Assembly: GCF_033344935.1 (NCBI RefSeq) | Contig: NZ_JAWPMM010000001.1 | Location: forward strand, 854,001-918,000 | Length of the DNA: 64,000 nucleotides | From: Reichenbachiella sp. | Lineage (GTDB): Bacteria > Bacteroidota > Bacteroidia > Cytophagales > Cyclobacteriaceae | Reading direction: 5' to 3' | In this document: one piece after another, positions 1-64,000 of the stretch | Numbering within the stretch: the stretch's first letter is position 1 | How the letters are laid out: every line of letters starts with the position of its first letter | Notes under the pieces: generated by a model | Databases searched by the model: none | The model's input: only the letters and a program-made list of their open reading frames with translations | Told to the model about the DNA's origin: nothing | Translations under genes and position numbers: made by a program

Positions 1-2
1 AT

Positions 3-164
3 GGGTTCGAAGATTTTTTCGAAAAGCCTAAAGTGGTCAGTCCGTTATTCGATGAAATGAGTGAAGAAGAAAAGAAAGCAAAAGGATATTCAACACAGGA
101 AGAGATAAATGAGGTAATAGAGGAGATGTCCAAAGCTAAAGATCAGAATAAAGATAAAGAATGA
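3..164 (+). CDS. C-terminal end of an unknown protein (partial)
   Basis: An open frame enters from the left edge and stops at 164, giving 53 residues. The visible tail is very charged, rich in Glu and Lys, with segments such as KPKVVSPLFDEMSEEEKK and a Lys/Asp/Glu-rich end. I do not recognise the family. It precedes the polymerase-like gene in the same direction, with about 210 bases between them, so it may be another gene of the mobile element. Confidence 0.5.
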   Translation, partial: GFEDFFEKPKVVSPLFDEMSEEEKKAKGYSTQEEINEVIEEMSKAKDQNKDKE

Positions 165-241
165 ATCATTCTATAGACCAGATCCATCTAGTCTATACTT
201 TACTCAATCCATATTTTAAAATGTCTAATTCAATTCTCTAG

Positions 242-255
242 AATTTCTAGAAATT
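242..255. repeat. 14-bp perfect palindrome upstream of the polymerase-like gene
   Basis: The sequence AATTTCTAGAAATT is a perfect palindrome 122 bases upstream of the chosen start at 377, within the gene-free stretch 165 to 376. A second TCTAGAATT overlaps it just upstream (about 237 to 245). It could be an operator or part of a replication origin. No further evidence is visible. Confidence 0.3.
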
Positions 256-376
256 TTCAAACAGACGGGGCGGGGATATAATAACAATCAATATGTAGTA
301 AGATTTTAAAATATAGTTTGATCAAGGATTAAACGCATTGGGATTTCGAAGTACAATAAATAAAAAAACGTTGAAC

Positions 377-1672
377 ATGAAATCGAGTAACCAAATCATA
401 TTACCCCCATATTTTGAAACAGACCAAATCAAATCATTGGCCAAAAAACTACCGATACCCGTGGAGAAGGTATTGTTGTTTTACAGTTATCTGATGCTAA
501 GGAATTTGAGCAAAGCCAAAAGGAATGAAGTAAGCTATAAGGAAAGTAGAGTGAGTTATGCTTTTCAAATACACTCGGAGTTTATCAAGCTCATGCTCAG
601 TAGAGACAAGTATACCAAGGTCATTCAAATACTAAAAGAACAAAACCTATTAAAGGTAGATCCATCCTATTCGACCGGCAACAAAGAAGGCATTATTAAG
701 AAACCGGGTTTTACCAAGAAGTATCAAATCCCAGAATACTTGTTAGACCATCGTTATACAAAAAGTAAAATCCATTACACGTTGACCACCAGGAAGGCCA
801 TCACTACCAAAGAAAAAATGATGGCCGCCATTATCAAATACAAAAAATCAACGATCCGATTATCACCAATAGCCAAGAAAGTATTGTTGAATTCATTAGA
901 AAACATCGAGACACAGGCGTTGACAAGTTTAGGGAGGTTTCAGAAGACTTCCGGACCATCGATGGATAGATATGGCAATCGATTTCATTCCTGCCTTACA
1001 AACCTTAAAAAAGGCCTTAGAAGTGAGGTCAATTTCAAAGGGTCAAAAGAGCCTCTGGTGGAATTTGATATTAAAACCAGTCAAATGTATTTTTTTATCA
1101 ATCTAAGCCATGAATGGTTGGATGCGGTATTGCCATCATATGATGCTATCAAACTTTATACTTTAGTTGATGAATTGCAAAAAAGCCATAGCTATCAACA
1201 GTTTAAAAACATCATTTTGGACAGAGACCAAGATGTTTATGAGAGGTATGGAAAATCACTGGGAATCATTAGGGATGATGCCAAGACCATCATATTCAAG
1301 TTGTTTTTTGGATCAGAGCATATCAAGATGGAAAAAGAAACCCAGCACTTTGAAAAGCTGTTTCCTGGGCTATTGAAAGAAGTGAATAAATTTAAAACAG
1401 TAAGGTTAGAGGATAATCATAAAAAGATGTACAGCAATCTAGCATTAATCCTTCAAAGAATGGAAAGTAAGATGGTGCTAGATTACATCATAGAAGATGC
1501 CGCAGAGCAAGGCATTACCCAAATATTGACCATCCATGACTCATGGTTTGTCAAGCAATCAGATGCAGTCTTATTCGCTCCCATAACCGAACAAGGCTTC
1601 TTTTATCAAATGGGCAACATCCCCAAGATCAATCAAATTATTTACACAAAAAAAGAGCCCTCAAGTAATTGA
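377..1672 (+). CDS. Family A DNA polymerase-like protein with N-terminal helical/wHTH region
   Basis: The protein has 431 residues from the ATG at 377; an in-frame TTG at 338 would add 13. The C-terminal half shows the three polymerase A core motifs in order. Motif A is VEFDIKTSQMYF with Asp231. Motif B is RDDAKTIIFKLFFG, which matches the Klenow O-helix pattern RxxAKxxxFxxxYG position by position (Arg299, Lys303). Motif C is LTIHDSWFV with Asp388. LQRMESKMV lies between B and C, as in phage and plasmid polymerases. No 3'-5' exonuclease domain fits in the length. The N-terminal 120 residues look like a winged-helix replication or binding domain (inference). Its place in a mobile element suggests a replication role. 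The polymerase call rests on motif reading only. Confidence 0.65.
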   Translation: MKSSNQIILPPYFETDQIKSLAKKLPIPVEKVLLFYSYLMLRNLSKAKRNEVSYKESRVSYAFQIHSEFIKLMLSRDKYTKVIQILKEQNLLKVDPSYSTGNKEGIIKKPGFTKKYQIPEYLLDHRYTKSKIHYTLTTRKAITTKEKMMAAIIKYKKSTIRLSPIAKKVLLNSLENIETQALTSLGRFQKTSGPSMDRYGNRFHSCLTNLKKGLRSEVNFKGSKEPLVEFDIKTSQMYFFINLSHEWLDAVLPSYDAIKLYTLVDELQKSHSYQQFKNIILDRDQDVYERYGKSLGIIRDDAKTIIFKLFFGSEHIKMEKETQHFEKLFPGLLKEVNKFKTVRLEDNHKKMYSNLALILQRMESKMVLDYIIEDAAEQGITQILTIHDSWFVKQSDAVLFAPITEQGFFYQMGNIPKINQIIYTKKEPSSN

Positions 1673-1678
1673 GGACTC
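1655..1678 (-). terminator. Rho-independent terminator of the small ORF at 1714
   Basis: GAGCCCTCAA and TTGAGGACTC form an imperfect 10-bp stem with a 4-base loop. On the minus strand it is followed by a run of T (the A-run at 1648 to 1654 on plus). It overlaps the last codons of the polymerase-like gene on the other strand. It fits as the end of a short minus-strand transcript carrying the 51-residue ORF. Confidence 0.65.
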
Positions 1679-1713
1679 ATAAATAGGATGTGCTTTCTCA
1701 AAACGCTGCTGAC

Positions 1714-1869
1714 TCAGGCAGCAGTAGCAATCATCCTTTTCAGTTCAGCTCTTGACAACGCCTTATCTTCTTTGCTTGACTTTGAGTTTTCAAGGATGTT
1801 CAACAATAGATCTACCATTCCGTTAGACGCTGTCTGCTCAACTGATTTGTTTTCTTTTTTGTCATTCAT
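1714..1869 (-). CDS. Small hypothetical protein (51 aa)
   Basis: A minus-strand frame from an ATG at 1869 to a TGA at 1714 encodes MNDKKENKSVEQ...LSRAELKRMIATAA. The middle is predicted helical (MVDLLLNILENSK). It is followed 36 bases later by a good terminator on the same strand, which supports it as a real short gene. It faces the polymerase-like gene tail to tail. The family is not recognised; an antitoxin-like or element-regulatory small protein would fit the context but nothing shows it. Confidence 0.45.
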   Translation of the reverse strand: MNDKKENKSVEQTASNGMVDLLLNILENSKSSKEDKALSRAELKRMIATAA

Positions 1870-1983
1870 GATATTCAAAATTTAGTTTAAAACATTTGAT
1901 TACCAGACAATTGTAACCAACTAGTGAACCCATGTCAATGGTTTTGTGAAAAACGTGATGAGCAACTAAAAATCAACAATAAA

Positions 1984-3402
1984 CTAGTTCATAGTTTTCG
2001 AATCAATCAATTGATCAAACCGATAGCGTTCTACTTCTAAAAGAGTACCGTTGTCAGAGAAGTACTTCCACTCGCCAGTTTTTAATCCAAGGCTATACTG
2101 TTCGCTCTGTCGAAGAGTTCCATTTTCGTCATAGTATTTGACATCACCATCAAGCTTACCTTTTGAATAGTTTGCTTCCATTTGAAGAGGACCATGTTCG
2201 TAATATTTAACAATTTTGATAGGAGTACCATATTTAAAGGTTTTTTCTTCTTGTTTGTTTCCATTGGAATAGAAATAGGTACAGAGTCCATCAAGTGACT
2301 CAGGCTCCAAGGAAACCATATAACCTTCAAATTGTTTTATTCCATTTATGTGATAGTCAGTAACAAGTCCAGAGGGTTTGCAGTTTTGATCGAATTTTAA
2401 AACCCGCTTATAAGCTGCTTGCTTATGATTAAATACTTCCTTCCAGTTTTCATCATATAAAATGGTAAAAGGACCAACCTTACATCCATTTATATAGTTA
2501 CCTCCGGCAACTATTTGATTCTCGGCATTATATATTTCAAGATTACCATTTAGAAATAGTTCTTTGCTATGACTATCGTATGTTTTGTTGACCCTAACTG
2601 AAAGGTTTCCATTTTCTAAATAATCCTCTACCATGTAATTCCCATTGGAAGTTTCTTTAAGACTATATTTTATATTGCCGTTTGAGAAATATTCAATTTG
2701 TGACGTAGGAAAGGGTTTTTCTGAAGAAAGTTCAACTTCAGATTTTAGGTTGCCGTTTTCAAAATAGGAAACCCAGCGACCTATTTCAAATCCTTCAGCA
2801 GTTTGACCTTCTGCCTTAAGTTGACCATTTGAGTACCACAATTTTTTCGACCCATTTTCAATTCCATTGACAACTTCATATTCTGCGATCAAATTGCCGT
2901 TTTGATCCCATTCTTTATTGATTCCAGTAGATACATTTTCAGCTCTTAATGTACCATTCTTATGATAGTACTTACCTTTTAATTCCGATCCATCCTCAAA
3001 ATAGACCTCACTGTCTAGGACAAGCGTGCCTTGATGACACACCCAGGTTTTATCCCATCCATGTTTTTGTCCATTGTTCCATTGTGATTCACCAATGAGT
3101 TTTCCATAGCAAGCCTTCTGCGAATAATCAGGCATAAAATAATAGACCCGAACCATTCCGTGCTGTTTTCCATTGTTGAATTCTTTGTAACGAATGAGAT
3201 TGCCTGAAGCATCAAATTCTTTATAAATACCATGTTTTTGATAAGGGGGTTCATCAATAGTAGTATAGTATTCATGGATTTTAGTTCTTCCAAGATCGTA
3301 ATAGGTTTCGACTTCACGGGTTTGACTTAAAGAAGGATTGGTAGTTAATAGAACTATTAAAGAAGTGCTTGCCAAAATAACAGATTGATAATTAAAGCTC
3401 AT
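1984..3402 (-). CDS. YwqK-type MORN-variant repeat protein, exported
   Basis: The protein has 472 residues. It begins with a signal peptide of about 26 residues (cleavage near SLSQ). The rest is a long array of MORN-variant repeats of the form NGxLxxExxYxxGxxxGxWxYYxxNG, as in proteins usually annotated as toxin-antitoxin YwqK family antitoxin. That name is a database habit; function is unknown, and the signal peptide argues for a periplasmic or surface role here. A structured RNA candidate with a U-run ends about 50 bases before the start codon. A second protein of the same type lies at 43907. Confidence 0.8.
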   Translation of the reverse strand: MSFNYQSVILASTSLIVLLTTNPSLSQTREVETYYDLGRTKIHEYYTTIDEPPYQKHGIYKEFDASGNLIRYKEFNNGKQHGMVRVYYFMPDYSQKACYGKLIGESQWNNGQKHGWDKTWVCHQGTLVLDSEVYFEDGSELKGKYYHKNGTLRAENVSTGINKEWDQNGNLIAEYEVVNGIENGSKKLWYSNGQLKAEGQTAEGFEIGRWVSYFENGNLKSEVELSSEKPFPTSQIEYFSNGNIKYSLKETSNGNYMVEDYLENGNLSVRVNKTYDSHSKELFLNGNLEIYNAENQIVAGGNYINGCKVGPFTILYDENWKEVFNHKQAAYKRVLKFDQNCKPSGLVTDYHINGIKQFEGYMVSLEPESLDGLCTYFYSNGNKQEEKTFKYGTPIKIVKYYEHGPLQMEANYSKGKLDGDVKYYDENGTLRQSEQYSLGLKTGEWKYFSDNGTLLEVERYRFDQLIDSKTMN

Positions 3403-3453
3403 TGTTTTGTTGATTATGAGCTCCGAGGAACAAAGAGCAAGAAAAGATTGATT

Positions 3454-3612
3454 AAAAAAAGAGGGGCATGAACCTCAGCTTTATATTCTGCTGCTGAGGT
3501 ATCGCCAGACACCTTTACGGACAGAAATAGGCAGAGGACACACCCCATAGGGTGCGAAAACTCTACCATTTCCTCCGTACTTTAAACTGGCGATTTTCAG
3601 CAGGGAAATGAT
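3454..3612 (-). ncRNA. Candidate structured RNA or attenuator leader
   Basis: The minus strand folds into one long interrupted hairpin: 3597-3603 with 3491-3497 (CTGCTGA/TCAGCAG), 3587-3594 with 3501-3508 (8 bp, ATCGCCAG/CTGGCGAT), 3574-3579 with 3516-3521 (TACGGA/TCCGTA), 3568-3572 with 3524-3528, and an apical 3550-3554 with 3541-3545. A 7-base by 7-base bubble separates the second and third helices. The 3' strand of the outer helix can instead pair as 3493-3499 with 3473-3479 (CCTCAGC/GCTGAGG), and 3473-3476 can pair with 3461-3466 just before seven Ts at 3454-3460. Options are a 6S-like RNA (compare the Bacteroidetes 6S-Flavo family) or a regulated leader of the YwqK gene. It fills most of the 426-base stretch 3403 to 3828. 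The pairings were read directly; function is inference. Confidence 0.5.
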
Positions 3613-3828
3613 AAGCTACGCTTCTCTTTATATGTTTTTAGATAATGTCTATCTCATTTATTGTCTTTTGTTAACAATCAAATTTAACCATTAATTGATA
3701 AAACGGATCAGAATTCAATTGGATTTGTGCTGTTGTATTATTTGCAAATAACTAATGTGTAAGCGCTTACGCATAATAAAAACACAAAATAGATTGTAAT
3801 ATTCTAAGATAGTGGTTTGATTTGATCC

Positions 3829-4272
3829 ATGTTTAAAGTTGCAGAAATCGAATTGATCTACCGCTCAAAGGTTAAAGCCAAAGAAAGGGTAGAGGTTAGT
3901 TCCTCATCGGCAGCCTACCAAGTATTCAATTCCTATTGGGATCATAATAAAATCGAGTTTCAGGAAGAATTCAAGATTCTACTTCTTAATCGTAGAAATC
4001 AAGCACTTGGGATATATGATATTTCGAAAGGTGGTGTAGCAGGTACAGTAGTAGATGTCAAAATGATTTTTTCTGCTGCCTTAAGGGCTCATGCTTCCCA
4101 TATCATTATGTGTCACAATCATCCATCGGGAAACCTCAACCCAAGTCAACAGGATATTAATTTAACCAAGAAAGTCTATCAGGCAGGTCAATTGATGGAT
4201 ATAGGCCTATTGGACCATCTGATCATTACCAATGAAGGATATACTTCGTTTGCTGATGGTGGCTATATTTAG
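3829..4272 (+). CDS. RadC-family JAMM/MPN domain protein
   Basis: The protein has 147 residues, about the length of the isolated RadC catalytic domain and much shorter than chromosomal RadC, which has an N-terminal HhH region. The JAMM zinc motif is visible as HNHPSGNLNPSQQD with His96, His98 and Asp109. An upstream acidic segment (FQEEFKILLLN) supplies the expected Glu. Short RadC proteins like this are common on integrative elements; their role there is unsettled. Its stop overlaps the stop of the convergent serine recombinase by 4 bases. Confidence 0.85.
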   Translation: MFKVAEIELIYRSKVKAKERVEVSSSSAAYQVFNSYWDHNKIEFQEEFKILLLNRRNQALGIYDISKGGVAGTVVDVKMIFSAALRAHASHIIMCHNHPSGNLNPSQQDINLTKKVYQAGQLMDIGLLDHLIITNEGYTSFADGGYI

Positions 4273-4946
4273 ATAGTCTGTGATTCCAACTTTTGTTTGA
4301 CTTTGTATAACCTACGAACAGTGGATGCTACGAAGGATTTCTCATTTCTAGTTTTCATTCCCATGATGTTGAGTTTATCAGCAATTTGTTGATAGGTTAG
4401 GTCTGACCCTCTTAAAGCATAGATCATCTCCATAGCCTGTTTGTTGGCAGGGTGATTTAAGGCATTATGTTTTCTTACTTCAAACCCTCTTTGAATAGTA
4501 TACTCTGAAAGGTTTTGCGGATTCCCCATTCGATCTCCTCTTTGTTTTTTGATTTGCATGGCTTTACGGGTTCTATCCCCGATCAGCTCACGTTCATGTT
4601 GAGCAAGGACAGCCATAATCCCTACAGTAAGAGAATTTGCATCGGGCATATCAACTGCTCGGAAATTAACCTCGGAATCACGGAGTTTAAAAATGAATGC
4701 AGCGTTTCTGGATAAGCGATCTAGTTTGGCAATTAATAAGGTGGCATTATAATGCTTTGAATCAGCAATCGCTTGATTGAGCATGGGTCTATTGTTGTTC
4801 TTGCCACTTTCGGTTTCAATGTATTCTTTGAGGATGATATCGTCTTTATTAATAAAGGAGCGAATCATAGATTTTTGAGCATCTAATCCTAGACCAGACC
4901 GACTCTGGTTCTCAGTTGATACTCGTAGATAACTTATGTATTGCAT
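4269..4946 (-). CDS. Serine recombinase, resolvase/invertase family
   Basis: The protein has 225 residues. The N-terminal catalytic domain begins YLRVST with nucleophile Ser10, and the helix with KLDRLSRNAAF carries the conserved arginines. The ARERELIGDRT-type segment appears as QHERELIGDRTRKAM. The C-terminal part (LTYQQIADKLN...STVRRLYK) is a helix-turn-helix DNA-binding region. The size fits a small resolvase or invertase rather than a large serine integrase. It could act on an invertible segment or resolve element multimers; no inverted site pair was found by eye. Confidence 0.88.
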   Translation of the reverse strand: MQYISYLRVSTENQSRSGLGLDAQKSMIRSFINKDDIILKEYIETESGKNNNRPMLNQAIADSKHYNATLLIAKLDRLSRNAAFIFKLRDSEVNFRAVDMPDANSLTVGIMAVLAQHERELIGDRTRKAMQIKKQRGDRMGNPQNLSEYTIQRGFEVRKHNALNHPANKQAMEMIYALRGSDLTYQQIADKLNIMGMKTRNEKSFVASTVRRLYKVKQKLESQTI

Positions 4947-5080
4947 ATTGGCGATTTGGTTTGTTTCTATAAATCAAACCAAAACCAGTGGGTACTAAAC
5001 CAAGAAATGGGAAATATATCATTTTAAGAACCTTGGTTCTTAAAGTGTTAAATCAGTTCAAAAACGGGATATGTGCATAA

Positions 5081-5128
5081 TCTAATAGACGGTTTTAAGA
5101 AATTACCTGGGTGTGTAGTCTAATAGAC
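5081..5128. repeat. Two TCTAATAGAC direct repeats
   Basis: TCTAATAGAC occurs at 5081-5090 and at 5119-5128, 38 bases apart, each preceded by a TGTG-containing segment (TGTGCATAA and TGTGTAG). They lie in the gene-free stretch between the serine recombinase and the excisionase-like gene, about 135 to 180 bases upstream of the recombinase start. They may be operators or recombinase/excisionase sites. Confidence 0.35.
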
Positions 5129-5165
5129 AACTATACTTAACTGCTAATATGGATTCTTGAAAAAC

Positions 5166-5179
5166 AGTGGGCGCCCACT
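5166..5179 (-). terminator. GC-rich palindrome, likely terminator of the excisionase-like gene
   Basis: AGTGGGCGCCCACT is a perfect 14-bp palindrome (5-bp stem, 4-base loop). On the minus strand it is followed by GTTTTTC. It sits 27 bases after the stop of the excisionase-like gene, so it reads as its terminator. The short stem leaves some doubt; it could instead be a protein-binding palindrome. Confidence 0.5.
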
Positions 5180-5205
5180 ATTGTTTTCAGAAAAGACAGT
5201 TGCTC

Positions 5206-5511
5206 TTAATTGTCGTTGCTAGAAAGAAAGTTTAATATATCACTTTTGCGAAAGTAGATAGGTGACTTAGGAACCTTGTTTAGTCTTGTGAAGAAACCAC
5301 GTTTTTCTAATCGTAATACAGTCCATTTACTACACCTTAAAATTGCGGTTGCCTCAGGTAAGTACACAATTTCAAACTCTTCTTTAGCAACTTGTTTTTG
5401 GTCAGTTTTCTCATTGGTATTAAGTTTCTTTAAGATTTCAATGATAGGACATAATTCTTCTTTTACTACGATTCTTAAATCATTTGCTAGTGCTTCGTTA
5501 AATTTTTTCAT
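5206..5511 (-). CDS. Excisionase-like helix-turn-helix protein
   Basis: The protein has 101 residues. The N-terminal half is helical and charged. The C-terminal half (VYLPEATAILRCSKWTVLRLEKRGFF...IYFRKSDILNFL) is a winged helix-turn-helix of the MerR/excisionase type typical of Bacteroidota integrative elements. It lies in the same direction as the integrase and probably acts as a recombination directionality factor (inference from family and context). Confidence 0.75.
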   Translation of the reverse strand: MKKFNEALANDLRIVVKEELCPIIEILKKLNTNEKTDQKQVAKEEFEIVYLPEATAILRCSKWTVLRLEKRGFFTRLNKVPKSPIYFRKSDILNFLSSNDN

Positions 5512-5595
5512 TTTGAATGTATTTAGTTGAATATTAATTTCAATTCAAAGATGATTCAAAAAGCAAGGCACTAGAACTTTCTAAATGTGTATAGT

Positions 5596-6567
5596 TTATT
5601 TCAAAAATGAAACAAGAGGTGATATGGCTTTTTTATTAATTGTGATTTCATCAGAATCCAGTTTTTTAAATAGGTATTGACTAAAGTTGGATTTCAGTCT
5701 AAAATCAGTGGGAAAAAAAGCTCCTTGTATGATTAGAAATTTTGCTTCAGCAGCAGAAGGATTCTTCTTGAAGTCATTCTTGAATTGTTGACTAAATCTG
5801 TTTTTGAGGTCTCCAAAGAACCAATTATAAACAGTATTATCAATTCTTTTAATTTGATTCTTGTCAACAAAGGAATCCGCTAAGTCAATATATTCTTTTG
5901 CAATGGTAATGCTGTGCTGGTGTTCAAACATTTCAGTACCTTTTTCTATTTTCAAATTTATGAATGCCCCATAGATTGAATTAAAAAAGGTGATCGGATC
6001 ATTTAACATTAGTTCACGTTTTTTTGCCTTTTGTTGATGGTTTAATTTTAGCTCTATGTTCTTTTCAAGGGATTTATCAATGTTGGAATTCCATTCTTGT
6101 TCCTTTTTTAAAGGGAAATAATCGATAAAGGAAAACATGCTTTCTATGCGATTATATTGATAGGTCGATTCATTTTCCAATTTAGTTTTCTTAAAGTACT
6201 TCCATGGGTGGCGGATTAAAATTATTCCATAGATGGCCAAAGCCTCTTGCATCGTATATCGATAGTCCCTTATAATATCCGATAAATCTTTAGCTGGTAA
6301 GGGTTTAGTATGATTGGCAGTTTCAATTTTGATAATGTGTTTGAGCATCTTAATTTCTTGTATGCCTTTAGTTTTTTGAATCTGCTCGAGCTCTTTAGTT
6401 GATTTTGCCCTGCTATTATTAATTAGAGAAGTAATACGATAGATCTTCCGATCGTACTTAACTACCAAATAGAAAGGCATTCCATTAGGATGAGATTCCT
6501 TTTCGAGTTTCCTTGTATCAAATCCACTTCTAAATGAGTATTGGATCGTTGGTTCTTTATTTACCAT
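5596..6567 (-). CDS. Unknown protein overlapping the integrase gene
   Basis: The protein has 323 residues and matches no family I recognise. It is lysine-rich with no signal peptide or clear membrane segment. Aromatic-rich motifs include YGIILIRHPWKYFKKTK and NTVYNWFFGDLKNRF. The start codon lies inside the last codons of the integrase gene (7-base overlap), so it is translationally coupled to it. It could be an integrase helper or a replication or transfer protein of the element. Codon use looks like the AT-rich neighbours. Confidence 0.75.
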   Translation of the reverse strand: MVNKEPTIQYSFRSGFDTRKLEKESHPNGMPFYLVVKYDRKIYRITSLINNSRAKSTKELEQIQKTKGIQEIKMLKHIIKIETANHTKPLPAKDLSDIIRDYRYTMQEALAIYGIILIRHPWKYFKKTKLENESTYQYNRIESMFSFIDYFPLKKEQEWNSNIDKSLEKNIELKLNHQQKAKKRELMLNDPITFFNSIYGAFINLKIEKGTEMFEHQHSITIAKEYIDLADSFVDKNQIKRIDNTVYNWFFGDLKNRFSQQFKNDFKKNPSAAEAKFLIIQGAFFPTDFRLKSNFSQYLFKKLDSDEITINKKAISPLVSFLK

Positions 6568-7721
6568 ATTCTTTCTAATTCTCTAACAACTGTTGTATTT
6601 AATAGTCTTGCATATTCTTGGGTTTGTTGAATTCGAGAATGGCCCATCAGGCCTTTTACAATTTCTAATGACAGACCATAATTTAAAAGATTTGTTCCAA
6701 AAGAATGACGGCTAGAATGAAAAGCTAATCGTTTATCAATTTCTGCCATCTTAGCAATTAGTTTTAGAAGTCTATTTTGATGCTCGTTAGAAAAGCATTT
6801 GAAGCACTTTTCAGAATGTATATGTAATTCACTATGCTTTTGAATTAACTCTTTTGGTCTGCCATTAAAAAGCTTATGGAGTGGTAGTAATAATAAGTTG
6901 GATGTTTTTCTCATTCTGATATCAAGGTTCCAACTACCATCTTCTAGTTTAACAATATCCTTTTTCTTTAGTGAGCTTATATCGCCATATCTTAATCCGG
7001 TATAGGCTCCAAACAAATAGATGTCTCTTGCATTTTCAAGTTCCCAATCTGAAAACTCTAGTTCTTCAATTCGATTGAGTTCTTCAGAAGTTAGATGTAT
7101 CTTTTTTGACGGAACAGATTTGACTTTATATTTCAAGAAGGGATTTTTACCTACTTCCATATAGTCCTTTGCTACAGCTAGGTTTACAAATTTCTTGAAG
7201 TTTTTGAATTCCTTGGCGATACTGTTTTGGTGCAGTTTCTTGTCGACTAAAAACTTTTCAAAACGACAACAGAAGTCATAATCAAGTTGAGTAAAAACTG
7301 TATTGGGACTGAACTCATTTAGTTTATTGTAGAAGACCTTTTGTTGTCTTATTGTACCGCTACTTAAGGTACTATTCTTCAACTCATAATCAACAAATTC
7401 ATTAAAGGTTATGGTGACTTTACCATTCAGATGGAATTGTTCAATCATGGTTAGTGAACATTCTTTTCCTTGTGATGCTAGAGAGATTTCATAATCCTCG
7501 AGCCGAGTGATTTTGGATTCTAGAATCCTATTCAGTTTGATATATTGAGCATGATTGGGAGTGACCTTCATCTTCTCCTTGTCCCATTGTTTGGGTTCAA
7601 TCCGAATTTCGGTACTTAAGTATTTATACCTTTTTCTATCGTAGGCTCGAATTTGAATTAGAGCTTTTCCATCTTTTCCTATAATACCTTTTCGATTGTG
7701 TATTAAACCGTATTGTAGCAT
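6561..7721 (-). CDS. Tyrosine recombinase/integrase
   Basis: The protein has 386 residues in the standard layout: an N-terminal arm-binding domain (1 to about 90), a SAM-like core-binding domain (about 105 to 195) and a catalytic domain (about 205 to 380). The catalytic residues are visible: Arg244 in TGLRYGD, Lys272, His335 and Arg338 in HSSRHSFG, His361 in MGHSRI and nucleophile Tyr370 in TQEYAR. A CxxC pair (CFKCF, about 306) lies in the catalytic domain. It sits 226 bases from the tRNA 3' end, the probable attachment site. It starts a unit with the overlapping gene at 5596. Confidence 0.93.
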   Translation of the reverse strand: MLQYGLIHNRKGIIGKDGKALIQIRAYDRKRYKYLSTEIRIEPKQWDKEKMKVTPNHAQYIKLNRILESKITRLEDYEISLASQGKECSLTMIEQFHLNGKVTITFNEFVDYELKNSTLSSGTIRQQKVFYNKLNEFSPNTVFTQLDYDFCCRFEKFLVDKKLHQNSIAKEFKNFKKFVNLAVAKDYMEVGKNPFLKYKVKSVPSKKIHLTSEELNRIEELEFSDWELENARDIYLFGAYTGLRYGDISSLKKKDIVKLEDGSWNLDIRMRKTSNLLLLPLHKLFNGRPKELIQKHSELHIHSEKCFKCFSNEHQNRLLKLIAKMAEIDKRLAFHSSRHSFGTNLLNYGLSLEIVKGLMGHSRIQQTQEYARLLNTTVVRELERIW

Positions 7722-7793
7722 GATCCTAATATTTAAGTTCGAGTCAATATTTGCTATTCGACTTCACAACTACAATATTATTGCGGTAAAACG

Positions 7794-7825
7794 GGTACAA
7801 CACAGGGTACAACATTGGTACAACA
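7794..7825. repeat. Three GGTACAACA direct repeats, candidate arm-type integrase sites
   Basis: GGTACAACA occurs at 7794-7802, 7806-7814 and 7817-7825, with start-to-start steps of 12 and 11 bases. The repeats lie between the integrase start and the tRNA, about 120 bases from the tRNA 3' end. Integrases with an N-terminal arm domain bind short direct repeats in this position, so these are good candidates for arm sites (inference). Confidence 0.55.
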
Positions 7826-7912
7826 TATTTGCTGCTATATGCTTTAATGTGCGTAGAGCTGCATTATCTTAAAACGTCAGAATCGATGATTTTATAGCAC
7901 TAGATAATAAAA

Positions 7913-7940
7913 AAGGCCGATTTCGGGTGAAATCGACCTT
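7913..7940 (-). terminator. Terminator after tRNA-Arg
   Basis: On the minus strand AAGGTCGATTTC and GAAATCGGCCTT form a 12-bp stem with one G-T mismatch and a 4-base loop, followed by TTTTATT. It lies 8 bases after the tRNA 3' end and fits as its terminator. Confidence 0.8.
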
Positions 7941-7947
7941 CGTTTTG

Positions 7948-8021
7948 TGACCTTGTCAGGATTCAAACCTGAAACCTCCTGAGCCGTAATCAGGTGCTCT
8001 ATTCAGTTGAGCTACAAGGCC
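7948..8021 (-). tRNA. tRNA-Arg (anticodon ACG)
   Basis: A 74-base cloverleaf reads on the minus strand. The acceptor strands are GGCCTTG and CAAGGTC with discriminator A, and no CCA is encoded. The anticodon arm is CCTGA-TTACGGC-TCAGG, giving anticodon ACG. The T arm contains GGTTTGAATCC. The 3' half is the likely attachment core for the integrase at 6561. A TATATTTG box lies just upstream. Confidence 0.93.
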
Positions 8022-8032
8022 AAATATTTCTG

Positions 8033-8064
8033 CAAATATAGCTGAGTCTATTATTTTGTCTCAA
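8033..8064 (-). promoter_or_regulatory. Probable promoter of tRNA-Arg
   Basis: On the minus strand TATATTTG (8033-8040) fits the Bacteroidota -7 box TAnnTTTG, with a weak TTGA at 8061-8064 20 bases upstream. It lies 11 bases before the tRNA 5' end. The upstream operon could also read into the tRNA. Confidence 0.5.
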
Positions 8065-8249
8065 CCATTTAAGAGTATTTTCATTAAAAAAAAGATGGCC
8101 GATGCCGTCCCGTAATATTTGATCACCAACCAGCGATTTTGAATATCATGCCACCAAAGTACTACCCAGGGTTTGTAGAACAAGCCTATGAGGAGTAGCA
8201 CAAATGAACTGTAGCATAAAAAGGAAGTGATATATCTAATCGCTTCCAA
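8061..8249 (-). CDS. Small membrane protein downstream of infB
   Basis: The protein has 62 residues from a TTG start, with two predicted membrane segments (about 8 to 30 and 44 to 60) and a short loop containing WWHDIQNRW. It lies 9 bases after the infB stop in the same direction, so it probably shares that transcript. The family is not recognised. The non-ATG start lowers confidence in the exact N-terminus. Confidence 0.6.
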   Translation of the reverse strand: MEAIRYITSFLCYSSFVLLLIGLFYKPWVVLWWHDIQNRWLVIKYYGTASAIFFLMKILLNG

Positions 8250-8258
8250 AGCGCTGGA

Positions 8259-11081
8259 TTATAGCGAACGTTTGATTTCTCTCTGCTCGAATCCTTCGAT
8301 CACATCACCTACTTTGATGTCGTTGAAGCCTTTGATAGAGATACCACATTCGTAGCTGTGTTTCACCTCGGCTACATCGTCTTTGAATCGCTTCAATTGT
8401 CCGATCTCACCTTCGTAAGTCACAATACCATCTCTAATCAAACGGATGCTGTTGGCACGTTTTACATAACCGTCAGTTACATAACAACCGGCAACCGTAC
8501 CGACTTTAGAAATCTTAAATACTTCACGTACTTCGATGTTACCCGTGATGACTTCTTCAACAGTAGGAGCCAATAGGCCTTCCATAGCGTCTTTCACCTC
8601 GTTGATTGCATCGTAGATAATTGAGTACAGTCTGATTTCAACTTCTTCTGTCTCAGCAATCTTCTTAGCACCTCCAGAAGGTCTTACCTGGAAACCGATG
8701 ATAATCGCATCTGATGCAGATGCTAATAGCACATCCGATTCAGAAATCTGACCTACCCCTTTGTGAATGATATTCACCTGAACTTCCTTGGTAGAAAGTT
8801 TCAGCAATGAATCAGACAGTGCTTCTACAGAACCATCCACATCACCTTTTACAATCACGTTTAATTCCTTAAATGATCCGATGGCCAAACGACGACCGAT
8901 TTCATCCAAAGTAATATGTTTCTTCGTTCTAATGCTCTGCTCTCTCTGAATCTGCTCACGCTTAGTAGCAATCTCTCTTGCTTCTCGGTCAGATTCCATC
9001 ACATTGAACTTGTCACCAGCCTGAGCTGCACCATCAAGCCCCAACATTTGTAGTGGAGTAGACGGGCCAACTTTCGTCAGTTTGGCACCTTTATGATCGA
9101 ACATGGCTTTTACCTTACCAAAGTAAGATCCTGCTAATACCACATCGCCAATTTCTAAAGTTCCAGACTGTACCATCATAGTGGTCACATATCCACGTCC
9201 TTTGTCCAAAGTAGCTTCTATGATAGAGCCGACTGCCTTTTTGTTAGGATTAGCTTTTAGCTCTAATACTTCAGCTTCAAGCAATACCTTTTCTAGTAAG
9301 TCTTCTACGCCTTGTCCAGTCTTCGCTGAAATCTCCTGGCACTGGTATTTACCACCCCAGTCTTCAACTAATATATTGTTTGCTGATAGTGCTTCCTTGA
9401 TCTTGTCAGGGTTAGCACTTGGCTTGTCGATTTTGTTAATCGCAATGATGATCGGTACACCGGCTACTTGTGCGTGATTGATCGCCTCTTTAGTTTGTGG
9501 CATTACATCATCGTCGGCCGCAACCACGATAATTACAATATCTGTGATTTTTGCGCCTCTGGCTCTCATCGCCGTAAAGGCTTCGTGACCTGGTGTATCT
9601 AAGAAAGCAATTTTCTTTCCTGACTCAGTCATCACATCGTAAGCACCGATGTGCTGGGTGATTCCCCCTGCTTCGTCATCTGTAACTTTAGAATCTCTAA
9701 TGTAATCCAGCAAGGAAGTCTTACCGTGATCGACGTGACCCATAATAGTTACGATCGGAGCTCTGTCCTCAAGAGTTTCTTCAGCATCAGTTTCTTCAAC
9801 TACATCTACTTCATCATCCTGAGTAGTGAAGTCCACACTATAACCAAATTCATCAGCGATGATCGTGATAGATTCAGCGTCCAGACGTTGGTTGATAGAA
9901 ACGAACATGCCTAATGACATGCATGTAGAGATAATATCATTGACGGATACGTCCATCAAACTAGCCAGGTCATTGGCAGATACGAATTCAGTCACTTTTA
10001 GCGTCTTAGATTCTTCCTGCTCCTGCATTAGCCTTTCTTCCTCGGCGTCTGCTACAGCTGACCTTTTCTCTTTTCTATATTTTGATCTACTTACGTTTGA
10101 GCTGGTTTTTCCACCGCTTAACTTGGCAAGTGTTGCTTTGATCTTATCTTGAATTTCCTTGTCAGTCAATTCTTCCTTGACGACTTTCTTTTTGCCTTTT
10201 TCGAAACGTCCACCGCCACGCTTGTCGCCTCTTTGGCCACCGCCACCAGCATCTTTTTTCGACGTGCTGATACGTTTTCTTGGTCGTTTCTTATCTCCTG
10301 AAGTATCAGAAGAAGCTACAGGCTTGCCTTTATCTCCTTTAGAAGGCGTTTTTGGCAATTCAATTTTACCTAATACTTTCAGTCCTCGGAGTGAATCCGC
10401 TTTGGCCTCGATAGTTTTATTCTCTGGTGCAGCAGCAGGTTTTTCTTCTACTTTTGGAGCTTCAACCGCTGGAGCTTTTTCCTCTGCTTTTGGAGCTTCT
10501 TCTTTTTTAACCTCCTCTTTTTTCGGTTCTTCTTTTGGAGCCTCTTCCTTTTTAGGTTCCTCTTTTTTAGCTTCAGGCTCTGGAGTCTTTTCTTCTACTT
10601 TAGGAGCTTCCTCTTTTTTAGGCTCTTCCTTCTTAGGCTCTTCTTTTTTCTTCTTGTCTCCAAGATCAATTTTGCCTACTACCTTGATGCCTTGCAATTT
10701 AGGACTGTCTACAGATGACTCGTCTGCTTTTTCAGTCTCTTCCGGCTTCTCTTCTGCAACAGGAGCGTCTGCGGCAGTATTGTCGGTAATTAGAATTTCT
10801 TCTTCTTTAACTGGCTCTACCGGCTCAGGAGTTGATTCCGCCTTGATTACTACATTGTCTCCAGATTTGGAACCAATGGAAAGGCTACTAGCCTCTTCTT
10901 TTTCATGTGCGGAATCAGCATATTCTTTTGCAAGAATTGCATATTGATCCGGGGTAAGCTTGGTGTTGGGGCTTCGCTCTATTTCATGCCCCTTTTCAGA
11001 CAAGAATTCCACGACGGTGTCTATCCCGACGTTGAGCTTTCTTGCTGCCTGATTGAGTCTTATCATTTTACCTTCAGCCAT
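8259..11081 (-). CDS. infB: Translation initiation factor IF-2
   Basis: The protein has 940 residues from the ATG at 11081 (MAEGKMIRL); an in-frame TTG adds two. It has the N-terminal IF2 helix-turn-helix ([20 protein letters not shown]). A long low-complexity linker of Lys/Glu/Pro/Ala repeats ([11 protein letters not shown] type) and a Gly/Arg-rich part follow. The GTPase domain starts near residue 440, with [17 protein letters not shown] and NKID. Domains II, III and IV for fMet-tRNA binding follow. IF-2 is GTP-dependent and places initiator tRNA on the 30S subunit. The gene follows nusA by 40 bases in the classic rimP-nusA-infB order. Confidence 0.98.
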
Positions 11082-11121
11082 AGTCAATTAAAAAGTATTC
11101 TTTCTGATTATAATAATCAGC

Positions 11122-12366
11122 TTATTGTTCAAATTCTTGTTTTAAGACACCCAACACATTGTTGATGGTCTCTTCTTCCAAATCGGTTCTTCTAAGCAAT
11201 TCTTCAGTAGATAGTGACAAGACACTCTTTGCAGTATCCAAACCGATTTTTCTCAACTCGTCGATTACCCAATCTTCGATTTCGTCGGTAAATTCTGCTA
11301 ATGCTACATCCTCCTCTTCCAGTCCGTCTAGCTCTCTGAAGACATCAATCTCCATGTCTACCAGCCTGCTCGCCAATTTGATGTTTTGTCCACCTTTACC
11401 GATCGCCAAGGAAACTTGGTCTGGCTTCAAGTAAACAGAAACTCTTTTGTTTTCTTCTTCTATTTTGATACTTGTAATTTTTGCAGGGCTCAATGCTCTG
11501 GTGATATACAAGTCCATATTGTCAGTGAAGTTAATCACATCAATGTTTTCATTTTGCAATTCACGTACAATACTGTGAATTCTTGACCCTTTCATACCTA
11601 CACAGGCACCTACTGGATCAATTCTGTCGTCGTAAGATTCAACAGCTACTTTCGCTCTTTCTCCTGGTTCACGAACTACTTTTTTGATCGTAATCAAACC
11701 GTCATAAACTTCAGGTACTTCGCTTTCGAAAAGTCTTTCAAGGAAAGTAGGAGAGATTCTTGACAAGATAATTCTAGGGTTGCCATTTACGATCTCCACG
11801 CGATCTACAATAGCTCTTACAGAATCACCTTTTCTATATCTGTCTTTGCTGATTTGCTCTGACTTAGGAATGGTCAATTCATTACCCTCGCCGTCGATCA
11901 ACAATACTTCTCTACTCAAAGTTTGGTATACCTCACCGTTGATGATTTCACCAACTAGATCCTTATATTTTTGAAATAGAATGTCTTTTTCTAGATCCTT
12001 GATTTTCTGAATCAGGGTCTGACGGGCTGTCATCACCATTCTTCTACCGAAATCAATCAGTTTTACTTCTTCAGCTACTTCTTCACCAATTTCGAAATCA
12101 GGCTCAATCTTTCTAGCATCTGTCAAACTAATTTTGTCATGATCCCAGATGTCTTCTGAGTTGTCATCAACGATTTCTCTAAACCTCCAGATTTCAAGGT
12201 CACCTTTGTCAGCATTGATAATGATGTCAAAATTGTCATCATACTCAAACTTCTTTCGGATCATGGTTTTGAATACATCTTCGAGTATTCTAATCATGGT
12301 AGGACGGTCTACATTTTTGCTTTTTGCAAAATCCGAAAACGACTCAATTAATACAGAACTATCCAT
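11122..12366 (-). CDS. nusA: Transcription termination/antitermination factor NusA
   Basis: The protein has 414 residues. It contains the N-terminal RNA-polymerase-binding domain, an S1 domain (about 135 to 200, GEVYQTLSREVLLIDGEGNEL) and KH domains (GACVGMKGSRI and LAIGKGGQNIKLASRL). A C-terminal helical segment (about 365 to 414) resembles an acidic repeat. It binds elongating RNA polymerase and modulates pausing and termination. It starts 4 bases after the rimP stop. A hairpin terminator upstream of rimP makes autoregulation plausible. Confidence 0.97.
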   Translation of the reverse strand: MDSSVLIESFSDFAKSKNVDRPTMIRILEDVFKTMIRKKFEYDDNFDIIINADKGDLEIWRFREIVDDNSEDIWDHDKISLTDARKIEPDFEIGEEVAEEVKLIDFGRRMVMTARQTLIQKIKDLEKDILFQKYKDLVGEIINGEVYQTLSREVLLIDGEGNELTIPKSEQISKDRYRKGDSVRAIVDRVEIVNGNPRIILSRISPTFLERLFESEVPEVYDGLITIKKVVREPGERAKVAVESYDDRIDPVGACVGMKGSRIHSIVRELQNENIDVINFTDNMDLYITRALSPAKITSIKIEEENKRVSVYLKPDQVSLAIGKGGQNIKLASRLVDMEIDVFRELDGLEEEDVALAEFTDEIEDWVIDELRKIGLDTAKSVLSLSTEELLRRTDLEEETINNVLGVLKQEFEQ

Positions 12367-12370
12367 TTTA

Positions 12371-12844
12371 TTATTTGAATGAAACTAGAACAATAGTTTT
12401 ATTTATATCCTCAGTATTGATGACTTTGGTTTCAGTAGTTTTCTTCTTTTTATCAATCACTATTTCTAGTTCGATAGAAGTGTCTTCCACTTTCTTCAAC
12501 TGACCCTCCACAATGGATTTGTCATTCAAGGTCACCTTTACATTTTTGCCAATGTTTTTGACATACTGTCTATTCAGTTTGAGCGGATGATCCAATCCCG
12601 CTGAAGAGACTTCTAATGTCAAAGGCTCGCTAAGCTCAATTTCCTCATCGATAAAATGAGAAACTGCTCTACTCACCTCACTACATTTTTCTATAGTAAT
12701 TCCCTGATCTCCATCTAGCAACACAATCAACTTACCACTACGGTCATTGCCTTTTTTGATAATATCTACTAGAAACAGGTCTTCCTGCTCAGAGAGGATA
12801 TTTTCAACAACAGTTTGTACTTGATCTACGATGCTTTCAGTCAC
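12371..12844 (-). CDS. rimP: Ribosome maturation factor RimP
   Basis: The protein has 157 residues with a GTG start (12842-12844). It has the family pattern: an N-terminal alpha/beta domain with the LEVSSAGLDHPL segment, and a C-terminal Sm-like barrel (EGQLKKVEDTSIEL). RimP helps assemble the 30S subunit. It is the first gene of rimP-nusA-infB. The start codon lies only 12 bases after a terminator hairpin and T-run in the leader. Confidence 0.95.
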   Translation of the reverse strand: MTESIVDQVQTVVENILSEQEDLFLVDIIKKGNDRSGKLIVLLDGDQGITIEKCSEVSRAVSHFIDEEIELSEPLTLEVSSAGLDHPLKLNRQYVKNIGKNVKVTLNDKSIVEGQLKKVEDTSIELEIVIDKKKKTTETKVINTEDINKTIVLVSFK

Positions 12845-12856
12845 AATTCCTACTAT

Positions 12857-12881
12857 AAAAAGAGGGGACTGAAGTCCCCTC
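12857..12881 (-). terminator. Terminator hairpin inside the rimP leader
   Basis: On the minus strand GAGGGGAC-TTCA-GTCCCCTC (12862-12881) is an 8-bp GC-rich stem followed by TTTTT. It lies between the promoter at 12907 and the rimP GTG, about 25 bases downstream of the expected transcription start. It therefore reads as an attenuator of the rimP-nusA-infB operon rather than as the end of an upstream gene. Confidence 0.75.
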
Positions 12882-12906
12882 GTTCAAGAAATCTATATTT
12901 CGAATG

Positions 12907-12937
12907 CAAATGTAGAGGAATAATCCGTCAAAACAAA
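12907..12937 (-). promoter_or_regulatory. Promoter of rimP-nusA-infB
   Basis: On the minus strand TTTG, exactly 19 bases, then TACATTTG gives a full match to the Bacteroidota consensus TTTG-N19-TAnnTTTG. It lies 63 bases upstream of rimP. Confidence 0.8.
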
Positions 12938-13071
12938 TATTTGGAAGAATATTGGATGCCAGAAAATGGTATAGATATGGTTAATAACATGGTCTTGCAG
13001 GTCATTAGGCCTACAAGCTTTCGAAGCTATTTGGAGGTGCTAAAGGTTTGACATCTCCAACAACGGTAATA

Positions 13072-13257
13072 TTAAATACCTGCTTGTTTTAATATGGAGT
13101 GATACGTACCCTTCGGTAAATCTTTTTTTGGATGTGGTACAACTGCTCTTTTTCCGTTGGAGTGTTTATAAATGTGGTGACTTCCTTTTATTCTGTCCAG
13201 AGTAAAGCCAGCTTTGATCAATAATTTAATGATACTTTTTGAGCTGAAATCAGGCAT
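13072..13257 (-). CDS. hicA: HicA-type mRNA interferase toxin
   Basis: The protein has 61 residues, the usual HicA length. It has the family pattern SSKSIIKLLIKAGFTLDRIKGSHHIY, with the catalytic His in GSHH, and VVPHPKKDLPKGT. HicA folds like a double-stranded RNA-binding domain and cuts mRNA. The gene overlaps the end of hicB by 8 bases, so it is translated after the antitoxin. Confidence 0.9.
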   Translation of the reverse strand: MPDFSSKSIIKLLIKAGFTLDRIKGSHHIYKHSNGKRAVVPHPKKDLPKGTYHSILKQAGI

Positions 13258-13474
13258 GAGAGACTTGCAAGTTCATCTCAAGTAAATTGTCATCTGTAGG
13301 AATAGGAAGAGAGTCAGATTGTAACGACTCAATATACAATTCAATGGCCTCTTTGGCGTTAATCTTAGCTTCTTCTAGGTTAGTTCCATAAGTAATACAG
13401 CCTTCAAGGCTAGGTACGAAAACTGTATAGCCTCCTTCAGGTTCTTCTCGAAACAAAACTTTGTAATTCAGCAT
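13250..13474 (-). CDS. hicB: HicB-type antitoxin
   Basis: The protein has 74 residues from the ATG at 13474. The HicB fold is clear (YKVLFREEPEGGYTVFVPSLEGCITYGTNLEEAKINAKEAIELYIESL). It lacks an obvious C-terminal DNA-binding domain, so it is the short form. A TATATTTG box ends just 3 bases before this ATG, so the mRNA may be almost leaderless. HicB precedes HicA here, the order of type II systems with the antitoxin first. Confidence 0.88.
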   Translation of the reverse strand: MLNYKVLFREEPEGGYTVFVPSLEGCITYGTNLEEAKINAKEAIELYIESLQSDSLPIPTDDNLLEMNLQVSHA

Positions 13475-13513
13475 GTTCAAATATACGAATTCAGGTGTTT
13501 AAAAGTTGAAACA

Positions 13514-14704
13514 TTACCCTAAAAACGAAATTAAAACACCTGCAGCCACAGCAGAGCCAATTACTCCGGAAATGTTGCTGGCCATGGCATATTGAAGCAA
13601 ATGATTAGACGAGTCGTGCTTCAAAGCAATATCATTGGCCACCCGAGACGCCATAGGTACTGCAGATAATCCAGTGGCACCTATGAGTGGATTGATTTTC
13701 TTTTTAGCCACCAAATTATAAACCTTCACGGCGAAAATGCCTCCTGCTATTGAAATGGCAAAAGCAATGAATCCGCCAACTACAATCATGATAGTTTCTA
13801 CGTTCAAGAAGGCTTTAGCTGTCATGGTGGCTCCTACCGTAAGTCCAAGAAAAATAGTCGCCGCATTCATGATTGAGTTGGATGCCGCATCAAATAATCT
13901 GGAAGTGTTGTTGCCAATTTCTTTTACCAGATTGCCAAACAATAGCATGCCAACCAATGGAACCGAAGAAGGCACCATAATCGCGACAATCGTACCCAAG
14001 GCAATTGGGAACAAAATCTTTACCGCTTGTAGGTTTTTAATGGCTGTACTTGAAGGATATAGTTTGTCCTGTTTTTTCATGTTGATAGCCAATTCGCTTT
14101 TGCTCATGGTTAACCGGACTACAAATGGAATAATCACAGGAACCAAAGCCATATATGAATAGGCGGCAATAGCAATTGGGCCTAAGAGGTGAGGAGCTAA
14201 TTTGATGGTGGTATAAATGGCCGTTGGACCATCGGCTCCTCCTATAATGCCGAGCGCTGCGGCTTCTTTTGGGGAGAACCCCATCAAAATGGCCGCAATC
14301 AAAACCGAAAATATACCAATTTGGGCTGCTGCACCAAAGAAAGCCAATCGCAAGTTTCTCAGCATTGGGCCAAAGTCGGTGAGCGCACCAACTCCCATAA
14401 AAATGATTGGAGGAAGGAACCCTGTTTTTATCAAAGCATAATAGAGAAAATTCATGATGCCATGATCTCGGGCAATTTCCAATAGGTTTTTACCTTCTTC
14501 AATTTTTACAACACCCATTTCTCCGCCCGGAAAATTGGCTAGAAGTACACCAAAAGCAATTGGCACCAACAAAAGCGGCTCATACTGCTTTCTTATGCCT
14601 AAATACAATAGCCCAAAGGCCACCAGAATCATCAAGATGTTTTCAGGATGAGTCGCTAGGTCACCGATAGCGGTCATTTCATATACTTTGCGAAGTAGTT
14701 CCAT
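13514..14704 (-). CDS. oadB: Na+-translocating decarboxylase beta subunit
   Basis: The protein has 396 residues, with about ten membrane segments and the family motifs GIIGGADGPTAIYTT and IMNAATIFLGLTVGATM. In OadB, GcdB and MmdB this subunit decarboxylates carboxybiotin and drives Na+ export. It is the last gene of a minus-strand operon after the gamma and alpha subunits. The alpha subunit indicates an oxaloacetate- or pyruvate-type enzyme. Confidence 0.92.
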   Translation of the reverse strand: MELLRKVYEMTAIGDLATHPENILMILVAFGLLYLGIRKQYEPLLLVPIAFGVLLANFPGGEMGVVKIEEGKNLLEIARDHGIMNFLYYALIKTGFLPPIIFMGVGALTDFGPMLRNLRLAFFGAAAQIGIFSVLIAAILMGFSPKEAAALGIIGGADGPTAIYTTIKLAPHLLGPIAIAAYSYMALVPVIIPFVVRLTMSKSELAINMKKQDKLYPSSTAIKNLQAVKILFPIALGTIVAIMVPSSVPLVGMLLFGNLVKEIGNNTSRLFDAASNSIMNAATIFLGLTVGATMTAKAFLNVETIMIVVGGFIAFAISIAGGIFAVKVYNLVAKKKINPLIGATGLSAVPMASRVANDIALKHDSSNHLLQYAMASNISGVIGSAVAAGVLISFLG

Positions 14705-14715
14705 TCAAATAGTCG

Positions 14716-16587
14716 TTAGTTCAATTTGAATAGGACATCGTCGTCGAAAATATCTTCTCCGTCTTTGATGCAGACTTCAGCAATGGTACCACTTTGATCT
14801 GCCTTCACGGCGTTTACTACTTTCATGGCTTCTATGTAGCAAATCACGTCTCCTTCCTGGACGGTGTCCCCTACTTTTTTCGCAGTTTCGGAGGAATCCT
14901 TGGTGAGAAATACTTTGCCCTCCAATGGAGCTAAGATCTCTTTCAGATGTCCGTTGGAAGTAGGGGTTTGAGTGGAAGAGGAAGGAGCGCTATCCGTATG
15001 AGTATCACCTCCTTCATACGAGATATTGACGTTGAATTTTTCACCATTTACATCTACTTGAATGGACTTAGGGCCAAGATCCCAAGTGCCATCAGATATA
15101 GTGGTTTGATTTGCCGGAGCATTTTCTTCTGCTCTACGTTGGGCCAGATCAGTTTCAAAATCAGCTTTAGCCTTTCCGGACTTGTAGTCGATGTATTGTT
15201 GAGGGTGGAGGGCATATTCGAGCAGCTCTTCATCATCTTGCCCAGTATCCCAGCCATTTTCTTCCATTTCTTTTCTCAAGTCATCCAAGCAATCAGGAAC
15301 CAAGTCAGAAGGGTCCCCTTCAAAAAACTCTCTTCCTTGTTCTTCTGCCAGTTGCTTTAACTCACCACTTACCTCTCCAGGCAGACGGCCAGATTTACCG
15401 AGCATCATGTCCCAGGTGTTGTCATCTAACAGGGACCATCTTTCTTTGCCTTTTTCCATTTGCATGACGTTGACCAAGGCGGCATTTTTTACATATTGGC
15501 TGTAAGGTGTCACCAGCGGAGGATAGCCCATCATTGGCCAAACGTGTTGGACCTCATCAAACAACTTGATCAGCAGGTCATCTTGTGTAAGCTGCGGTTT
15601 GTTGTTTTTTTCCATCCACTTGTTCAGACTCTTTAGATTATTTTCTAAATCAGCCATTAAGCTGCCCATCATCCCGCCAGGTAAACCAGGAGCGATGAGC
15701 AAGGAATTCATCAATCTGTTTTTTGGATTTATATAATACCCCAAAAAGTCATCAATAAATTCCTGAGTAAGCGTTCGTACCTGCATGTAGGCTTTCATGT
15801 TGATATCTGGTAGAGAATAACCAGCATCTTTGAGCACCTCATGCACGGTGAGCAAATCGGCGTGAACTGTACCCCAGGATAAAGGCTCTACCGCAACGTC
15901 GACTATATCTGCTCCAGCTCTGACTGCTTCGAGCGAAGAGGTAACTGAAAACCCAGGGCCTGAATGGCCGTGGTATTGCACGAGTATATCGGGTTTAATT
16001 TCTTTGATTCCTGCTACGATTTTCCCTAAGGATACTGGTCGGCCAATGCCTGCCATATCCTTGATGCATATTTCCTCTGCACCTAAATTGATCAGCTCTT
16101 CGGCTTTTTTGATGTAATAGTCAATTGTGTGGATCCTAGAGTAGGTAATACATAAACAGGTTTGTGAAATCATACCTCCCTCTTTGGCGTATGCTATTGA
16201 TTTTTCCAAATTTCTAGCATCGTTGAGTCCATCGAATGATCGCGAAATGTCAGTGCCTTGCAGTTTCTTTACTTTAAACATCAGTTTTCTGACGTCATCT
16301 GGTACCGGATACATGCGTAAAGCATTTAGTCCTCTTTCGAGCATCTGTGTTTGGATGCCTGCATCGTTAAATGGCTGAGTCCATGCTCGGTTGGATATGT
16401 TGGGATTTTCACCGTAGAGCAGGTTGATTTGCTCAAAACCCCCGCCATTAGTCTCAACTCGTTTGAAACAACCCATGTCAATGATCGGCTGGGCTACTTT
16501 GACCAATTGATCAACGCGTGGCATATATTTTCCGGATGACTGCCACATGTCACGATATACCAGACACAGTCCTATCTCTCTTCCCAT
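14716..16587 (-). CDS. oadA: Carboxyltransferase/biotin alpha subunit (oxaloacetate decarboxylase or pyruvate carboxylase B type)
   Basis: The protein has 623 residues. The DRE-TIM carboxyltransferase domain (about 1 to 300) shows LVYRDMWQSSGKYMPRVDQL and the metal and Lys region ICIKDMAGIGRP. The conserved carboxylase middle domain follows (to about 470), then a biotinyl domain with the biotin Lys in YIEAMKVVNAV. The usual sequence is EAMKM; here it is EAMKV. It moves CO2 between oxaloacetate and biotin. It lies 4 bases from the gamma gene and 11 from the beta gene, so the three form one membrane complex. Confidence 0.92.
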   Translation of the reverse strand: MGREIGLCLVYRDMWQSSGKYMPRVDQLVKVAQPIIDMGCFKRVETNGGGFEQINLLYGENPNISNRAWTQPFNDAGIQTQMLERGLNALRMYPVPDDVRKLMFKVKKLQGTDISRSFDGLNDARNLEKSIAYAKEGGMISQTCLCITYSRIHTIDYYIKKAEELINLGAEEICIKDMAGIGRPVSLGKIVAGIKEIKPDILVQYHGHSGPGFSVTSSLEAVRAGADIVDVAVEPLSWGTVHADLLTVHEVLKDAGYSLPDINMKAYMQVRTLTQEFIDDFLGYYINPKNRLMNSLLIAPGLPGGMMGSLMADLENNLKSLNKWMEKNNKPQLTQDDLLIKLFDEVQHVWPMMGYPPLVTPYSQYVKNAALVNVMQMEKGKERWSLLDDNTWDMMLGKSGRLPGEVSGELKQLAEEQGREFFEGDPSDLVPDCLDDLRKEMEENGWDTGQDDEELLEYALHPQQYIDYKSGKAKADFETDLAQRRAEENAPANQTTISDGTWDLGPKSIQVDVNGEKFNVNISYEGGDTHTDSAPSSSTQTPTSNGHLKEILAPLEGKVFLTKDSSETAKKVGDTVQEGDVICYIEAMKVVNAVKADQSGTIAEVCIKDGEDIFDDDVLFKLN

Positions 16588-16591
16588 AATA

Positions 16592-16852
16592 TCAGTTCAT
16601 TTTTGTGATGTTAGTAATTTTTCCTTTGCCCTTGGTGAAAATTTCAACAGCGGATGTAATTGCGGCCACTTTAGCTGGCGCAATTTTTGATGTAGGGGCA
16701 GGCGGCTGGCTTGCTGTTTCAAGAGCAGGAACAAAACGGTTGACGAAGCGTATCAAAAGCTTACCGACAATTACGACACAGAGTAGAACAATGAAAACTG
16801 TAATCATTCCAACTCCCATAAGTAAGAAAGCGGTTCGAAGTTCTTCTGTCAT
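16592..16852 (-). CDS. oadG: Decarboxylase gamma subunit (OadG family)
   Basis: The protein has 86 residues. One N-terminal membrane segment (about 8 to 35, LLMGVGMITVFIVLLCVVIVG) is followed by a Pro/Ala-rich linker (PPAPTSKIAPAKVAAI) and a short end matching other OadG proteins (AITSAVEIFTKGKG). It anchors the alpha subunit to the beta subunit. First gene of the operon, divergent from the SRPBCC gene across 71 bases. Confidence 0.85.
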   Translation of the reverse strand: MTEELRTAFLLMGVGMITVFIVLLCVVIVGKLLIRFVNRFVPALETASQPPAPTSKIAPAKVAAITSAVEIFTKGKGKITNITKMN

Positions 16853-16923
16853 AAATTTTGCTAACCTATTGTTAATTACTTAATTGCAACTTAAATAATA
16901 TTGTAGAAACCGATAGAATTCGC

Positions 16924-17358
16924 ATGAAAAATATTGAAACGGAAATATTGATAGACGCACCTATAGAAGTAGTATGGCGTGTGCTAATGAACTTCGATGC
17001 CTATCGTGATTGGAATCCATTCATTACTGTAGAAGGGGATGCTGTATTGGGCAATAAACTCGATGTGATCATAAACATGGATGGAAGAAAGAACTTCTTT
17101 AAGCCAAAAGTGGTGGCTTATGAGGAGGGACGTCGATTTGAATGGACGGGTAAACTTCTACTTAAAGGATTGTTTGCCGGTAATCATTACTTCAAGTTGC
17201 ATCCTGTCACAGAGTTTCAAACACAATTTATCCACGGGGAAAACTTCACTGGTATTCTTCAAGGACCTATCATGAAAAAAGTCCGCGACAAAACAATTAA
17301 GGGTTTTGTGACCATGAATGAGGCTATGAAAGCTTATGCGGAGGAGCAAGTGATATAG
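16924..17358 (+). CDS. SRPBCC-domain protein
   Basis: The protein has 144 residues. It has the START/Bet v1-like pattern: IETEILIDAPIEVVWRVLMNFDAYRDWNPFI at the N-terminus, a central beta sheet, and a long C-terminal helix. These small soluble proteins bind hydrophobic ligands; the ligand is unknown. The gene stands alone between the decarboxylase operon and the hydroxylase gene. Confidence 0.85.
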   Translation: MKNIETEILIDAPIEVVWRVLMNFDAYRDWNPFITVEGDAVLGNKLDVIINMDGRKNFFKPKVVAYEEGRRFEWTGKLLLKGLFAGNHYFKLHPVTEFQTQFIHGENFTGILQGPIMKKVRDKTIKGFVTMNEAMKAYAEEQVI

Positions 17359-17388
17359 TATGCGCGCATAATAAAGTGCCGGTTTTGG

Positions 17389-17419
17389 TTGGGTTGAGTG
17401 TTTGAATTTTTTACTTTTG
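17389..17419 (+). promoter_or_regulatory. Probable promoter of the sterol desaturase family gene
   Basis: TACTTTTG (17412-17419) matches TAnnTTTG, with TTGG at 17389-17392 exactly 19 bases upstream, a partial match to TTTG. It lies 61 bases before the start codon. Confidence 0.45.
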
Positions 17420-17480
17420 AAAGTTCACCCATTCAAATTATAGTACGAATGACTGTAGTTTGATTCACTAACAACGACCC

Positions 17481-18755
17481 ATGGAAGCATACGCAAAAGC
17501 TGTTTTATATATCATTCCTGTTTTTTTGCTGCTGATGGCAGTGGAAGCTATTTATGGATTTGTAGTCAAAAAGAACACCTTTCGAAGCTTTGATACCATC
17601 ACTGGTATTAGCTCTGGTATCACGAATTCAGTTAAGGATCTGTTAGGGCTTACTTTGGTGGTCATCGCCTATTCTTGGTTGTATGAAAAACTGGCACTTA
17701 TTGAGATTGAAAGCACCGTATTAGTTTATGTGATATGCTTTATGTGTATTGACTTCTCAAGCTATTGGATACATCGGCTGAGGCATCATGTGAATTATTT
17801 CTGGAACGAACATGTAGTACATCATAGTAGTGAAGAATTCAATATGGCTTGTGCTCTTCGTCAGAGTATATCGTCTTTTTTTGGAATATATTCGGTGCTA
17901 CTCATTCCGGCAGCACTTTTAGGTGTGCCACCGAAGGTAATTGCCATTGTAAGTCCAATTCATCTATTTCTTCAATTCTGGTATCATACGAGGCATATAC
18001 CGAAACTTGGGTTTTTAGAGTACATCATAGTAACTCCATCCCAGCATCGGGTGCATCATGCGATCAATCCTATTTATCTAGATAAAAATCTTGCGGCTAT
18101 CTTTTGTATTTGGGATAGAGCTTTTGGCACATTTCAGGAAGAGTTGGATGAAGAGCCATGTGTATATGGTGTGAAAAAGGCCCCTCAAACCTGGAATCCT
18201 ATTTTGATCAATTTCCAGCATTTGTGGCTATTAATAAAGGATGCCTGGCGGACGAGCAACTGGTTAGATAAGTTTAGAATTTGGTTTATGCCTTTGGGTT
18301 GGAGGCCAGCCGACATCAAAGATAAATACCCAATCGACTATATCGATGACCCAAAGGATCAAGTAAAATATGATACTCAAGCGTCTAAAGCTTTGCATAT
18401 TTGGTCTTGGGTACAACTGATCATGACGCACCTATTTTTGATTTTGATGTTAGTCAATTTTGCTAGCATCGGTTTTCCGAATTTGTTTATCTACGGAGCC
18501 TTTCTGTTCATACACATCTATGCGTCTAGTGAGCTGATGGATCTGAAAAAATCGGCCATACTATTTGAAGCGATCAAATGCTTTGGTGGGCTTTATTGGA
18601 TTTGGCAATCTGGCGATTGGTTTGGAATTAATGCCCATTGGGAATGGGGTTCCCTCGTGGTGATAGGGTACCTTTTGATTTCTCTACTGCTGACTTTTGG
18701 GTTTGTTGTTTGGGAACTAAACAAAGAAAAAGGACAACTCACGATGTCTGCTTAA
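17481..18755 (+). CDS. Sterol desaturase/fatty acid hydroxylase family membrane protein
   Basis: The protein has 424 residues with several membrane segments. The di-iron histidine motifs are visible: WIHRLRHH (98 to 103), NEHVVHHS (109 to 116) and HRVHHA (near 197). The closest layout I know is alkylglycerol monooxygenase-like proteins, which have an extra C-terminal membrane part as seen here (about 310 to 415). The substrate is unknown; an ether lipid or carotenoid/hopanoid-type lipid are possibilities. Its 3' end overlaps the convergent histidine kinase gene by 17 bases. Confidence 0.85.
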   Translation: MEAYAKAVLYIIPVFLLLMAVEAIYGFVVKKNTFRSFDTITGISSGITNSVKDLLGLTLVVIAYSWLYEKLALIEIESTVLVYVICFMCIDFSSYWIHRLRHHVNYFWNEHVVHHSSEEFNMACALRQSISSFFGIYSVLLIPAALLGVPPKVIAIVSPIHLFLQFWYHTRHIPKLGFLEYIIVTPSQHRVHHAINPIYLDKNLAAIFCIWDRAFGTFQEELDEEPCVYGVKKAPQTWNPILINFQHLWLLIKDAWRTSNWLDKFRIWFMPLGWRPADIKDKYPIDYIDDPKDQVKYDTQASKALHIWSWVQLIMTHLFLILMLVNFASIGFPNLFIYGAFLFIHIYASSELMDLKKSAILFEAIKCFGGLYWIWQSGDWFGINAHWEWGSLVVIGYLLISLLLTFGFVVWELNKEKGQLTMSA

Positions 18756-21129
18756 GTTCTTCATTAGCCATAGTCAATTCATAGCTAGGTAAAAAGATAT
18801 TTATGGTTGTGCCTTTTCCAATTTCGCTCTCAATAGTAAGAGTTCCGTTGTTTCTATCTACAAATTCCTTGACGATTTGGAGTCCTAAACCTACACCGCT
18901 TTCTCCTGCCGTGCCATAGGAGCTTTTCACAGTATTCTGTGAAAGTATTCTTTTGATTTGGTTGTCATTCATTCCAACTCCCGTGTCAGAAATTCGAATA
19001 TTAATTTGATCCTCATCCAAATCAGCTTCGAGCTTGATCTGTCCATTTTGTGTGAATTTAAGTGCATTGGCCACCAGGTTTCTTACGATCGTTTTGGTAC
19101 TATTTGCATCTGCCCAAAGCATTAAGTCTGATTCGGTAGGTGATACTAATTGCACCTGTTTCATTTTGGCAGGTTCGGAGAATAGCGAGATGTTTTCATC
19201 AAATATTTCTTTCACGGAAACCTTTTCAGGCACATGAGGGAAGTGACCTTGTCTTTGCATAGACCAGCATAGTAGATTGTCGAGAAGATTCGAAATGTTG
19301 GATGCCATTTGATCAATTTTTTCTCCAATCTCAATTACTCGGTCATAATTGGCAACTTTTAAATGCCTATTCAAAATCAAAGAAATATTAGTAAATGCTT
19401 CTACCGGAGATCGTAAATCATGAGAAATGATTGAGAAAAATTTGTCTTTGGTTTCGTTGAGGCGTTCCAATTCAATATTCGCAGCAGCTAGCGCTTTATT
19501 GATCTGATTTTTTTTATTATAAAGTAGGCCAATAATAAATGCGACAACAATGAGTGAAATGATACCTGCGGTTGAGATCCATTGTATCGTATTTTTTCTT
19601 TCCAACTCTTGATTGAATAAAAAGGCCTCTTTTTGGCGTTCATTAGCAATGGCTTCTTTTTCCTGATCGAATTCAAACTGAGAGGCTAGTTGCGTAATCT
19701 TTTTGGTGGAAGATTCATTAAAGAGTGAATCTTGGGCTTTAGTGTACAATTCATGATATTTCAAAGCACTATCTGGCTGGGCCTGAAGTTTAAAATATTG
19801 ATAAAGAAGATGAGTCGATTCTTTTACCTCTTGCAATAAGTTGTACCTATCGGCAATTTCAAACGCCTTTGACGCATATTTTCTTTGAGTAAGCAGAGGT
19901 GTGGTGACTTGAGCCATAATGATGTAGGCAGCACATTGAATTTTGTGATATTGCAGCCGCTGAGCAATTGCTAGACCTTTGGTACAAAACCAATTGGCAC
20001 TATCATATTTACCCTGTTGGAATTTGACTTGCCCTAATGCTGTGAGTAAGTATGCCTTGTCTTTTTCTAAACCTAAAGAATCGGCAAGAAATAGCCCTTT
20101 AGTTGTAAATTCTTCTGCTTGATTCGGTTGATTTTGTTCAATGTGCAAACCACTTAAATTTAAGTAGCTGTTTACTTCGTTGTACAGGGCTTTTTGTTCT
20201 AGATTACCTTCAAGTCCTTTCAGAAAATACATGGAGGCCAACTCATATTCTCCCAAATTTTTATGGATAACACCTATGTTGTCATAACATTCAATCTGCC
20301 CTTCAGGGCTATCTAGCTCAGTATATAATTTCAAGGCCTGCTGATATTTTTCGAGCGCATAGGCAAATGCACCTTGCTCTTCGTAGACTACGCCTATATT
20401 GGTGTAGATTTTTGCCTCATTGTATTTGTTACCAAGAGATTGGAAAATGGGAATAGCTTCCTCATAATTTTTAACCGACTCAGTATATCTGCCAGCGTCT
20501 TTCATTAATATACCAATATTGACTTTGGCTACCGCCTGCCCAAATTCATTGTCAATACTTTTGAAAAGTAGAAACGCTTGATTTAAATAAAAAAAGGAGC
20601 TGTCTGTTTGCCCCTTGTCCATAAAAATCAATCCAATATTGATGTTTGTTTTCCCTTCGCCATACGAATTCCCCATTTTTTTGAAAAGCCCTTTACTTTC
20701 TTTTAAGTAGGTGAGTGCAGGCTCATAGTCGCTGAGTTGATAATGAAGTATACCTATATCGTTTAGTAGATCACTAAGCCCTTCATCATTTTCTAGTCTT
20801 TTATATAGGGATAATGACTTTTGAAACATTTGTTTTGCACTATCATATTTGCTTGCCCCTTCGAAAAACGAGCCAAGCATGCGATAAGCAAGTGCTTCCC
20901 CATTGGAATATTTTTGACTTTGAGATAGTGCAAGGGCCTGCTTTGCATAGTTTTTGGTTTTTTCCGGCTCTGCTCGAATATATTCGGAGGCCAATTGATT
21001 CAAAATATCAATTTTTTCAATTCCGTCCTCCTGCTTCTCGAGTACTATGAGTAAACTATCGATAGTTTGATTTTGACTAAATAGAAGGGTGGCATTTAGC
21101 AGGAATGCACAAAATAGGGAGGCTTTCAT
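18739..21129 (-). CDS. TPR-sensor histidine kinase
   Basis: The protein has 796 residues. It has a signal peptide (1 to 18), about eight TPR repeats (roughly 60 to 430), one membrane segment (about 515 to 537), a dimerisation domain with His570 in FFSIISHDLRSP, and an HATPase domain (NLVANALKFTQNGQI, DTGVGMN, ESGVGLGLQIVKEF). There is no receiver domain. TPR kinases of this form are common in Bacteroidota. The divergent LuxR response regulator, 84 bases away, is the likely partner. Confidence 0.92.
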   Translation of the reverse strand: MKASLFCAFLLNATLLFSQNQTIDSLLIVLEKQEDGIEKIDILNQLASEYIRAEPEKTKNYAKQALALSQSQKYSNGEALAYRMLGSFFEGASKYDSAKQMFQKSLSLYKRLENDEGLSDLLNDIGILHYQLSDYEPALTYLKESKGLFKKMGNSYGEGKTNINIGLIFMDKGQTDSSFFYLNQAFLLFKSIDNEFGQAVAKVNIGILMKDAGRYTESVKNYEEAIPIFQSLGNKYNEAKIYTNIGVVYEEQGAFAYALEKYQQALKLYTELDSPEGQIECYDNIGVIHKNLGEYELASMYFLKGLEGNLEQKALYNEVNSYLNLSGLHIEQNQPNQAEEFTTKGLFLADSLGLEKDKAYLLTALGQVKFQQGKYDSANWFCTKGLAIAQRLQYHKIQCAAYIIMAQVTTPLLTQRKYASKAFEIADRYNLLQEVKESTHLLYQYFKLQAQPDSALKYHELYTKAQDSLFNESSTKKITQLASQFEFDQEKEAIANERQKEAFLFNQELERKNTIQWISTAGIISLIVVAFIIGLLYNKKNQINKALAAANIELERLNETKDKFFSIISHDLRSPVEAFTNISLILNRHLKVANYDRVIEIGEKIDQMASNISNLLDNLLCWSMQRQGHFPHVPEKVSVKEIFDENISLFSEPAKMKQVQLVSPTESDLMLWADANSTKTIVRNLVANALKFTQNGQIKLEADLDEDQINIRISDTGVGMNDNQIKRILSQNTVKSSYGTAGESGVGLGLQIVKEFVDRNNGTLTIESEIGKGTTINIFLPSYELTMANEELKQTS

Positions 21130-21213
21130 CCGGTTTTGTTTGATAAACGAATAATTAAATTAATAAGAATCTTCTTAAAAAGTTGGATAGATTTGGAACT
21201 AGTAAGCACTAAG

Positions 21214-21870
21214 ATGAATATGGATAATCCACCCATCAAACTACTACTTGTAGATGATCACGAAATTTTCTTGGAAGGACTCATGGCTTTGTTTGAAGGA
21301 GAGCCTAGCCTCGACATCGTGGGAGCCGTCACAGGTGGCAAGGAGGCATTGCAAAAAATTAAAGCTCAAATGCCAGACATCTTGGTAACAGATCTGAATA
21401 TGCCTCAAATGAGCGGTATAGAATTAGTCAAGTCCGTGAAATCTAAATATCCCGATCTCAAAATTTTAGTATTGACTACTAATAACGAAAGAAAGACGGT
21501 TTCCGACATTGCTATGTCAGAAGCTGAGGGTTATATTCTAAAAAAGAGTCAAAAAACGGAATTACTGACGGCAATATTGAGAATAGCAGATGGAGGCACT
21601 TACTATTCCAATGAGGTCATGAATATTATTCTTGAACGCATAGTGAAGGAAAAGAAAAAACTTGAGGCTTCAGCCACACTTACAGGCCGTGAACTCGAAA
21701 TACTTCAGCTCATTGCGGAAGAAAAGTCCAGTGATCAAATAGCCGAAGAGTTATTCATATCTAGAAGAACAGTAGATACACATCGAACGAATTTGCTGCG
21801 AAAAACTAATAAAGAGACGGTGGTAGGTCTTTTGAAATATGCCTATCAATATGGCCTGATAGCGCTTTAA
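21214..21870 (+). CDS. NarL/LuxR-family response regulator
   Basis: The protein has 218 residues from the ATG at 21214; a TTG at 21136 is in frame but would put the start 7 bases from the divergent kinase gene. The receiver domain shows LVDDHEIF, the phospho-Asp in DILVTDLNMPQMSG, and the Lys in ILKKSQKTE. A LuxR helix-turn-helix (LTGRELEILQLIAEEKSSDQIAEELF, about 155 to 215) follows. It is probably phosphorylated by the adjacent kinase at 18739. Confidence 0.92.
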   Translation: MNMDNPPIKLLLVDDHEIFLEGLMALFEGEPSLDIVGAVTGGKEALQKIKAQMPDILVTDLNMPQMSGIELVKSVKSKYPDLKILVLTTNNERKTVSDIAMSEAEGYILKKSQKTELLTAILRIADGGTYYSNEVMNIILERIVKEKKKLEASATLTGRELEILQLIAEEKSSDQIAEELFISRRTVDTHRTNLLRKTNKETVVGLLKYAYQYGLIAL

Positions 21871-21963
21871 GCTAATTACTACGTACTTGTACCGAGTATA
21901 ATTGGGCATCAATCGGTATGTTTTATGCAACCATAGGTTTTGAACTTTACTTCAAAAAATCCT

Positions 21964-23406
21964 ATGAAAACTATCAACAAAATTTTACTGAGCACTGCAT
22001 TTATATTGCTTTTAAGCACCTATCTATTTGCAGGACCTAATGACGATTTGATCACCGCTTGTAGAGCGGGTGACTTTCAAGCAGCAAGCAAAGCGATTTC
22101 CGCAGGGGCTGATGCAAACGCATTGGACAAGGATGGTAAATCTGTCATTTCTAATGCTTTTTTCTGGCCAAAAATCACGCAGCTGCTTATTAACAATGGA
22201 GCGGATGTAAATGGTGGTAATTACCCCGCTATTATCAATGCTAGCAACAATTATTCTTTGGAAGTAATGGAAATTTTGCTCAATAATGGTGCTGATCCGA
22301 ATTTGCCTGGATTGATACGTGACGAACGTATGAAACCAATATACGATCAGATTGAAATGCTGGAAACGCAAGCAGCTAGTGCAAAGGGAAAGAGTAAAAA
22401 AATATATGAAGACGGAATTGCTGCATTGAAGGCTCAATACGGAGATGCATTGACTGGTGGAATAAAAGTCTATGCACTAAACCTTACCGTTCAGGCTACC
22501 AATTGCGTGGAGTGCATAGATAAGTTGATGGCGAATGGTGCCAAGACAGATTTAGCTTCAGGCCAACCATTAATTCATATATATGCGGCTTATGGCAATT
22601 CCCGTCAGGCTAGAAAAGAGCTATTTGCTCAAGGCGTAGATAATATGAAAAAATTTGGGTTTAAAATTCCTGATTGGTATGGAGCATTGCCTGATGATGT
22701 GAATGCCAGAACAGAGGAAGTGCTGAAAAGAATCTTGAGCGCAGGGATAGCTATAGATCAATTAAATGACCAAGGACAAACTGCGCTTCACACGGCTTTG
22801 GCCGGTGGAGTAGGAAACAAGAAAGAAGTCATGTTGGCACTTTTGAATAATGGAGCAGATTTCAAAATTGAAGATCCCAAATTCGGTAAATGCTTCACTT
22901 TGGCAGCAAAAACGGGTGTTGTAGAGGTGGCAGAGGCTATGCTAGCCAAAGGTGCAGACATGGGAGAAACTTCTAAAATTTTAGATTTAACCATTGGTCA
23001 AAGCTTAAAAGGAGCAACACCAATCATTGCAGCCACCATGCATAATCATCTGGAGATGGTCAAATACTTAGTGTCTAAGGGAGCGAGCATCAAAGAAGAT
23101 GCTGAGGGTTTTAGCTATAACATGTATACTGGATGTGCCACGGGAGTGAAAAATAAATCGGCTATCTACTTTGCCATAGACAATCAAAACATGGAAATGA
23201 TTAAGTATATGGTAGAAGAAAGTGGACTTAATTGGTACAGACCTCTTAAAGTTAATCAGTTGAAAAAAACAAGTTATACTGATATGGGAAGCTACACGCA
23301 AAAAACGACCAAGTGCTATAGCGATGGCTCTTATATCCCTTCCGCATATGCGAAAAAAATTGGGCTAGGAGACATTTCTAAATATTTGAAAGACAATAAA
23401 CTCTAA
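21964..23406 (+). CDS. Exported ankyrin-repeat protein
   Basis: The protein has 480 residues from the ATG at 21964 with a signal peptide (MKTINKILLSTAFILLLSTYLFAG begins it, cleavage near residue 18). Ankyrin repeats occur in two blocks (about 22 to 110 and 255 to 420), with phrases such as GADANALDKDGKSVI and DQGQTALHTALAGG. A charged spacer lies between the blocks. The protein probably acts in the periplasm as a binding scaffold. It precedes the gene at 23423 by 16 bases. Confidence 0.85.
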   Translation: MKTINKILLSTAFILLLSTYLFAGPNDDLITACRAGDFQAASKAISAGADANALDKDGKSVISNAFFWPKITQLLINNGADVNGGNYPAIINASNNYSLEVMEILLNNGADPNLPGLIRDERMKPIYDQIEMLETQAASAKGKSKKIYEDGIAALKAQYGDALTGGIKVYALNLTVQATNCVECIDKLMANGAKTDLASGQPLIHIYAAYGNSRQARKELFAQGVDNMKKFGFKIPDWYGALPDDVNARTEEVLKRILSAGIAIDQLNDQGQTALHTALAGGVGNKKEVMLALLNNGADFKIEDPKFGKCFTLAAKTGVVEVAEAMLAKGADMGETSKILDLTIGQSLKGATPIIAATMHNHLEMVKYLVSKGASIKEDAEGFSYNMYTGCATGVKNKSAIYFAIDNQNMEMIKYMVEESGLNWYRPLKVNQLKKTSYTDMGSYTQKTTKCYSDGSYIPSAYAKKIGLGDISKYLKDNKL

Positions 23407-23422
23407 AAGCGATAAGGCAGTT

Positions 23423-24121
23423 ATGAAAGCTAAAATGCTCATTCTAAGCATGCTTCTTCTAGGATTTATGCATGCTCATGCCCAATTGAGTGAAATTTAT
23501 GAAAATAGGAAGTGGGATATTTTCTTTAACTATACTCAATTTCAATACGATCAAGGAGATGCCAAAGTGAAGTATAATTTTCTAAAGCCTTTTTATGTGA
23601 GGATAGGAACTGATAAAGTAGGTAGTGCTAAACCACATTTTAGTTGGCAAATTCCCTTAGGATCTGATGCACTTTGGTCATCGCTTATGGGTACGGATGA
23701 CGAAAGTGGACTTAATAATCAAAGCCAATTGAACCAATATGGAATAAGTAGTGGTATTTTAGGTGTGTTTCAATTAAAGTTCAACATCGTTGGGAAGGAT
23801 GATTTTGTTATAGCAGTAGGTGTGGAATTTGGTGATAATGCTACCTCCGAAAATTGGAGTGTAATCGTTGGCCCAGCTCTATTGATTGAAAAAGCAATGA
23901 CCAATTTAATTGCACTTGGCATAAATATGAGTACATCAAAAGTCGTAGCTACTAATTCTGAACAGGGTGATGCAAAAGATATGTGGGTGACTAGTATTTA
24001 CCCTAGAGTACTTTTCAAAAAAGGGTGGTATTTAGAAGCGGGTTTAATGTTCACTAATGAAGTAAATGGAATCAAATACAGTCGAACAGATTTCAACTTA
24101 GGGAAGTCATTTCGCTTCTAA
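23423..24121 (+). CDS. Exported hypothetical protein, probable outer-membrane barrel
   Basis: The protein has 232 residues, with a signal peptide ending near AHAQ (residue 21). Alternating hydrophobic strands and a terminal aromatic (LGKSFRF) suggest a small outer-membrane beta barrel. It is 16 bases after the ankyrin gene, so the two are probably co-transcribed and may work together. The family is not recognised. Confidence 0.7.
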   Translation: MKAKMLILSMLLLGFMHAHAQLSEIYENRKWDIFFNYTQFQYDQGDAKVKYNFLKPFYVRIGTDKVGSAKPHFSWQIPLGSDALWSSLMGTDDESGLNNQSQLNQYGISSGILGVFQLKFNIVGKDDFVIAVGVEFGDNATSENWSVIVGPALLIEKAMTNLIALGINMSTSKVVATNSEQGDAKDMWVTSIYPRVLFKKGWYLEAGLMFTNEVNGIKYSRTDFNLGKSFRF

Positions 24122-24122
24122 G

Positions 24123-24156
24123 AAAATTGGGGTATGATCTATCATACCCCAATTTT
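24123..24156. terminator. Bidirectional terminator
   Basis: AAAATTGGGGTATGAT and its exact complement are separated by 2 bases, giving a 16-bp perfect stem with A/T runs on both sides. It sits between the convergent genes ending at 24121 and 24172 and can serve both. Confidence 0.88.
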
Positions 24157-24171
24157 ACTAAAGGTATAAAC

Positions 24172-25992
24172 TTAGCTCTTTGAAGCTATCCAATCGTTGA
24201 CCATAACCTCTAGTAAATCAAGAGGAACGGCCCCGCTGGTCAATACCACATCATGAAATTCTCTGATGTCGAATTTTTCTCCCAATTTGGCTTGAGCATC
24301 AGCTCTTAGTTCTAATATTTTCAGCATACCGATTTTATAAGCGGTGGCTTGTGATGGCATCACTATATGGCGTTCCACCATTCTTACACACTCCCGTTCG
24401 CTACCTGAAGTATTGTTTTGGTAGTAAGCTATACCTTCTTCACGTGTCCATTTCTTGCCGTGAATTCCAGTGTCTACTACCAATCTGCAGGCTCTCCAAA
24501 GTTCCATAGCCAATCGCCCATAGTCAGAGTAGGGATTTGCATACATGCCCATTTCTTTTGGTAAAAATTCACAGTATAGTCCCCATCCTTCCGTGTATGC
24601 CGTATACCCACCAAATTTTCTGAATTTAGGAACTCCTTCCAGTTCTTGTGAAATACTACGTTGCATGTGATGGCCAGGAATGCCTTCATGATAAGCAAGT
24701 GCCTCCATTTCAAATTTGGGCATATTTTTGGAATCTGCAAGATTAGCATAGTAAGTGCCTGGTCGGCTACCATCGAGCGCTGGACTTTGATAAAATGCCT
24801 TGCCTGCTGATTGCTCTCTAAAAGCTTCGACCCTTTTTACTATCATGTCTGCCTTTGGTTTTGTGATGAACAATTCGTCCAACCTGGCTTTCATATTGTT
24901 GATAATGGTTGTGGCACTGTCCATATATGCCAATTTGCCCTCGTCTGTGTTTGGATAGTAGAATTGATCATCTTCAATAAGAAATTTGAAAAACTCTTGT
25001 AGAGTGCCTTCGAATTGTACCTTTTTCATAATTTCTCTCATTTCATTATGAATTCGGGCTACTTCCTTTAAGCCAATCTCATGAATCTCATCTGAGGTCA
25101 GATCTGTAGTTGTGGTTCTTTTTAGAGCAAAATTGAAATAAGCTGCTCCATTAGGAAATTTCCATGCACCGTCATCTGTAGTGGCTCTTTTCTCTTGTTC
25201 TGTCAAAAAAGAGATAAGAGACTCATATGCTGGCTTTACACCAGTCAAAAGCGCCTCATTGGCTTTGGCCAATAATTCCTCTCTTTCATCCTGAGATAGG
25301 GAATCAAGGTTTTCAATTTTTCCTGAAAAGTCTGCTAATAGTGTACTTGATTCTCCTGTTGTGAATGGAGCACCTTTCAGGATGTTTTCAGAGTCTGAAA
25401 TGACTCGAGGAAATACAAACTTGGGAGGGACAATTCCATTTTCTTCTCTGGTTTTCAGATTGACGATCAATTGATCAAAAACCGTTTTTAACTTATTTAA
25501 TCTAGAGATGTAAGCTTCAGCGTCTTCTTTATTTGTGATTTGGTGCATGTTGATCAAAAAGGCTGGTTTGCCTGAGTGCATCCCAAACATTTGATTCACG
25601 GGGTAGTTGTACAGCCTATATTTGAATCCATCAATTTGCTGCTCTGAATTCGCTACGAATAAATCGTAACTGACTTTGCTCATTTTGTCCAACGCATCGT
25701 AGTTGATGGAGTCTTTGAGCCATTGCAGCTCTTGCTTGGTTATTTCGAGTTCTGCTTTTTCATTTTCGTCTGAGTAGTCGTCCCATTTGTCTTGATTGTC
25801 TTTTATTCCAAGATAGGTTTGATACTCAGGGCTTCTGCTCAATCCATCAGTAAAAGATTTCTCAAAAAAGTCATTGGCTTTTTGAGATTCAGAAGCTATT
25901 TCTTCTGCTGAGTACGTCTTTTTTTCTTGATCTGGGTTGCACGCCATGATCAAGGCTAGAAGGAAAAATAGAGAGTTTTTGACTTTATTCAT
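24172..25992 (-). CDS. DUF885 family lipoprotein, putative zinc peptidase
   Basis: The protein has 606 residues from the ATG at 25992; an upstream TTG at 26019 is unlikely because it would bury the signal peptide. A lipoprotein signal is present (FLLALIMAC, lipobox Cys near residue 18). The DUF885 hallmark YHEGIPGHHMQ gives a HExxGHH-type metal site (about 400 to 410). The family is related to gluzincin-like peptidases; the substrate is unknown. Monocistronic. Confidence 0.88.
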   Translation of the reverse strand: MNKVKNSLFFLLALIMACNPDQEKKTYSAEEIASESQKANDFFEKSFTDGLSRSPEYQTYLGIKDNQDKWDDYSDENEKAELEITKQELQWLKDSINYDALDKMSKVSYDLFVANSEQQIDGFKYRLYNYPVNQMFGMHSGKPAFLINMHQITNKEDAEAYISRLNKLKTVFDQLIVNLKTREENGIVPPKFVFPRVISDSENILKGAPFTTGESSTLLADFSGKIENLDSLSQDEREELLAKANEALLTGVKPAYESLISFLTEQEKRATTDDGAWKFPNGAAYFNFALKRTTTTDLTSDEIHEIGLKEVARIHNEMREIMKKVQFEGTLQEFFKFLIEDDQFYYPNTDEGKLAYMDSATTIINNMKARLDELFITKPKADMIVKRVEAFREQSAGKAFYQSPALDGSRPGTYYANLADSKNMPKFEMEALAYHEGIPGHHMQRSISQELEGVPKFRKFGGYTAYTEGWGLYCEFLPKEMGMYANPYSDYGRLAMELWRACRLVVDTGIHGKKWTREEGIAYYQNNTSGSERECVRMVERHIVMPSQATAYKIGMLKILELRADAQAKLGEKFDIREFHDVVLTSGAVPLDLLEVMVNDWIASKS

Positions 25993-26116
25993 TTTTGTAT
26001 TGTTTAATTGAGTTCGCAATTTATTGAATTGAAGCTAAAGCTTTTACTTGCACGTAAGGATACTTTTAGGGGTTTTGGTATTTTGCTTGACGTTAGATTA
26101 TAACATTTTAATTCGA

Positions 26117-26803
26117 ATGAAGAAACTGATACTATCTATCATTATCATTTCATTTTCAGAACAACTCTCTGCCCAAAGTCCGTCTAATGTTCCTGTTGGA
26201 GAATTTTGGATAGGATTGCAGTTTGCTGTGCCTGTTGGCACTTTCGCCGATGAAATAGACAGAAACCTTGGTTACGGAGGTAATTTGGGTGGGGTTTGGA
26301 ATCCATCAAAAGTCAATAATTTTTTCCAAGTGGGTCTGGATTTGGGAATCAACTATATGGGGAAGGATAAGACTGAAATTAGCGGGCTTCCTCTCAAGAC
26401 TACAGCCACATTAATTACGACTCATCTGATGACACGATTGAGAGTGCAAACCGATTCACATATCAAACCTTATGTTGATCTTTTGGGTGGCGGAAAATTT
26501 TTCTCAACTACTACTAAATACAACAACGATCTTTTCGATACGCTTTTTGATATTGAGGATGAGTCTGTTTTTGCAGATCAGACTAAAGGTGTTTGGAGCT
26601 ATGGCGCTGGATTAGGTTTTTCATTTCGCAAACAAGCCTTTGGAGCTGATTTAAGGGTTTTATATCTGGCGAGTGGTCCTATGGAATATATTTCACCTAA
26701 AAATTTAAGACAGGATGATTTTGGAGACTTCTATTATGAACATCAGGAAATTAGTAGAACCCACATGGTCTTTCCTCAATTGAGTATCAGTTTTGATCTT
26801 TGA
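26117..26803 (+). CDS. Outer-membrane beta-barrel protein
   Basis: The protein has 228 residues from the ATG at 26117, with a signal peptide ending near LSAQ (residue 19). The rest shows amphipathic strands with Gly and aromatic residues (EFWIGLQFAVPVG, GVWSYGAGLGFSFRK) and ends in LSISFDL, like an outer-membrane barrel. The function is unknown. Confidence 0.75.
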   Translation: MKKLILSIIIISFSEQLSAQSPSNVPVGEFWIGLQFAVPVGTFADEIDRNLGYGGNLGGVWNPSKVNNFFQVGLDLGINYMGKDKTEISGLPLKTTATLITTHLMTRLRVQTDSHIKPYVDLLGGGKFFSTTTKYNNDLFDTLFDIEDESVFADQTKGVWSYGAGLGFSFRKQAFGADLRVLYLASGPMEYISPKNLRQDDFGDFYYEHQEISRTHMVFPQLSISFDL

Positions 26804-26875
26804 ATAACAAAGGAAGCCATTTAATTATCTCATAGATTCCATGTAATTTCGGGATTCAATTACCTCATTCGAAAA

Positions 26876-27628
26876 ATGAAAAAAATTGCCTTTGTTACCG
26901 GAGCAACTTCTGGAATTGGTGAAGCTATCGCCAGAGCACTAGCACCTGAATACACCCTAATTATTTGTGGTCGTAGAGTGAAACGACTCAAAAGTCTAGC
27001 AGATGAGCTAAGTAAAATTACAGATGTTCGAACTTTATCCTTTGACGTATCTGATGCTCAAGCTGTAAATGAAGCAGTGAACTCACTTCCAACCGAGTGG
27101 CAAAATATCCAGGTTTTGGTAAACAATGCTGGTAATGCGCATGGCAGGGCGCCTATTCATGAGGGAGATTTGGAAGATTGGGATGCCATGATAGATGGCA
27201 ATCTAAAAGGACTCTTGTATGTAACTCGGGCCATATCTCCAGGTATGGTCGAAAGAAAATCTGGTGATATTATCAATATTGGTTCCATTGCAGGTAAAGA
27301 GGTGTACCCTGATGGAAATGTGTATTGTGCATCCAAATTTGGAGTGGATGCAGCTACCAATGGTATGCGAATGGATTTGAACCCCTATGGTATTAGAGTT
27401 ATAGGTATCCATCCAGGATTAGTCGAAACAGAATTCTCGATGGTTCGCTTTAAGGGTGATGAGAATAAAAGTGAAAGTGTCTATAAAGGCATTACGCCTC
27501 TATACGCGGAGGACATTGCGGAGACTGTAAAATTTGTAGTAGGGCGGCCGCCTCATGTCACCATTGCTGATATTACGATTTTCCCAACGGCTCAGGCCAG
27601 CAGTACCATTGTTAATCGTCAATCCTAG
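26876..27628 (+). CDS. SDR-family NAD(P)-dependent oxidoreductase
   Basis: The protein has 250 residues, the standard length for a classical SDR. The cofactor motif TGATSGIG starts at about residue 9, NNAG at about 86, the catalytic Ser region IINIGSIAGKE and YCASK follow. The residues after the first strand (CGRRVKRL) favour NADP. It resembles YdfG-like serine/3-hydroxy acid dehydrogenases. It precedes dgt by 5 bases. Confidence 0.9.
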   Translation: MKKIAFVTGATSGIGEAIARALAPEYTLIICGRRVKRLKSLADELSKITDVRTLSFDVSDAQAVNEAVNSLPTEWQNIQVLVNNAGNAHGRAPIHEGDLEDWDAMIDGNLKGLLYVTRAISPGMVERKSGDIINIGSIAGKEVYPDGNVYCASKFGVDAATNGMRMDLNPYGIRVIGIHPGLVETEFSMVRFKGDENKSESVYKGITPLYAEDIAETVKFVVGRPPHVTIADITIFPTAQASSTIVNRQS

Positions 27629-27633
27629 GCAAT

Positions 27634-28977
27634 ATGATGGACTGGAAGCGTTTGATGTCATCAGCAAGAATTGGTGATAATAAAGAGAACAAAAACACAA
27701 ATCCTCTTCGAAGTGATTTTGAAATCGATTATGATCGAATCATTTTTAGTGGCCCATTTAGGAATCTGCAGGATAAAACCCAGGTTTTTCCTCTGCCAGA
27801 TCAGGATTTTGTACATACCCGATTGACCCATAGTTTGGAAGTTTCCAGCGTTGGGAAATCGTTGGGTAAGAATGTAGGAGCGTCAGTGATTGAAAAAAAC
27901 GCTGACTTGTCTTACCTGACTCCTTATGATTTTGGAGCCGTGGTTGGCGCTGCTGCCTTAGCGCATGACGTGGGCAATCCACCATTTGGTCACTCTGGAG
28001 AGCAGGCTATCTCAGATTACTTTCTTCACAACAGCAAAGCTCAGAAGTTCAAAGCGCTCGTGTCGCCAGAACAATGGAATGATTTGATTCGATTTGAAGG
28101 CAATGCACAGGGCTTTAGACTATTGACAAAAAATCAAAAGCAAGGACTAAGGTTGACATTTGCAACCTTGGCTGCTTTTACAAAATACCCCTGTTCTTCT
28201 ACTCTTCCGAACCGGGACAAGTCAAGAAAAAGCCAAAAAAAATACGGCTACTTCAAAGCTGAAGAAAGCGTGTTTTGCCAAGTGGCTAATCATTTGGGAT
28301 TGATTCAGTTTGATGAAAATGAGAATATCTATGCCAGACACCCGCTAGCTTTTTTAGTGGAGGCCGCAGATGATATCTGCTATAGCATTATCGATTTGGA
28401 GGATGGTTTTGGTTTAGGTCTGGTGACTTATGAAGAAGCTAGAGATTTCCTGGCGGAGATATTGGGAGATCATTATTATCCTGAGAAACTAGAAAACATT
28501 GTTAGTGACAAGGAGAAAATTGGTGTACTCAGAGCAGTGGCCATCAACACGCTCATTCATCAAACCTCTGAAGTGTTTATGGCACACGAAGAACAGATTC
28601 TTAATGGATCATTTGACAAGGCACTTACTGACCTAATACCTGCTGCGGATACACTGGAAAGACTAAGTTCTTTTTCGGTCAAGAGAATATATCAAAGCAG
28701 ACAAGTCTTGGAAAAGGAAGCAGCGGGATTTGAGGTGATAGACGGTCTATTGGAGTCGTTTATAGAAGCTGTTTTTTGTAAGTTTTATGATGAAAAAAAT
28801 TATTCGGGGAGACATAAAAGTGTTTATCGTTTGTTGCCATCTGAGATTCAATTCAAATTAGATTGGGCAAAAAGTCCATACGAGTCTTTTTTGGAAATCA
28901 CAGATTATATATCTGGCATGACCGATAGTTCGGCTGTCAAACAATTTAGAATTATGAAAGGAATAAGCTTGGCTTAA
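27634..28977 (+). CDS. dgt: Deoxyguanosinetriphosphate triphosphohydrolase
   Basis: The protein has 447 residues. The HD-domain motifs are clear: HTRLTHSLEVSSVGKSLG, HDVGNPPFGHSGE and the later D of the HD set in EAADDICYSIID. dGTPase cleaves dGTP to deoxyguanosine and triphosphate and controls dNTP pools. It follows the SDR gene closely, so the two are likely co-transcribed. Confidence 0.93.
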   Translation: MMDWKRLMSSARIGDNKENKNTNPLRSDFEIDYDRIIFSGPFRNLQDKTQVFPLPDQDFVHTRLTHSLEVSSVGKSLGKNVGASVIEKNADLSYLTPYDFGAVVGAAALAHDVGNPPFGHSGEQAISDYFLHNSKAQKFKALVSPEQWNDLIRFEGNAQGFRLLTKNQKQGLRLTFATLAAFTKYPCSSTLPNRDKSRKSQKKYGYFKAEESVFCQVANHLGLIQFDENENIYARHPLAFLVEAADDICYSIIDLEDGFGLGLVTYEEARDFLAEILGDHYYPEKLENIVSDKEKIGVLRAVAINTLIHQTSEVFMAHEEQILNGSFDKALTDLIPAADTLERLSSFSVKRIYQSRQVLEKEAAGFEVIDGLLESFIEAVFCKFYDEKNYSGRHKSVYRLLPSEIQFKLDWAKSPYESFLEITDYISGMTDSSAVKQFRIMKGISLA

Positions 28978-29007
28978 GGCCAAGACAATGTTTATCTTTC
29001 GAATAGA

Positions 29008-29868
29008 ATGAGTACCATGAATAAAGATTGGCAATTACTTACGTTTCCGGATGTTTCCGATCTTTCGCAAGCGCGCGAACAATTTCATCAGGCCATTCAA
29101 AATGTAGCAGCTGTAGGGCGATCATTTTTACCTGCCAATGAGCAGGATGAAAATGCCAATTTGGAATGGGACTTTGGATTACAAAGAATAGTCGGTCGCT
29201 GGGTCGAAGCAGATACAAAATTCAGATCATCAATTAGTTTAAGAAAGTTTGAAGTATATCTCGTTGATGAGCATTTGCAGACTATTTCTTCGATCGCAAT
29301 GGAGAATATTAGGCAAACGGACGTGATGGTTTGGCTGGAGCATGAATTGAGTAAGTTGGGGGCTGATTTTTCAAAAATTAATTTGAATTACCCTTATAAG
29401 ATCCCAGAATATGCTACAGCAAAAGGAGAAGCTTTTCATGTTGAAAATATGGCCGCGGCTCAAGAATTGAGCAAGCTTTATCATAATACTGCTGCCTTGT
29501 TGAAAAATCTGGTTCAGAAGGAAGAAAATGCTTCTGAAATCAAATGTTGGCCTCACCATTTTGACCTCGCGGCAAGGATCACTTTGTTGGATACTGGTGA
29601 TCCTGAAACTTCGAGGAGTATTAACATGGGGATGTCACCAGGCGATAAGTACTATGATGAACCTTATTTTTATTGTTCACCCTGGCCTTACCCTACAAAA
29701 AATTTGATTGATTTGAGCGATGTAAAAGGGCATTGGCATGAAAATGAATGGGTGGGAGCAGTTTTACCCGTCAGCCAATTGGCACCCTATAATCTGATTC
29801 AAGATCAGCGCAGATTAGTCATGAAATTCTATCAAACTTCTTTAAAATTTCTAAAAGAGGTTTTGTGA
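29008..29868 (+). CDS. Hypothetical protein, DUF5996-like
   Basis: The protein has 286 residues, with no signal peptide. The segment KCWPHHFDLAARI and the Pro/Tyr-rich part (YYDEPYFYCSPWPYPTKN) resemble DUF5996 proteins as I remember them. The function is unknown. It is followed by the OYE-type gene with a one-base stop/start overlap (TGATG), so the two are translationally coupled. Confidence 0.7.
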   Translation: MSTMNKDWQLLTFPDVSDLSQAREQFHQAIQNVAAVGRSFLPANEQDENANLEWDFGLQRIVGRWVEADTKFRSSISLRKFEVYLVDEHLQTISSIAMENIRQTDVMVWLEHELSKLGADFSKINLNYPYKIPEYATAKGEAFHVENMAAAQELSKLYHNTAALLKNLVQKEENASEIKCWPHHFDLAARITLLDTGDPETSRSINMGMSPGDKYYDEPYFYCSPWPYPTKNLIDLSDVKGHWHENEWVGAVLPVSQLAPYNLIQDQRRLVMKFYQTSLKFLKEVL

Positions 29869-31076
29869 TGGATATACACGATTCTTTACAATTGCCATGT
29901 GGTGCAGTGCTCAAGAATAGGCTCGCTAAGGCCGCAATGACCGAACGCTTCTCGGTTGGAGATTTAAAACCAAACCAAAGACACTATACCCTGTATGAAA
30001 ACTGGGCTAAAGAAGGCTCGGGACTATTGATTACAGGAAATGTAATGCTTGAAAAAGCTCATTTGGAATCCGCTGGAAATGTGGTGATGCATAAAGAGTT
30101 TTTACCAGAACTGAAGAAGTGGGCAAAAGCGGCAACTTCAGGAGGTAATCATTGTTGGACTCAGATCTCTCATAGTGGTCGGCAGACTTCAATTTTCAAT
30201 AATTTGAGACCAGTTTCCGCTTCTAATGTCAAATTAAAAAAGCTAGGATTTTTTGCGAAGCCTAGAGCTTTAGAGACCAGTGAAATCGAAGGGTTAGTTG
30301 AGAAATATGCCACTGCAGCAGAATTGTCGAAGCAAGCGGGATTTACAGGCATTCAGATACACGCGGCACATGGCTATCTTATTAGTCAATTTTTGTCACC
30401 TATTACCAATAAAAGAACTGACGAGTGGGGTGGAAATCTGGAAAATAGAACGAGGTTTCTATTTGAAATTGTCAAAGCTACAAGGAGTTGCGTAGGTCCT
30501 GATTTTCCAATAGGTGTGAAGTTGAACTCTTCCGATTTTCAGAAAGGTGGGTTTAGTGAGGAGGATTCGCTTTGGGTGATTAAACAACTTGAGGAATTGG
30601 GTATTGATTTGTTGGAGATCTCTGGAGGCACTTATGAGAATGCAGAATTTTTACTGGCGGAGAATGTAAGGCAATCAACAAAAAAAAGAGAGGCATATTT
30701 TCTGGATTTCGCAGAAAAGGTAAGGAAAGAAAGCAGTATTCCCCTTATGGTTACTGGTGGTATTCGTTCGCTTGAATTCTGCAATGAAGCCTTGAATGAA
30801 AATTTGCTGGATGTTGTGGGTATGGCAAGACCTTACTTGCTCTATGATAATTTTGCCGGTAGGTTTTTAGCTGGAGAGGTAACTCCTGGCCCCTTTTCTA
30901 TAAGAACCGGAATAAAGGCATTTGAAGATATGGCAGAGGCGGGTTTCTATAATTTGCAATTGGACCGTTTAGGGCGAGGTAAAACAATCAATAAAAACTA
31001 TTCAGCAGCGAGGTCAGCATTTCATTTGATAAAACATGAATTTGTAAAAGCGCTAGCCAATAAATTTGCAGGTTAG
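29868..31076 (+). CDS. NADH:flavin oxidoreductase, Old Yellow Enzyme family
   Basis: The protein has 402 residues. The FMN-binding TIM barrel shows LKNRLAKAAMTE, HSGRQTS, the substrate-anion pair in IQIHAAHGYLISQFLSP, and NKRTDEWGGNLENRTRF. It lacks the C-terminal Fe-S/FAD extension of the larger family members. It likely reduces enones or enals with NAD(P)H. It overlaps the upstream gene by one base. Confidence 0.92.
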   Translation: MDIHDSLQLPCGAVLKNRLAKAAMTERFSVGDLKPNQRHYTLYENWAKEGSGLLITGNVMLEKAHLESAGNVVMHKEFLPELKKWAKAATSGGNHCWTQISHSGRQTSIFNNLRPVSASNVKLKKLGFFAKPRALETSEIEGLVEKYATAAELSKQAGFTGIQIHAAHGYLISQFLSPITNKRTDEWGGNLENRTRFLFEIVKATRSCVGPDFPIGVKLNSSDFQKGGFSEEDSLWVIKQLEELGIDLLEISGGTYENAEFLLAENVRQSTKKREAYFLDFAEKVRKESSIPLMVTGGIRSLEFCNEALNENLLDVVGMARPYLLYDNFAGRFLAGEVTPGPFSIRTGIKAFEDMAEAGFYNLQLDRLGRGKTINKNYSAARSAFHLIKHEFVKALANKFAG

Positions 31077-31095
31077 AGATTTAGCAGAAAAACAG

Positions 31096-32094
31096 ATGAC
31101 CCATCTAAAGTATTCCATAATTATTCCGGTTTATAATCGTCCTGATGAAATGAAGGAGATGCTTGATAGTTTGAAAAATCAAACAATCAAGCCATTTGAG
31201 ATTATCTTGGTAGAAGATGGTTCGGATCAGAAGTCTGATTTTTTGATAGACAGATATGACTTGCCAATTAATTACTTCTTCAAAAAAAACACAGGGCCTG
31301 GAGATAGTAGAAATTTTGGAATGAAAAAGGCAAAAGGAGAATACTTCCTCTTTTTTGATTCAGATTGTGTGCTTCCTGAAGATTACTTCGAGAATTTGGA
31401 CCATGCGATTGTCGAGATACAGCCAGATGCCTTTGGAGGGCCAGATGCTGCACATCCCAGTTTCTCAAATGTGCAAAAGGCGATTAATTATGCGATGACT
31501 TCCTTTTTTACCACAGGAGGAATACGTGGTGGCAAGAAGCAATTAGACAAATATCAACCCCGAAGTTTCAACATGGGACTTAAAAAAGAAGTTTATGAAA
31601 AAGTGGGTGGTTTTTCTGACATTCATCCGGGAGAAGATCCAGATTTAAGTTTTCGAATAATGGATGCGGGATACAAAGTTTCCCTGATTCGCGAAGCAGT
31701 AGTTTTTCATAAGCGAAGAATTGATTTTGAAAAATTCATCAAGCAAGTGTACAAGTTTGGTGTAGTTAGAGTGATTTTGAATCGTTGGTATCCCGGTACT
31801 GGTAAGGTGGTCTATATGCTACCGTCTCTATTTCTGTTGGGAACGTTGGGATTGCTGTTGTTGATACCCTCAACTGGAGGATATAGTTTATTGCCTTTGA
31901 GTTTGTTTATCGGGTTGATTGGGCTAGATGCCTGGAGGTCCAATTCTTTCATAGTTGCCGTGCTGGCTATTCCTGCAGCTTTTATCCAATTGTTAGGCTA
32001 TGGGTTCGGTTATCTAAAATCTCAAATCAAATTGAATTTACTTGGCCAAGCCGAACGTCAAGTTTTTCCATCCTTTTTTTTTGACAAAAAATAA
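31096..32094 (+). CDS. Family 2 glycosyltransferase with C-terminal membrane segments
   Basis: The protein has 332 residues from the ATG at 31096. The GT-A fold shows SIIIPVYNRPDEM, EDGSD, FFDSDC (DxD-type metal site), and HPGEDPDLSFRIMDAG (acceptor/catalytic region). Two or three membrane segments follow near residues 245 to 320. It probably transfers a sugar in surface polysaccharide or glycolipid synthesis. It ends the gene run before a strong terminator. Confidence 0.9.
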   Translation: MTHLKYSIIIPVYNRPDEMKEMLDSLKNQTIKPFEIILVEDGSDQKSDFLIDRYDLPINYFFKKNTGPGDSRNFGMKKAKGEYFLFFDSDCVLPEDYFENLDHAIVEIQPDAFGGPDAAHPSFSNVQKAINYAMTSFFTTGGIRGGKKQLDKYQPRSFNMGLKKEVYEKVGGFSDIHPGEDPDLSFRIMDAGYKVSLIREAVVFHKRRIDFEKFIKQVYKFGVVRVILNRWYPGTGKVVYMLPSLFLLGTLGLLLLIPSTGGYSLLPLSLFIGLIGLDAWRSNSFIVAVLAIPAAFIQLLGYGFGYLKSQIKLNLLGQAERQVFPSFFFDKK

Positions 32095-32120
32095 ACCCCG
32101 ACAGAAGCCGGGGTTCGTTT
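32094..32120 (+). terminator. Terminator after the glycosyltransferase gene
   Basis: AACCCCG and CGGGGTT (7 bp, 8-base loop) are followed by CGTTT. The hairpin starts at the stop codon of the glycosyltransferase gene. Confidence 0.75.
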
Positions 32121-32187
32121 ATTAACACTATTTCCTGCCGTCTACAGGATAAGCTATGAGAAAAAGGTTGCTATTTCAGTCATAGTT

Positions 32188-32388
32188 TCAAACCACCATG
32201 AGAGGTTCTGATTTGGCTATGTTCAACTCCCCAATAATCTTGTGGGCTAACACTTTGTCATCTCCAGTAAATTCCATGAGTATAGTTAGGGCGTCTCCCA
32301 AATCACTCGTCTTCTTCAAAGATTTGAAGTCAACTGAACTTCCATACTCATACTTTTTGGTTACAGAATTATACCAAATAAGATGCAT
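32188..32388 (-). CDS. Small hypothetical protein, paralogue 1
   Basis: The protein has 66 residues from the ATG at 32388; a TTG at 32457 is in frame but breaks the match to its neighbour. It begins MHLIWYNSVTKKYEYGS and continues LTILMEFTGDDKVLAHKIIGELNIA. The gene at 32540 encodes a clear paralogue with the same spacing of conserved residues. The family is not recognised. Confidence 0.7.
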   Translation of the reverse strand: MHLIWYNSVTKKYEYGSSVDFKSLKKTSDLGDALTILMEFTGDDKVLAHKIIGELNIAKSEPLMVV

Positions 32389-32539
32389 AGCCAATGTGTT
32401 AACGTTACAAATAAACCTAATTCTAAGTGTTCGTATCTGCCAGTTTACTTTACTCAACTGTCAAATTCTAACTAAGTATTAAAAACGAACCGTCCTCAAT
32501 ACTAGTTGAAAACACTACGAGACGCCTACATTTTTCGAC

Positions 32540-32746
32540 CTAAGAGGCTAATCTTACGACGGATTGTGTATTAGCAATGTTTAATTGCTCAATGATCTTG
32601 TAGGCTAACTCTTTAGAATCCTTGTCAAATTCCATGAGCACCGTATATGCTCTGGGATTATTGGCTGATTCAATTTCTAAATTAAAAGCAGCCACATTAC
32701 CGTACTTGTACTCGTTTAGGTCAGGGTTATACCATATAAAATGCAT
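32540..32746 (-). CDS. Small hypothetical protein, paralogue 2
   Basis: The protein has 68 residues and begins MHFIWYNPDLNEYKYGN, with YTVLMEFDKDSKELAYKIIEQLNIA near the end. It shares the pattern MHxIWYN, YxYG, LMEF and KIIxxLNIA with the gene at 32188, in tandem and in the same direction. No signal peptide or membrane segment is seen. The conserved WYN and LMEF blocks suggest a small folded cytoplasmic protein. Confidence 0.75.
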   Translation of the reverse strand: MHFIWYNPDLNEYKYGNVAAFNLEIESANNPRAYTVLMEFDKDSKELAYKIIEQLNIANTQSVVRLAS

Positions 32747-32947
32747 ATGCTTTTTAGTTTAGTAATACCCCAAAGTAAAGGAGGTTGGAATTTCGTTGCC
32801 TGCCAAATGAGTTAACTAAGCTGACAAAATTGACTGCCAACAGGCGTCAGGATGTTTAATTTTCGACCCAAAGCTTTAAATAACTGTCAGGATACTTTAC
32901 AAGTCTGTCATTCGGGCCTCAGCTACTGAAAGGAGAGAATTGGGTGT

Positions 32948-33331
32948 TTACTCTTTATTAAAATTCATCGTGTCCACCACATATTGTCCTTTGATCTCCT
33001 TGAGTAAAATGACAACACGAAAGGTCCCAGACTTGGCGTTATACATGCCAATATTGTATTTCAGCCCTTCAGGAGAAGCGCCTTTATGTATGTAATCGAA
33101 ATTTTCAACTTGGTTTTGCTGAAAAAAGTCCCTTAGTACCGATTCTGCCTGTATTCGACTATAGTTTGCCCCCGAATCGTCAATTTTCAATTCAGTTACC
33201 TCATTAAAATATTTGATGAGCTCCTTTGCGCTACCGGCGTTTAAGGCAAGTTTCACATTTTCCGTGGTTGACTGCCCATAACTGGCTATCCCGATGATTA
33301 GGGCAATGGCCAAAAGAAGAGACTTTTTCAT
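32948..33331 (-). CDS. DUF4783 family exported protein
   Basis: The protein has 127 residues, with a signal peptide ending near ASYGQ (residue 19). The rest folds like a small NTF2-type domain (NAGSAKELIKYFNEVTELKID...) and matches DUF4783 proteins of Bacteroidota, which I know only as conserved hypotheticals. It has its own promoter at 33377. Confidence 0.85.
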   Translation of the reverse strand: MKKSLLLAIALIIGIASYGQSTTENVKLALNAGSAKELIKYFNEVTELKIDDSGANYSRIQAESVLRDFFQQNQVENFDYIHKGASPEGLKYNIGMYNAKSGTFRVVILLKEIKGQYVVDTMNFNKE

Positions 33332-33376
33332 AGTATTTGTTTTGTCTGAATGAAGCGAATATTATGCCAAGTGCAC

Positions 33377-33407
33377 TAAAATTAGGCCTTTTCTCGAGGC
33401 ATTCAAA
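33377..33407 (-). promoter_or_regulatory. Promoter of the DUF4783 gene
   Basis: On the minus strand TTTG, 19 bases, then TAATTTTA: a match to TTTG-N19-TAnnTTTG except for the last base. It lies 45 bases before the start codon. Confidence 0.6.
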
Positions 33408-33495
33408 TATTGTGCGTTTAAATCGTTAAATGTGGGTATTCGTTTGATCCAACAAAATGAGTGTTGTTGCGTTAGGAAATGTAAAACTCAAAATT

Positions 33496-33678
33496 ATGAA
33501 ACTACTTCTTTGGCTTATTTTATTAGTAATCTGCTGGCCCTTAGCAATTGCACTTTTGTTTCTATATCCTCTCATTTGGTTGATTTTGCTGCCTTTTAGA
33601 TTAGTTGGATTTGCGGTTGAAGGTGTATTTGCATTTATCAGAGCATTATTTATGCTGCCAGCTAGAGTGCTTTCGTAG
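33496..33678 (+). CDS. Small membrane protein
   Basis: The protein has 60 residues from the ATG at 33496; an ATG at 33457 would add 13 residues. It is almost entirely hydrophobic with repeated Trp, Pro and Leu (WPLAIALLFLYPLIWLILLPF), giving two membrane segments. No family is recognised. A stable hairpin follows it. Confidence 0.6.
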   Translation: MKLLLWLILLVICWPLAIALLFLYPLIWLILLPFRLVGFAVEGVFAFIRALFMLPARVLS

Positions 33679-33696
33679 TCTATTTTTTTATATCTC

Positions 33697-33732
33697 TAAT
33701 AGGTAATAACAGGAACTGGTTATTACCTATTA
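33697..33732 (+). terminator. Hairpin after the small membrane protein gene
   Basis: TAATAGGTAATAAC and GTTATTACCTATTA form a perfect 14-bp stem with an 8-base loop. The downstream T content is poor, so it is a weaker terminator or an mRNA-protecting hairpin. Confidence 0.5.
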
Positions 33733-33757
33733 ATATTTAAGGTCAAAACTCATTGTA

Positions 33758-34756
33758 ATGAATAAACTCGAACGATTTTTTTGCTATTGCTCAGGAGCTT
33801 CGTTGACGCTTCTCAATAGATGCCCATCCGAAAAAAGTAAGTATGTAGGAATGGGAGCAACTGTGTTTTTTACAGGATTGCTCGCGGCTATTTCCTCCGC
33901 TTATGCGATGTATTTCGTCTTCGATCAAATAGTATGGCCCATTGTCTTTGGTTTGGTATGGGGATTAATGATTTTCAATTTGGATAGATTCATTGTGCTA
34001 AGCATGAGGAAATCTCATGAGTCAAAGGAGTATATCCAAGCTATTCCACGAATGATACTGGCTATTCTAATCGCCTTGGTAATATCCAAACCACTTGAAT
34101 TAAAGGTTTTTGAAAAGGAAATAGCAACCGAATTGGGACTGATAAAACAGGAATTGCTGGCAAGTAATGAAAAAGCGATTGAAAGCCGGTATAGCGCGAA
34201 GACAGATTCTCTTAAATCTGAAAGAGAAATGCTAAATGGAGCTATTGAGAAAAAGGAGATAATAAGAAACGAATTGCTGGACATAGCCAGGCAAGAAGCA
34301 GATGGTACTGGTGGAAGTGGAAAGGTGAACCCCGGTCCCATCTATCAAATCAAAAAAAGAAATGCAGATCAAGCCCAAGCTGAGTTAGATGAATTGATTG
34401 CGAAAAATGAATCCGTTGAACAACAAATTGACGCAGAACTTAAGCAATTGGATCTATCAATGAAAAATGACCTTAATCAAATTGAAGTGAATAACATCAA
34501 TGGGATTTCCTTTCAGCTAACCGCATTGAATAGGTTGGGGGGTAAATATGATACCATTTATTACGCGAATGTCTTTATCATTTTATTATTTATCATGTTA
34601 GAAATTGCACCAATTATGGCCAAATTGATTTCACCCAGGGGTCCTTACGATGATTTGCTAGAAGTGCATGAAAAGCACTTTGAGAGCTACCGGAAGGAGA
34701 AAGTGTACAAATCAGACAAGAGGGTGGAAGAATATATAATGACTCAGGTTAATTAG
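33758..34756 (+). CDS. DUF4407 family membrane protein
   Basis: The protein has 332 residues. There are three membrane segments near the N-terminus (about 30 to 120) and one near residue 268. A long coiled-coil region (about 130 to 255) rich in Glu and Lys lies between, then a short cytoplasmic end. This layout and the start (LERFFCYCSGASLTLL) match DUF4407. The function is unknown. Its end overlaps comB, which runs the other way, by 8 bases. Confidence 0.88.
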   Translation: MNKLERFFCYCSGASLTLLNRCPSEKSKYVGMGATVFFTGLLAAISSAYAMYFVFDQIVWPIVFGLVWGLMIFNLDRFIVLSMRKSHESKEYIQAIPRMILAILIALVISKPLELKVFEKEIATELGLIKQELLASNEKAIESRYSAKTDSLKSEREMLNGAIEKKEIIRNELLDIARQEADGTGGSGKVNPGPIYQIKKRNADQAQAELDELIAKNESVEQQIDAELKQLDLSMKNDLNQIEVNNINGISFQLTALNRLGGKYDTIYYANVFIILLFIMLEIAPIMAKLISPRGPYDDLLEVHEKHFESYRKEKVYKSDKRVEEYIMTQVN

Positions 34757-35459
34757 CCGGAACTAATTTATCTCCTCTAAGGACAGGTACAAGATCATAA
34801 ATGCTTTGCTGGACGCAAAACTCAATGTCTTTGATTACATGCAGTTTGTTTAGTCTTTTGGCATGCGCCGAATTTTTAACAGTTTCAAAGAGGTTGTCTT
34901 TGACGGACTGGTAATATTTCAAAGAAAGATGAGCCGTATCGCACGCTAAGTCGTGAGATTGCTCTAGCAACTCAACGAGAGCACCTGCAAACAGCGTGTC
35001 TTCCATGTTGGTTTTACCTTTCCATCCAGCACAGTGTACGATCACATCTTTGTCTTGCTTGGTGATATAATCAGCAATTGCTTTGATGTTCAAGAATGCC
35101 CCTACTAGCACTTCATCAGCCGAAGTAGATTTAGTAATGGCCAATGTGCCATTAGTTGTGGTGATTACGATAGGTTGACCTTTGATTTCTTCGTTCATAT
35201 AACTGAACGGTGAATTATCCAAAGGAAAGCCATCTACTTGTGCGCCGCCTCGTTCTGCGGCGCACAAAAGGCCTTTTTCTAAATATGACTTTGCCTCATC
35301 AAGTGTAGCTACCGGTATGATTTCTTTTGCTCCATGCGCCATGGCTGTGACCATAACCGAAGTGGCTCTTAGAATATCAACTACAACTACTATTTTTCCT
35401 TCCAGATCATATAACCCTATGAGTTCTGGAGAGAGGCAAACGTCTATATTTCTTTTCAA
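34749..35459 (-). CDS. comB: 2-phosphosulfolactate phosphatase family protein (ComB)
   Basis: The protein has 236 residues from a TTG start that lies one base after the gcvT stop. The family motifs VVVDILRATSVM, GAKEIIPV, AERGG and TTTNGTLAI are present. ComB removes phosphate from 2-phosphosulfolactate in coenzyme M synthesis; in bacteria without CoM the substrate is less certain. The tight link to gcvT suggests co-transcription, not a shared pathway. Confidence 0.88.
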   Translation of the reverse strand: MKRNIDVCLSPELIGLYDLEGKIVVVVDILRATSVMVTAMAHGAKEIIPVATLDEAKSYLEKGLLCAAERGGAQVDGFPLDNSPFSYMNEEIKGQPIVITTTNGTLAITKSTSADEVLVGAFLNIKAIADYITKQDKDVIVHCAGWKGKTNMEDTLFAGALVELLEQSHDLACDTAHLSLKYYQSVKDNLFETVKNSAHAKRLNKLHVIKDIEFCVQQSIYDLVPVLRGDKLVPAN

Positions 35460-35460
35460 T

Positions 35461-36549
35461 CTATTTTTTATAAAGTGGTAATTTAGTGACTATGGCTTTG
35501 AGTGACTTATTTCTAACCTGGATGTAAATTTCAGAATCAGCCTTGTGATGCCCTACTTTCACGTAACCCAAGCCAATGCCTACACCCATTAAAGGAGACA
35601 TCGTTCCTGAGGTAACTTCACCAATGATGTTTCCATCTGCATCAGCTATTTCATAATGCCCTCTTGGAATTCCTTTGTCTTCCATAATGAAACCAACCAA
35701 TCTTCGAGTAACGCCTTCTTCTTTTTGCTTAGCAAGATTTGCTGAGTTTGTAAACTCTTTAGTGAACTTGGTCACCCAGCCTAAGCCTGCTTCAAGAGGT
35801 GATGTAGTATCTGTAATGTCATTTCCATATAGGCAATAGCCCATTTCTAGTCTCAAGGTATCTCTGGCTCCAAGACCGATAGGTAGAATGCCAAATTCTT
35901 CGCCCGCTTCAAATACCTTCTTCCATACCGCTTCGGCATCTTTGTTTTTGATGTATAATTCGAAACCTCCGGCGCCCGTATAGCCAGTGGCAGAGATGAT
36001 CACATCATCAACTCCAGCGATCTTACCTTCAACAAACGTATAGAATTTGATCTCACTCAAATCTACATCTGTTAACTTTTGTAAGGTTTCTACTGCCTTA
36101 GGTCCTTGTACAGCGAATAGAGAATACTCGTCAGAGAGGTTAGTCATTTTTACTCCCTCTGTATTGTATTTTGAAATCCAGTTCCAGTCTTTTTCGATAT
36201 TAGAGGCGTTGACAACAAGGAAGTATTTTCCCTCCGCCATTCGGTAGATAATCAAGTCATCTACAATTCCACCATCTTCGTTAGGCAAACAAGAATATTG
36301 TGCCTGACCATCTTCTAATTTTGAAGCATCATTACTGCTTACTCTTTGTATAAGATCTAAGGCTTTTGGCCCCTCAAGGAGAAATTCTCCCATGTGAGAA
36401 ACATCAAATACACCTACGCTTTCACGTACTTGAATATGCTCTTCTTTGTCTGAGCTATATCGTACTGGCATATTGTATCCAGCAAATGGGACCATTTTTC
36501 CACCAAGAGATTCGTGGAGGTCATTTAGGGCTATTTTTTTGATATCCAT
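35461..36549 (-). CDS. gcvT: Glycine cleavage system T protein (aminomethyltransferase)
   Basis: The protein has 362 residues, the normal length. Folate-binding and catalytic segments are visible ([20 protein letters not shown], and the Asp in [29 protein letters not shown]). It takes the aminomethyl group from the H protein to make methylene-tetrahydrofolate and ammonia. The other gcv genes are not in the window. A clear promoter lies upstream. Confidence 0.96.
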
Positions 36550-36569
36550 GGTTGTTCAATTTAGTGCCG

Positions 36570-36599
36570 CAAATTTAACCAATAGGCCTAGAGCTCAAA
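36570..36599 (-). promoter_or_regulatory. Promoter of gcvT-comB
   Basis: On the minus strand TTTG, 18 bases, then TAAATTTG matches the Bacteroidota consensus with a spacer one base short. It lies 20 bases before the gcvT ATG. Confidence 0.65.
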
Positions 36600-36680
36600 A
36601 ATATCTCCAAATCAATTCGGTTAGAATTTTATCAGAAATAAGGAGATGTCAAATTGATATTGATTTGGGTAAGATTATTA

Positions 36681-37229
36681 TTAATCTACCTTTTCTACCA
36701 CCAAATTGTGATTGGTATAGATACAGATATCAGCTGCGATATTCAGACTTTCTCGAACCATTTCTTCAGCAGACAGTTGACTGGCATGCTTTTTTAATGC
36801 CAATGCGGCAGATTGAGCATACATGCTTCCCGAGCCGATAACAGCTATGTCATTATCCGGTTCTAATACATCGCCAGTACCCGATACGACCAATATTTCG
36901 TCTTTGTCAGCTACAATCAACATGGCTTCCAATCTACGTAGATACCGATCCATGCGCCAGTCTTTTGCTAATTCGATGGCAGCTCTTTTCATATTGCCAC
37001 CGTAGGAGTTGAGCTTTTCATCCATACGCTCTAACAGCGTAAAAGCGTCTGCGGTAGAACCAGCAAAACCGGTTACTATTTTGCCATCTTGTAGCTTCCT
37101 GATTTTTTTGACGTTGCTTTTCGCAACTGTATTACCAAGTGTGGCTTGTCCATCGGCGCCAATGGCTACTTGTCCATTGTGTTTGATCGCACAGACGGTG
37201 GTTGATTTTATTTTTGGGAATTTCGACAT
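36681..37229 (-). CDS. hslV: ATP-dependent protease peptidase subunit HslV
   Basis: The protein has 182 residues. The mature N-terminal Thr is in KSTTVCAIKHNGQ, and the family blocks AIGADGQATLG, VTGFAGSTADAF and GSGSMYAQSAALAL are present. HslV is the proteasome-like protease ring that works with the HslU ATPase. hslU is not next to it, unlike the usual hslVU operon. A terminator lies between it and the upstream pdhC. Confidence 0.96.
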   Translation of the reverse strand: MSKFPKIKSTTVCAIKHNGQVAIGADGQATLGNTVAKSNVKKIRKLQDGKIVTGFAGSTADAFTLLERMDEKLNSYGGNMKRAAIELAKDWRMDRYLRRLEAMLIVADKDEILVVSGTGDVLEPDNDIAVIGSGSMYAQSAALALKKHASQLSAEEMVRESLNIAADICIYTNHNLVVEKVD

Positions 37230-37263
37230 GTCTATTTGTTTAAAGGGAATTCAAACGAATAAA

Positions 37264-37289
37264 AAAAGGAGAGGTTAACCTCTCCTTTT
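37264..37289 (-). terminator. Terminator after pdhC
   Basis: AAAAGGAGAGGTT and AACCTCTCCTTTT form a perfect 13-bp palindrome, followed on the minus strand by a longer T-run. It lies between the pdhC stop (37299) and the hslV start (37229). Confidence 0.8.
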
Positions 37290-37298
37290 AAATTGTTT

Positions 37299-38918
37299 TT
37301 ATATCAAGATTCTTACTGGGTCTTCGATAAATCCTTTCAGTGTTTGAAGGAAAGCAGATCCAACAGCGCCATCTACTGTTCTGTGATCACAAGTCAAAGT
37401 GATCTTCATCACATTGCCAGGTACAATCTCCCCATTTTTCACGACAGGAGTTTGTTTGATTCCACCTACAGCCAGAATACAAGACTCAGGCGCATTGATA
37501 ATAGAAGTGAACTGCTCAATGCCAAACATGCCTAAATTAGATACAGTGAAAGTATTGCCTTGCATCTCATCCAGTTGAATTTTCTTAGCTTTTGCTTTTG
37601 CTCCAAAATCTTTTACTTCAGCTGAAATCTGAGCCAATGTTTTAGTGTCAGCAAATTTTACAACAGGCACAACAAGACCCTCTTCAGTTGCCATAGCTAC
37701 CCCAACACTGATGTGATTGTTTTTTCTGATACTATTGGTTTCACTAATCCAATAAGTGTTTACATCAGGGTGTTTTCTCAATGCAGCTGCTACGGCCTTA
37801 ATGATAATATCATTGAATGAAATCTTGACAGGTGCCAATTCGTTGATGCTGGCTCTAGCTTCTATCGTTTTGTCCATGTCAATTTCCATGGTCAAGTAGA
37901 AGTGAGGTGCACCAAACTGACTAGCTGTCACTCCTTTGGCGATAGCCTTTCTCATTTGAGAAGCTGGTACATCTTCGTAGCTTTCTACTCCAAATGCGCC
38001 TGTTGCAGCTACGCCACCTGCGGCCGGAACTGCTGAAGGAACAAAGGCTTCAACGTCTCTTTTGATAATTCTTCCTCCATCGCCAGTGCCTGGGATAAGC
38101 GAAATATCATATCCTTTTTCTTTAGCCAGGCTTTTTGCCAATGGACTAGCAATTACTCTTCCATTAGAATTAGCTACCGGAGCGGCTTGAACTGCTGGTG
38201 CAGGTGCGGCGGCTTTTGGTGCAGCAGCCGGTGCTGGGGCAGTTTCTTTCTTTTCTTCTTGAGCTGGAGCTTCAGCATTTGCAGCTTCTGCTTTTAGCAA
38301 TGTTTCAAAGTCAGCTCCTTTTTCGCCAATGATAGCAATTACGCCATCCACAGGAACGCCGTTGCCGGCTTCTACCGCTCTATATAATAGGACACCGTCG
38401 TCGTATGATTCCAGTTCCATAGTAGCCTTATCTGTTTCTACTTCAGCTAAGATGTCGCCAGATTTCACATCATCTCCAACATTCTTAATCCATGAAGCGA
38501 TAACGCCTTCTGTCATGGTATCGCTCATTTTTGGCATTTTAATTACCTGAGCGTTGATACCAGAAGTGTCAATTTTTTCTGCTGCAGCAGCTGGAGCCGG
38601 TGCTGCGGCTGGAGTTTCTTCTTTGGCTGCTGGCGCTGATGAGCCAGAGAGACTGGCCAAAAGGTCATCAATTTTTTCACCTTTTTCACCAATGATGGCA
38701 ATCACGCCATCTACAGGAACGGCGGACTTTTCTTCTACTCCGATGTGAAGTAATACGCCATCATCGTAAGATTCTAATTCCATAGTGGCTTTGTCGGTTT
38801 CAACCTCAGCCAAGATGTCTCCAGATTTTACTTCATCCCCTACTTTTTTTAGCCAAGACGCGATTACACCTTCTTCCATGGTGTCGCTCATCTTCGGCAT
38901 CTTAATTACTTCCGCCAT
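37299..38918 (-). CDS. pdhC: Pyruvate dehydrogenase complex E2, dihydrolipoamide acetyltransferase
   Basis: The protein has 539 residues. Two lipoyl domains (about 1 to 80 and 125 to 205) each carry the lipoyl Lys in EVETDKATMELESYDDG. Ala/Pro-rich linkers follow. The E3-binding domain (VIASPLAKSLAKEKGYD, about 255 to 290) and the acyltransferase core (about 315 to 539) end with the catalytic CDHRTVDGAVG. It transfers acetyl groups to CoA in the pyruvate dehydrogenase complex. The E1 genes are not adjacent. Confidence 0.95.
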   Translation of the reverse strand: MAEVIKMPKMSDTMEEGVIASWLKKVGDEVKSGDILAEVETDKATMELESYDDGVLLHIGVEEKSAVPVDGVIAIIGEKGEKIDDLLASLSGSSAPAAKEETPAAAPAPAAAAEKIDTSGINAQVIKMPKMSDTMTEGVIASWIKNVGDDVKSGDILAEVETDKATMELESYDDGVLLYRAVEAGNGVPVDGVIAIIGEKGADFETLLKAEAANAEAPAQEEKKETAPAPAAAPKAAAPAPAVQAAPVANSNGRVIASPLAKSLAKEKGYDISLIPGTGDGGRIIKRDVEAFVPSAVPAAGGVAATGAFGVESYEDVPASQMRKAIAKGVTASQFGAPHFYLTMEIDMDKTIEARASINELAPVKISFNDIIIKAVAAALRKHPDVNTYWISETNSIRKNNHISVGVAMATEEGLVVPVVKFADTKTLAQISAEVKDFGAKAKAKKIQLDEMQGNTFTVSNLGMFGIEQFTSIINAPESCILAVGGIKQTPVVKNGEIVPGNVMKITLTCDHRTVDGAVGSAFLQTLKGFIEDPVRILI

Positions 38919-39102
38919 TATTTATGATTAATTAAAAATCGAACGGCTAAATTAGCTCGAAATAGGGTTTAATCAAATTTATCTAAATTGAAAATTTCGA
39001 TTCGTTTACGTTAACGGTGAAAAAAATATAGTTTTCGAAAAGAATCGGTTAGAATATTTTAAAATTTTAAATTTGAGTAAAAAAAACACGTAGTTATTTT
39101 CA

Positions 39103-40062
39103 ATGCCAATAATCCATTCTTCTGACTATCAACGTCCCAAACTTCTTTTTAATAGACACCTCGAAACGATAATCCCGGGAATTACTCGTAAAGTGAAAAA
39201 TTTACCTGCCTATGAGCGGATTAGAATTGATACGCCGGATCAAGATTTTTTAGATTTGGACTGGTACAAATCTCATTCTGATAAGTTACTTATTTTATCT
39301 CATGGGTTGGAGGGAGACAGCCATAGACCTTACATAGAAGGAATGGTTAAAAAATTTCATGGAGAAGGGTGGAATGTAATCGCCTGGAATTATCGAGGCT
39401 GTAGCGGGGAAATGAACAACACCCCCAGATTCTACCATAGTGGGGCCACTCAAGACCTCAAAACGATAGTGGAATATGCCCTTACTCTGAATATACCGAA
39501 TGTAACCTTGGGAGGGTTTAGTTTAGGAGGGAATTTAACTTTGAAGTATTTAGGAGAAGAAAAACGCGATTCGAGGGTCAAATCGGCCTTTGCTTTCTCT
39601 GTGCCTATCGATCTAAAAGGCTGTTGCCATGAAATAGATAAACCCCATAACTTCCTGTACTGTAAACGATTTTTGAAATCATTAAAAGTGAAAGGAAAGG
39701 CTAAGAATGAAAAATTACCAGGATCTGTGGATGTAGGCCAGTTAATGAAAGTGGAGAATATGTATCAGTTTGACAATGTAGTGACTGCCCCGCTACATGG
39801 ATTTGATTCGGCAGATGATTATTATGCGAAGTGTAGCGCCAGAAACTTTATTGAAGGGATTGAAATTCCGACACTTTTGGTGAATGCTTTGAATGATCCT
39901 TTTTTATCTGAATCTTGTTTTGACCAAACAAAATTTGAATCTTCGAAAAATGTTTATTTTGAGATGCCTAAATTTGGAGGTCATGTGGGTTTTTCATCCA
40001 ACCAGAATAATGGAACATTTTGGTCTGAAGACAGGGCATTTAGATTCATTAATCAGCTTTAG
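39103..40062 (+). CDS. Alpha/beta hydrolase, YheT/EMB8 family
   Basis: The protein has 319 residues. It has the family start (PKLLFNRHLETIIPGI), the oxyanion-region motif LILSHGLEGDSHRPY, the nucleophile elbow GFSLGGN (Ser near 142), the late Asp in NALNDPFL and the His in GGHVGF. These are probable esterases or lipases acting on carboxyl esters; the substrate is unknown. It precedes the SRAP-like gene by 11 bases. Confidence 0.9.
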   Translation: MPIIHSSDYQRPKLLFNRHLETIIPGITRKVKNLPAYERIRIDTPDQDFLDLDWYKSHSDKLLILSHGLEGDSHRPYIEGMVKKFHGEGWNVIAWNYRGCSGEMNNTPRFYHSGATQDLKTIVEYALTLNIPNVTLGGFSLGGNLTLKYLGEEKRDSRVKSAFAFSVPIDLKGCCHEIDKPHNFLYCKRFLKSLKVKGKAKNEKLPGSVDVGQLMKVENMYQFDNVVTAPLHGFDSADDYYAKCSARNFIEGIEIPTLLVNALNDPFLSESCFDQTKFESSKNVYFEMPKFGGHVGFSSNQNNGTFWSEDRAFRFINQL

Positions 40063-40073
40063 AAAATTAATTT

Positions 40074-40775
40074 ATGTTAGATAGGTACGCGATTTACTCA
40101 GATTTTGAAGCGATTAATGCCAGATACGGTTTGAAAGGTGAGGAGTTTACCGTACCTAATTACAATGCAGCTCCGGCGCAGCAGCTTCCTGTAGTGACGA
40201 ATGCTGCCAAAGGCGAAATATCTTTTGTTTTCTGGGGCACTAACAAAGAGTGGTCTAACAATAAGAGCATTTCTCCGAAATTATTGACCTGCGAAAGAGA
40301 CCAACTGATGTCCAAAACTACTTTGCGTAATGCACTAGAGAAACATCGATGTTTGGTGCCAGTCAACGGTTTTTATCTTTGGAAGCAGTACAGCAAAAAG
40401 AGAAAGACACCTCATTATTTTTACAACCCTTCCGAAACTATGTTTAGCCTTCCAGCCATTTGGGAAGAGAATGAGGACATGGATGGTAATGTGCATTACA
40501 CATTCAAGATCATTGAGATACCCAACTATATTAATATTCCAGAATTTGGGATGAGCATGCCTGGAGTTATTCCAAAGGATTTCGAGAAAAAATGGCTCGA
40601 CAGTTATTCTACGTTAGAAGAGCTGATGGAAATACTTAATAATACAGAGAGTCTGGGTCAAATAAGTTACCATTCTGTATCTCCATTGATCACCAACGTA
40701 TCCAATAACGGTGACCATTTGATTAAGCCTGAGTCATCGGTGGATCAGCTCGGGAACTACACGCTATTTGATTAA
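40074..40775 (+). CDS. SRAP (YedK/HMCES) family protein lacking catalytic residues
   Basis: The protein has 233 residues with the overall SRAP fold pattern: NYNAAPAQQ, FVFWG, CLVPVNGFYLWK and SPLITNV near the end. Active members start MCGR, with Cys2 forming the DNA-protein crosslink at abasic sites. Here the start is MLDR. The active-site Glu of GFYEW is Leu102, and the His of the usual IHDRMP is Gly159 in EFGMSMP. Only the Asn of NYNAAP remains. It is therefore probably unable to form the crosslink, and may bind DNA or have a new role (inference). Confidence 0.8.
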   Translation: MLDRYAIYSDFEAINARYGLKGEEFTVPNYNAAPAQQLPVVTNAAKGEISFVFWGTNKEWSNNKSISPKLLTCERDQLMSKTTLRNALEKHRCLVPVNGFYLWKQYSKKRKTPHYFYNPSETMFSLPAIWEENEDMDGNVHYTFKIIEIPNYINIPEFGMSMPGVIPKDFEKKWLDSYSTLEELMEILNNTESLGQISYHSVSPLITNVSNNGDHLIKPESSVDQLGNYTLFD

Positions 40776-40853
40776 GATCTACCCTACGGTTTCTATTCTT
40801 TTCAAAAATTCGTATCTTATTAAAGGCATATTGAGAAATAGACAATATGAGGT

Positions 40854-42794
40854 ATGTATTTCAAGAAATGTACTTTACTGATTGGGCTATTGTTCAGCAC
40901 TTCTTTATGTTATAGTCAGGATGTTGAAAAACTGGAGAAAAAAGCACAAAAGTACTTTTATGCTGAAGAGCTTCTTGAGGCTGCAGCGGTTTATGAGCAA
41001 ATATTAGCTCTCGACTCAGAAAATCGAACGGCTTCTTACCGGATGGTTATTTGTAACGCATTGTTGGATCCGAGAAACTCAACTATGGACGATTTGTTGC
41101 AATATAAATCCACACAAGGCAAGCGGGATAAGTTCTATTATTACTGGCTAGGTAGAGCCTACTTTCACCAAAATCAATTTAAGAAAGCATCTGAGAGTTG
41201 GAAAAAGTTTTTAGCCTTGGACAAGTACAAAAGCTCCGTAATTATTTCTGAGACCCAATTTTTTATTGATTGGGCGGAAAGAGCTGAGGTTCATCACAGT
41301 CTTTCTGAAAACTATGAAATAGACCAATTGCCTGAACCTGTCAATTCAATATCTACAGAATACAGTCCTGTTTTTTTTAGTGAATCAAATGAACTGCTCT
41401 TCCTCTCGGATAAGGGCAATGAGGATCAAGAAGAACCATTTCAGGTTTATCATACTATACGCTCTGGAGGAAGTTGGTCTGAACCAACTGCGTTGAAGCA
41501 TTTTGGAAGGTTTGAAGAAAAAAATGCCAACATTGAAGTAGTGAATGAATCAAGTAAAATCTATTTGTATAGGGGGGATAAAAAGGGTAGTCTCTATTCC
41601 AGTCATAATAACGATGGAAAATGGAGCAAGCCAGAAACGTTGAGTAGAGAGGTGTCAGACTCCAGGTTGGAATCTCATTTTTTTATCAATGAGCAAGAAA
41701 ACACCATTTTGTTCGCCAATCGAAAGAAAGGGAAGTCTGCGGATTTAGATATTTTTGTTTCGCGATTAGATGGCTCCAGTAATAACTGGAGTAAGCCCGA
41801 GCTATTTTCTGAAGCTATTACAACGGAATTAGACGAGGATTACCCCTATTTGACAGACAATGGAAATACGATTTACTTTAGTTCAAAGGGATTTGGTTCT
41901 ATTGGAGGTTATGACGTATTCAAATCAGAATATGATGCATCCACTAATTCCTGGTCAGTACCAATATCGCTAGGCTATCCGACCAACTCGATAGGTCACG
42001 ATATCCAATTTAAAATTAATACCAATTCAAATTCAGGCTATTTTGTATCTGATAGGCTAAGTGCTTTAGGAAGTTTTGATATTTATTTTTTTCATGAGTC
42101 CAATAAGATCTTCCTGACAGGTACTATTGTTGATGGTGATGGTTTGCCAGCTGAAGATGCTGAAATTCACTTATATCCCTCTAGGACTACAGGTCTTGAA
42201 ATAAAAACCATGACCGATCAGGAGGGTAAATATGAAGTGCATGTTGGAAGTGAGGATAACCTGAAGGTTGAGATTTTTTTTCACGACGAATTAGTACATG
42301 GTGAAAGAATACAAACTCCAGAGTCAGAGGTGAAAACTATGCGAAAGAACTTTGCTATTGATCAGGAGAAAAAGTTGCTTGTTGAGCATAATGATTATCA
42401 TGATCCGACCTATACTGATTTGGATAACATAGGAAGCAAGTTTAGACCAAGTAACAAGGCACTACTATCGAATTTATATTTTGGATTTGGGAAAGTTGAA
42501 TTGGCAACTTCAGAATTACCAAAACTCGAACCGTTGTTGCTGGTTATGAAAGAAAATCCAGACCTAAAAGTTGAAATTGCCGGGCATACTGATAATATTG
42601 GAGATGGAAAAGCCAACCTAAGAATATCGGTTCTGCGAGCCAGGGCTGTGGCCAAGTATTTGACTGATCATGGAATACCTAAAACACGTGTGGTGGCTAA
42701 GGGATACGGATATGCAATTCCGATGGCATCTAATGATCAGGAAAGAGAAGGCCGAGAGTTTAATAGGAGAATTGAGGTGCTAGTTTTGGAATAA
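40854..42794 (+). CDS. OmpA-family protein with TPR, PD40 and CRD modules (PorE-like layout)
   Basis: The protein has 646 residues. It has a signal peptide (1 to about 21), N-terminal TPR-type helices (about 25 to 160), PD40/WD40-like beta-propeller repeats (about 170 to 420, DEDYPYLTDNGNTIYFSSKG), a carboxypeptidase-regulatory-like domain (about 423 to 505, GTIVDGDGLPAEDAEIHL) and a C-terminal OmpA peptidoglycan-binding domain (about 540 to 646, IAGHTDNIG). The same module order is known for PorE of the type IX secretion system, but many Bacteroidota OmpA proteins share it, so a T9SS role is only a possibility. Confidence 0.9.
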   Translation: MYFKKCTLLIGLLFSTSLCYSQDVEKLEKKAQKYFYAEELLEAAAVYEQILALDSENRTASYRMVICNALLDPRNSTMDDLLQYKSTQGKRDKFYYYWLGRAYFHQNQFKKASESWKKFLALDKYKSSVIISETQFFIDWAERAEVHHSLSENYEIDQLPEPVNSISTEYSPVFFSESNELLFLSDKGNEDQEEPFQVYHTIRSGGSWSEPTALKHFGRFEEKNANIEVVNESSKIYLYRGDKKGSLYSSHNNDGKWSKPETLSREVSDSRLESHFFINEQENTILFANRKKGKSADLDIFVSRLDGSSNNWSKPELFSEAITTELDEDYPYLTDNGNTIYFSSKGFGSIGGYDVFKSEYDASTNSWSVPISLGYPTNSIGHDIQFKINTNSNSGYFVSDRLSALGSFDIYFFHESNKIFLTGTIVDGDGLPAEDAEIHLYPSRTTGLEIKTMTDQEGKYEVHVGSEDNLKVEIFFHDELVHGERIQTPESEVKTMRKNFAIDQEKKLLVEHNDYHDPTYTDLDNIGSKFRPSNKALLSNLYFGFGKVELATSELPKLEPLLLVMKENPDLKVEIAGHTDNIGDGKANLRISVLRARAVAKYLTDHGIPKTRVVAKGYGYAIPMASNDQEREGREFNRRIEVLVLE

Positions 42795-42826
42795 GACTTA
42801 ATTTTCCGAATCCAAAAAAGATAAAT

Positions 42827-43837
42827 ATGAAAAGTGCGAAGATTATTGGAATGGGGCACTATGTCCCGGACAATGTAGTAACCAACCAACAGCTAGAACC
42901 ACTCATGGATACCAATGATGCTTGGATTCAGGAAAGAACTGGTATCAAAGAGAGGAGACATGTTGTGCCAGGTGGTGAGGATACCACTTCTTCTATGGCT
43001 ACTAAAGCCTCAAGAATGGCCATTGAAAAGGCAGGAATAGCAGTTGATGAAATTGATTTTATTGTCTTTGCCACTCTTAGTCCTGATTACTACTTCCCTG
43101 GTCCTGGCGTGATGCTCCAAAAACAGCTTGGATTTAAAAAAGAAATTGGCGCCTTAGACATTAGAAATCAATGCTCTGGCTTTGTCTATGGGATTTCGGT
43201 TGCTGACCAGTTTATTAAAACTGGGATGTACAAAACTGTCCTGGTAGTAGGTAGCGAAGTACATAGTGGTGGTTTGGATTTTACCACTCGAGGTCGAGGG
43301 GTCTCTGTCATTTTTGGTGATGGAGCTGGTGCGGCCATTTTGCAGGCGACAGAAGAAAAAGGCAAAGGAATTCTATCTACGCATCTGCACTCTGAAGGCC
43401 AGCACGCCGAAGAGTTGGCACTCATAGGGCCGGCAACTACCGATTGGGTACCTAACTATATCGAACGAAACGACCCAGAGGATATTCGATACTATCCATA
43501 TATGAATGGCAACTTTGTATTCAAACATGCGGTCGTTCGGTTTCAGCAGGTGATTCAGGAGGCGCTAACACAAAACGGCTATCAGGCCGATGACATTGAT
43601 ATGCTCATTCCTCATCAGGCCAATTTACGTATCAGTCAATTTATCCAAAAGCAAATGAAGTTGACCGATGACCGAGTTTTTAACAATATCCAGAAGTACG
43701 GTAACACAACTGCCGCATCCATTCCATTGGCTTTGAGTGAAGCTTTAGAAGAAGGCAAAGTGAAAGAAGGCGATTTGGTTTGTTTGGCAGCCTTTGGTAG
43801 TGGGTTTACCTGGGCGTCGGCATTGATCCGTTGGTAA
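42827..43837 (+). CDS. 3-oxoacyl-ACP synthase III family protein
   Basis: The protein has 336 residues. The FabH catalytic set is visible: Cys116 in IRNQCSGFVYG, the His in LIPHQANLRI (about 259) and the Asn in YGNTTAASIPLAL (about 289). The start (IIGMGHYVPDNVVTNQ...WIQERTGIKERR) is typical. It condenses an acyl-CoA with malonyl-ACP. It may be a second FabH-like enzyme rather than the housekeeping one, since no fab genes surround it. Confidence 0.9.
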   Translation: MKSAKIIGMGHYVPDNVVTNQQLEPLMDTNDAWIQERTGIKERRHVVPGGEDTTSSMATKASRMAIEKAGIAVDEIDFIVFATLSPDYYFPGPGVMLQKQLGFKKEIGALDIRNQCSGFVYGISVADQFIKTGMYKTVLVVGSEVHSGGLDFTTRGRGVSVIFGDGAGAAILQATEEKGKGILSTHLHSEGQHAEELALIGPATTDWVPNYIERNDPEDIRYYPYMNGNFVFKHAVVRFQQVIQEALTQNGYQADDIDMLIPHQANLRISQFIQKQMKLTDDRVFNNIQKYGNTTAASIPLALSEALEEGKVKEGDLVCLAAFGSGFTWASALIRW

Positions 43838-43906
43838 AAATTGTTTGAAAATTTGTCGAACCTAGCACGTTAATTGTTTGCTTTGTGGCAAACGACTAAT
43901 CTCTCT

Positions 43907-45175
43907 ATGCATTTGAAAAAATGTACGCTTTTCTTTTTGGTAATTGTTCTTACTCCTTTTTTGTCTAGGGCACAGAATTTTTATAAAGAAGTGTCTACCG
44001 ATACCACCTTCCGCGCGAGTGGAGAAACCTATTTAGGAAAACGTGAAGGCCAATGGAAGTTTGAGAGAAGATGGGACGGTATGATAGTGACAGGTTACTA
44101 TTCGCAAGGAGAACCAGATAGTGTGTGGTTAAAATACTACAATCAAACAGTATCGGAGGCGATTCTCCTCAGGAATGGAACAAAGAATGGCCCTTACAAT
44201 ACCTTCGATAATTATGGAAAGCTGATATCTTCGGCAAATTTTGAGGACGACGTACTACACGGCCCATATTTTGAATACTATGATAATGCTTTAGTCGCCC
44301 TTTCTGGTCATTACAAAGAAGGCCAAAAGGATAGTGTATGGATCGAGCGTTCTTCTTTGGGAAATAAAAATTATGAAAAGTACTATAAAGATGGTTTGCC
44401 TGTTGGTACGTGGACTTATTATTATCCAAACGGAAGAGTTAAAAGAACCGAGACCTATCAGTCAGGATTGCTCAACGGCAAAGTAGAGGAGTATCATTAC
44501 AATAGAAATAAAACCCTGAAAGCTCATTATGTCAATGGGGTGCTAGATGGAAAGTACAGCGAATACTTTAAGGATGGTTCCCTAAGTGCAGAAGGAACCT
44601 ATAAAGCTGACCTTAAGTCTGGGACATGGGTCAGTATGACACCTCTGGGTATGATATTTTCTATAGGAGAGTATCAGGCTGGTCACAAACAGGGCCTTTG
44701 GAAATATTTCCATGAATCTGGTGTCCTCCAATCGGAGGGCAAATACAAGAATAACTTGAAGGATGGGCAATGGATTGAGTACTATGAGTCTGGAAAATTG
44801 AAATCTATTGGTTCCTATCAAGCAAATTTAAAGAATGGCTTGTGGGGGCATTTCTATGAAAATGAGCAACTGATTCAGGATGAAAATTGGAAACACGGAC
44901 AATTATTTGATGTGAGTGAATATTTTTCTGAACAAGGAGAAGTATTTCCCAAGGGAACATTGTCCAATGGGAGCGGTACACGCAATGTGTACTATTTGGA
45001 TGGTGAGCTACAGGTAAAAGAAAACTATTTAAATGGATTGCCACATGGCACCTGGCTTGGTTACCACGACAATGGAAAAATTGCTTCTGAGGAAAAATAT
45101 AATCAAGGCGAACCCACCGGCACCTGGAAGTATTATACCCGCAAGGGTAAACTCAAGAGCACTAGACGGTTTTAA
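43907..45175 (+). CDS. YwqK-type MORN-variant repeat protein, exported
   Basis: The protein has 422 residues from the ATG at 43907; an in-frame TTG at 43874 precedes it. The signal peptide ends near FLSRAQ. About fifteen MORN-variant repeats follow (for example NGLPHGTWLGYHDNGKIASEEKYNQG). It is the second such protein in the window (other at 1984). The function is unknown; the repeats suggest a long beta-hairpin surface. Its end overlaps the convergent haemoglobin gene by 14 bases. Confidence 0.85.
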   Translation: MHLKKCTLFFLVIVLTPFLSRAQNFYKEVSTDTTFRASGETYLGKREGQWKFERRWDGMIVTGYYSQGEPDSVWLKYYNQTVSEAILLRNGTKNGPYNTFDNYGKLISSANFEDDVLHGPYFEYYDNALVALSGHYKEGQKDSVWIERSSLGNKNYEKYYKDGLPVGTWTYYYPNGRVKRTETYQSGLLNGKVEEYHYNRNKTLKAHYVNGVLDGKYSEYFKDGSLSAEGTYKADLKSGTWVSMTPLGMIFSIGEYQAGHKQGLWKYFHESGVLQSEGKYKNNLKDGQWIEYYESGKLKSIGSYQANLKNGLWGHFYENEQLIQDENWKHGQLFDVSEYFSEQGEVFPKGTLSNGSGTRNVYYLDGELQVKENYLNGLPHGTWLGYHDNGKIASEEKYNQGEPTGTWKYYTRKGKLKSTRRF

Positions 45176-45533
45176 TTTTTATCAGCATTACGGTGGCAAT
45201 AGAGTGCGCTCGCTGCTTGGCCATCTCGGCTTTTGTTCCAGCAAACAAATCATCAATAGTATTACAAAACACCTTGACCCAGCGGTCAAAATGAGCTTGC
45301 GCCATGGGTGACTTCTCATGCATGGCCACATGTGGGGTGATGGGGTTTCCTTTGTATTTGGCCTGATGAAATAAGGTGGTTTCCCAAAAGTCTGCAATCT
45401 TGGGTAGGTGATGTTCCAAGTCCAATTTCACCACTTCTGTAAAAAAATATCCGATCTCTTCATCGACCATAATTTTTTTATAAAAAGTCTCTATGAGTAG
45501 GTCGATGTCTGCTCTGCCTTGTATGTCATTCAT
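45162..45533 (-). CDS. Group III truncated haemoglobin
   Basis: The protein has 123 residues. It has the 2-on-2 globin pattern with ADIDLLIETFYKKIM at helices A to B, the FF pair (IGYFFTEVV), and the proximal His in QAHFDRWVKVF. Length and sequence fit group III. A heme protein that binds O2 or NO; the physiological role is uncertain. The gene stands alone. Confidence 0.9.
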   Translation of the reverse strand: MNDIQGRADIDLLIETFYKKIMVDEEIGYFFTEVVKLDLEHHLPKIADFWETTLFHQAKYKGNPITPHVAMHEKSPMAQAHFDRWVKVFCNTIDDLFAGTKAEMAKQRAHSIATVMLIKIKTV

Positions 45534-45600
45534 GATTGCCCAAAGTTATATATGAACTCTGGACAATCACCTCAAATTCGCATGATCTGTGTCACTGGTC

Positions 45601-45945
45601 TTATCTATGGATTAGTTTTATGGTAAACCACATCAAATAACTCACCAAAAAGATGATCATGCCATAAATACTTGTGATAGAAGAAACCCGAATACCTCCG
45701 GCTAACATAGCGGATGAAACAGATTCCACCTGGCTGATGTGCTGAAGCGCACTGTACAATCCAATGAATTGTCCCAAGATACCAAATACGAGGGCAAATA
45801 GTCCAACGGATTTAATTAATGCGAATTGATTTTCGTCTTGCGTTTTTTTGATCAAATGAAAAGCGAAAATCCCGATACTAGCTGCCAATGTGATGGTAAG
45901 AATGCTCATAAACAGTATGCCTCCTTCAAATAATAAATCAATCAT
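45601..45945 (-). CDS. Orphan MotA/TolQ/ExbB-like membrane protein
   Basis: The protein has 114 residues from the ATG at 45945; a TTG at 45981 adds 12. There are three membrane segments (about 8 to 30, 45 to 65 and 80 to 108). The segment LVFGILGQFIGLYSALQHI, and AMLAGGIRVSSITSIYG resemble the pore helices of the TolQ/ExbB family. No TolR/ExbD partner is nearby. It is divergent from a membrane LytTR regulator, which may control it (inference). Confidence 0.7.
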   Translation of the reverse strand: MIDLLFEGGILFMSILTITLAASIGIFAFHLIKKTQDENQFALIKSVGLFALVFGILGQFIGLYSALQHISQVESVSSAMLAGGIRVSSITSIYGMIIFLVSYLMWFTIKLIHR

Positions 45946-46020
45946 GTTATTTCTTTTTAAGTTTAAAATTATTTGTTCCAAAGCTAGGAGGAGGCTTGTT
46001 TCTCACCTAGGTAGAATCCC

Positions 46021-46074
46021 TCGCTAAATCGGTCAGTCGTCGACAAATGCAGCAACTGTGAAGTTATTTAGCGA
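46021..46074. promoter_or_regulatory. Inverted repeat between the TolQ-like and LytTR genes
   Basis: TCGCTAAAT at 46021-46029 and ATTTAGCGA at 46066-46074 are a perfect 9-bp inverted repeat separated by 36 bases, ending 19 bases before the LytTR start codon. They could be a pair of operator half-sites for the LytTR protein. Confidence 0.35.
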
Positions 46075-46093
46075 ATATTGAAAGAAAAAACCA

Positions 46094-46852
46094 ATGACAA
46101 TAAAGAGTCAAAGCGTATTTTGGTTGTTTGTATATGTGGTACTCATTCTCTTGTACGGTAATTCGTTTGAGAGCTATTTGTACTCCATTTACTTTGTCAC
46201 TATCCTTTTTCCAGTAGTCATAGGGTCTGCCTACTTTTTCAATTTCTTTCTGGTCCCCAACTATCTGATGAAAGGGAGGAAAGGGAAGTTCATTCTCTAT
46301 TTTATATACCTTTTTATTATCTCCGTGCATATGGAGATCATCATGATTTTTCTGGCTTTTATCTATTTGGCTAATTATCAGGTGCAAGCCATGCATCCGT
46401 CCATTTTGGATGTGTCCAACCTGAGTGTGACTTTGTATGCTATCGTTTTTGCGCAGGGGTTCTTTTTGTTATATAAGAAATTTCAAAGCTCTAGATCGAA
46501 GATCGAAGAACTGGAAGGCGAACAAAAGAAAACAGAGCAAGGTGCTCTATTGGTTCGGGTCGATCGACAAAACCGAAAAGTCTCTCATTCTCAAATTTTA
46601 TATGTTGAGAGTCTTTCCGACTATGTCAAGATTCATACTAAAGAAAAGGATTCTCCTATCATCACCAAGGCAAAAATCAGTCAGATTGAAAAGGAGCTAC
46701 CCGAAGATTTTGTTAGAATTCATAGGTCATTTCTGGTCAATAGAAATGAGATCACAACTTTTAGCGCCGAGCATGTTCAGATTGCTGATGAAAAATTACC
46801 GATCAGTCGGACTTACAAACAAAGCGTGAAAGAGATTCTGAGCCAGTCTTAG
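46094..46852 (+). CDS. Membrane-bound LytTR-type regulator
   Basis: The protein has 252 residues. Four membrane segments (about 8 to 120) are followed by a short coiled segment (about 122 to 150) and a LytTR DNA-binding domain (about 155 to 250: ILYVESLSDYVKIHT, LPEDFVRIHRSFLVN). There is no kinase or receiver domain. The membrane part resembles LytS-like sensors in which the kinase has been replaced by the DNA-binding domain. It overlaps the end of the convergent DinB gene by 4 bases. Confidence 0.88.
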   Translation: MTIKSQSVFWLFVYVVLILLYGNSFESYLYSIYFVTILFPVVIGSAYFFNFFLVPNYLMKGRKGKFILYFIYLFIISVHMEIIMIFLAFIYLANYQVQAMHPSILDVSNLSVTLYAIVFAQGFFLLYKKFQSSRSKIEELEGEQKKTEQGALLVRVDRQNRKVSHSQILYVESLSDYVKIHTKEKDSPIITKAKISQIEKELPEDFVRIHRSFLVNRNEITTFSAEHVQIADEKLPISRTYKQSVKEILSQS

Positions 46853-47283
46853 ATTATCTGATTCAAATGATGATTCAAATGATCAATATAATCCTCCATT
46901 AAAAATTGTAATGTAGGCGTTTCATTCTTCACAGGAATGGTTTTTTGCAAATCAGTATCACCTAGATTTTTCCAAACGCGGGCGATTTGAAGGTTTAGTG
47001 ATTTCCAAAGCATTTTGACTGATTCCAAATCTTGATGCTCGTAATCGCTGGCTTTCACCCAAAAATTCTGATCGTACCAAATGTTTGTTTGATCCCCTTG
47101 TTTGATTCGGACAAATCGGTGGATATTGTTCATAGCAGAATCGGCTAGATGTCCCAATACCTCTTTTTTACTCCATTTTTCAGGAGCGGGTTTTTTGTTC
47201 CAAAGTTCGTCAGCTATGGATTCGAATTCTTGTAATGAATTCTCTATGATTTGAGTAAGTTGATTTGCTAATGTTTCGGTCAT
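46849..47283 (-). CDS. DinB-family protein
   Basis: The protein has 144 residues from the ATG at 47283; an ATG at 47343 would add 20 unrelated residues. It has the four-helix DinB pattern with metal histidines in KKEVLGHLADSAMNNIHRF and the C-terminal EDYIDHLNHHLNQI. Family members are often metal-dependent thiol transferases; the actual reaction is unknown. Confidence 0.82.
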   Translation of the reverse strand: MTETLANQLTQIIENSLQEFESIADELWNKKPAPEKWSKKEVLGHLADSAMNNIHRFVRIKQGDQTNIWYDQNFWVKASDYEHQDLESVKMLWKSLNLQIARVWKNLGDTDLQKTIPVKNETPTLQFLMEDYIDHLNHHLNQII

Positions 47284-47384
47284 GATTATTTGGTTTATGT
47301 TTTTCCAAAGATGACCCAACCCTGCGTTAAAATAGTATTCCATCCATGAAAGGATCGAATACTATCTAACAATATATTGCAAGT

Positions 47385-48098
47385 TTACTTTGGACTCATA
47401 AGCAATTGTTTCAGAGAAAATGCGTGGAAATAGTAGGCAATTGGAACTAATATCGCGGGCAAGAAGATGACCGGAAATTTCCCCACTTCAGTATTAGCTG
47501 GTTCATTCATAAACATTCGTAACGGTGTGGGCATGGACAATATGGCAATGATCAAAATATTGGCGAGCAGCAAAAGTCCAAATACATTCCAGGCAATAGC
47601 GAATTTTCTATTGAATCTACCTTTAGAAATGGCGAAGTAGGCAGCAAGTGGCGCAGTAAGTCCAACCAGAATATCAAAATTTTGGCCTTCAAAAGTCATC
47701 TGAACGGGAGTGACGCCAGAAAGTAACAACAGCCACAAAAGAATTTCTACAGGTACCCTAAACATTTGGATGTTAATCAAATATTGAGGAGGGATAGATT
47801 GTAGGATTTGCTTGGTTTGCTTGGCGCTCAATATAAAAATCAGTGCAATTGCCGGAACAACGATGAATAAAGCTGGCCTGGGAGGTAGGCTATCAAAATC
47901 TGAGGTGAAGCCTGACAGAGAAGCGATTGAAATTAGTACTATCCAAATGGTAAGTATTAACCAGTATTTCTTGAGTATTCGTTTACGCTCGGCTTCGTCA
48001 AAATTTCTAAGGCCAATCTTCAATCCTCTGTAAATCACTAGTAGGCAGACCGCAGAGAGAACAACAAAGAATATTTGAGCAAGGAGATAATAATTCAT
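47385..48098 (-). CDS. Seven-helix membrane protein
   Basis: The protein has 237 residues from the ATG at 48098. There are about seven membrane segments and short loops, with FTSDFDSLPPRPALFIVVPAI as a distinctive motif. The family is a conserved hypothetical in Bacteroidota as far as I can tell. It lies downstream of the AraC gene in the same direction, 64 bases away. Confidence 0.75.
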   Translation of the reverse strand: MNYYLLAQIFFVVLSAVCLLVIYRGLKIGLRNFDEAERKRILKKYWLILTIWIVLISIASLSGFTSDFDSLPPRPALFIVVPAIALIFILSAKQTKQILQSIPPQYLINIQMFRVPVEILLWLLLLSGVTPVQMTFEGQNFDILVGLTAPLAAYFAISKGRFNRKFAIAWNVFGLLLLANILIIAILSMPTPLRMFMNEPANTEVGKFPVIFLPAILVPIAYYFHAFSLKQLLMSPK

Positions 48099-48162
48099 GA
48101 CTTCTTGTTTTGTGATAATCAAAACTAGAAACTAAGTCTGATATCCAAGATGACCAAAATTG

Positions 48163-49086
48163 CTAATTACTCATGAATGACGAGGGCCGCCTGCCGGTGA
48201 GTTGCAACATCATTCTACTGAGTGAGCTTACGTTTTCAATACCAACTCGAAGAGCAACTAGATTAAGAGGTAATTGATTTTGTTTTATTAATTCGATAGC
48301 CTTTTGTAGTCGAATGTGTTTGATGTACTGATGCGGAGAAACCTTGAAAAGGGATTTGAAAACTCGCAAAAAGTGAAATTTAGAAAGCATGGCCACATCA
48401 GCCAGTTGGTCCAAAGTGATCGATCTATAGTAATAGGCATGAATAAAATCCACAGATAAATAGATTCGCTTTATCAATTCTGCTTTGGTGGAGGACCTTA
48501 CGCTTGATAGGTTATTAATTTGCCGTAGATGCTTTTCGTTTCCTACCAAAACATAGCTTAGCAGATCAAAAAGACTACTTTCCTTCTCTTCATTTCCGTA
48601 GGTGTTTTGTACTTGCTTGATGAGCACATTGAAATTACAATCTCTGAAATTGGACCTGATGGTTTTATTCCATTCCGGTGAGGGGGAGGAAATATCATCC
48701 AAGAGCTGATCATTAGATTTCGTCAGCGCATGTATGGTGTTTTGATAAAGCTTTTCACCAAAATGAATATTGAAGGTTTCAGTTGATCTTTTGTTATCAA
48801 TTACCAGATCATAGTGCTGACCTTGATTGCTAAATAAATAGGAGTCAGTATTGAGCTGGACAGTTTTATGGTCGCAAGTCACCTCACTGGTTCCGGATAT
48901 ATTTAGAAACAACGAAAAAGGGCCTTTGATATCCGTCCGTTCTGTCTGGTTGGTTTTTACATTCAAAATGGCTGTCGGCCAGCCGAAGTTGGGAAGAGGT
49001 TTGTTGTCCCAAGATCGCCTCTCAGAGAAGTTTTGTTGGATGGCTCTTTTAAGCCAATGGATATCTGGAAATTCTTTGAGAAGCAT
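48163..49086 (-). CDS. AraC-family transcriptional regulator
   Basis: The protein has 307 residues from the ATG at 49086; a TTG at 49149 is also in frame. The N-terminal cupin-like half is poorly recognisable (YLFSNQGQHYDLVID). The C-terminal half has the two AraC helix-turn-helix motifs (ITLDQLADVAMLSKFHFLRVFKSLF and VSPHQYIKHIRLQKAIELI). It is divergent from the membrane protein gene at 49153 and upstream of that at 47385, both plausible targets. Confidence 0.88.
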   Translation of the reverse strand: MLLKEFPDIHWLKRAIQQNFSERRSWDNKPLPNFGWPTAILNVKTNQTERTDIKGPFSLFLNISGTSEVTCDHKTVQLNTDSYLFSNQGQHYDLVIDNKRSTETFNIHFGEKLYQNTIHALTKSNDQLLDDISSPSPEWNKTIRSNFRDCNFNVLIKQVQNTYGNEEKESSLFDLLSYVLVGNEKHLRQINNLSSVRSSTKAELIKRIYLSVDFIHAYYYRSITLDQLADVAMLSKFHFLRVFKSLFKVSPHQYIKHIRLQKAIELIKQNQLPLNLVALRVGIENVSSLSRMMLQLTGRRPSSFMSN

Positions 49087-49152
49087 GAGCGCTAAGATAT
49101 TAGCATCTTTTACGTTAATTTTCCAAAAAGATCGGAATTTCAAAAACAATTT

Positions 49153-49662
49153 ATGGAACCACAGGAATATTTTGCCATTTTGCCACTGTTGATTTATGGT
49201 ATAGCCATTGCCGAGTTGGTTTCCCCATGGAGAAGCTTTTTTGAAGAAAAAAAGCCTTCAATTGCCTTCATCATTACAGGTATAATGATGCTAGAAGTGG
49301 CCTTCAATAATTTTTACCGGTTTTTTTCTTTCTTAGACAATACCTTTCATTCCTACTACATCTTCTTGGCGCATCTATTTTCACCGCTCATCTTTTTATT
49401 GGCTACCCATGTGTATACGCCGGAAAACAAGAAAAATTTAGATACCAGAGACTATTTTCATAAGAAGTTTAAGTTGCTCATGATTTTGTTGGCCATTTTT
49501 GTGACTTCTCACTTTGTCTATGATTTTACTTTTGATTTGAATTTTTATGCACGACTAATCACCATAGCTGTTTTGCTGATTGCTGCTTTTACTAGGTGGA
49601 TATGGATGGTATATATCCTTTTGGGAATAAGAATAATCTATATGGCTTTCTTTCTTACTTAA
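49153..49662 (+). CDS. Small integral membrane protein
   Basis: The protein has 169 residues with about five membrane segments and an acidic opening (MEPQEYFAILPLLIYGIAIAEL starts it). A Trp/Arg motif ends the protein (FTRWIWMVYILLGIRII). The family is not recognised. It is divergent from the AraC gene with 66 bases between, so regulation by that protein is likely. Its stop overlaps the convergent TRIC gene by 8 bases. Confidence 0.7.
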   Translation: MEPQEYFAILPLLIYGIAIAELVSPWRSFFEEKKPSIAFIITGIMMLEVAFNNFYRFFSFLDNTFHSYYIFLAHLFSPLIFLLATHVYTPENKKNLDTRDYFHKKFKLLMILLAIFVTSHFVYDFTFDLNFYARLITIAVLLIAAFTRWIWMVYILLGIRIIYMAFFLT

Positions 49663-50257
49663 TACCTGGTAGTCCCCAACCTCTTTTTACTGCAAGAATT
49701 CTAATAGCCATGACTACTACAATCGCAATCCATAAAGACCAGCTGTCCGGAAGCGTTGTAAAAGTCAGACCATAATAAAGTGCAGCGCCTGCTAGACAGG
49801 CTGTGGCATAGATTTCTTTTCTGAAAATCAGAGGCACTCTATTGGAAAGAACATCTCTGAGCACACCTCCAAAAACCGCAGATACCGCGCCCATCATGAT
49901 GGCAATCGCTGGAGAAAGTCCATAAGACAGCGTTTTTTGCATGCCCAGCACAGCAAAGAGTCCAATGCCTATGGTATCAAACAAAAACATGGTGCGAGTA
50001 AGTTTCACAATCCATTTCTTGAAAAAGTAGCTGAAGAACAAGGCGGCCAACACGGTGTATAAATAGTTAGGATCTAGGAGCCATCCTACGGGTTGGCTAC
50101 CGATCAAAATATCGCGCAAGGTTCCTCCACCCAAAGCCGTAATAAGCGCAATAACTGCCGACCCAAAGGCATCCATTTTTTTCTCAGAGGCCGTAATAGC
50201 GCCAGATATCGCAAATACGAAAGTACCAATAATATTGAGTGTGTATATCAGATCCAT
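49655..50257 (-). CDS. TRIC-type channel / UPF0126 family protein
   Basis: The protein has 200 residues, with two repeated UPF0126 units of three membrane helices each. The glycine-rich motifs ALGGGTLRDILIG and VFGGVLRDVLSNRVP are the family hallmark. Prokaryotic TRIC homologues form cation channels. It is followed by nothing obvious in its operon; the adenine deaminase gene lies upstream in the same direction, 15 bases away. Confidence 0.9.
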   Translation of the reverse strand: MDLIYTLNIIGTFVFAISGAITASEKKMDAFGSAVIALITALGGGTLRDILIGSQPVGWLLDPNYLYTVLAALFFSYFFKKWIVKLTRTMFLFDTIGIGLFAVLGMQKTLSYGLSPAIAIMMGAVSAVFGGVLRDVLSNRVPLIFRKEIYATACLAGAALYYGLTFTTLPDSWSLWIAIVVVMAIRILAVKRGWGLPGIK

Positions 50258-50272
50258 ATGGCGAAGTTATAC

Positions 50273-51898
50273 TTAGTCCACAAAAACATCGATAAACTTG
50301 AAGGTCTCTCCATCAAAAAAGCCAAGGTCACTCATCTTAGCTTTTGGGATGACTAAGAGTGCCATAAAGGACAGGGTCATAAAAGGTGAGTTCAGTGGTG
50401 AATCTAGGGTTTTGGAAAAAGCATCGATTTTGCTATAAGCCTCAGCCACTTCATAGCCATCTTTTTCAGACATGATGCCGGCTACAGGCAATTCGAGTAA
50501 CTGCTCTTGTCCATTACCTACTGCCGATACGCCTCCCTTGGCTTTGATGATAAGGTTGACTGCTTGGGCGATCGATTCATCATCCACACCGACAGCAATG
50601 ATGTTATGTGAATCGTGGCCGACAGAGGAGGCAATGGCTCCTTTCTTCAGTCCAATATTTTTGATATAGCCAACGGCCGGAGATGCTTCCTTGTAGCGGT
50701 TGACGACTGTGACTTTCAAAATGTCCTCTTCCGTATTTGTTTGGTTTGGGTTGTTGATCAAGGAACTGTCGAAAAAAAGCAAATTTGTGATGAGCTGACC
50801 ATCCAGGGCCTCCATGACTTGCACTTTGTTCCCTTTAATATCTATTTTGAATTGCTCGGCAGTTTTTGGTTGACAATCAAAGTTGTTGATGATTTTATTC
50901 TCGACTTTGGGGATATGAGAGTCACCGTTTTCAGCTACTAATTCTCCGTTGATCCAAGTCTGTAAAATATTGAAATCATCAGTGTTGTCAATAACGATGA
51001 AATCGGCTGGGTCGTTTTCTTTCAGCAATCCAATATTCATGTTGTAATGCTCCACCGGGTTGATGCAGGCCGCTTGCAATACTTTGTATAAATCATTGCC
51101 TTTGGCCAAAGCTCTTTTAACCAACAGGTTAATGTGCCCTTCCACTAAGTTGTCAGGATGTTTGTCATCCGAGCAAAACATAATTCGTTCATAGTTTTTA
51201 TCCAATAGCGGAATGAGTGCCTCGAAGTTTTTGGCTGCGCTGCCTTCACGAATTAGAATTTTCATTCCACAATCCAATTTGTCTTGTGCTTCTTCGATGG
51301 TAAAGCATTCATGATCGGTACTGATACCAGCAGTCGCATAGTTTTTGGCTTGTTCGCCTTTTAGTCCAGGGGCATGTCCGTCTACCGGTTTTCCCAAGCT
51401 TTTGGCCTTTTCGATTTTAGCCAATACGGTTTCATCATTAAATAAGACGCCCGGCCAATTCATCATTTCGGCCAAGTAATTGATTTCGGGTTTTTTTAGG
51501 AGGTATTCTACATCTTCTATATTGATTTCAGCTCCCGCCGTTTCAAAAGTTGTAGCTGGTACACAGGATGGCGCACCAAAGTGGAATTTGAAGTTGATCT
51601 GCTTTCCATTCTCAATCATATATTCCACACCTTCAACCCCGAGCACATTGCCAATTTCGTGTGGATCTGATATGGTACCCACTGTGCCATGCACGACTGC
51701 CAATCGGCCAAACTCAGACGGCACCAACATAGAACTTTCCACATGTACATGTGCATCTACAAAACCAGGCAGGAGGTATTGATCTGGTGCTTCTTCTTTT
51801 TTTTCAATTTTTTGAATAATGCCTTTTTCGAAGTGTACAGTGGCAGGATAAATCTGGCGGTTAGGAATATCAATCAGTTGACCTGATACTTGGCTCAT
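50273..51898 (-). CDS. ade: Adenine deaminase
   Basis: The protein has 541 residues, typical of the Ade amidohydrolase family. Metal ligands are visible in DAHVHVESSMLVPSEF, plus the segments GTVGTISDPHEIGNV, FCSDDKHPDNL and SVGHDSHNI. It converts adenine to hypoxanthine for purine salvage. It is the probable first gene of a pair with the UPF0126 gene. Confidence 0.95.
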   Translation of the reverse strand: MSQVSGQLIDIPNRQIYPATVHFEKGIIQKIEKKEEAPDQYLLPGFVDAHVHVESSMLVPSEFGRLAVVHGTVGTISDPHEIGNVLGVEGVEYMIENGKQINFKFHFGAPSCVPATTFETAGAEINIEDVEYLLKKPEINYLAEMMNWPGVLFNDETVLAKIEKAKSLGKPVDGHAPGLKGEQAKNYATAGISTDHECFTIEEAQDKLDCGMKILIREGSAAKNFEALIPLLDKNYERIMFCSDDKHPDNLVEGHINLLVKRALAKGNDLYKVLQAACINPVEHYNMNIGLLKENDPADFIVIDNTDDFNILQTWINGELVAENGDSHIPKVENKIINNFDCQPKTAEQFKIDIKGNKVQVMEALDGQLITNLLFFDSSLINNPNQTNTEEDILKVTVVNRYKEASPAVGYIKNIGLKKGAIASSVGHDSHNIIAVGVDDESIAQAVNLIIKAKGGVSAVGNGQEQLLELPVAGIMSEKDGYEVAEAYSKIDAFSKTLDSPLNSPFMTLSFMALLVIPKAKMSDLGFFDGETFKFIDVFVD

Positions 51899-51968
51899 AT
51901 TGCTTTCTATTATTTTATGAATGAAGTTAATCAGAATTGATTCATTGGAGCAATAAATCCTTAAACCA

Positions 51969-52000
51969 TTGAATCAATAAACCTCAGTTGTATATTTTTG
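51969..52000 (+). promoter_or_regulatory. Probable promoter of nadC
   Basis: TATTTTTG (51993-52000) fits TAnnTTTG, with TTGA at 51969-51972, 20 bases upstream. It lies 34 bases before the nadC ATG. Confidence 0.45.
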
Positions 52001-52034
52001 CGCCTCGCAGCAGCCGAAAACTCTAATTTCAATA

Positions 52035-52895
52035 ATGAAGATTAAGTATCTGACCAAAAAGGCCATATTTAAGTTTATTGACTCCGCCCTCAAAGAGGAT
52101 ATAGGGGATGGGGATCATAGTACGCTGGCAGCGATTCCTGAGGACTTACAGCAAGAAGCCAGATTGCTCATCAAAAGCGATGGTGTAATTGCAGGCTTGC
52201 AGTTGGCCGAATGGATCTTCAAGAGATTTGATCCGGAGTTGGAGGTTACCAAGCTCAAACAGGATGGAGATGTAGTTTCAGAAGGCGAAGTTGGATTGAC
52301 TGTAAAGGGTAAAGCCCGATCCATTTTGTCTACTGAAAGATTGGTGCTCAATTGTCTGCAGCGAATGAGTGGAATTGCCACCTATACTCGCGAATTGGCT
52401 GACATGATCAAGCATACACATGCACAACTATTAGACACCAGGAAAACGGGACCTAATTTTCGTATATGTGAAAAGTGGGCAGTCAAGATAGGAGGAGGAG
52501 AAAACCACCGATTCGGTCTGTACGACATGATTATGCTCAAAGATAATCATGTGGATTATGCAGGAGGTATCAAAGCGGCAGTTCAGCGAACAAAAAAATA
52601 CCTAGTTGACAACGACAAGGATTTGAAAATAGAAGTAGAGACGAGAAATCTAGATGAAGTACGCGACGCTATAGAAGTAGGTGGTATCGATGTGATCATG
52701 CTAGATAATATGTTGCCTTCCACCATGAGAGAAGCGATCCAACTAATTGGTGGAAAGTGTAAGACTGAGGCATCAGGAGGGATCACAGAGAAAAACATAA
52801 AAGAAATGGCAGAGACCGGTGTGGACTATATTTCTATAGGCGCACTGACGCACTCTTATGCCAGTTTAGATATTAGTTTGAAAGCAATAAAATAA
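52035..52895 (+). CDS. nadC: Nicotinate-nucleotide pyrophosphorylase (quinolinate phosphoribosyltransferase)
   Basis: The protein has 286 residues. The family motifs are clear: KEDIGDGDHSTLA, LNCLQRMSGIATYT, LDTRKTGPNFR, the Lys/His region MIMLKDNHV, VETRNLDEV, IMLDNM and EASGGI. It makes nicotinate mononucleotide from quinolinate in NAD synthesis. It is followed closely by the YcxB-like gene, so both probably share a transcript and terminator at 53395. Confidence 0.96.
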   Translation: MKIKYLTKKAIFKFIDSALKEDIGDGDHSTLAAIPEDLQQEARLLIKSDGVIAGLQLAEWIFKRFDPELEVTKLKQDGDVVSEGEVGLTVKGKARSILSTERLVLNCLQRMSGIATYTRELADMIKHTHAQLLDTRKTGPNFRICEKWAVKIGGGENHRFGLYDMIMLKDNHVDYAGGIKAAVQRTKKYLVDNDKDLKIEVETRNLDEVRDAIEVGGIDVIMLDNMLPSTMREAIQLIGGKCKTEASGGITEKNIKEMAETGVDYISIGALTHSYASLDISLKAIK

Positions 52896-52897
52896 TA

Positions 52898-53374
52898 ATG
52901 AACGTAAAGACTAAGAAATATCAAATGACCACAGGGACGTATGTGAAGTTGGCATTTGGCAATTTGATTAAAGATCAATGGTGGGTGATTTTAATTTATT
53001 TGGCGATTTGTGCTGGATATTTTTGGATTCCTAATCATTGGTGGATTACGGGAGCCAGTATCGCTCTGTCGTTATACCTTTTGTTTTGGTTGATCCAGTT
53101 TGCTGGAATCTCACAGTTAGAGCAAGGCAAGTTTATGTTTGAGAAGTTGAGTTATGAAATCAATAGTCAGCAGATTTTGATCAAACTAAATAGCAAGCAA
53201 GGTATGCCTATGAAGTGGGACAATATCAAGAGAGCCGTAGCTGGAAAAGATCACTTCCTATTAACGATCAACAAAGCGCAGCATGTGCATTTACCCCACA
53301 GAATTTTCAACTCTAACAACGAGATCAAATTCGTAGAGACTATTCTGAAAAGAAAAGGATACATCAAGGAGTAG
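52898..53374 (+). CDS. YcxB-like membrane protein
   Basis: The protein has 158 residues. Two N-terminal membrane segments (about 28 to 45 and 50 to 70) are followed by a cytoplasmic PH-like domain with WDNIKRAVAGKDHFLL and HLPHRIF, the pattern of YcxB-like proteins. The function is unknown. It starts 2 bases after nadC ends, so the two are translationally linked. Confidence 0.75.
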   Translation: MNVKTKKYQMTTGTYVKLAFGNLIKDQWWVILIYLAICAGYFWIPNHWWITGASIALSLYLLFWLIQFAGISQLEQGKFMFEKLSYEINSQQILIKLNSKQGMPMKWDNIKRAVAGKDHFLLTINKAQHVHLPHRIFNSNNEIKFVETILKRKGYIKE

Positions 53375-53394
53375 TAGCTGATGAGGAGAATTTT

Positions 53395-53427
53395 AAGCCA
53401 TCTTGATTTATCGGGATGGCTTTTTTT
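53395..53427 (+). terminator. Terminator after nadC and the YcxB-like gene
   Basis: AAGCCATC and GATGGCTT form an 8-bp stem with a 12-base loop, followed by TTTTTTT. It lies 20 bases after the YcxB-like stop. Confidence 0.82.
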
Positions 53428-53476
53428 GTTGTTTGTCATTTCTGGTGAAAGGAGAAATCTCTAATTTCACAAACTC

Positions 53477-53959
53477 GTGCAAGAACCCAAAAAACCAAAA
53501 CGCCACACCCCAAAAGAAGCCAAACTCAAGGCTGCTAACTTCTGTGCATACCAAGAACGTTCGCAGAAGGAAGTTCGCAATAAATTGTACGATTTGGGGC
53601 TTTACCCAGATGAAGTCGAGGATGTATTGACAGATCTCATCATGGATAATTTTATCAATGAAGAGCGTTTCGCTAAAGCGTACATTGGCGGGAAGTTTAG
53701 AGTGAAAAAGTGGGGACGAAAGAAAATCCTTATAGGCTTAGCTCCGCATAAATTATCTCCTTACTGTATCAAAAAAGGGTTAGAGGAAATAGACGAAGAG
53801 GATTACATTCAAGCCCTGGAAGAGTTAGTTGAGAAAAAGGTGAATGCTGTGAGTGAAGCCGACCTATTCAAGAAGAGAAATAAAGTGGCCACTTATGCCA
53901 TGTATCGTGGCTTTGAGTCTGATTTGGTTTGGGAAGTCGTCAAACGATTGGTGGTTTGA
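53477..53959 (+). CDS. recX: Regulatory protein RecX
   Basis: The protein has 160 residues from a GTG start. It shows the repeated three-helix RecX modules (AANFCAYQERSQKEVRNKLYDLG, DVLTDLIMDNFINEERFAKAYI, and the Arg/Lys-rich turn KWGRKKILIGL). RecX binds RecA filaments and limits their activity. The recA gene is not adjacent. No ATG start is available close by, so GTG is accepted. Confidence 0.9.
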   Translation: MQEPKKPKRHTPKEAKLKAANFCAYQERSQKEVRNKLYDLGLYPDEVEDVLTDLIMDNFINEERFAKAYIGGKFRVKKWGRKKILIGLAPHKLSPYCIKKGLEEIDEEDYIQALEELVEKKVNAVSEADLFKKRNKVATYAMYRGFESDLVWEVVKRLVV

Positions 53960-54055
53960 ACTTTTGAATTTAAAAAGAAGTTAAGTCAAGAACTGAACGC
54001 CACAAATGTGGACTATTTATTATATTGACAAACCTAAAACTCAAGTCATAGCTCA

Positions 54056-54574
54056 ATGGATATCATACCAGCATCGCAAAGGATTTTAGACCAGCTAACC
54101 CACCTGCTGGAAAACCTGACCAATGATGAATACAGCAAGACTCTAGCTGTTCTTCACGACAACTCCATCGGACAGCACATGCGTCACACCTTGGAGTTTT
54201 TCATCTGCCTTACCACAGGGCTGACCTCAGGTGTTGTGAATTATGACGAGAGGGAAAGAGATGTATTTTTGGAAAGCAATACACTAGAAGCGTTGACCAT
54301 CATAGCCAAGCTAAAAGAAACTTTGGATGAGATCAAAAAAAATCAACCGCTAAAGCTATTGCAACAAGGCTATGACGTTGGTTCAGACAAAATATATGAG
54401 GTAGAAAGCAATCTCTACCGTGAGCTGATCTATAATATTGAACATGCAGTCCATCACATGGCGCTGATGAAAATTGGGCTAAGGGAAGTCAAGCCTGAGC
54501 TTGAATTACCTAAAGATTTCGGTGTGGCTAGTTCGACCATCAAATTTCGTCAGTCCCAGCAAGCCAACGCCTAA
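54056..54574 (+). CDS. DinB-like metal-binding four-helix protein
   Basis: The protein has 172 residues. It has the DinB fold pattern with candidate metal histidines in IGQHMRHTLEFF and NIEHAVHHMALMKIG. The N-terminus matches proteins annotated as DinB-superfamily. It is 9 bases before the ATP-grasp gene and runs the same way, and so probably shares that operon. The chemistry is unknown. Confidence 0.75.
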   Translation: MDIIPASQRILDQLTHLLENLTNDEYSKTLAVLHDNSIGQHMRHTLEFFICLTTGLTSGVVNYDERERDVFLESNTLEALTIIAKLKETLDEIKKNQPLKLLQQGYDVGSDKIYEVESNLYRELIYNIEHAVHHMALMKIGLREVKPELELPKDFGVASSTIKFRQSQQANA

Positions 54575-54583
54575 GTATCTAAC

Positions 54584-55687
54584 ATGAACATCGCGGTAGA
54601 AACAGAAAATCAGATTCAGGAGCCGGTACAGGAAAAAACGCTCTATGAAAAGCTGAGCACCAGTGTGGTCTGGGCAAAGATATTTCGTTGGGAGTTTTGG
54701 CCGTTCTCTGTCTTTTACTTTCCGATCATGTTTTATTGGGCTTGGCTTTCGCTGAAAACCCGATCGTTTTTCTTTTTTACAGCGGCTAATCCAACGATTG
54801 AGTTTGGAGGGATGTTGGGTGAATCCAAACACAAAATTTTCAACCTGATTCCTGGTCAATTCATTCCCAAAACTTACAAATTGAATCCATCGGTAGATCA
54901 GGAAAGTTTCCTGGAAAGACTGAAACTGGAAGGGCTGGATTATCCTTTTATTGTGAAGCCGGATATCGGTGAACGAGGCTGGATGGTAGAAATAATCAAA
55001 ACAGAAAAAGAATTGGCAGCCTATCTTAATCGTGTGCAGGTTGATTTTCTCGTGCAGGAATATGTACCGTATGAGGTAGAATTGGGGATTTTTTATTACC
55101 GCTATCCCAATTGCGATCATGGCACGGTGAGCTCTATCGTAATGAAAGATATGCTAAGTGTAACCGGGGATGGTGAAAGAAATATAGAGTCTCTGATGTA
55201 TGATGATGCTCGTGCTAAAATGCATATTGAAGATTTTAGAATTAAAAAACCAGAGTTGTTAGAGCGAATACCAGCTTTTGGTGAAAAAGTTGAAATCAAC
55301 TCAATCGGCAATCACAGCCGCGGCACCACCTTCCTGAATGGCAATCACCTGATCAACGAACGATTGATCAAAGTCATTGAAAAAGTAAGTAGTCAGATTG
55401 ATGGCTTCTATTTTGGGAGATATGACTTGAGATGCAGATCTGTCGAAGACCTATATCAAGGCAACCACTTCAAAATTCTGGAACTGAATGGTGCTGGTGC
55501 CGAGCCTGCACATATCTATCAGCCTGGATTTTCATTGATTCAAGCCTACAAGGATATCATCCATCATTTAAAAGTTTTGGCAGATATTTCCATGCTCAAC
55601 AAGAAAAAAGGAATTCCTTATTACAGCTTTCGCCAAGGCTTGAAGGAAATCAAGAAAATCAAAAAATACAATCAGCAAAAGAATTGA
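54584..55687 (+). CDS. ATP-grasp (D-Ala-D-Ala ligase-like) protein
   Basis: The protein has 367 residues. A Trp/Phe-rich stretch near residues 35 to 70 may be membrane-associated. The ATP-grasp fold shows PFIVKPDIGERGWMVEII (nucleotide-binding Lys), FLVQEYVPYEVELGIFYY, and the late metal ligands in FGRYDLRCRS and KILELNGAGAEPAH. Such enzymes join an acyl group to an amine using ATP. Genes next to it encode a DinB-like protein and a LysE exporter, whose start overlaps its stop by one base. Confidence 0.82.
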   Translation: MNIAVETENQIQEPVQEKTLYEKLSTSVVWAKIFRWEFWPFSVFYFPIMFYWAWLSLKTRSFFFFTAANPTIEFGGMLGESKHKIFNLIPGQFIPKTYKLNPSVDQESFLERLKLEGLDYPFIVKPDIGERGWMVEIIKTEKELAAYLNRVQVDFLVQEYVPYEVELGIFYYRYPNCDHGTVSSIVMKDMLSVTGDGERNIESLMYDDARAKMHIEDFRIKKPELLERIPAFGEKVEINSIGNHSRGTTFLNGNHLINERLIKVIEKVSSQIDGFYFGRYDLRCRSVEDLYQGNHFKILELNGAGAEPAHIYQPGFSLIQAYKDIIHHLKVLADISMLNKKKGIPYYSFRQGLKEIKKIKKYNQQKN

Positions 55688-56289
55688 TGAGCACTTTCAT
55701 ACTTTTTGTTGCTGGTTTTTTTTTCAGCTTTGTTGGTTCCATTCCACCTGGTAGTATCAATATCACTACTCTGCAATACGCAGTAGAGAACCGAATCAAA
55801 GCTGCTTTCTCCTTCGCGACGGCTGCTGCACTCACAGAATATATCTATGCGGCCATTGCCGTTCGGTTTCAGATTTACCTAACCGAAAACTCTAGTATCG
55901 CACAGTATTTTCAAATTATCACAGGATCGGTATTGATCCTCCTTGGATTGTTCAATCTCTTTAAGAAGCCAATAGAGTCGAAAGTAGAAACTAAAAGTGA
56001 AAAACGAAACGCATTCAAAAAAGGGGTGTTACTGAGCCTGACTAATCCACTGGCCATCCCCTTTTGGTTGATGGTGACGGGTTACTTACAAAGTATGGGT
56101 TGGGTAGAGATTAACGGGCGGAACTTTTGGGTTTATGTGGCCGGCATTTCAGTAGGTACATTTTGTTTGTTGGCTACAGTGATCAATTTGGGCACCAAGT
56201 TCAATGTCATCCAGGGTAATGTCTTTCTGATCTATCGCGTTCCGGGCCTCATATTCATTGGGATGGGAATTTGGAGTTTTTCAAACTGA
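55687..56289 (+). CDS. LysE-family transporter
   Basis: The protein has 200 residues from the ATG at 55687, which overlaps the ATP-grasp stop by one base (TGATG). Six membrane segments and the family opening SFVGSIPPGSINITTLQYAV (20 residues) are visible, plus SLTNPLAIPFW. LysE-type carriers export amino acids or related small molecules. The overlap with the ATP-grasp gene suggests export of its product (inference). Confidence 0.85.
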   Translation: MSTFILFVAGFFFSFVGSIPPGSINITTLQYAVENRIKAAFSFATAAALTEYIYAAIAVRFQIYLTENSSIAQYFQIITGSVLILLGLFNLFKKPIESKVETKSEKRNAFKKGVLLSLTNPLAIPFWLMVTGYLQSMGWVEINGRNFWVYVAGISVGTFCLLATVINLGTKFNVIQGNVFLIYRVPGLIFIGMGIWSFSN

Positions 56290-56296
56290 AGTCGAC

Positions 56297-57706
56297 CTAA
56301 AACAATAGGTCTTCGTCTAATTTATTTAGGGCATTTTTACTGACAACATAGGCGTAAATACTGTTCGGAACTATGAGCAAATCTTCAAAATCTTCAAATT
56401 TTGTTTTACTTGTTATCACACCTTTATCTAGATTATTTTTCGACATAAACTGCTTCAACTTTCCAGCCTGAGGGCTATCCGACCATTTGATCTCTACGGC
56501 CCAATGAACATCTTGAAAGTTGTTGCTCACTTGTATCAGATCTACTTCACCTGCATCTTTCCCACTTTTCCAATTGGCATACCTTAAAAATTCATGCTCT
56601 CTATGTAGATATTGAGCATAGACTGCTGTTTCTACCAAATGAGGAAATCGATCATCAGTATCTCGAATTCGCCCAAACAGTCCAGTGTACAAACTAGGGT
56701 TTGTCAGGTAAACTTTAAACTGTGTAATATTTTTAAACCTTTTAGCCGAAATATCCACCCTGTGCAATACTTTGATTAAGAAGGCAGCTTCTAGATATTT
56801 GATATACTTTTTTATAGTCTTGTTGTCAGTCTTTGTTTCCTGCGATACTTTTTTATAATCTAAAATTTCTCCGGTTCTATAGGAGAGCACATTGAAAAAC
56901 TGTTGTAGTTCCAATGTGTTTTCAATTCCAAATAACCCAGGCAAATCTTTCATTATTACCTTATCAGTAATGTCCTTCTGAATCACTCTTTCCGGATTTT
57001 TGACTTTTTCAGAATTAAGAGCTATTTCAGGAAAGCCTCCAAAGTTTATATAATCAACAAAATGGTCATTAAACTTATCAATATCTCTACATTTATAGAA
57101 CCTCCTTGGTCCTCCAAAATCTACTTCATTTTCTTCTAAAAGTCCATTATATCCATTTAGATCAACATACTCTGAAAAAGTAAGCGGCGGCAAAAAATAA
57201 TCGGTAAACCTTCCAGCTCCACTTTCTATTGACTTCATTCTTAACGCTGCAGCTGCGCTACCACTAGCAACAAACTTTGTCTTCCTATTCTTATCAACTA
57301 ATGATTTTAGATGAACCTCCCAATCCTTTAAATATTGAATTTCGTCAAAGAAAAAATAGGACTCTTCAAGTCTGACTTTATTGACTAAAAGGCCATCATG
57401 GATTAATTCTTCAAGAGGAACATTGGTGTAAATTGGTGTATCCAAACTAAAATAAAAGATGTTTTTCGGGTTGATACCCGAGTCAATTAAGTCTTGTATA
57501 GCCTGATACATGATCACCGTCTTACCAATTCTACGAGGGCCCATTAAGACTACTGCCCTATGAGGAAATGTCTGAGTAACCAATTCATAAAACCCTTTGT
57601 AATACCTTCGCTTACTAAATTCATCGTAAAAAGGAATTTTACCATCACTCCACCAAGTGTTGTCATCTTTTATTCTCCCCGCCAATATATTCTTGTCAAA
57701 ACCCAT
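56297..57706 (-). CDS. AAA ATPase with DUF4143-type C-terminus
   Basis: The protein has 469 residues from the ATG at 57706; an ATG at 57730 lies inside an upstream repeat. The Walker A motif is GPRRIGKTVI (about 55), Walker B is YFFFDEIQYL (about 125). The C-terminal half is a DUF4143-like domain with an endonuclease-like core (VETAVYAQYLH, GEVDLI and AVEIKWS). Similar stand-alone ATPases are widespread; function unknown, nucleic acid binding is suspected. Divergent from PadR across 141 bases packed with repeats. Confidence 0.88.
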   Translation of the reverse strand: MGFDKNILAGRIKDDNTWWSDGKIPFYDEFSKRRYYKGFYELVTQTFPHRAVVLMGPRRIGKTVIMYQAIQDLIDSGINPKNIFYFSLDTPIYTNVPLEELIHDGLLVNKVRLEESYFFFDEIQYLKDWEVHLKSLVDKNRKTKFVASGSAAAALRMKSIESGAGRFTDYFLPPLTFSEYVDLNGYNGLLEENEVDFGGPRRFYKCRDIDKFNDHFVDYINFGGFPEIALNSEKVKNPERVIQKDITDKVIMKDLPGLFGIENTLELQQFFNVLSYRTGEILDYKKVSQETKTDNKTIKKYIKYLEAAFLIKVLHRVDISAKRFKNITQFKVYLTNPSLYTGLFGRIRDTDDRFPHLVETAVYAQYLHREHEFLRYANWKSGKDAGEVDLIQVSNNFQDVHWAVEIKWSDSPQAGKLKQFMSKNNLDKGVITSKTKFEDFEDLLIVPNSIYAYVVSKNALNKLDEDLLF

Positions 57707-57715
57707 AATTTCAAT

Positions 57716-57775
57716 TTTAAGGATTACCATCCCAAAATTAAGAAAATAATATTTAAGGATAGTTGTCCCAAAATT
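57716..57775 (-). repeat. Two 24-bp repeats in front of the AAA ATPase gene
   Basis: On the minus strand AATTTTGGGA-N5-ATCCTTAAA occurs at 57752-57775 and 57716-57739, 36 bases apart. Only the five central bases differ. Each unit is an imperfect inverted repeat (TTTTGGGA against TCCTTAAA). They lie just upstream of the ATPase start and are likely operators. Confidence 0.65.
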
Positions 57776-57783
57776 TATATGTC

Positions 57784-57843
57784 AATACTGCATTTAGGTA
57801 TTCATAAAAATTCCCTATAATTGCAATACTACATTTAGGTATT
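57784..57843 (+). promoter_or_regulatory. Two 19-bp repeats in front of padR, probable operators
   Basis: AATACTGCATTTAGGTATT (57784-57802) and AATACTACATTTAGGTATT (57825-57843) differ at one base and are 41 bases apart. Each is a near palindrome (AATAC against GTATT). The second ends 4 bases before the padR ATG. PadR proteins repress their own operon from such sites. Confidence 0.65.
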
Positions 57844-57847
57844 GATT

Positions 57848-58186
57848 ATGAAAAAGTATCAATTAGGTGAATTTGAAGAGATTGTATTGCTGACTGTAGG
57901 AGTATTGTTTGACAATGCTTATGGTGTAGCGATCAAAGATGAGATTGAAAAGCGGCTAGAGAGGAAGGTGAGCCTAGGTGCCTTGCAGTCAGCACTCCGC
58001 CGAATGGAATCGAAAGGCTTTCTGGAATCAGAAACCGGCGAAACCAACGCAAAACGTGGAGGTAAGCCCAAACGATTCTTCAAAATGACGAGCTTTGGTC
58101 GAAGAGCCCTGGAGTACAATCGCGATGTCCGTGCAGAGCTATGGAAGGCCTTGCCAGACATGGTGCTCGAAGCCAAATTTTCATGA
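57848..58186 (+). CDS. PadR-family transcriptional regulator
   Basis: The protein has 112 residues from the ATG at 57848. The winged helix-turn-helix is clear (LGEFEEIVLLTVGVLF...KVSLGALQSALRRMESKGFLES), with the family KPKRFFKMTSFGRRAL. It overlaps the permease gene by 4 bases (ATGA), so both are translated together. It probably represses this unit through the repeats just upstream. Confidence 0.92.
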   Translation: MKKYQLGEFEEIVLLTVGVLFDNAYGVAIKDEIEKRLERKVSLGALQSALRRMESKGFLESETGETNAKRGGKPKRFFKMTSFGRRALEYNRDVRAELWKALPDMVLEAKFS

Positions 58187-60825
58187 TCAAAAAAATAGCA
58201 GATCGGCTTTTTCGGTGGTATTGTCACCCGGATTATTATCCTGATATACAAGGAGACTTGGAAGAACTCTATCATGACAAAAAGGAAGAGTCACCTCGAT
58301 CTGCACCATATTTTTATCTGATCGAAGTGCTTCGGTTGTGCCGACCTGCTTTGATCAGACCCCTTTTCAAAAACTCATTATTTAACTCAACAGGCATGTT
58401 CAAAAACTATTTCAAAATCAGCTTCCGGAATCTGGTGAAGCAAAAAGTATTTTCTGTCATCAACATCGCTGGATTGGCCATTGGTTTGGCTGCTTTCTTA
58501 TTGATCAACCAATACGTCCAATTCGAGAAGAGCTACGACAAATTTTTTACAGATTCTGATCGGGTATATCGCCTGACAACCGACCAGGTTTTAGATGGAG
58601 TTATTGGGACAAGAGATGCCATGTCATTTGCCCCTTCTGGTAATGCCTTAGTTCAGGCTGTACCAGAATTTATTAATTCAACTGCTACTTTTCAATTCAA
58701 CGAATTGATAATTAGAAAGAATGACAGATCTGTTACTGAGCATAAGGTGATTGCTGTCGACTCTAATTATCTGGAGATTTTTAATTATCAAGTGATTGCT
58801 GGGGGAGATCCTAGTACGATCCTAAAGGAACCAAATACTGTGGTATTAACAGAATCTCGAGCGAAAGCTTACTTCGGCGAAGAGAATCCAGTAGGTCAAA
58901 TGCTTCATATTTTGAGTGGGTTTGACAAAGGTTTTAAAGTGACTGGTGTGATCCAAGACACTCCTGAGAACACGCATTATAAATTTGACCTATTGATTTC
59001 ATTAAACACTTTGGAGGATAGAGTACAAAGAGACGGTTGGCGAGGATTTAACTACTATACTTATTTGCAATTAGCGCGTGAAGCAAATATTTCAGAGGTG
59101 ATTCAAAAAATGCCCAAAATGTATGAACTATCTGGAAATGAAGAATCGGAATCTACTTTGGCTTTCAATGTACAACCACTGGAAGACATTCATTTGCATT
59201 CGGATTTCACTTATGAGCCAGAAGTACATGGAAGTATTGAGACAGTGGTTTTCCTTAACATCATTTCTATTTTAATCATCATTATTGCTTGGGTTAATTA
59301 CATTAATTTATCTACTGCTAAAGCTATAGACCGCGCTCGAGAAGTGGGGGTTAGAAAAGCAATTGGTGCGCACAAGTTGCAGTTAATTACGCAGTTCTTA
59401 TTCGAGTCTATGATATTAAATCTATTGGCAGCTGGGTTTGCCATACTGATTGCACAAATGGTATATCCAACTTTTAATCAACTGGTAGGTAAAGATGTGA
59501 TAGGTGATGTATGGTTGAATAAATTGTTTCTTACTAAATTATTTTCATTTGCAATAGTTGGGGCTCTTGTTTCTGGATTGTACCCGGCATTTGTTTTATC
59601 TAATTTTCGTGCTGTTACAGTGCTTAAGGGTAAATTCAGAAATTCTACCAAAGGTACGTTGCTAAGAAAAGGGTTGGTTATTGTCCAGTTTACTGTTTCT
59701 CTTGTGTTATTGACAGGTACTTTTATCATATATCAACAAGTTGAGTATATGAGATCTGCAGATAAAGGTGTCGATATCGATTATGTTGTGGGGTTTAATA
59801 AACCAAGATTCACATCAGAAAATGAGAATAAAATGATGGAGAAAATGAAACAATTCGTATCCAGTCTCCTGAGTCATCATGCAATAATAAATGTAGGTTC
59901 TTCCAATTCTATTCCTGGAGGAGATTTATCAGATATTAGTTCTACAACATCAGAAGTTCAAATTTTAGGAAAGACAAATGCCGTAAAAGGCACTACCTAT
60001 GTTCAATACTGTGACGATAAGTATTTTGATGCAGTTGGTATTCATCTTTTAGCTGGACGAAATTTTGACGCAACAATTGCCACAGATACATCTACCATAA
60101 TTGTAAATGAATCGTTTTTAAAACGATTGGGAATCAAAGATTACAATACTGTACTCAATGAATATATTCTATATGGAACAGATGAAAATGAGGATCATAA
60201 ATATAGGCTTATTGGAATTGTAAAGGATTATAATCGTACCTCATTGAAGAGGGAAGTGGAGCCTACGGCTAGTTTCTATTGGGATGATTCTAATGGCATG
60301 GTAGTACGTTTAAATGAATCAAGTTATAAAGAAGGGTTAGCTCATTTAGAGGCGACTTATCAAAATTATTTCCCTCAAACGCCGTTGTCTTATTCATTTT
60401 TGGATGAACGGTTTAACACTTTATTTCGAGAGGATCAGCAGTTTGGTAATGTAATAGCTACATTTTCTATTCTGGCTGTGATTGTGGCCTCATTGGGTTT
60501 ATTTGGCTTGTCTGCATTTATGGCTATCAATCGGGCCAAGGAGGTGGGCATTAGAAAAGTGCTTGGTGCTACTATCCCCCAGATACTTATGATATTCTAT
60601 CAAGAGTTTATAGTGCTGATTGGATTATCTGCTGCAGTGGGCATTCCATTGGTTTACTACACCATGGATAATTGGCTGGATAATTACGCCTATCGCGTGG
60701 ACTTTCCTTGGATGTTTGTGGGCGTAGCGATTCTTTTAGTGATCGCTTCCGCTTTGTTCACCGTCGGTTATCAAACGATCAGAGTAGCTGTGAAAAACCC
60801 AAGCGAGACTTTGAGGTATGAATGA
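58183..60825 (+). CDS. ABC transporter permease, FtsX/MacB type with PadR-linked prefix
   Basis: The protein has 880 residues. An N-terminal soluble prefix (1 to about 75, IADRLFRWYCHPDYYPDIQGDLEELY) is the domain seen in permeases paired with PadR. Two MacB_PCD/FtsX units follow, with membrane helices near 100 to 120, 365 to 480 and 765 to 870, and RAKEVGIRKVLGAT and RAREVGVRKAIGAH before the helices. No ATPase gene is adjacent, so the partner is elsewhere. The family is linked to export or cell-envelope stress. Confidence 0.9.
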   Translation: MIKKIADRLFRWYCHPDYYPDIQGDLEELYHDKKEESPRSAPYFYLIEVLRLCRPALIRPLFKNSLFNSTGMFKNYFKISFRNLVKQKVFSVINIAGLAIGLAAFLLINQYVQFEKSYDKFFTDSDRVYRLTTDQVLDGVIGTRDAMSFAPSGNALVQAVPEFINSTATFQFNELIIRKNDRSVTEHKVIAVDSNYLEIFNYQVIAGGDPSTILKEPNTVVLTESRAKAYFGEENPVGQMLHILSGFDKGFKVTGVIQDTPENTHYKFDLLISLNTLEDRVQRDGWRGFNYYTYLQLAREANISEVIQKMPKMYELSGNEESESTLAFNVQPLEDIHLHSDFTYEPEVHGSIETVVFLNIISILIIIIAWVNYINLSTAKAIDRAREVGVRKAIGAHKLQLITQFLFESMILNLLAAGFAILIAQMVYPTFNQLVGKDVIGDVWLNKLFLTKLFSFAIVGALVSGLYPAFVLSNFRAVTVLKGKFRNSTKGTLLRKGLVIVQFTVSLVLLTGTFIIYQQVEYMRSADKGVDIDYVVGFNKPRFTSENENKMMEKMKQFVSSLLSHHAIINVGSSNSIPGGDLSDISSTTSEVQILGKTNAVKGTTYVQYCDDKYFDAVGIHLLAGRNFDATIATDTSTIIVNESFLKRLGIKDYNTVLNEYILYGTDENEDHKYRLIGIVKDYNRTSLKREVEPTASFYWDDSNGMVVRLNESSYKEGLAHLEATYQNYFPQTPLSYSFLDERFNTLFREDQQFGNVIATFSILAVIVASLGLFGLSAFMAINRAKEVGIRKVLGATIPQILMIFYQEFIVLIGLSAAVGIPLVYYTMDNWLDNYAYRVDFPWMFVGVAILLVIASALFTVGYQTIRVAVKNPSETLRYE

Positions 60826-60841
60826 AAAATATCAATGGTAT

Positions 60842-60871
60842 TATAGGTGAGAACTTAAGCCTTCACCTATA
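60842..60871 (+). terminator. Terminator after the PadR-permease operon
   Basis: TATAGGTGA and TCACCTATA form a 9-bp stem with a 12-base loop, followed by AATAATTTT. It lies 16 bases after the permease stop. Confidence 0.65.
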
Positions 60872-60915
60872 AATAATTTTCTATTATCTTAATTTCACAA
60901 TTAAGAACCAACCTC

Positions 60916-61674
60916 ATGCATACCACAGAAATAAAAACCATAGATCAGGTCATAACGGCCTTGGATCAAATCATTCAAGATTCTATTGACAAAGAAAATT
61001 GTGCCGGCTACTTTGCTGCGCTCTACAGAAAAGTCACGATCAAAGTAAAAGAAGGCATAGACCAGAACTACTTTGATGATGGTCCGAGAATGGAACATCT
61101 CGATGTGGTTTTTGCTACTCGATATATACGAGCGTATGAAGCTTACTGGAATGATCAACCCCTCACCCAATCCTGGCAAGTGGCTTTTGATCTTACCTCA
61201 CAGTATTGGCCCATTGTACTACAGCATTTATTGATTGGTATGAATGCGCATATCAATCTGGACTTGGGTATCGCCGCAGCTGAAATTTCAGAAGGTGAAA
61301 ATATTGATAACCTACAGGATGACTTCGACAAAATCAATGAAATTCTCTCCTCGCTGGTTCATGAAGTCGATCAAGACTTAGCCGAGATCTGGCCTACTTT
61401 TAGAATCATCGTTAAAGCATTGAGGAAAGTGGACGATTATCTGGTTGATTTTAGTATGAAGCTCGCCAGAGATGGGGCTTGGAAGTTTGCCAAACAACTA
61501 GCAGATACGCCGCTATCATTGAAGCCAGAAATGATTGCTACTCGTGATCAAAAAGTATCCCAAAAAGCTAGTTTGGTTACTCGCCCTGGGTTTTTGATCA
61601 CAATCATTTTTAGATGGATTCGATTGGGCGAACGGGGATCAATTGCTAAGAAAATTGAAGATTTAAAAAATTAA
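60916..61674 (+). CDS. DUF5995 family protein
   Basis: The protein has 252 residues, with no signal peptide. It is all-helical, with conserved CAGYFAALYRKVTIKVKEGI, FATRYIRAYEA and the HLLIGMNAHINLDLGIA motif of DUF5995, whose histidines suggest a metal site. The function is unknown. Its end overlaps the convergent gene at 61663 by 12 bases. Confidence 0.85.
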   Translation: MHTTEIKTIDQVITALDQIIQDSIDKENCAGYFAALYRKVTIKVKEGIDQNYFDDGPRMEHLDVVFATRYIRAYEAYWNDQPLTQSWQVAFDLTSQYWPIVLQHLLIGMNAHINLDLGIAAAEISEGENIDNLQDDFDKINEILSSLVHEVDQDLAEIWPTFRIIVKALRKVDDYLVDFSMKLARDGAWKFAKQLADTPLSLKPEMIATRDQKVSQKASLVTRPGFLITIIFRWIRLGERGSIAKKIEDLKN

Positions 61675-61974
61675 TCGGAGCAACTGGCCAAGTCCTATAA
61701 TACCGAAAAGGACTCCCCAATATTCCATCTTGATCCAAAACAGGGTGTGATTCGATTTTAGTTCAATTCGCTCACCAGTGGCTTCGTCAACCACAATTCT
61801 TCCAGGTTCATTATTCCACTTTTTACCTAAAAACCAATTGGAGACTCCAGCTAATAGAATGCTCAACGGGAAGGTATAAACGCCAATTTCTTCTGACGAA
61901 ATGGAGATAAATAAAATGATAGAAGCTACTAAAATAAGCGGCGTCAAAATACCGCGACCAGACCAGATAATCAT
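61663..61974 (-). CDS. Small membrane protein
   Basis: The protein has 103 residues, with two N-terminal membrane segments (about 10 to 27 and 33 to 48) and one near the C-terminus (about 82 to 100). A short cytoplasmic loop (IVVDEATGERIELKSNHTLFWI) lies between. I do not recognise the family. It lies 46 bases downstream of the DUF4105 gene stop in the same direction. Confidence 0.65.
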   Translation of the reverse strand: MIIWSGRGILTPLILVASIILFISISSEEIGVYTFPLSILLAGVSNWFLGKKWNNEPGRIVVDEATGERIELKSNHTLFWIKMEYWGVLFGIIGLGQLLRLIF

Positions 61975-62020
61975 ATTTAAAAGTTATAAGTAAAGAGTCG
62001 AAATTATTATTAATGGAAAA

Positions 62021-63220
62021 CTAATCAATGGATTTATTTTCTTTTAACAAATAAGCCAGATAGAATGATCTGAGCGCTAAAGCGAGTAAGAACGGAATCA
62101 AGGCAAAGTGAATGACTTGTGGCAAGAGCTCTCTGAAAATAATGAGCAAAATCTGGAGCCCGCCGAAAACCATAAAGTAAATCCTCAACCCATCAGGCTT
62201 TGATTTTTTGAACAATAAAAAAACAGCAACCAAATTCAGCGGCATCGCCCAAAGCAAATTGAAATTATACTTTGATAAATGATCGGTGCCAAACCAAAGG
62301 AATAAAAGAAAGCATCCCAGCAAACCTGTGACACCAAAAAGGATTACGTCAATAAATCTATAATTGGCACTATACTTTAGGCCGCGATGTGTAATCAACC
62401 CAACCACAAAAAACACTATAACAAACAAATGGATCGGCCTGAATCCGCGCTCGGCTGGTAGTTCCGAGCTTACATTCATCACCTCCGAAGAAGCGATGAC
62501 GGGCACAGCAGCAGTATCCGTTTTTAGTGTCGCAGTTTTCAGCGCTTCCTCTAGATACAGCGGCATGTATTGGTAATGAAATCCGTCGGCAGTCTCGTCG
62601 ATCTCAGCGCCCAAACAGATGTCAATCCCCAGATCTCCCCATGGTTGATAGGTCAGATATTTGTCCATCAAATCACGAAAACTCATCGAATCACTGGCAT
62701 AGCTGTAATCGTATTGGATTCGATTGTTCAGCGCCAGATCAATGACATCCCGCATACGTGTGGCGCAGTTGTCGTAGCAGTAGTTGTAGTAGTAGTTGGC
62801 ATTTTCGGGCTTGGCATTGTTGATCAGAAAATCAAAAATCGCCTGCTTGTCTGCCTGATTGATATTGAGCACATGCTCTCTCCAGGAGCGATCTTCTCTG
62901 AAATAATATCGCTTGTAGTTTTCATAATTGCCCGTTCCAAGCTTGTAATAGAGTTTCCCTTTCGTGAAATTTAAATAGAAATTGGGCTGATCAAAATCAA
63001 AAATACCATAGTTGAAAACTAGGTCGATTCGATTGGCAGGATCGCTCACTCTGAAAGCGCTGTGCCCAAATGCAGAATAAAGTTCCACCTGAGTGGGGTC
63101 CAAAATAAGCACAATGACTTCCGCCTCGTCTGAAAGCTGAATATCCGAAGCATTAGTCTGCCATGGATTCAGAATAAAGCATGAAGCAACAAAGAAGACT
63201 AGCCGATAAGTGAATGACAT
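62021..63220 (-). CDS. DUF4105 (Lnb N-terminal periplasmic domain) protein
   Basis: The protein has 399 residues. It has a signal peptide (1 to about 24), a periplasmic DUF4105 domain (about 30 to 190) with YSAFGHSAFRV, the Cys/His core NYNYCYDNCATRMRD-type region near 145 to 158, and then five membrane segments (about 255 to 390). The domain is related to Lnb-type N-terminal domains and may be a peptidase. The substrate is unknown. Confidence 0.85.
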   Translation of the reverse strand: MSFTYRLVFFVASCFILNPWQTNASDIQLSDEAEVIVLILDPTQVELYSAFGHSAFRVSDPANRIDLVFNYGIFDFDQPNFYLNFTKGKLYYKLGTGNYENYKRYYFREDRSWREHVLNINQADKQAIFDFLINNAKPENANYYYNYCYDNCATRMRDVIDLALNNRIQYDYSYASDSMSFRDLMDKYLTYQPWGDLGIDICLGAEIDETADGFHYQYMPLYLEEALKTATLKTDTAAVPVIASSEVMNVSSELPAERGFRPIHLFVIVFFVVGLITHRGLKYSANYRFIDVILFGVTGLLGCFLLFLWFGTDHLSKYNFNLLWAMPLNLVAVFLLFKKSKPDGLRIYFMVFGGLQILLIIFRELLPQVIHFALIPFLLALALRSFYLAYLLKENKSID

Positions 63221-63319
63221 CAGTAGGTATGTTTAATTTTGAGTAAAGAAAGCCTGAGCAAGTTTGGTTTCAAAATTTGTATCTACTAAAATACGTTTAC
63301 ATCAAGACATTATTCCACC

Positions 63320-64000
63320 GTGCATTTTCGCGATAGCTACAACTTACTGACCAAACTCACTCCTGCCAAGGCGATGAATGCTGCCAAGGTATTTTCGAGC
63401 TACTATCAGTCGAAGCATTTGGGTCGATTTGTGAATCCTTCGCTACCCCTCAGCATGGCGTTCGAGCCTACCACGTCGTGCAACCTGAGATGCCGGGAGT
63501 GCCCCAGTGGCTTACGGTCTTTCACCCGGCCTACGGGTATGCTGGATGTTGATTTTTTCAAAGAAAAGATCGTTGAAGTAAAATCTCACCTGGCCTACCT
63601 CACCTTCTATTTTCAAGGAGAGCCGTATTTGCATCCTGGTTTTTTGGATATGGTGAGTCATGCGGCCAAAAACAAAATCTATACGGCCACCAGCACCAAT
63701 GCCCATTATTTGGACGAAGAAAAAGCTGAGGCTACTGTCAAGTCTGGTTTGGATCGATTGATCATTTCTATCGACGGCACCAGCCAAGATACCTACGAGC
63801 AGTACCGCGTAGGCGGCCAACTCGAAAAGGTGCTCGAAGGCACCCGAAACATGGTGAAATGGAAAAAGAAACTCAAAGCCAAAACGCCACATTTGATTTT
63901 TCAATTTTTGGTGGTTAGTCCCAATGAGCATCAGATCGCAGACGCCGAACAACTGGCCAAAGAAATTGGTGTAGACGAAATACAATTCAAAACAGCTCAG
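63320..64000 (+). CDS. Radical SAM protein (partial, runs off the right edge)
   Basis: The visible part has 227 residues from a GTG at 63320 (an in-frame ATG at 63374 is the alternative); the frame has a stop at 63287 upstream and none before the window end. The 4Fe-4S cluster motif CxxxCxxC is CNLRCREC (about residues 53 to 60). A radical SAM barrel follows, with YFQGEPYLHPGFLDM and LIISIDGTSQDTYEQYR. It is probably a SPASM-type or cofactor/peptide-modifying enzyme; the C-terminal domain that would decide this is not in view. Confidence 0.85.
   Translation, partial: MHFRDSYNLLTKLTPAKAMNAAKVFSSYYQSKHLGRFVNPSLPLSMAFEPTTSCNLRCRECPSGLRSFTRPTGMLDVDFFKEKIVEVKSHLAYLTFYFQGEPYLHPGFLDMVSHAAKNKIYTATSTNAHYLDEEKAEATVKSGLDRLIISIDGTSQDTYEQYRVGGQLEKVLEGTRNMVKWKKKLKAKTPHLIFQFLVVSPNEHQIADAEQLAKEIGVDEIQFKTAQ

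Follow-up and report, generated by a model that had tools for sequence, protein, structure and literature searches.

The locus described here raises two questions: what kind of enzyme is P0001, a 431-residue protein encoded close to a set of recombination genes, and what does it do for the DNA that carries it? The window, by which we mean the whole stretch of 64,000 nt that was analysed, comes from Reichenbachiella sp. (GCF_033344935.1, contig NZ_JAWPMM010000001.1, positions 854,001-918,000, forward strand). Our conclusion is that P0001 is very probably a TV-Pol, that is, a polymerase of a known kind, carried on an integrative element that our literature searches did not turn up; those on TV-Pols, on TV-Pols together with VapE and on Reichenbachiella islands gave nothing on this element among the matches listed. 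The features on which the argument draws are the following, in window coordinates.

1-164, forward strand: 3' end of the gene for a VapE-like helicase of 572 aa, the initial 1,555 bp of which precede the window (L024 14446-16164)
284-305, forward strand: 22-bp motif in the gap between helicase and polymerase genes; the R. versicolor copy, in the same gap, differs by two bases
377-1672, forward strand: predicted TV-Pol-like family-A polymerase, P0001, 431 aa, from an ATG at 377
377-796, forward strand: N-terminal domain of P0001, residues 1-140, weakly winged-helix-like; a separate ORF in one relative (L004/L089)
1064-1084, forward strand: motif A, FDIKTSQ, residues 230-236, with D231, from sequence and alignment
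1271-1312, forward strand: motif B or O helix, RDDAKTIIFKLFFG, residues 299-312, from sequence, alignment and model
1529-1546, forward strand: motif C, TIHDSW, residues 385-390, with D388, from sequence, alignment and model
1984-3402, reverse strand: MORN-repeat protein, syntenic in four elements
3829-4272, forward strand: RadC-like JAB-domain protein, by family match
4269-4946, reverse strand: serine resolvase, by family match
5206-5511, reverse strand: excisionase-like HTH protein (Pfam HTH_17 below cut-off; PHROG excisionases at E 0.003-0.2)
5596-6567, reverse strand: O323, a gene of unknown function that overlaps the integrase gene and has the same history as the polymerase
6561-7721, reverse strand: tyrosine integrase with arm-binding domain, by family match
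7947-7967, no strand: attR, 21 bp that repeat the 3' end of tRNA-Arg exactly, with the second copy at contig 835451-835471, left of the window
7947-8021, reverse strand: tRNA-Arg(acg), the integration site

The sequence-only reading of this locus had proposed that an integrative element carries a very small family-A polymerase, with motifs A, B and C of the palm and fingers contained in about 430 residues and no exonuclease. Both parts of that proposal stand, the former on the conserved motifs, the AF2 model, the PDB matches and the 21-bp att repeat, and the latter on the 431-aa ORF (an alternative start, TTG at 338, would add 13 aa) and on an alignment of 19 rows including P0001, termed A1, in which the other members are 19-25% identical to P0001. 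Residues R202, R215, D231, Q236, Y288, K303, Q360, E363 and D388 are invariant in all 19 rows of A1. In a family alignment of 69 rows, which takes in partial rows, the D231 position is Asp in 65 rows, Glu in one and a gap in three, and the D388 position is Asp in 67 and a gap in two; the expectation that both Asp residues would be conserved in homologues was thus borne out in all aligned rows but one (Glu at D231, 1/66). The key residues of motif B are R299, K303, F307 and F311, and an RxxxK in the fingers helix is retained, with Arg at position 299 in 58/69 rows (five gaps, six other residues) and Lys at position 303 in 64/69 (five gaps). The hairpin Arg, R202, is Arg in 65/69 rows, the other four being gaps, and in the model it stands between strands 195-196 and 203-204. 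Motif C of P0001 has H387, D388 and S389 as its key residues. Position 389 is Ser in 48/69 rows, position 311 is Phe in 44/69 and Tyr in 11/69, and Q236, whose counterpart in the host PolA is the Glu of DYSQIE, is Gln in 61/69 (four His, four gaps). Both catalytic Asp residues are kept, and the ORF is intact, in all four Reichenbachiella elements compared below. No nuclease domain is matched by P0001 in Pfam at E <= 1, and the N-terminal domain and polymerase elements together fill the 431 residues. At the level of sequence, then, P0001 is confirmed to carry motifs A, B and C of a family-A polymerase in register, to be devoid of an exonuclease, and to have a distinct N-terminal domain.

Searches with P0001 itself gave no match in Pfam or NCBIfam at E <= 1, none among PDB sequences at E <= 10, and two in PHROG (E 0.13 and 0.41). 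Neither P0001 nor, at E <= 0.1, any A1 member (19 in all) matches the DNA_pol_A model (PF00476), with which the host polA gene, which is intact, scores 546.7 bits. The 19-row profile found eight weak matches among PDB sequences, six of which are Pol theta chains (E 0.04-0.29, best 0.039), the others including fibrinogen and a ribosomal protein. When the 69-row profile was run against 48 ORFs from T7 and Vibrio phage stretches, T7 DNA polymerase came first (E 0.016), divPolA2 second (0.023) and T7 RNA polymerase third (0.071). An AF2 model of P0001 built from 12 sequences (mean pLDDT 80.9, pTM 0.68) has helices at 139-157 and 164-175, which are a candidate two-helix thumb, and a finger helix at 299-311; D231 is held in a strand at 227-232, and strands 384-386 and 389-393 flank D388. 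Comparison of this model with PDB structures by Foldseek gave 452 matches at E <= 10, of which 68 are at E <= 0.001 (best 6.3e-5), with query TM-scores that are low, 0.21-0.37, among the matches listed. Every one of the best 50 listed is a DNA polymerase of the A family, among them Taq, T7 gp5, Klenow, Pol theta, phage G20c and apPol, so that the likeness to Klenow and T7 polymerase anticipated from the motifs is recovered in the predicted structure. BFVD has 47 matches at E <= 0.001; one is the polymerase of a Rheinheimera Barba phage (2.8e-7) and another the replication protein of the Zamilon virophage (3.5e-4). The model and the PDB structure matches point to an A-family fold, with P0001 as a distant relation.

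How distant is illustrated by bacterial DNA polymerase I, with which P0001 shares its predicted fold and order of motifs. Alignment by hhalign to 12 PolA proteins, eight of them from the genus, has an E of 9e-4 and a probability of only 9%, and brings into register the hairpin Arg, DIxNSQ with DYSQIE, R..AK with R..AK, LQRxES with IQGSAAD, and HDS with HDE; against single sequences of T7 gp5 and T7 RNA polymerase it gave no meaningful alignment (E 0.62 and 0.5). P0001 differs from DNA polymerase I in having neither 5' nuclease nor 3' exonuclease, in falling below Pfam detection, and in carrying Gln for the Glu of DYSQIE and Ser for the Glu of HDE.

The sequence-only reading was aware of no named family with this make-up, a view that is not supported, given that the features fit the TV-Pols (Iyer et al. 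2008, PMC2579912). These were defined by a minimal A-family core with two catalytic Asp residues, RxxxK, an absolutely conserved hairpin Arg and a thumb of two antiparallel helices, with nucleases absent and an N-terminal domain (TV-PolN) either fused or encoded by a neighbouring gene; their genes neighbour a resolvase, a lambda-type integrase, a transposase or a D5-like helicase, and a primase-polymerase role was predicted for them in 2008 (PMC2579912). Cytophaga hutchinsonii and phage Ma-LMM01 are named as having members, and the Bacteroidetes are represented (PMC2579912). P0001 shares the core, the two Asp residues, RxxxK, the hairpin Arg, a separable N-terminal domain and the lack of a nuclease, and the resolvase, integrase and helicase genes, all present on the window element, make up a neighbourhood of the TV-Pol type. 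There are two differences: the helicase partner is VapE-like here and D5-like in PMC2579912, and the N-terminal domain weakly resembles a winged helix here, whereas an all-helical fold was predicted in PMC2579912. A new polymerase family was rejected on account of this fit.

Links in sequence to named members are weak. In phage LMM01, the 69-row profile ranks a 506-aa gene (22746-24266), which adjoins transposases, first of 110 ORFs at E 0.003, the ORFs being taken from overlapping pieces so that some are counted twice; the match is mainly via the N-terminal domain. With smaller profiles the same gene is first (A1, E 0.042), third (A4) or outside the first five (A3), its C-terminal part reads HNS where other members read HDS, and neither a motif scan of LMM01 nor a first search of its record found a TV-Pol candidate. 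We infer that this gene is the LMM01 member of PMC2579912. P0001 also matches a relative in genome G076 at E 7.7e-8. From its motifs, architecture and neighbourhood, together with these links, P0001 appears to be a TV-Pol.

The N-terminal domain had been read as a winged-helix initiator domain fused to the polymerase, and here the two halves of the claim part company. Modelled alone from 10 sequences (pLDDT 78.9), the domain has helices in a helix-turn-helix-like order, with residues 101-111 poorly ordered. Compared with PDB structures, its model gives 560 matches at E <= 10, not one of which reaches E <= 0.001; winged-helix proteins (Fur, CzrA, CadC, MarR types, TFIIE) dominate the best 50, beside a few unrelated ones. 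Three ORC entries are among these 50, and plasmid or phage Rep initiators are absent from the best 50 of 560. Thus the winged-helix resemblance is retained as a weak one in the predicted structure, and the domain may possibly bind DNA, but the initiator role was dropped, given that its support was this weak resemblance and that no Pfam initiator was matched. In genome G103 (L004/L089) the domain is an ORF of its own, of 191 aa, followed directly by a polymerase ORF of 270 aa.

Among A-family polymerases with an OB-fold partner, primase activity has been shown or proposed, as these papers describe such pairs (Bebel et al. 2020, PMC7581432; Rice 2023, PMC10061031). In what PMC7581432 says of it, CcPol-MP synthesises de novo, CcPol is listed as a TV-Pol, and, CcPol aside, no TV-Pol had been biochemically characterised to its authors' knowledge as of 2020. 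Like CcPol-MP and PolA-SSB as described there, P0001 is an A-family polymerase whose gene lies beside that of a helicase within a site-specific integrative element, and CcPol itself is described as lacking complete exonuclease domains. In contrast to both systems, no OB-fold-sized ORF separates polymerase and helicase here; CcPol, according to the same descriptions, is near Pol I and annotated PolA, which P0001 is not, and is without the N-terminal TV-Pol domain, while some PolA-SSB members retain a full exonuclease. The helicase gene stops 212 bp upstream of the polymerase and this gap holds no ORF of at least 50 aa, and on this ground a PolA-SSB pair was rejected.

A further comparison is with divPolA2 of barbaviruses and Vibrio phages (PMC11348598). 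As presented in that source, the Vibrio example is of 430 aa, with a palm, an N-terminal globular domain and no exonuclease, and its rank of second among the 48 ORFs is a link in sequence at only E 0.023. The Barba phage polymerase, sixth among the BFVD matches, we take for divPolA2; divPolA2 is a possible structural neighbour of P0001. It differs in its motif C, FDE as against HDS in P0001, and neither integrase nor VapE is annotated in the 50 kb examined.

The element itself is delimited by its att repeats: given the copy of the 21-bp repeat at contig 835451-835471 and attR in the tRNA gene, the element is about 26.5 kb long. No clean empty site with both flanks was found; genomes G770 and G722 have the tRNA without the integrase side, and their left neighbours are unlike those of the window. 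The 572-aa helicase matches VapE (PF05272, E 8.4e-40) and has a Walker A and a Walker B-like stretch. The alignment of the other two Reichenbachiella elements did not show the 22-bp motif at 284-305, which is a possible candidate for an operator or origin. In R. faecimaris (L104, L105) several copies of the tRNA-Arg att region lie on one contig (C4 96648, 101583, 134536 and 195308), as if elements were stacked.

Relatives of the polymerase are thinly spread. All genome counts here include the window's own genome. P0001 alone as query found relatives in 15 of the 291 genomes searched from the order, and the 19-row profile found them in 21/196 genomes of the family and 17/395 of the phylum; four of the eight genomes of the genus carry the polymerase. 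One of 72,556 plasmid records and three of 50,697 phage records contain a relative. In IMG/VR, 12 loci match the phage-side query and two match a third query, one of these on a contig already found; P0001 alone found no relatives in genome contigs or viral contigs, nor did the genus alignment in viral contigs. This patchy spread fits a mobile gene. In a tree of 63 rows, with many long branches and 19 of 60 inner branches below 80 in one of two supports, the polymerases of the four Reichenbachiella elements fall into a single clade (100/100), inside which the window and R. versicolor group together (100/98). Using the window's genes as phmmer queries (E <= 0.001) on 24 polymerase neighbourhoods, we found VapE in three, integrase in eight and resolvase in four, where L024 ends short of the window's own resolvase and integrase, and where the helicase count is of VapE relatives, other helicase families being left out in most. 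With VapE in 3/24 neighbourhoods, the link to a helicase is genuine, yet it is not a general one.

To follow the history of the module, we compared the elements of the window, R. versicolor (G835), R. faecimaris (G796) and one more Reichenbachiella genome. The gene order from polymerase to tRNA is common to all four, and the genes left of the polymerase vary between them. VapE is present in the elements of the window and of R. versicolor (and upstream of the polymerase in G103). A search between the att copies of the two remaining elements did not find it; the R. faecimaris element carries, further left, a weak ResIII-like match that is below cut-off. In four-taxon AU tests, the polymerase and O323 group the window with R. 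versicolor (rivals p <= 1.2e-4), while the MORN, resolvase and integrase genes group it with R. faecimaris (rivals p <= 0.0071), as does the host gene infB (rivals p 0.028 and 0.033); RadC and the excisionase gene are undecided. The recombination genes therefore follow the host, and the polymerase and O323 do not. At the DNA level, the window and R. faecimaris agree at 78% over 1648-5373 and at 92.5% over 6559-8300, with a match of only 135 bp inside the polymerase gene and none in O323, and the similarity of P0001 to its relatives in the genus is 40-42%. The polymerase and O323 are 4 kb apart, and the genes between them have another history. O323 comes in two distinct types that track the type of polymerase and not the integrase. 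Thus the polymerase, O323 and, by presence or absence, VapE share one history, and the MORN, resolvase, integrase and infB genes another.

These data suggest that the polymerase and O323 are a functional pair, and make O323 a candidate partner. It is important to note that with four elements and two departing tracts the chance of such agreement is about 1 in 2, so that the pair is a lead. O323 has matches in two of the 196 family genomes, the window's own and that of R. faecimaris, both with this element; on this count it was rejected as a general replication gene, and its role stays a guess.

What, then, does P0001 do? We consider it probable that P0001 is a TV-Pol acting as the helicase-partnered replication polymerase of the excised 26.5-kb tRNA-Arg element, probably with priming of its own. 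The integrase and excisionase would free the element from tRNA-Arg, the VapE-like helicase would unwind its DNA, and the stripped-down polymerase, with a short, probably two-helix thumb, fingers and palm, would copy the opened element, probably laying its own primers while the N-terminal domain grips the template. Such copying might dispense with host polymerase I, as the sequence-only reading proposed; the host polA gene is intact. The motifs, conserved active site, gene order and att repeats are read from the sequence and the fold from the model; from these we infer the activity, the priming, the role of the N-terminal domain and replication of the excised form.

The priming step bears closest scrutiny in the R. 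versicolor helicase, a protein of 801 aa directly upstream of the polymerase with BT4734-like_N, PriCT_2 and VapE matches. BT4734-like domains are related to archaeo-eukaryotic primases. With its BT4734-like and PriCT_2 region, the R. versicolor element may have a second primase. The window helicase aligns to residues 197-712 of this protein (56%) and has no PriCT_2 or BT4734-like match in Pfam at E <= 0.01, and in the 19 kb surrounding the window helicase no match to residues 1-240 of the R. versicolor helicase falls below E 0.94. If the BT4734-like domain is a primase relative, the R. versicolor element has two candidate primases and the window element has only the TV-Pol. The helicases with and without the BT4734-like region, together with the two elements in which VapE was not found, make a natural series on TV-Pol priming, one that bears on the priming partner of TV-Pols and on whether the N-terminal domain replaces the OB-fold partner of CcPol.

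This arrangement can also be read as that of a polymerase which merely extends primers, supplied by the host or by a primase-like helicase domain, in gap filling or strand synthesis. The fusion of BT4734-like_N, PriCT_2 and VapE directly upstream of the R. versicolor polymerase would suit such a role, as would the absence of an MP-like ORF from the helicase-polymerase gap here, since CcPol without MP is described as only extending primers (in the passages on CcPol of PMC7581432 and PMC10061031). We nevertheless think it somewhat unlikely, because the window element keeps the polymerase though the BT4734-like part is missing, and because the polymerase is kept in the two elements where no VapE gene was found. 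Those same two elements, and the RadC-like gene close by, would favour a cargo polymerase for repair or translesion synthesis, apart from replication of the element; yet the polymerase adjoins the recombination genes at the same place in all four elements while the genes further left differ, and its history matches that of O323 and, by presence or absence, VapE, and we regard cargo as improbable.

We hold it equally improbable that the product is RNA, a reading that draws on the Gln at position 236, the Ser at 389 and the Phe or Tyr at 311 in the 69-row alignment, on the one member of the 19 that matches Pfam RNA_pol (E 0.0014), and on divPolA2, the possible structural neighbour, which its authors propose, in the part of PMC11348598 concerned with it, as a possible RNA polymerase. 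The roles of the residues at these three positions are putative, and RNA polymerases are absent from the best 50 PDB structure matches listed. That the polymerase is decayed and inactive seems barely credible: the similarity of only 40-42% within the genus would allow for decay, but the ORFs are intact and both catalytic Asp residues kept in four of four elements.

Returning to the replication polymerase that we prefer, a bolder form of it, which we put forward as speculation and think unlikely, is an exchangeable module of three parts: the VapE-like helicase, the TV-Pol, whose N-terminal domain would take the template-holding role of MP, and O323 as a specificity factor, with the TV-Pol priming alone where the helicase is without the BT4734-like region. 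Were this true, O323 would be an origin- or complex-specificity factor and the third replication partner.

Other parts of these elements and their relatives deserve brief mention. At the left end of the window element (L101:4606-6498, L024:785-4825) are genes that look, by eye, like those of an ABC transporter, an HlyD-like protein and a thioredoxin-like protein, and that resemble an export cluster. Between these and the helicase (L024:5058-13936) lie a DUF5131 protein that matches the candidate defence models PDC-M41B/M30B, a ParB_N protein, a DNA methylase and a HATPase_c_3 protein. The element of genome G833 (L072:958-2085) encodes a SMODS/DncV-like nucleotidyltransferase, as in CBASS-like defence. 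Finally, the first half of a viral-contig protein of 940 aa (L119:3766-6585) shows TV-Pol-like motifs, followed by what looks by eye like a second A-family region (FDYSAF..., K...F..LYG, YDS); this chain possibly holds two polymerase domains.
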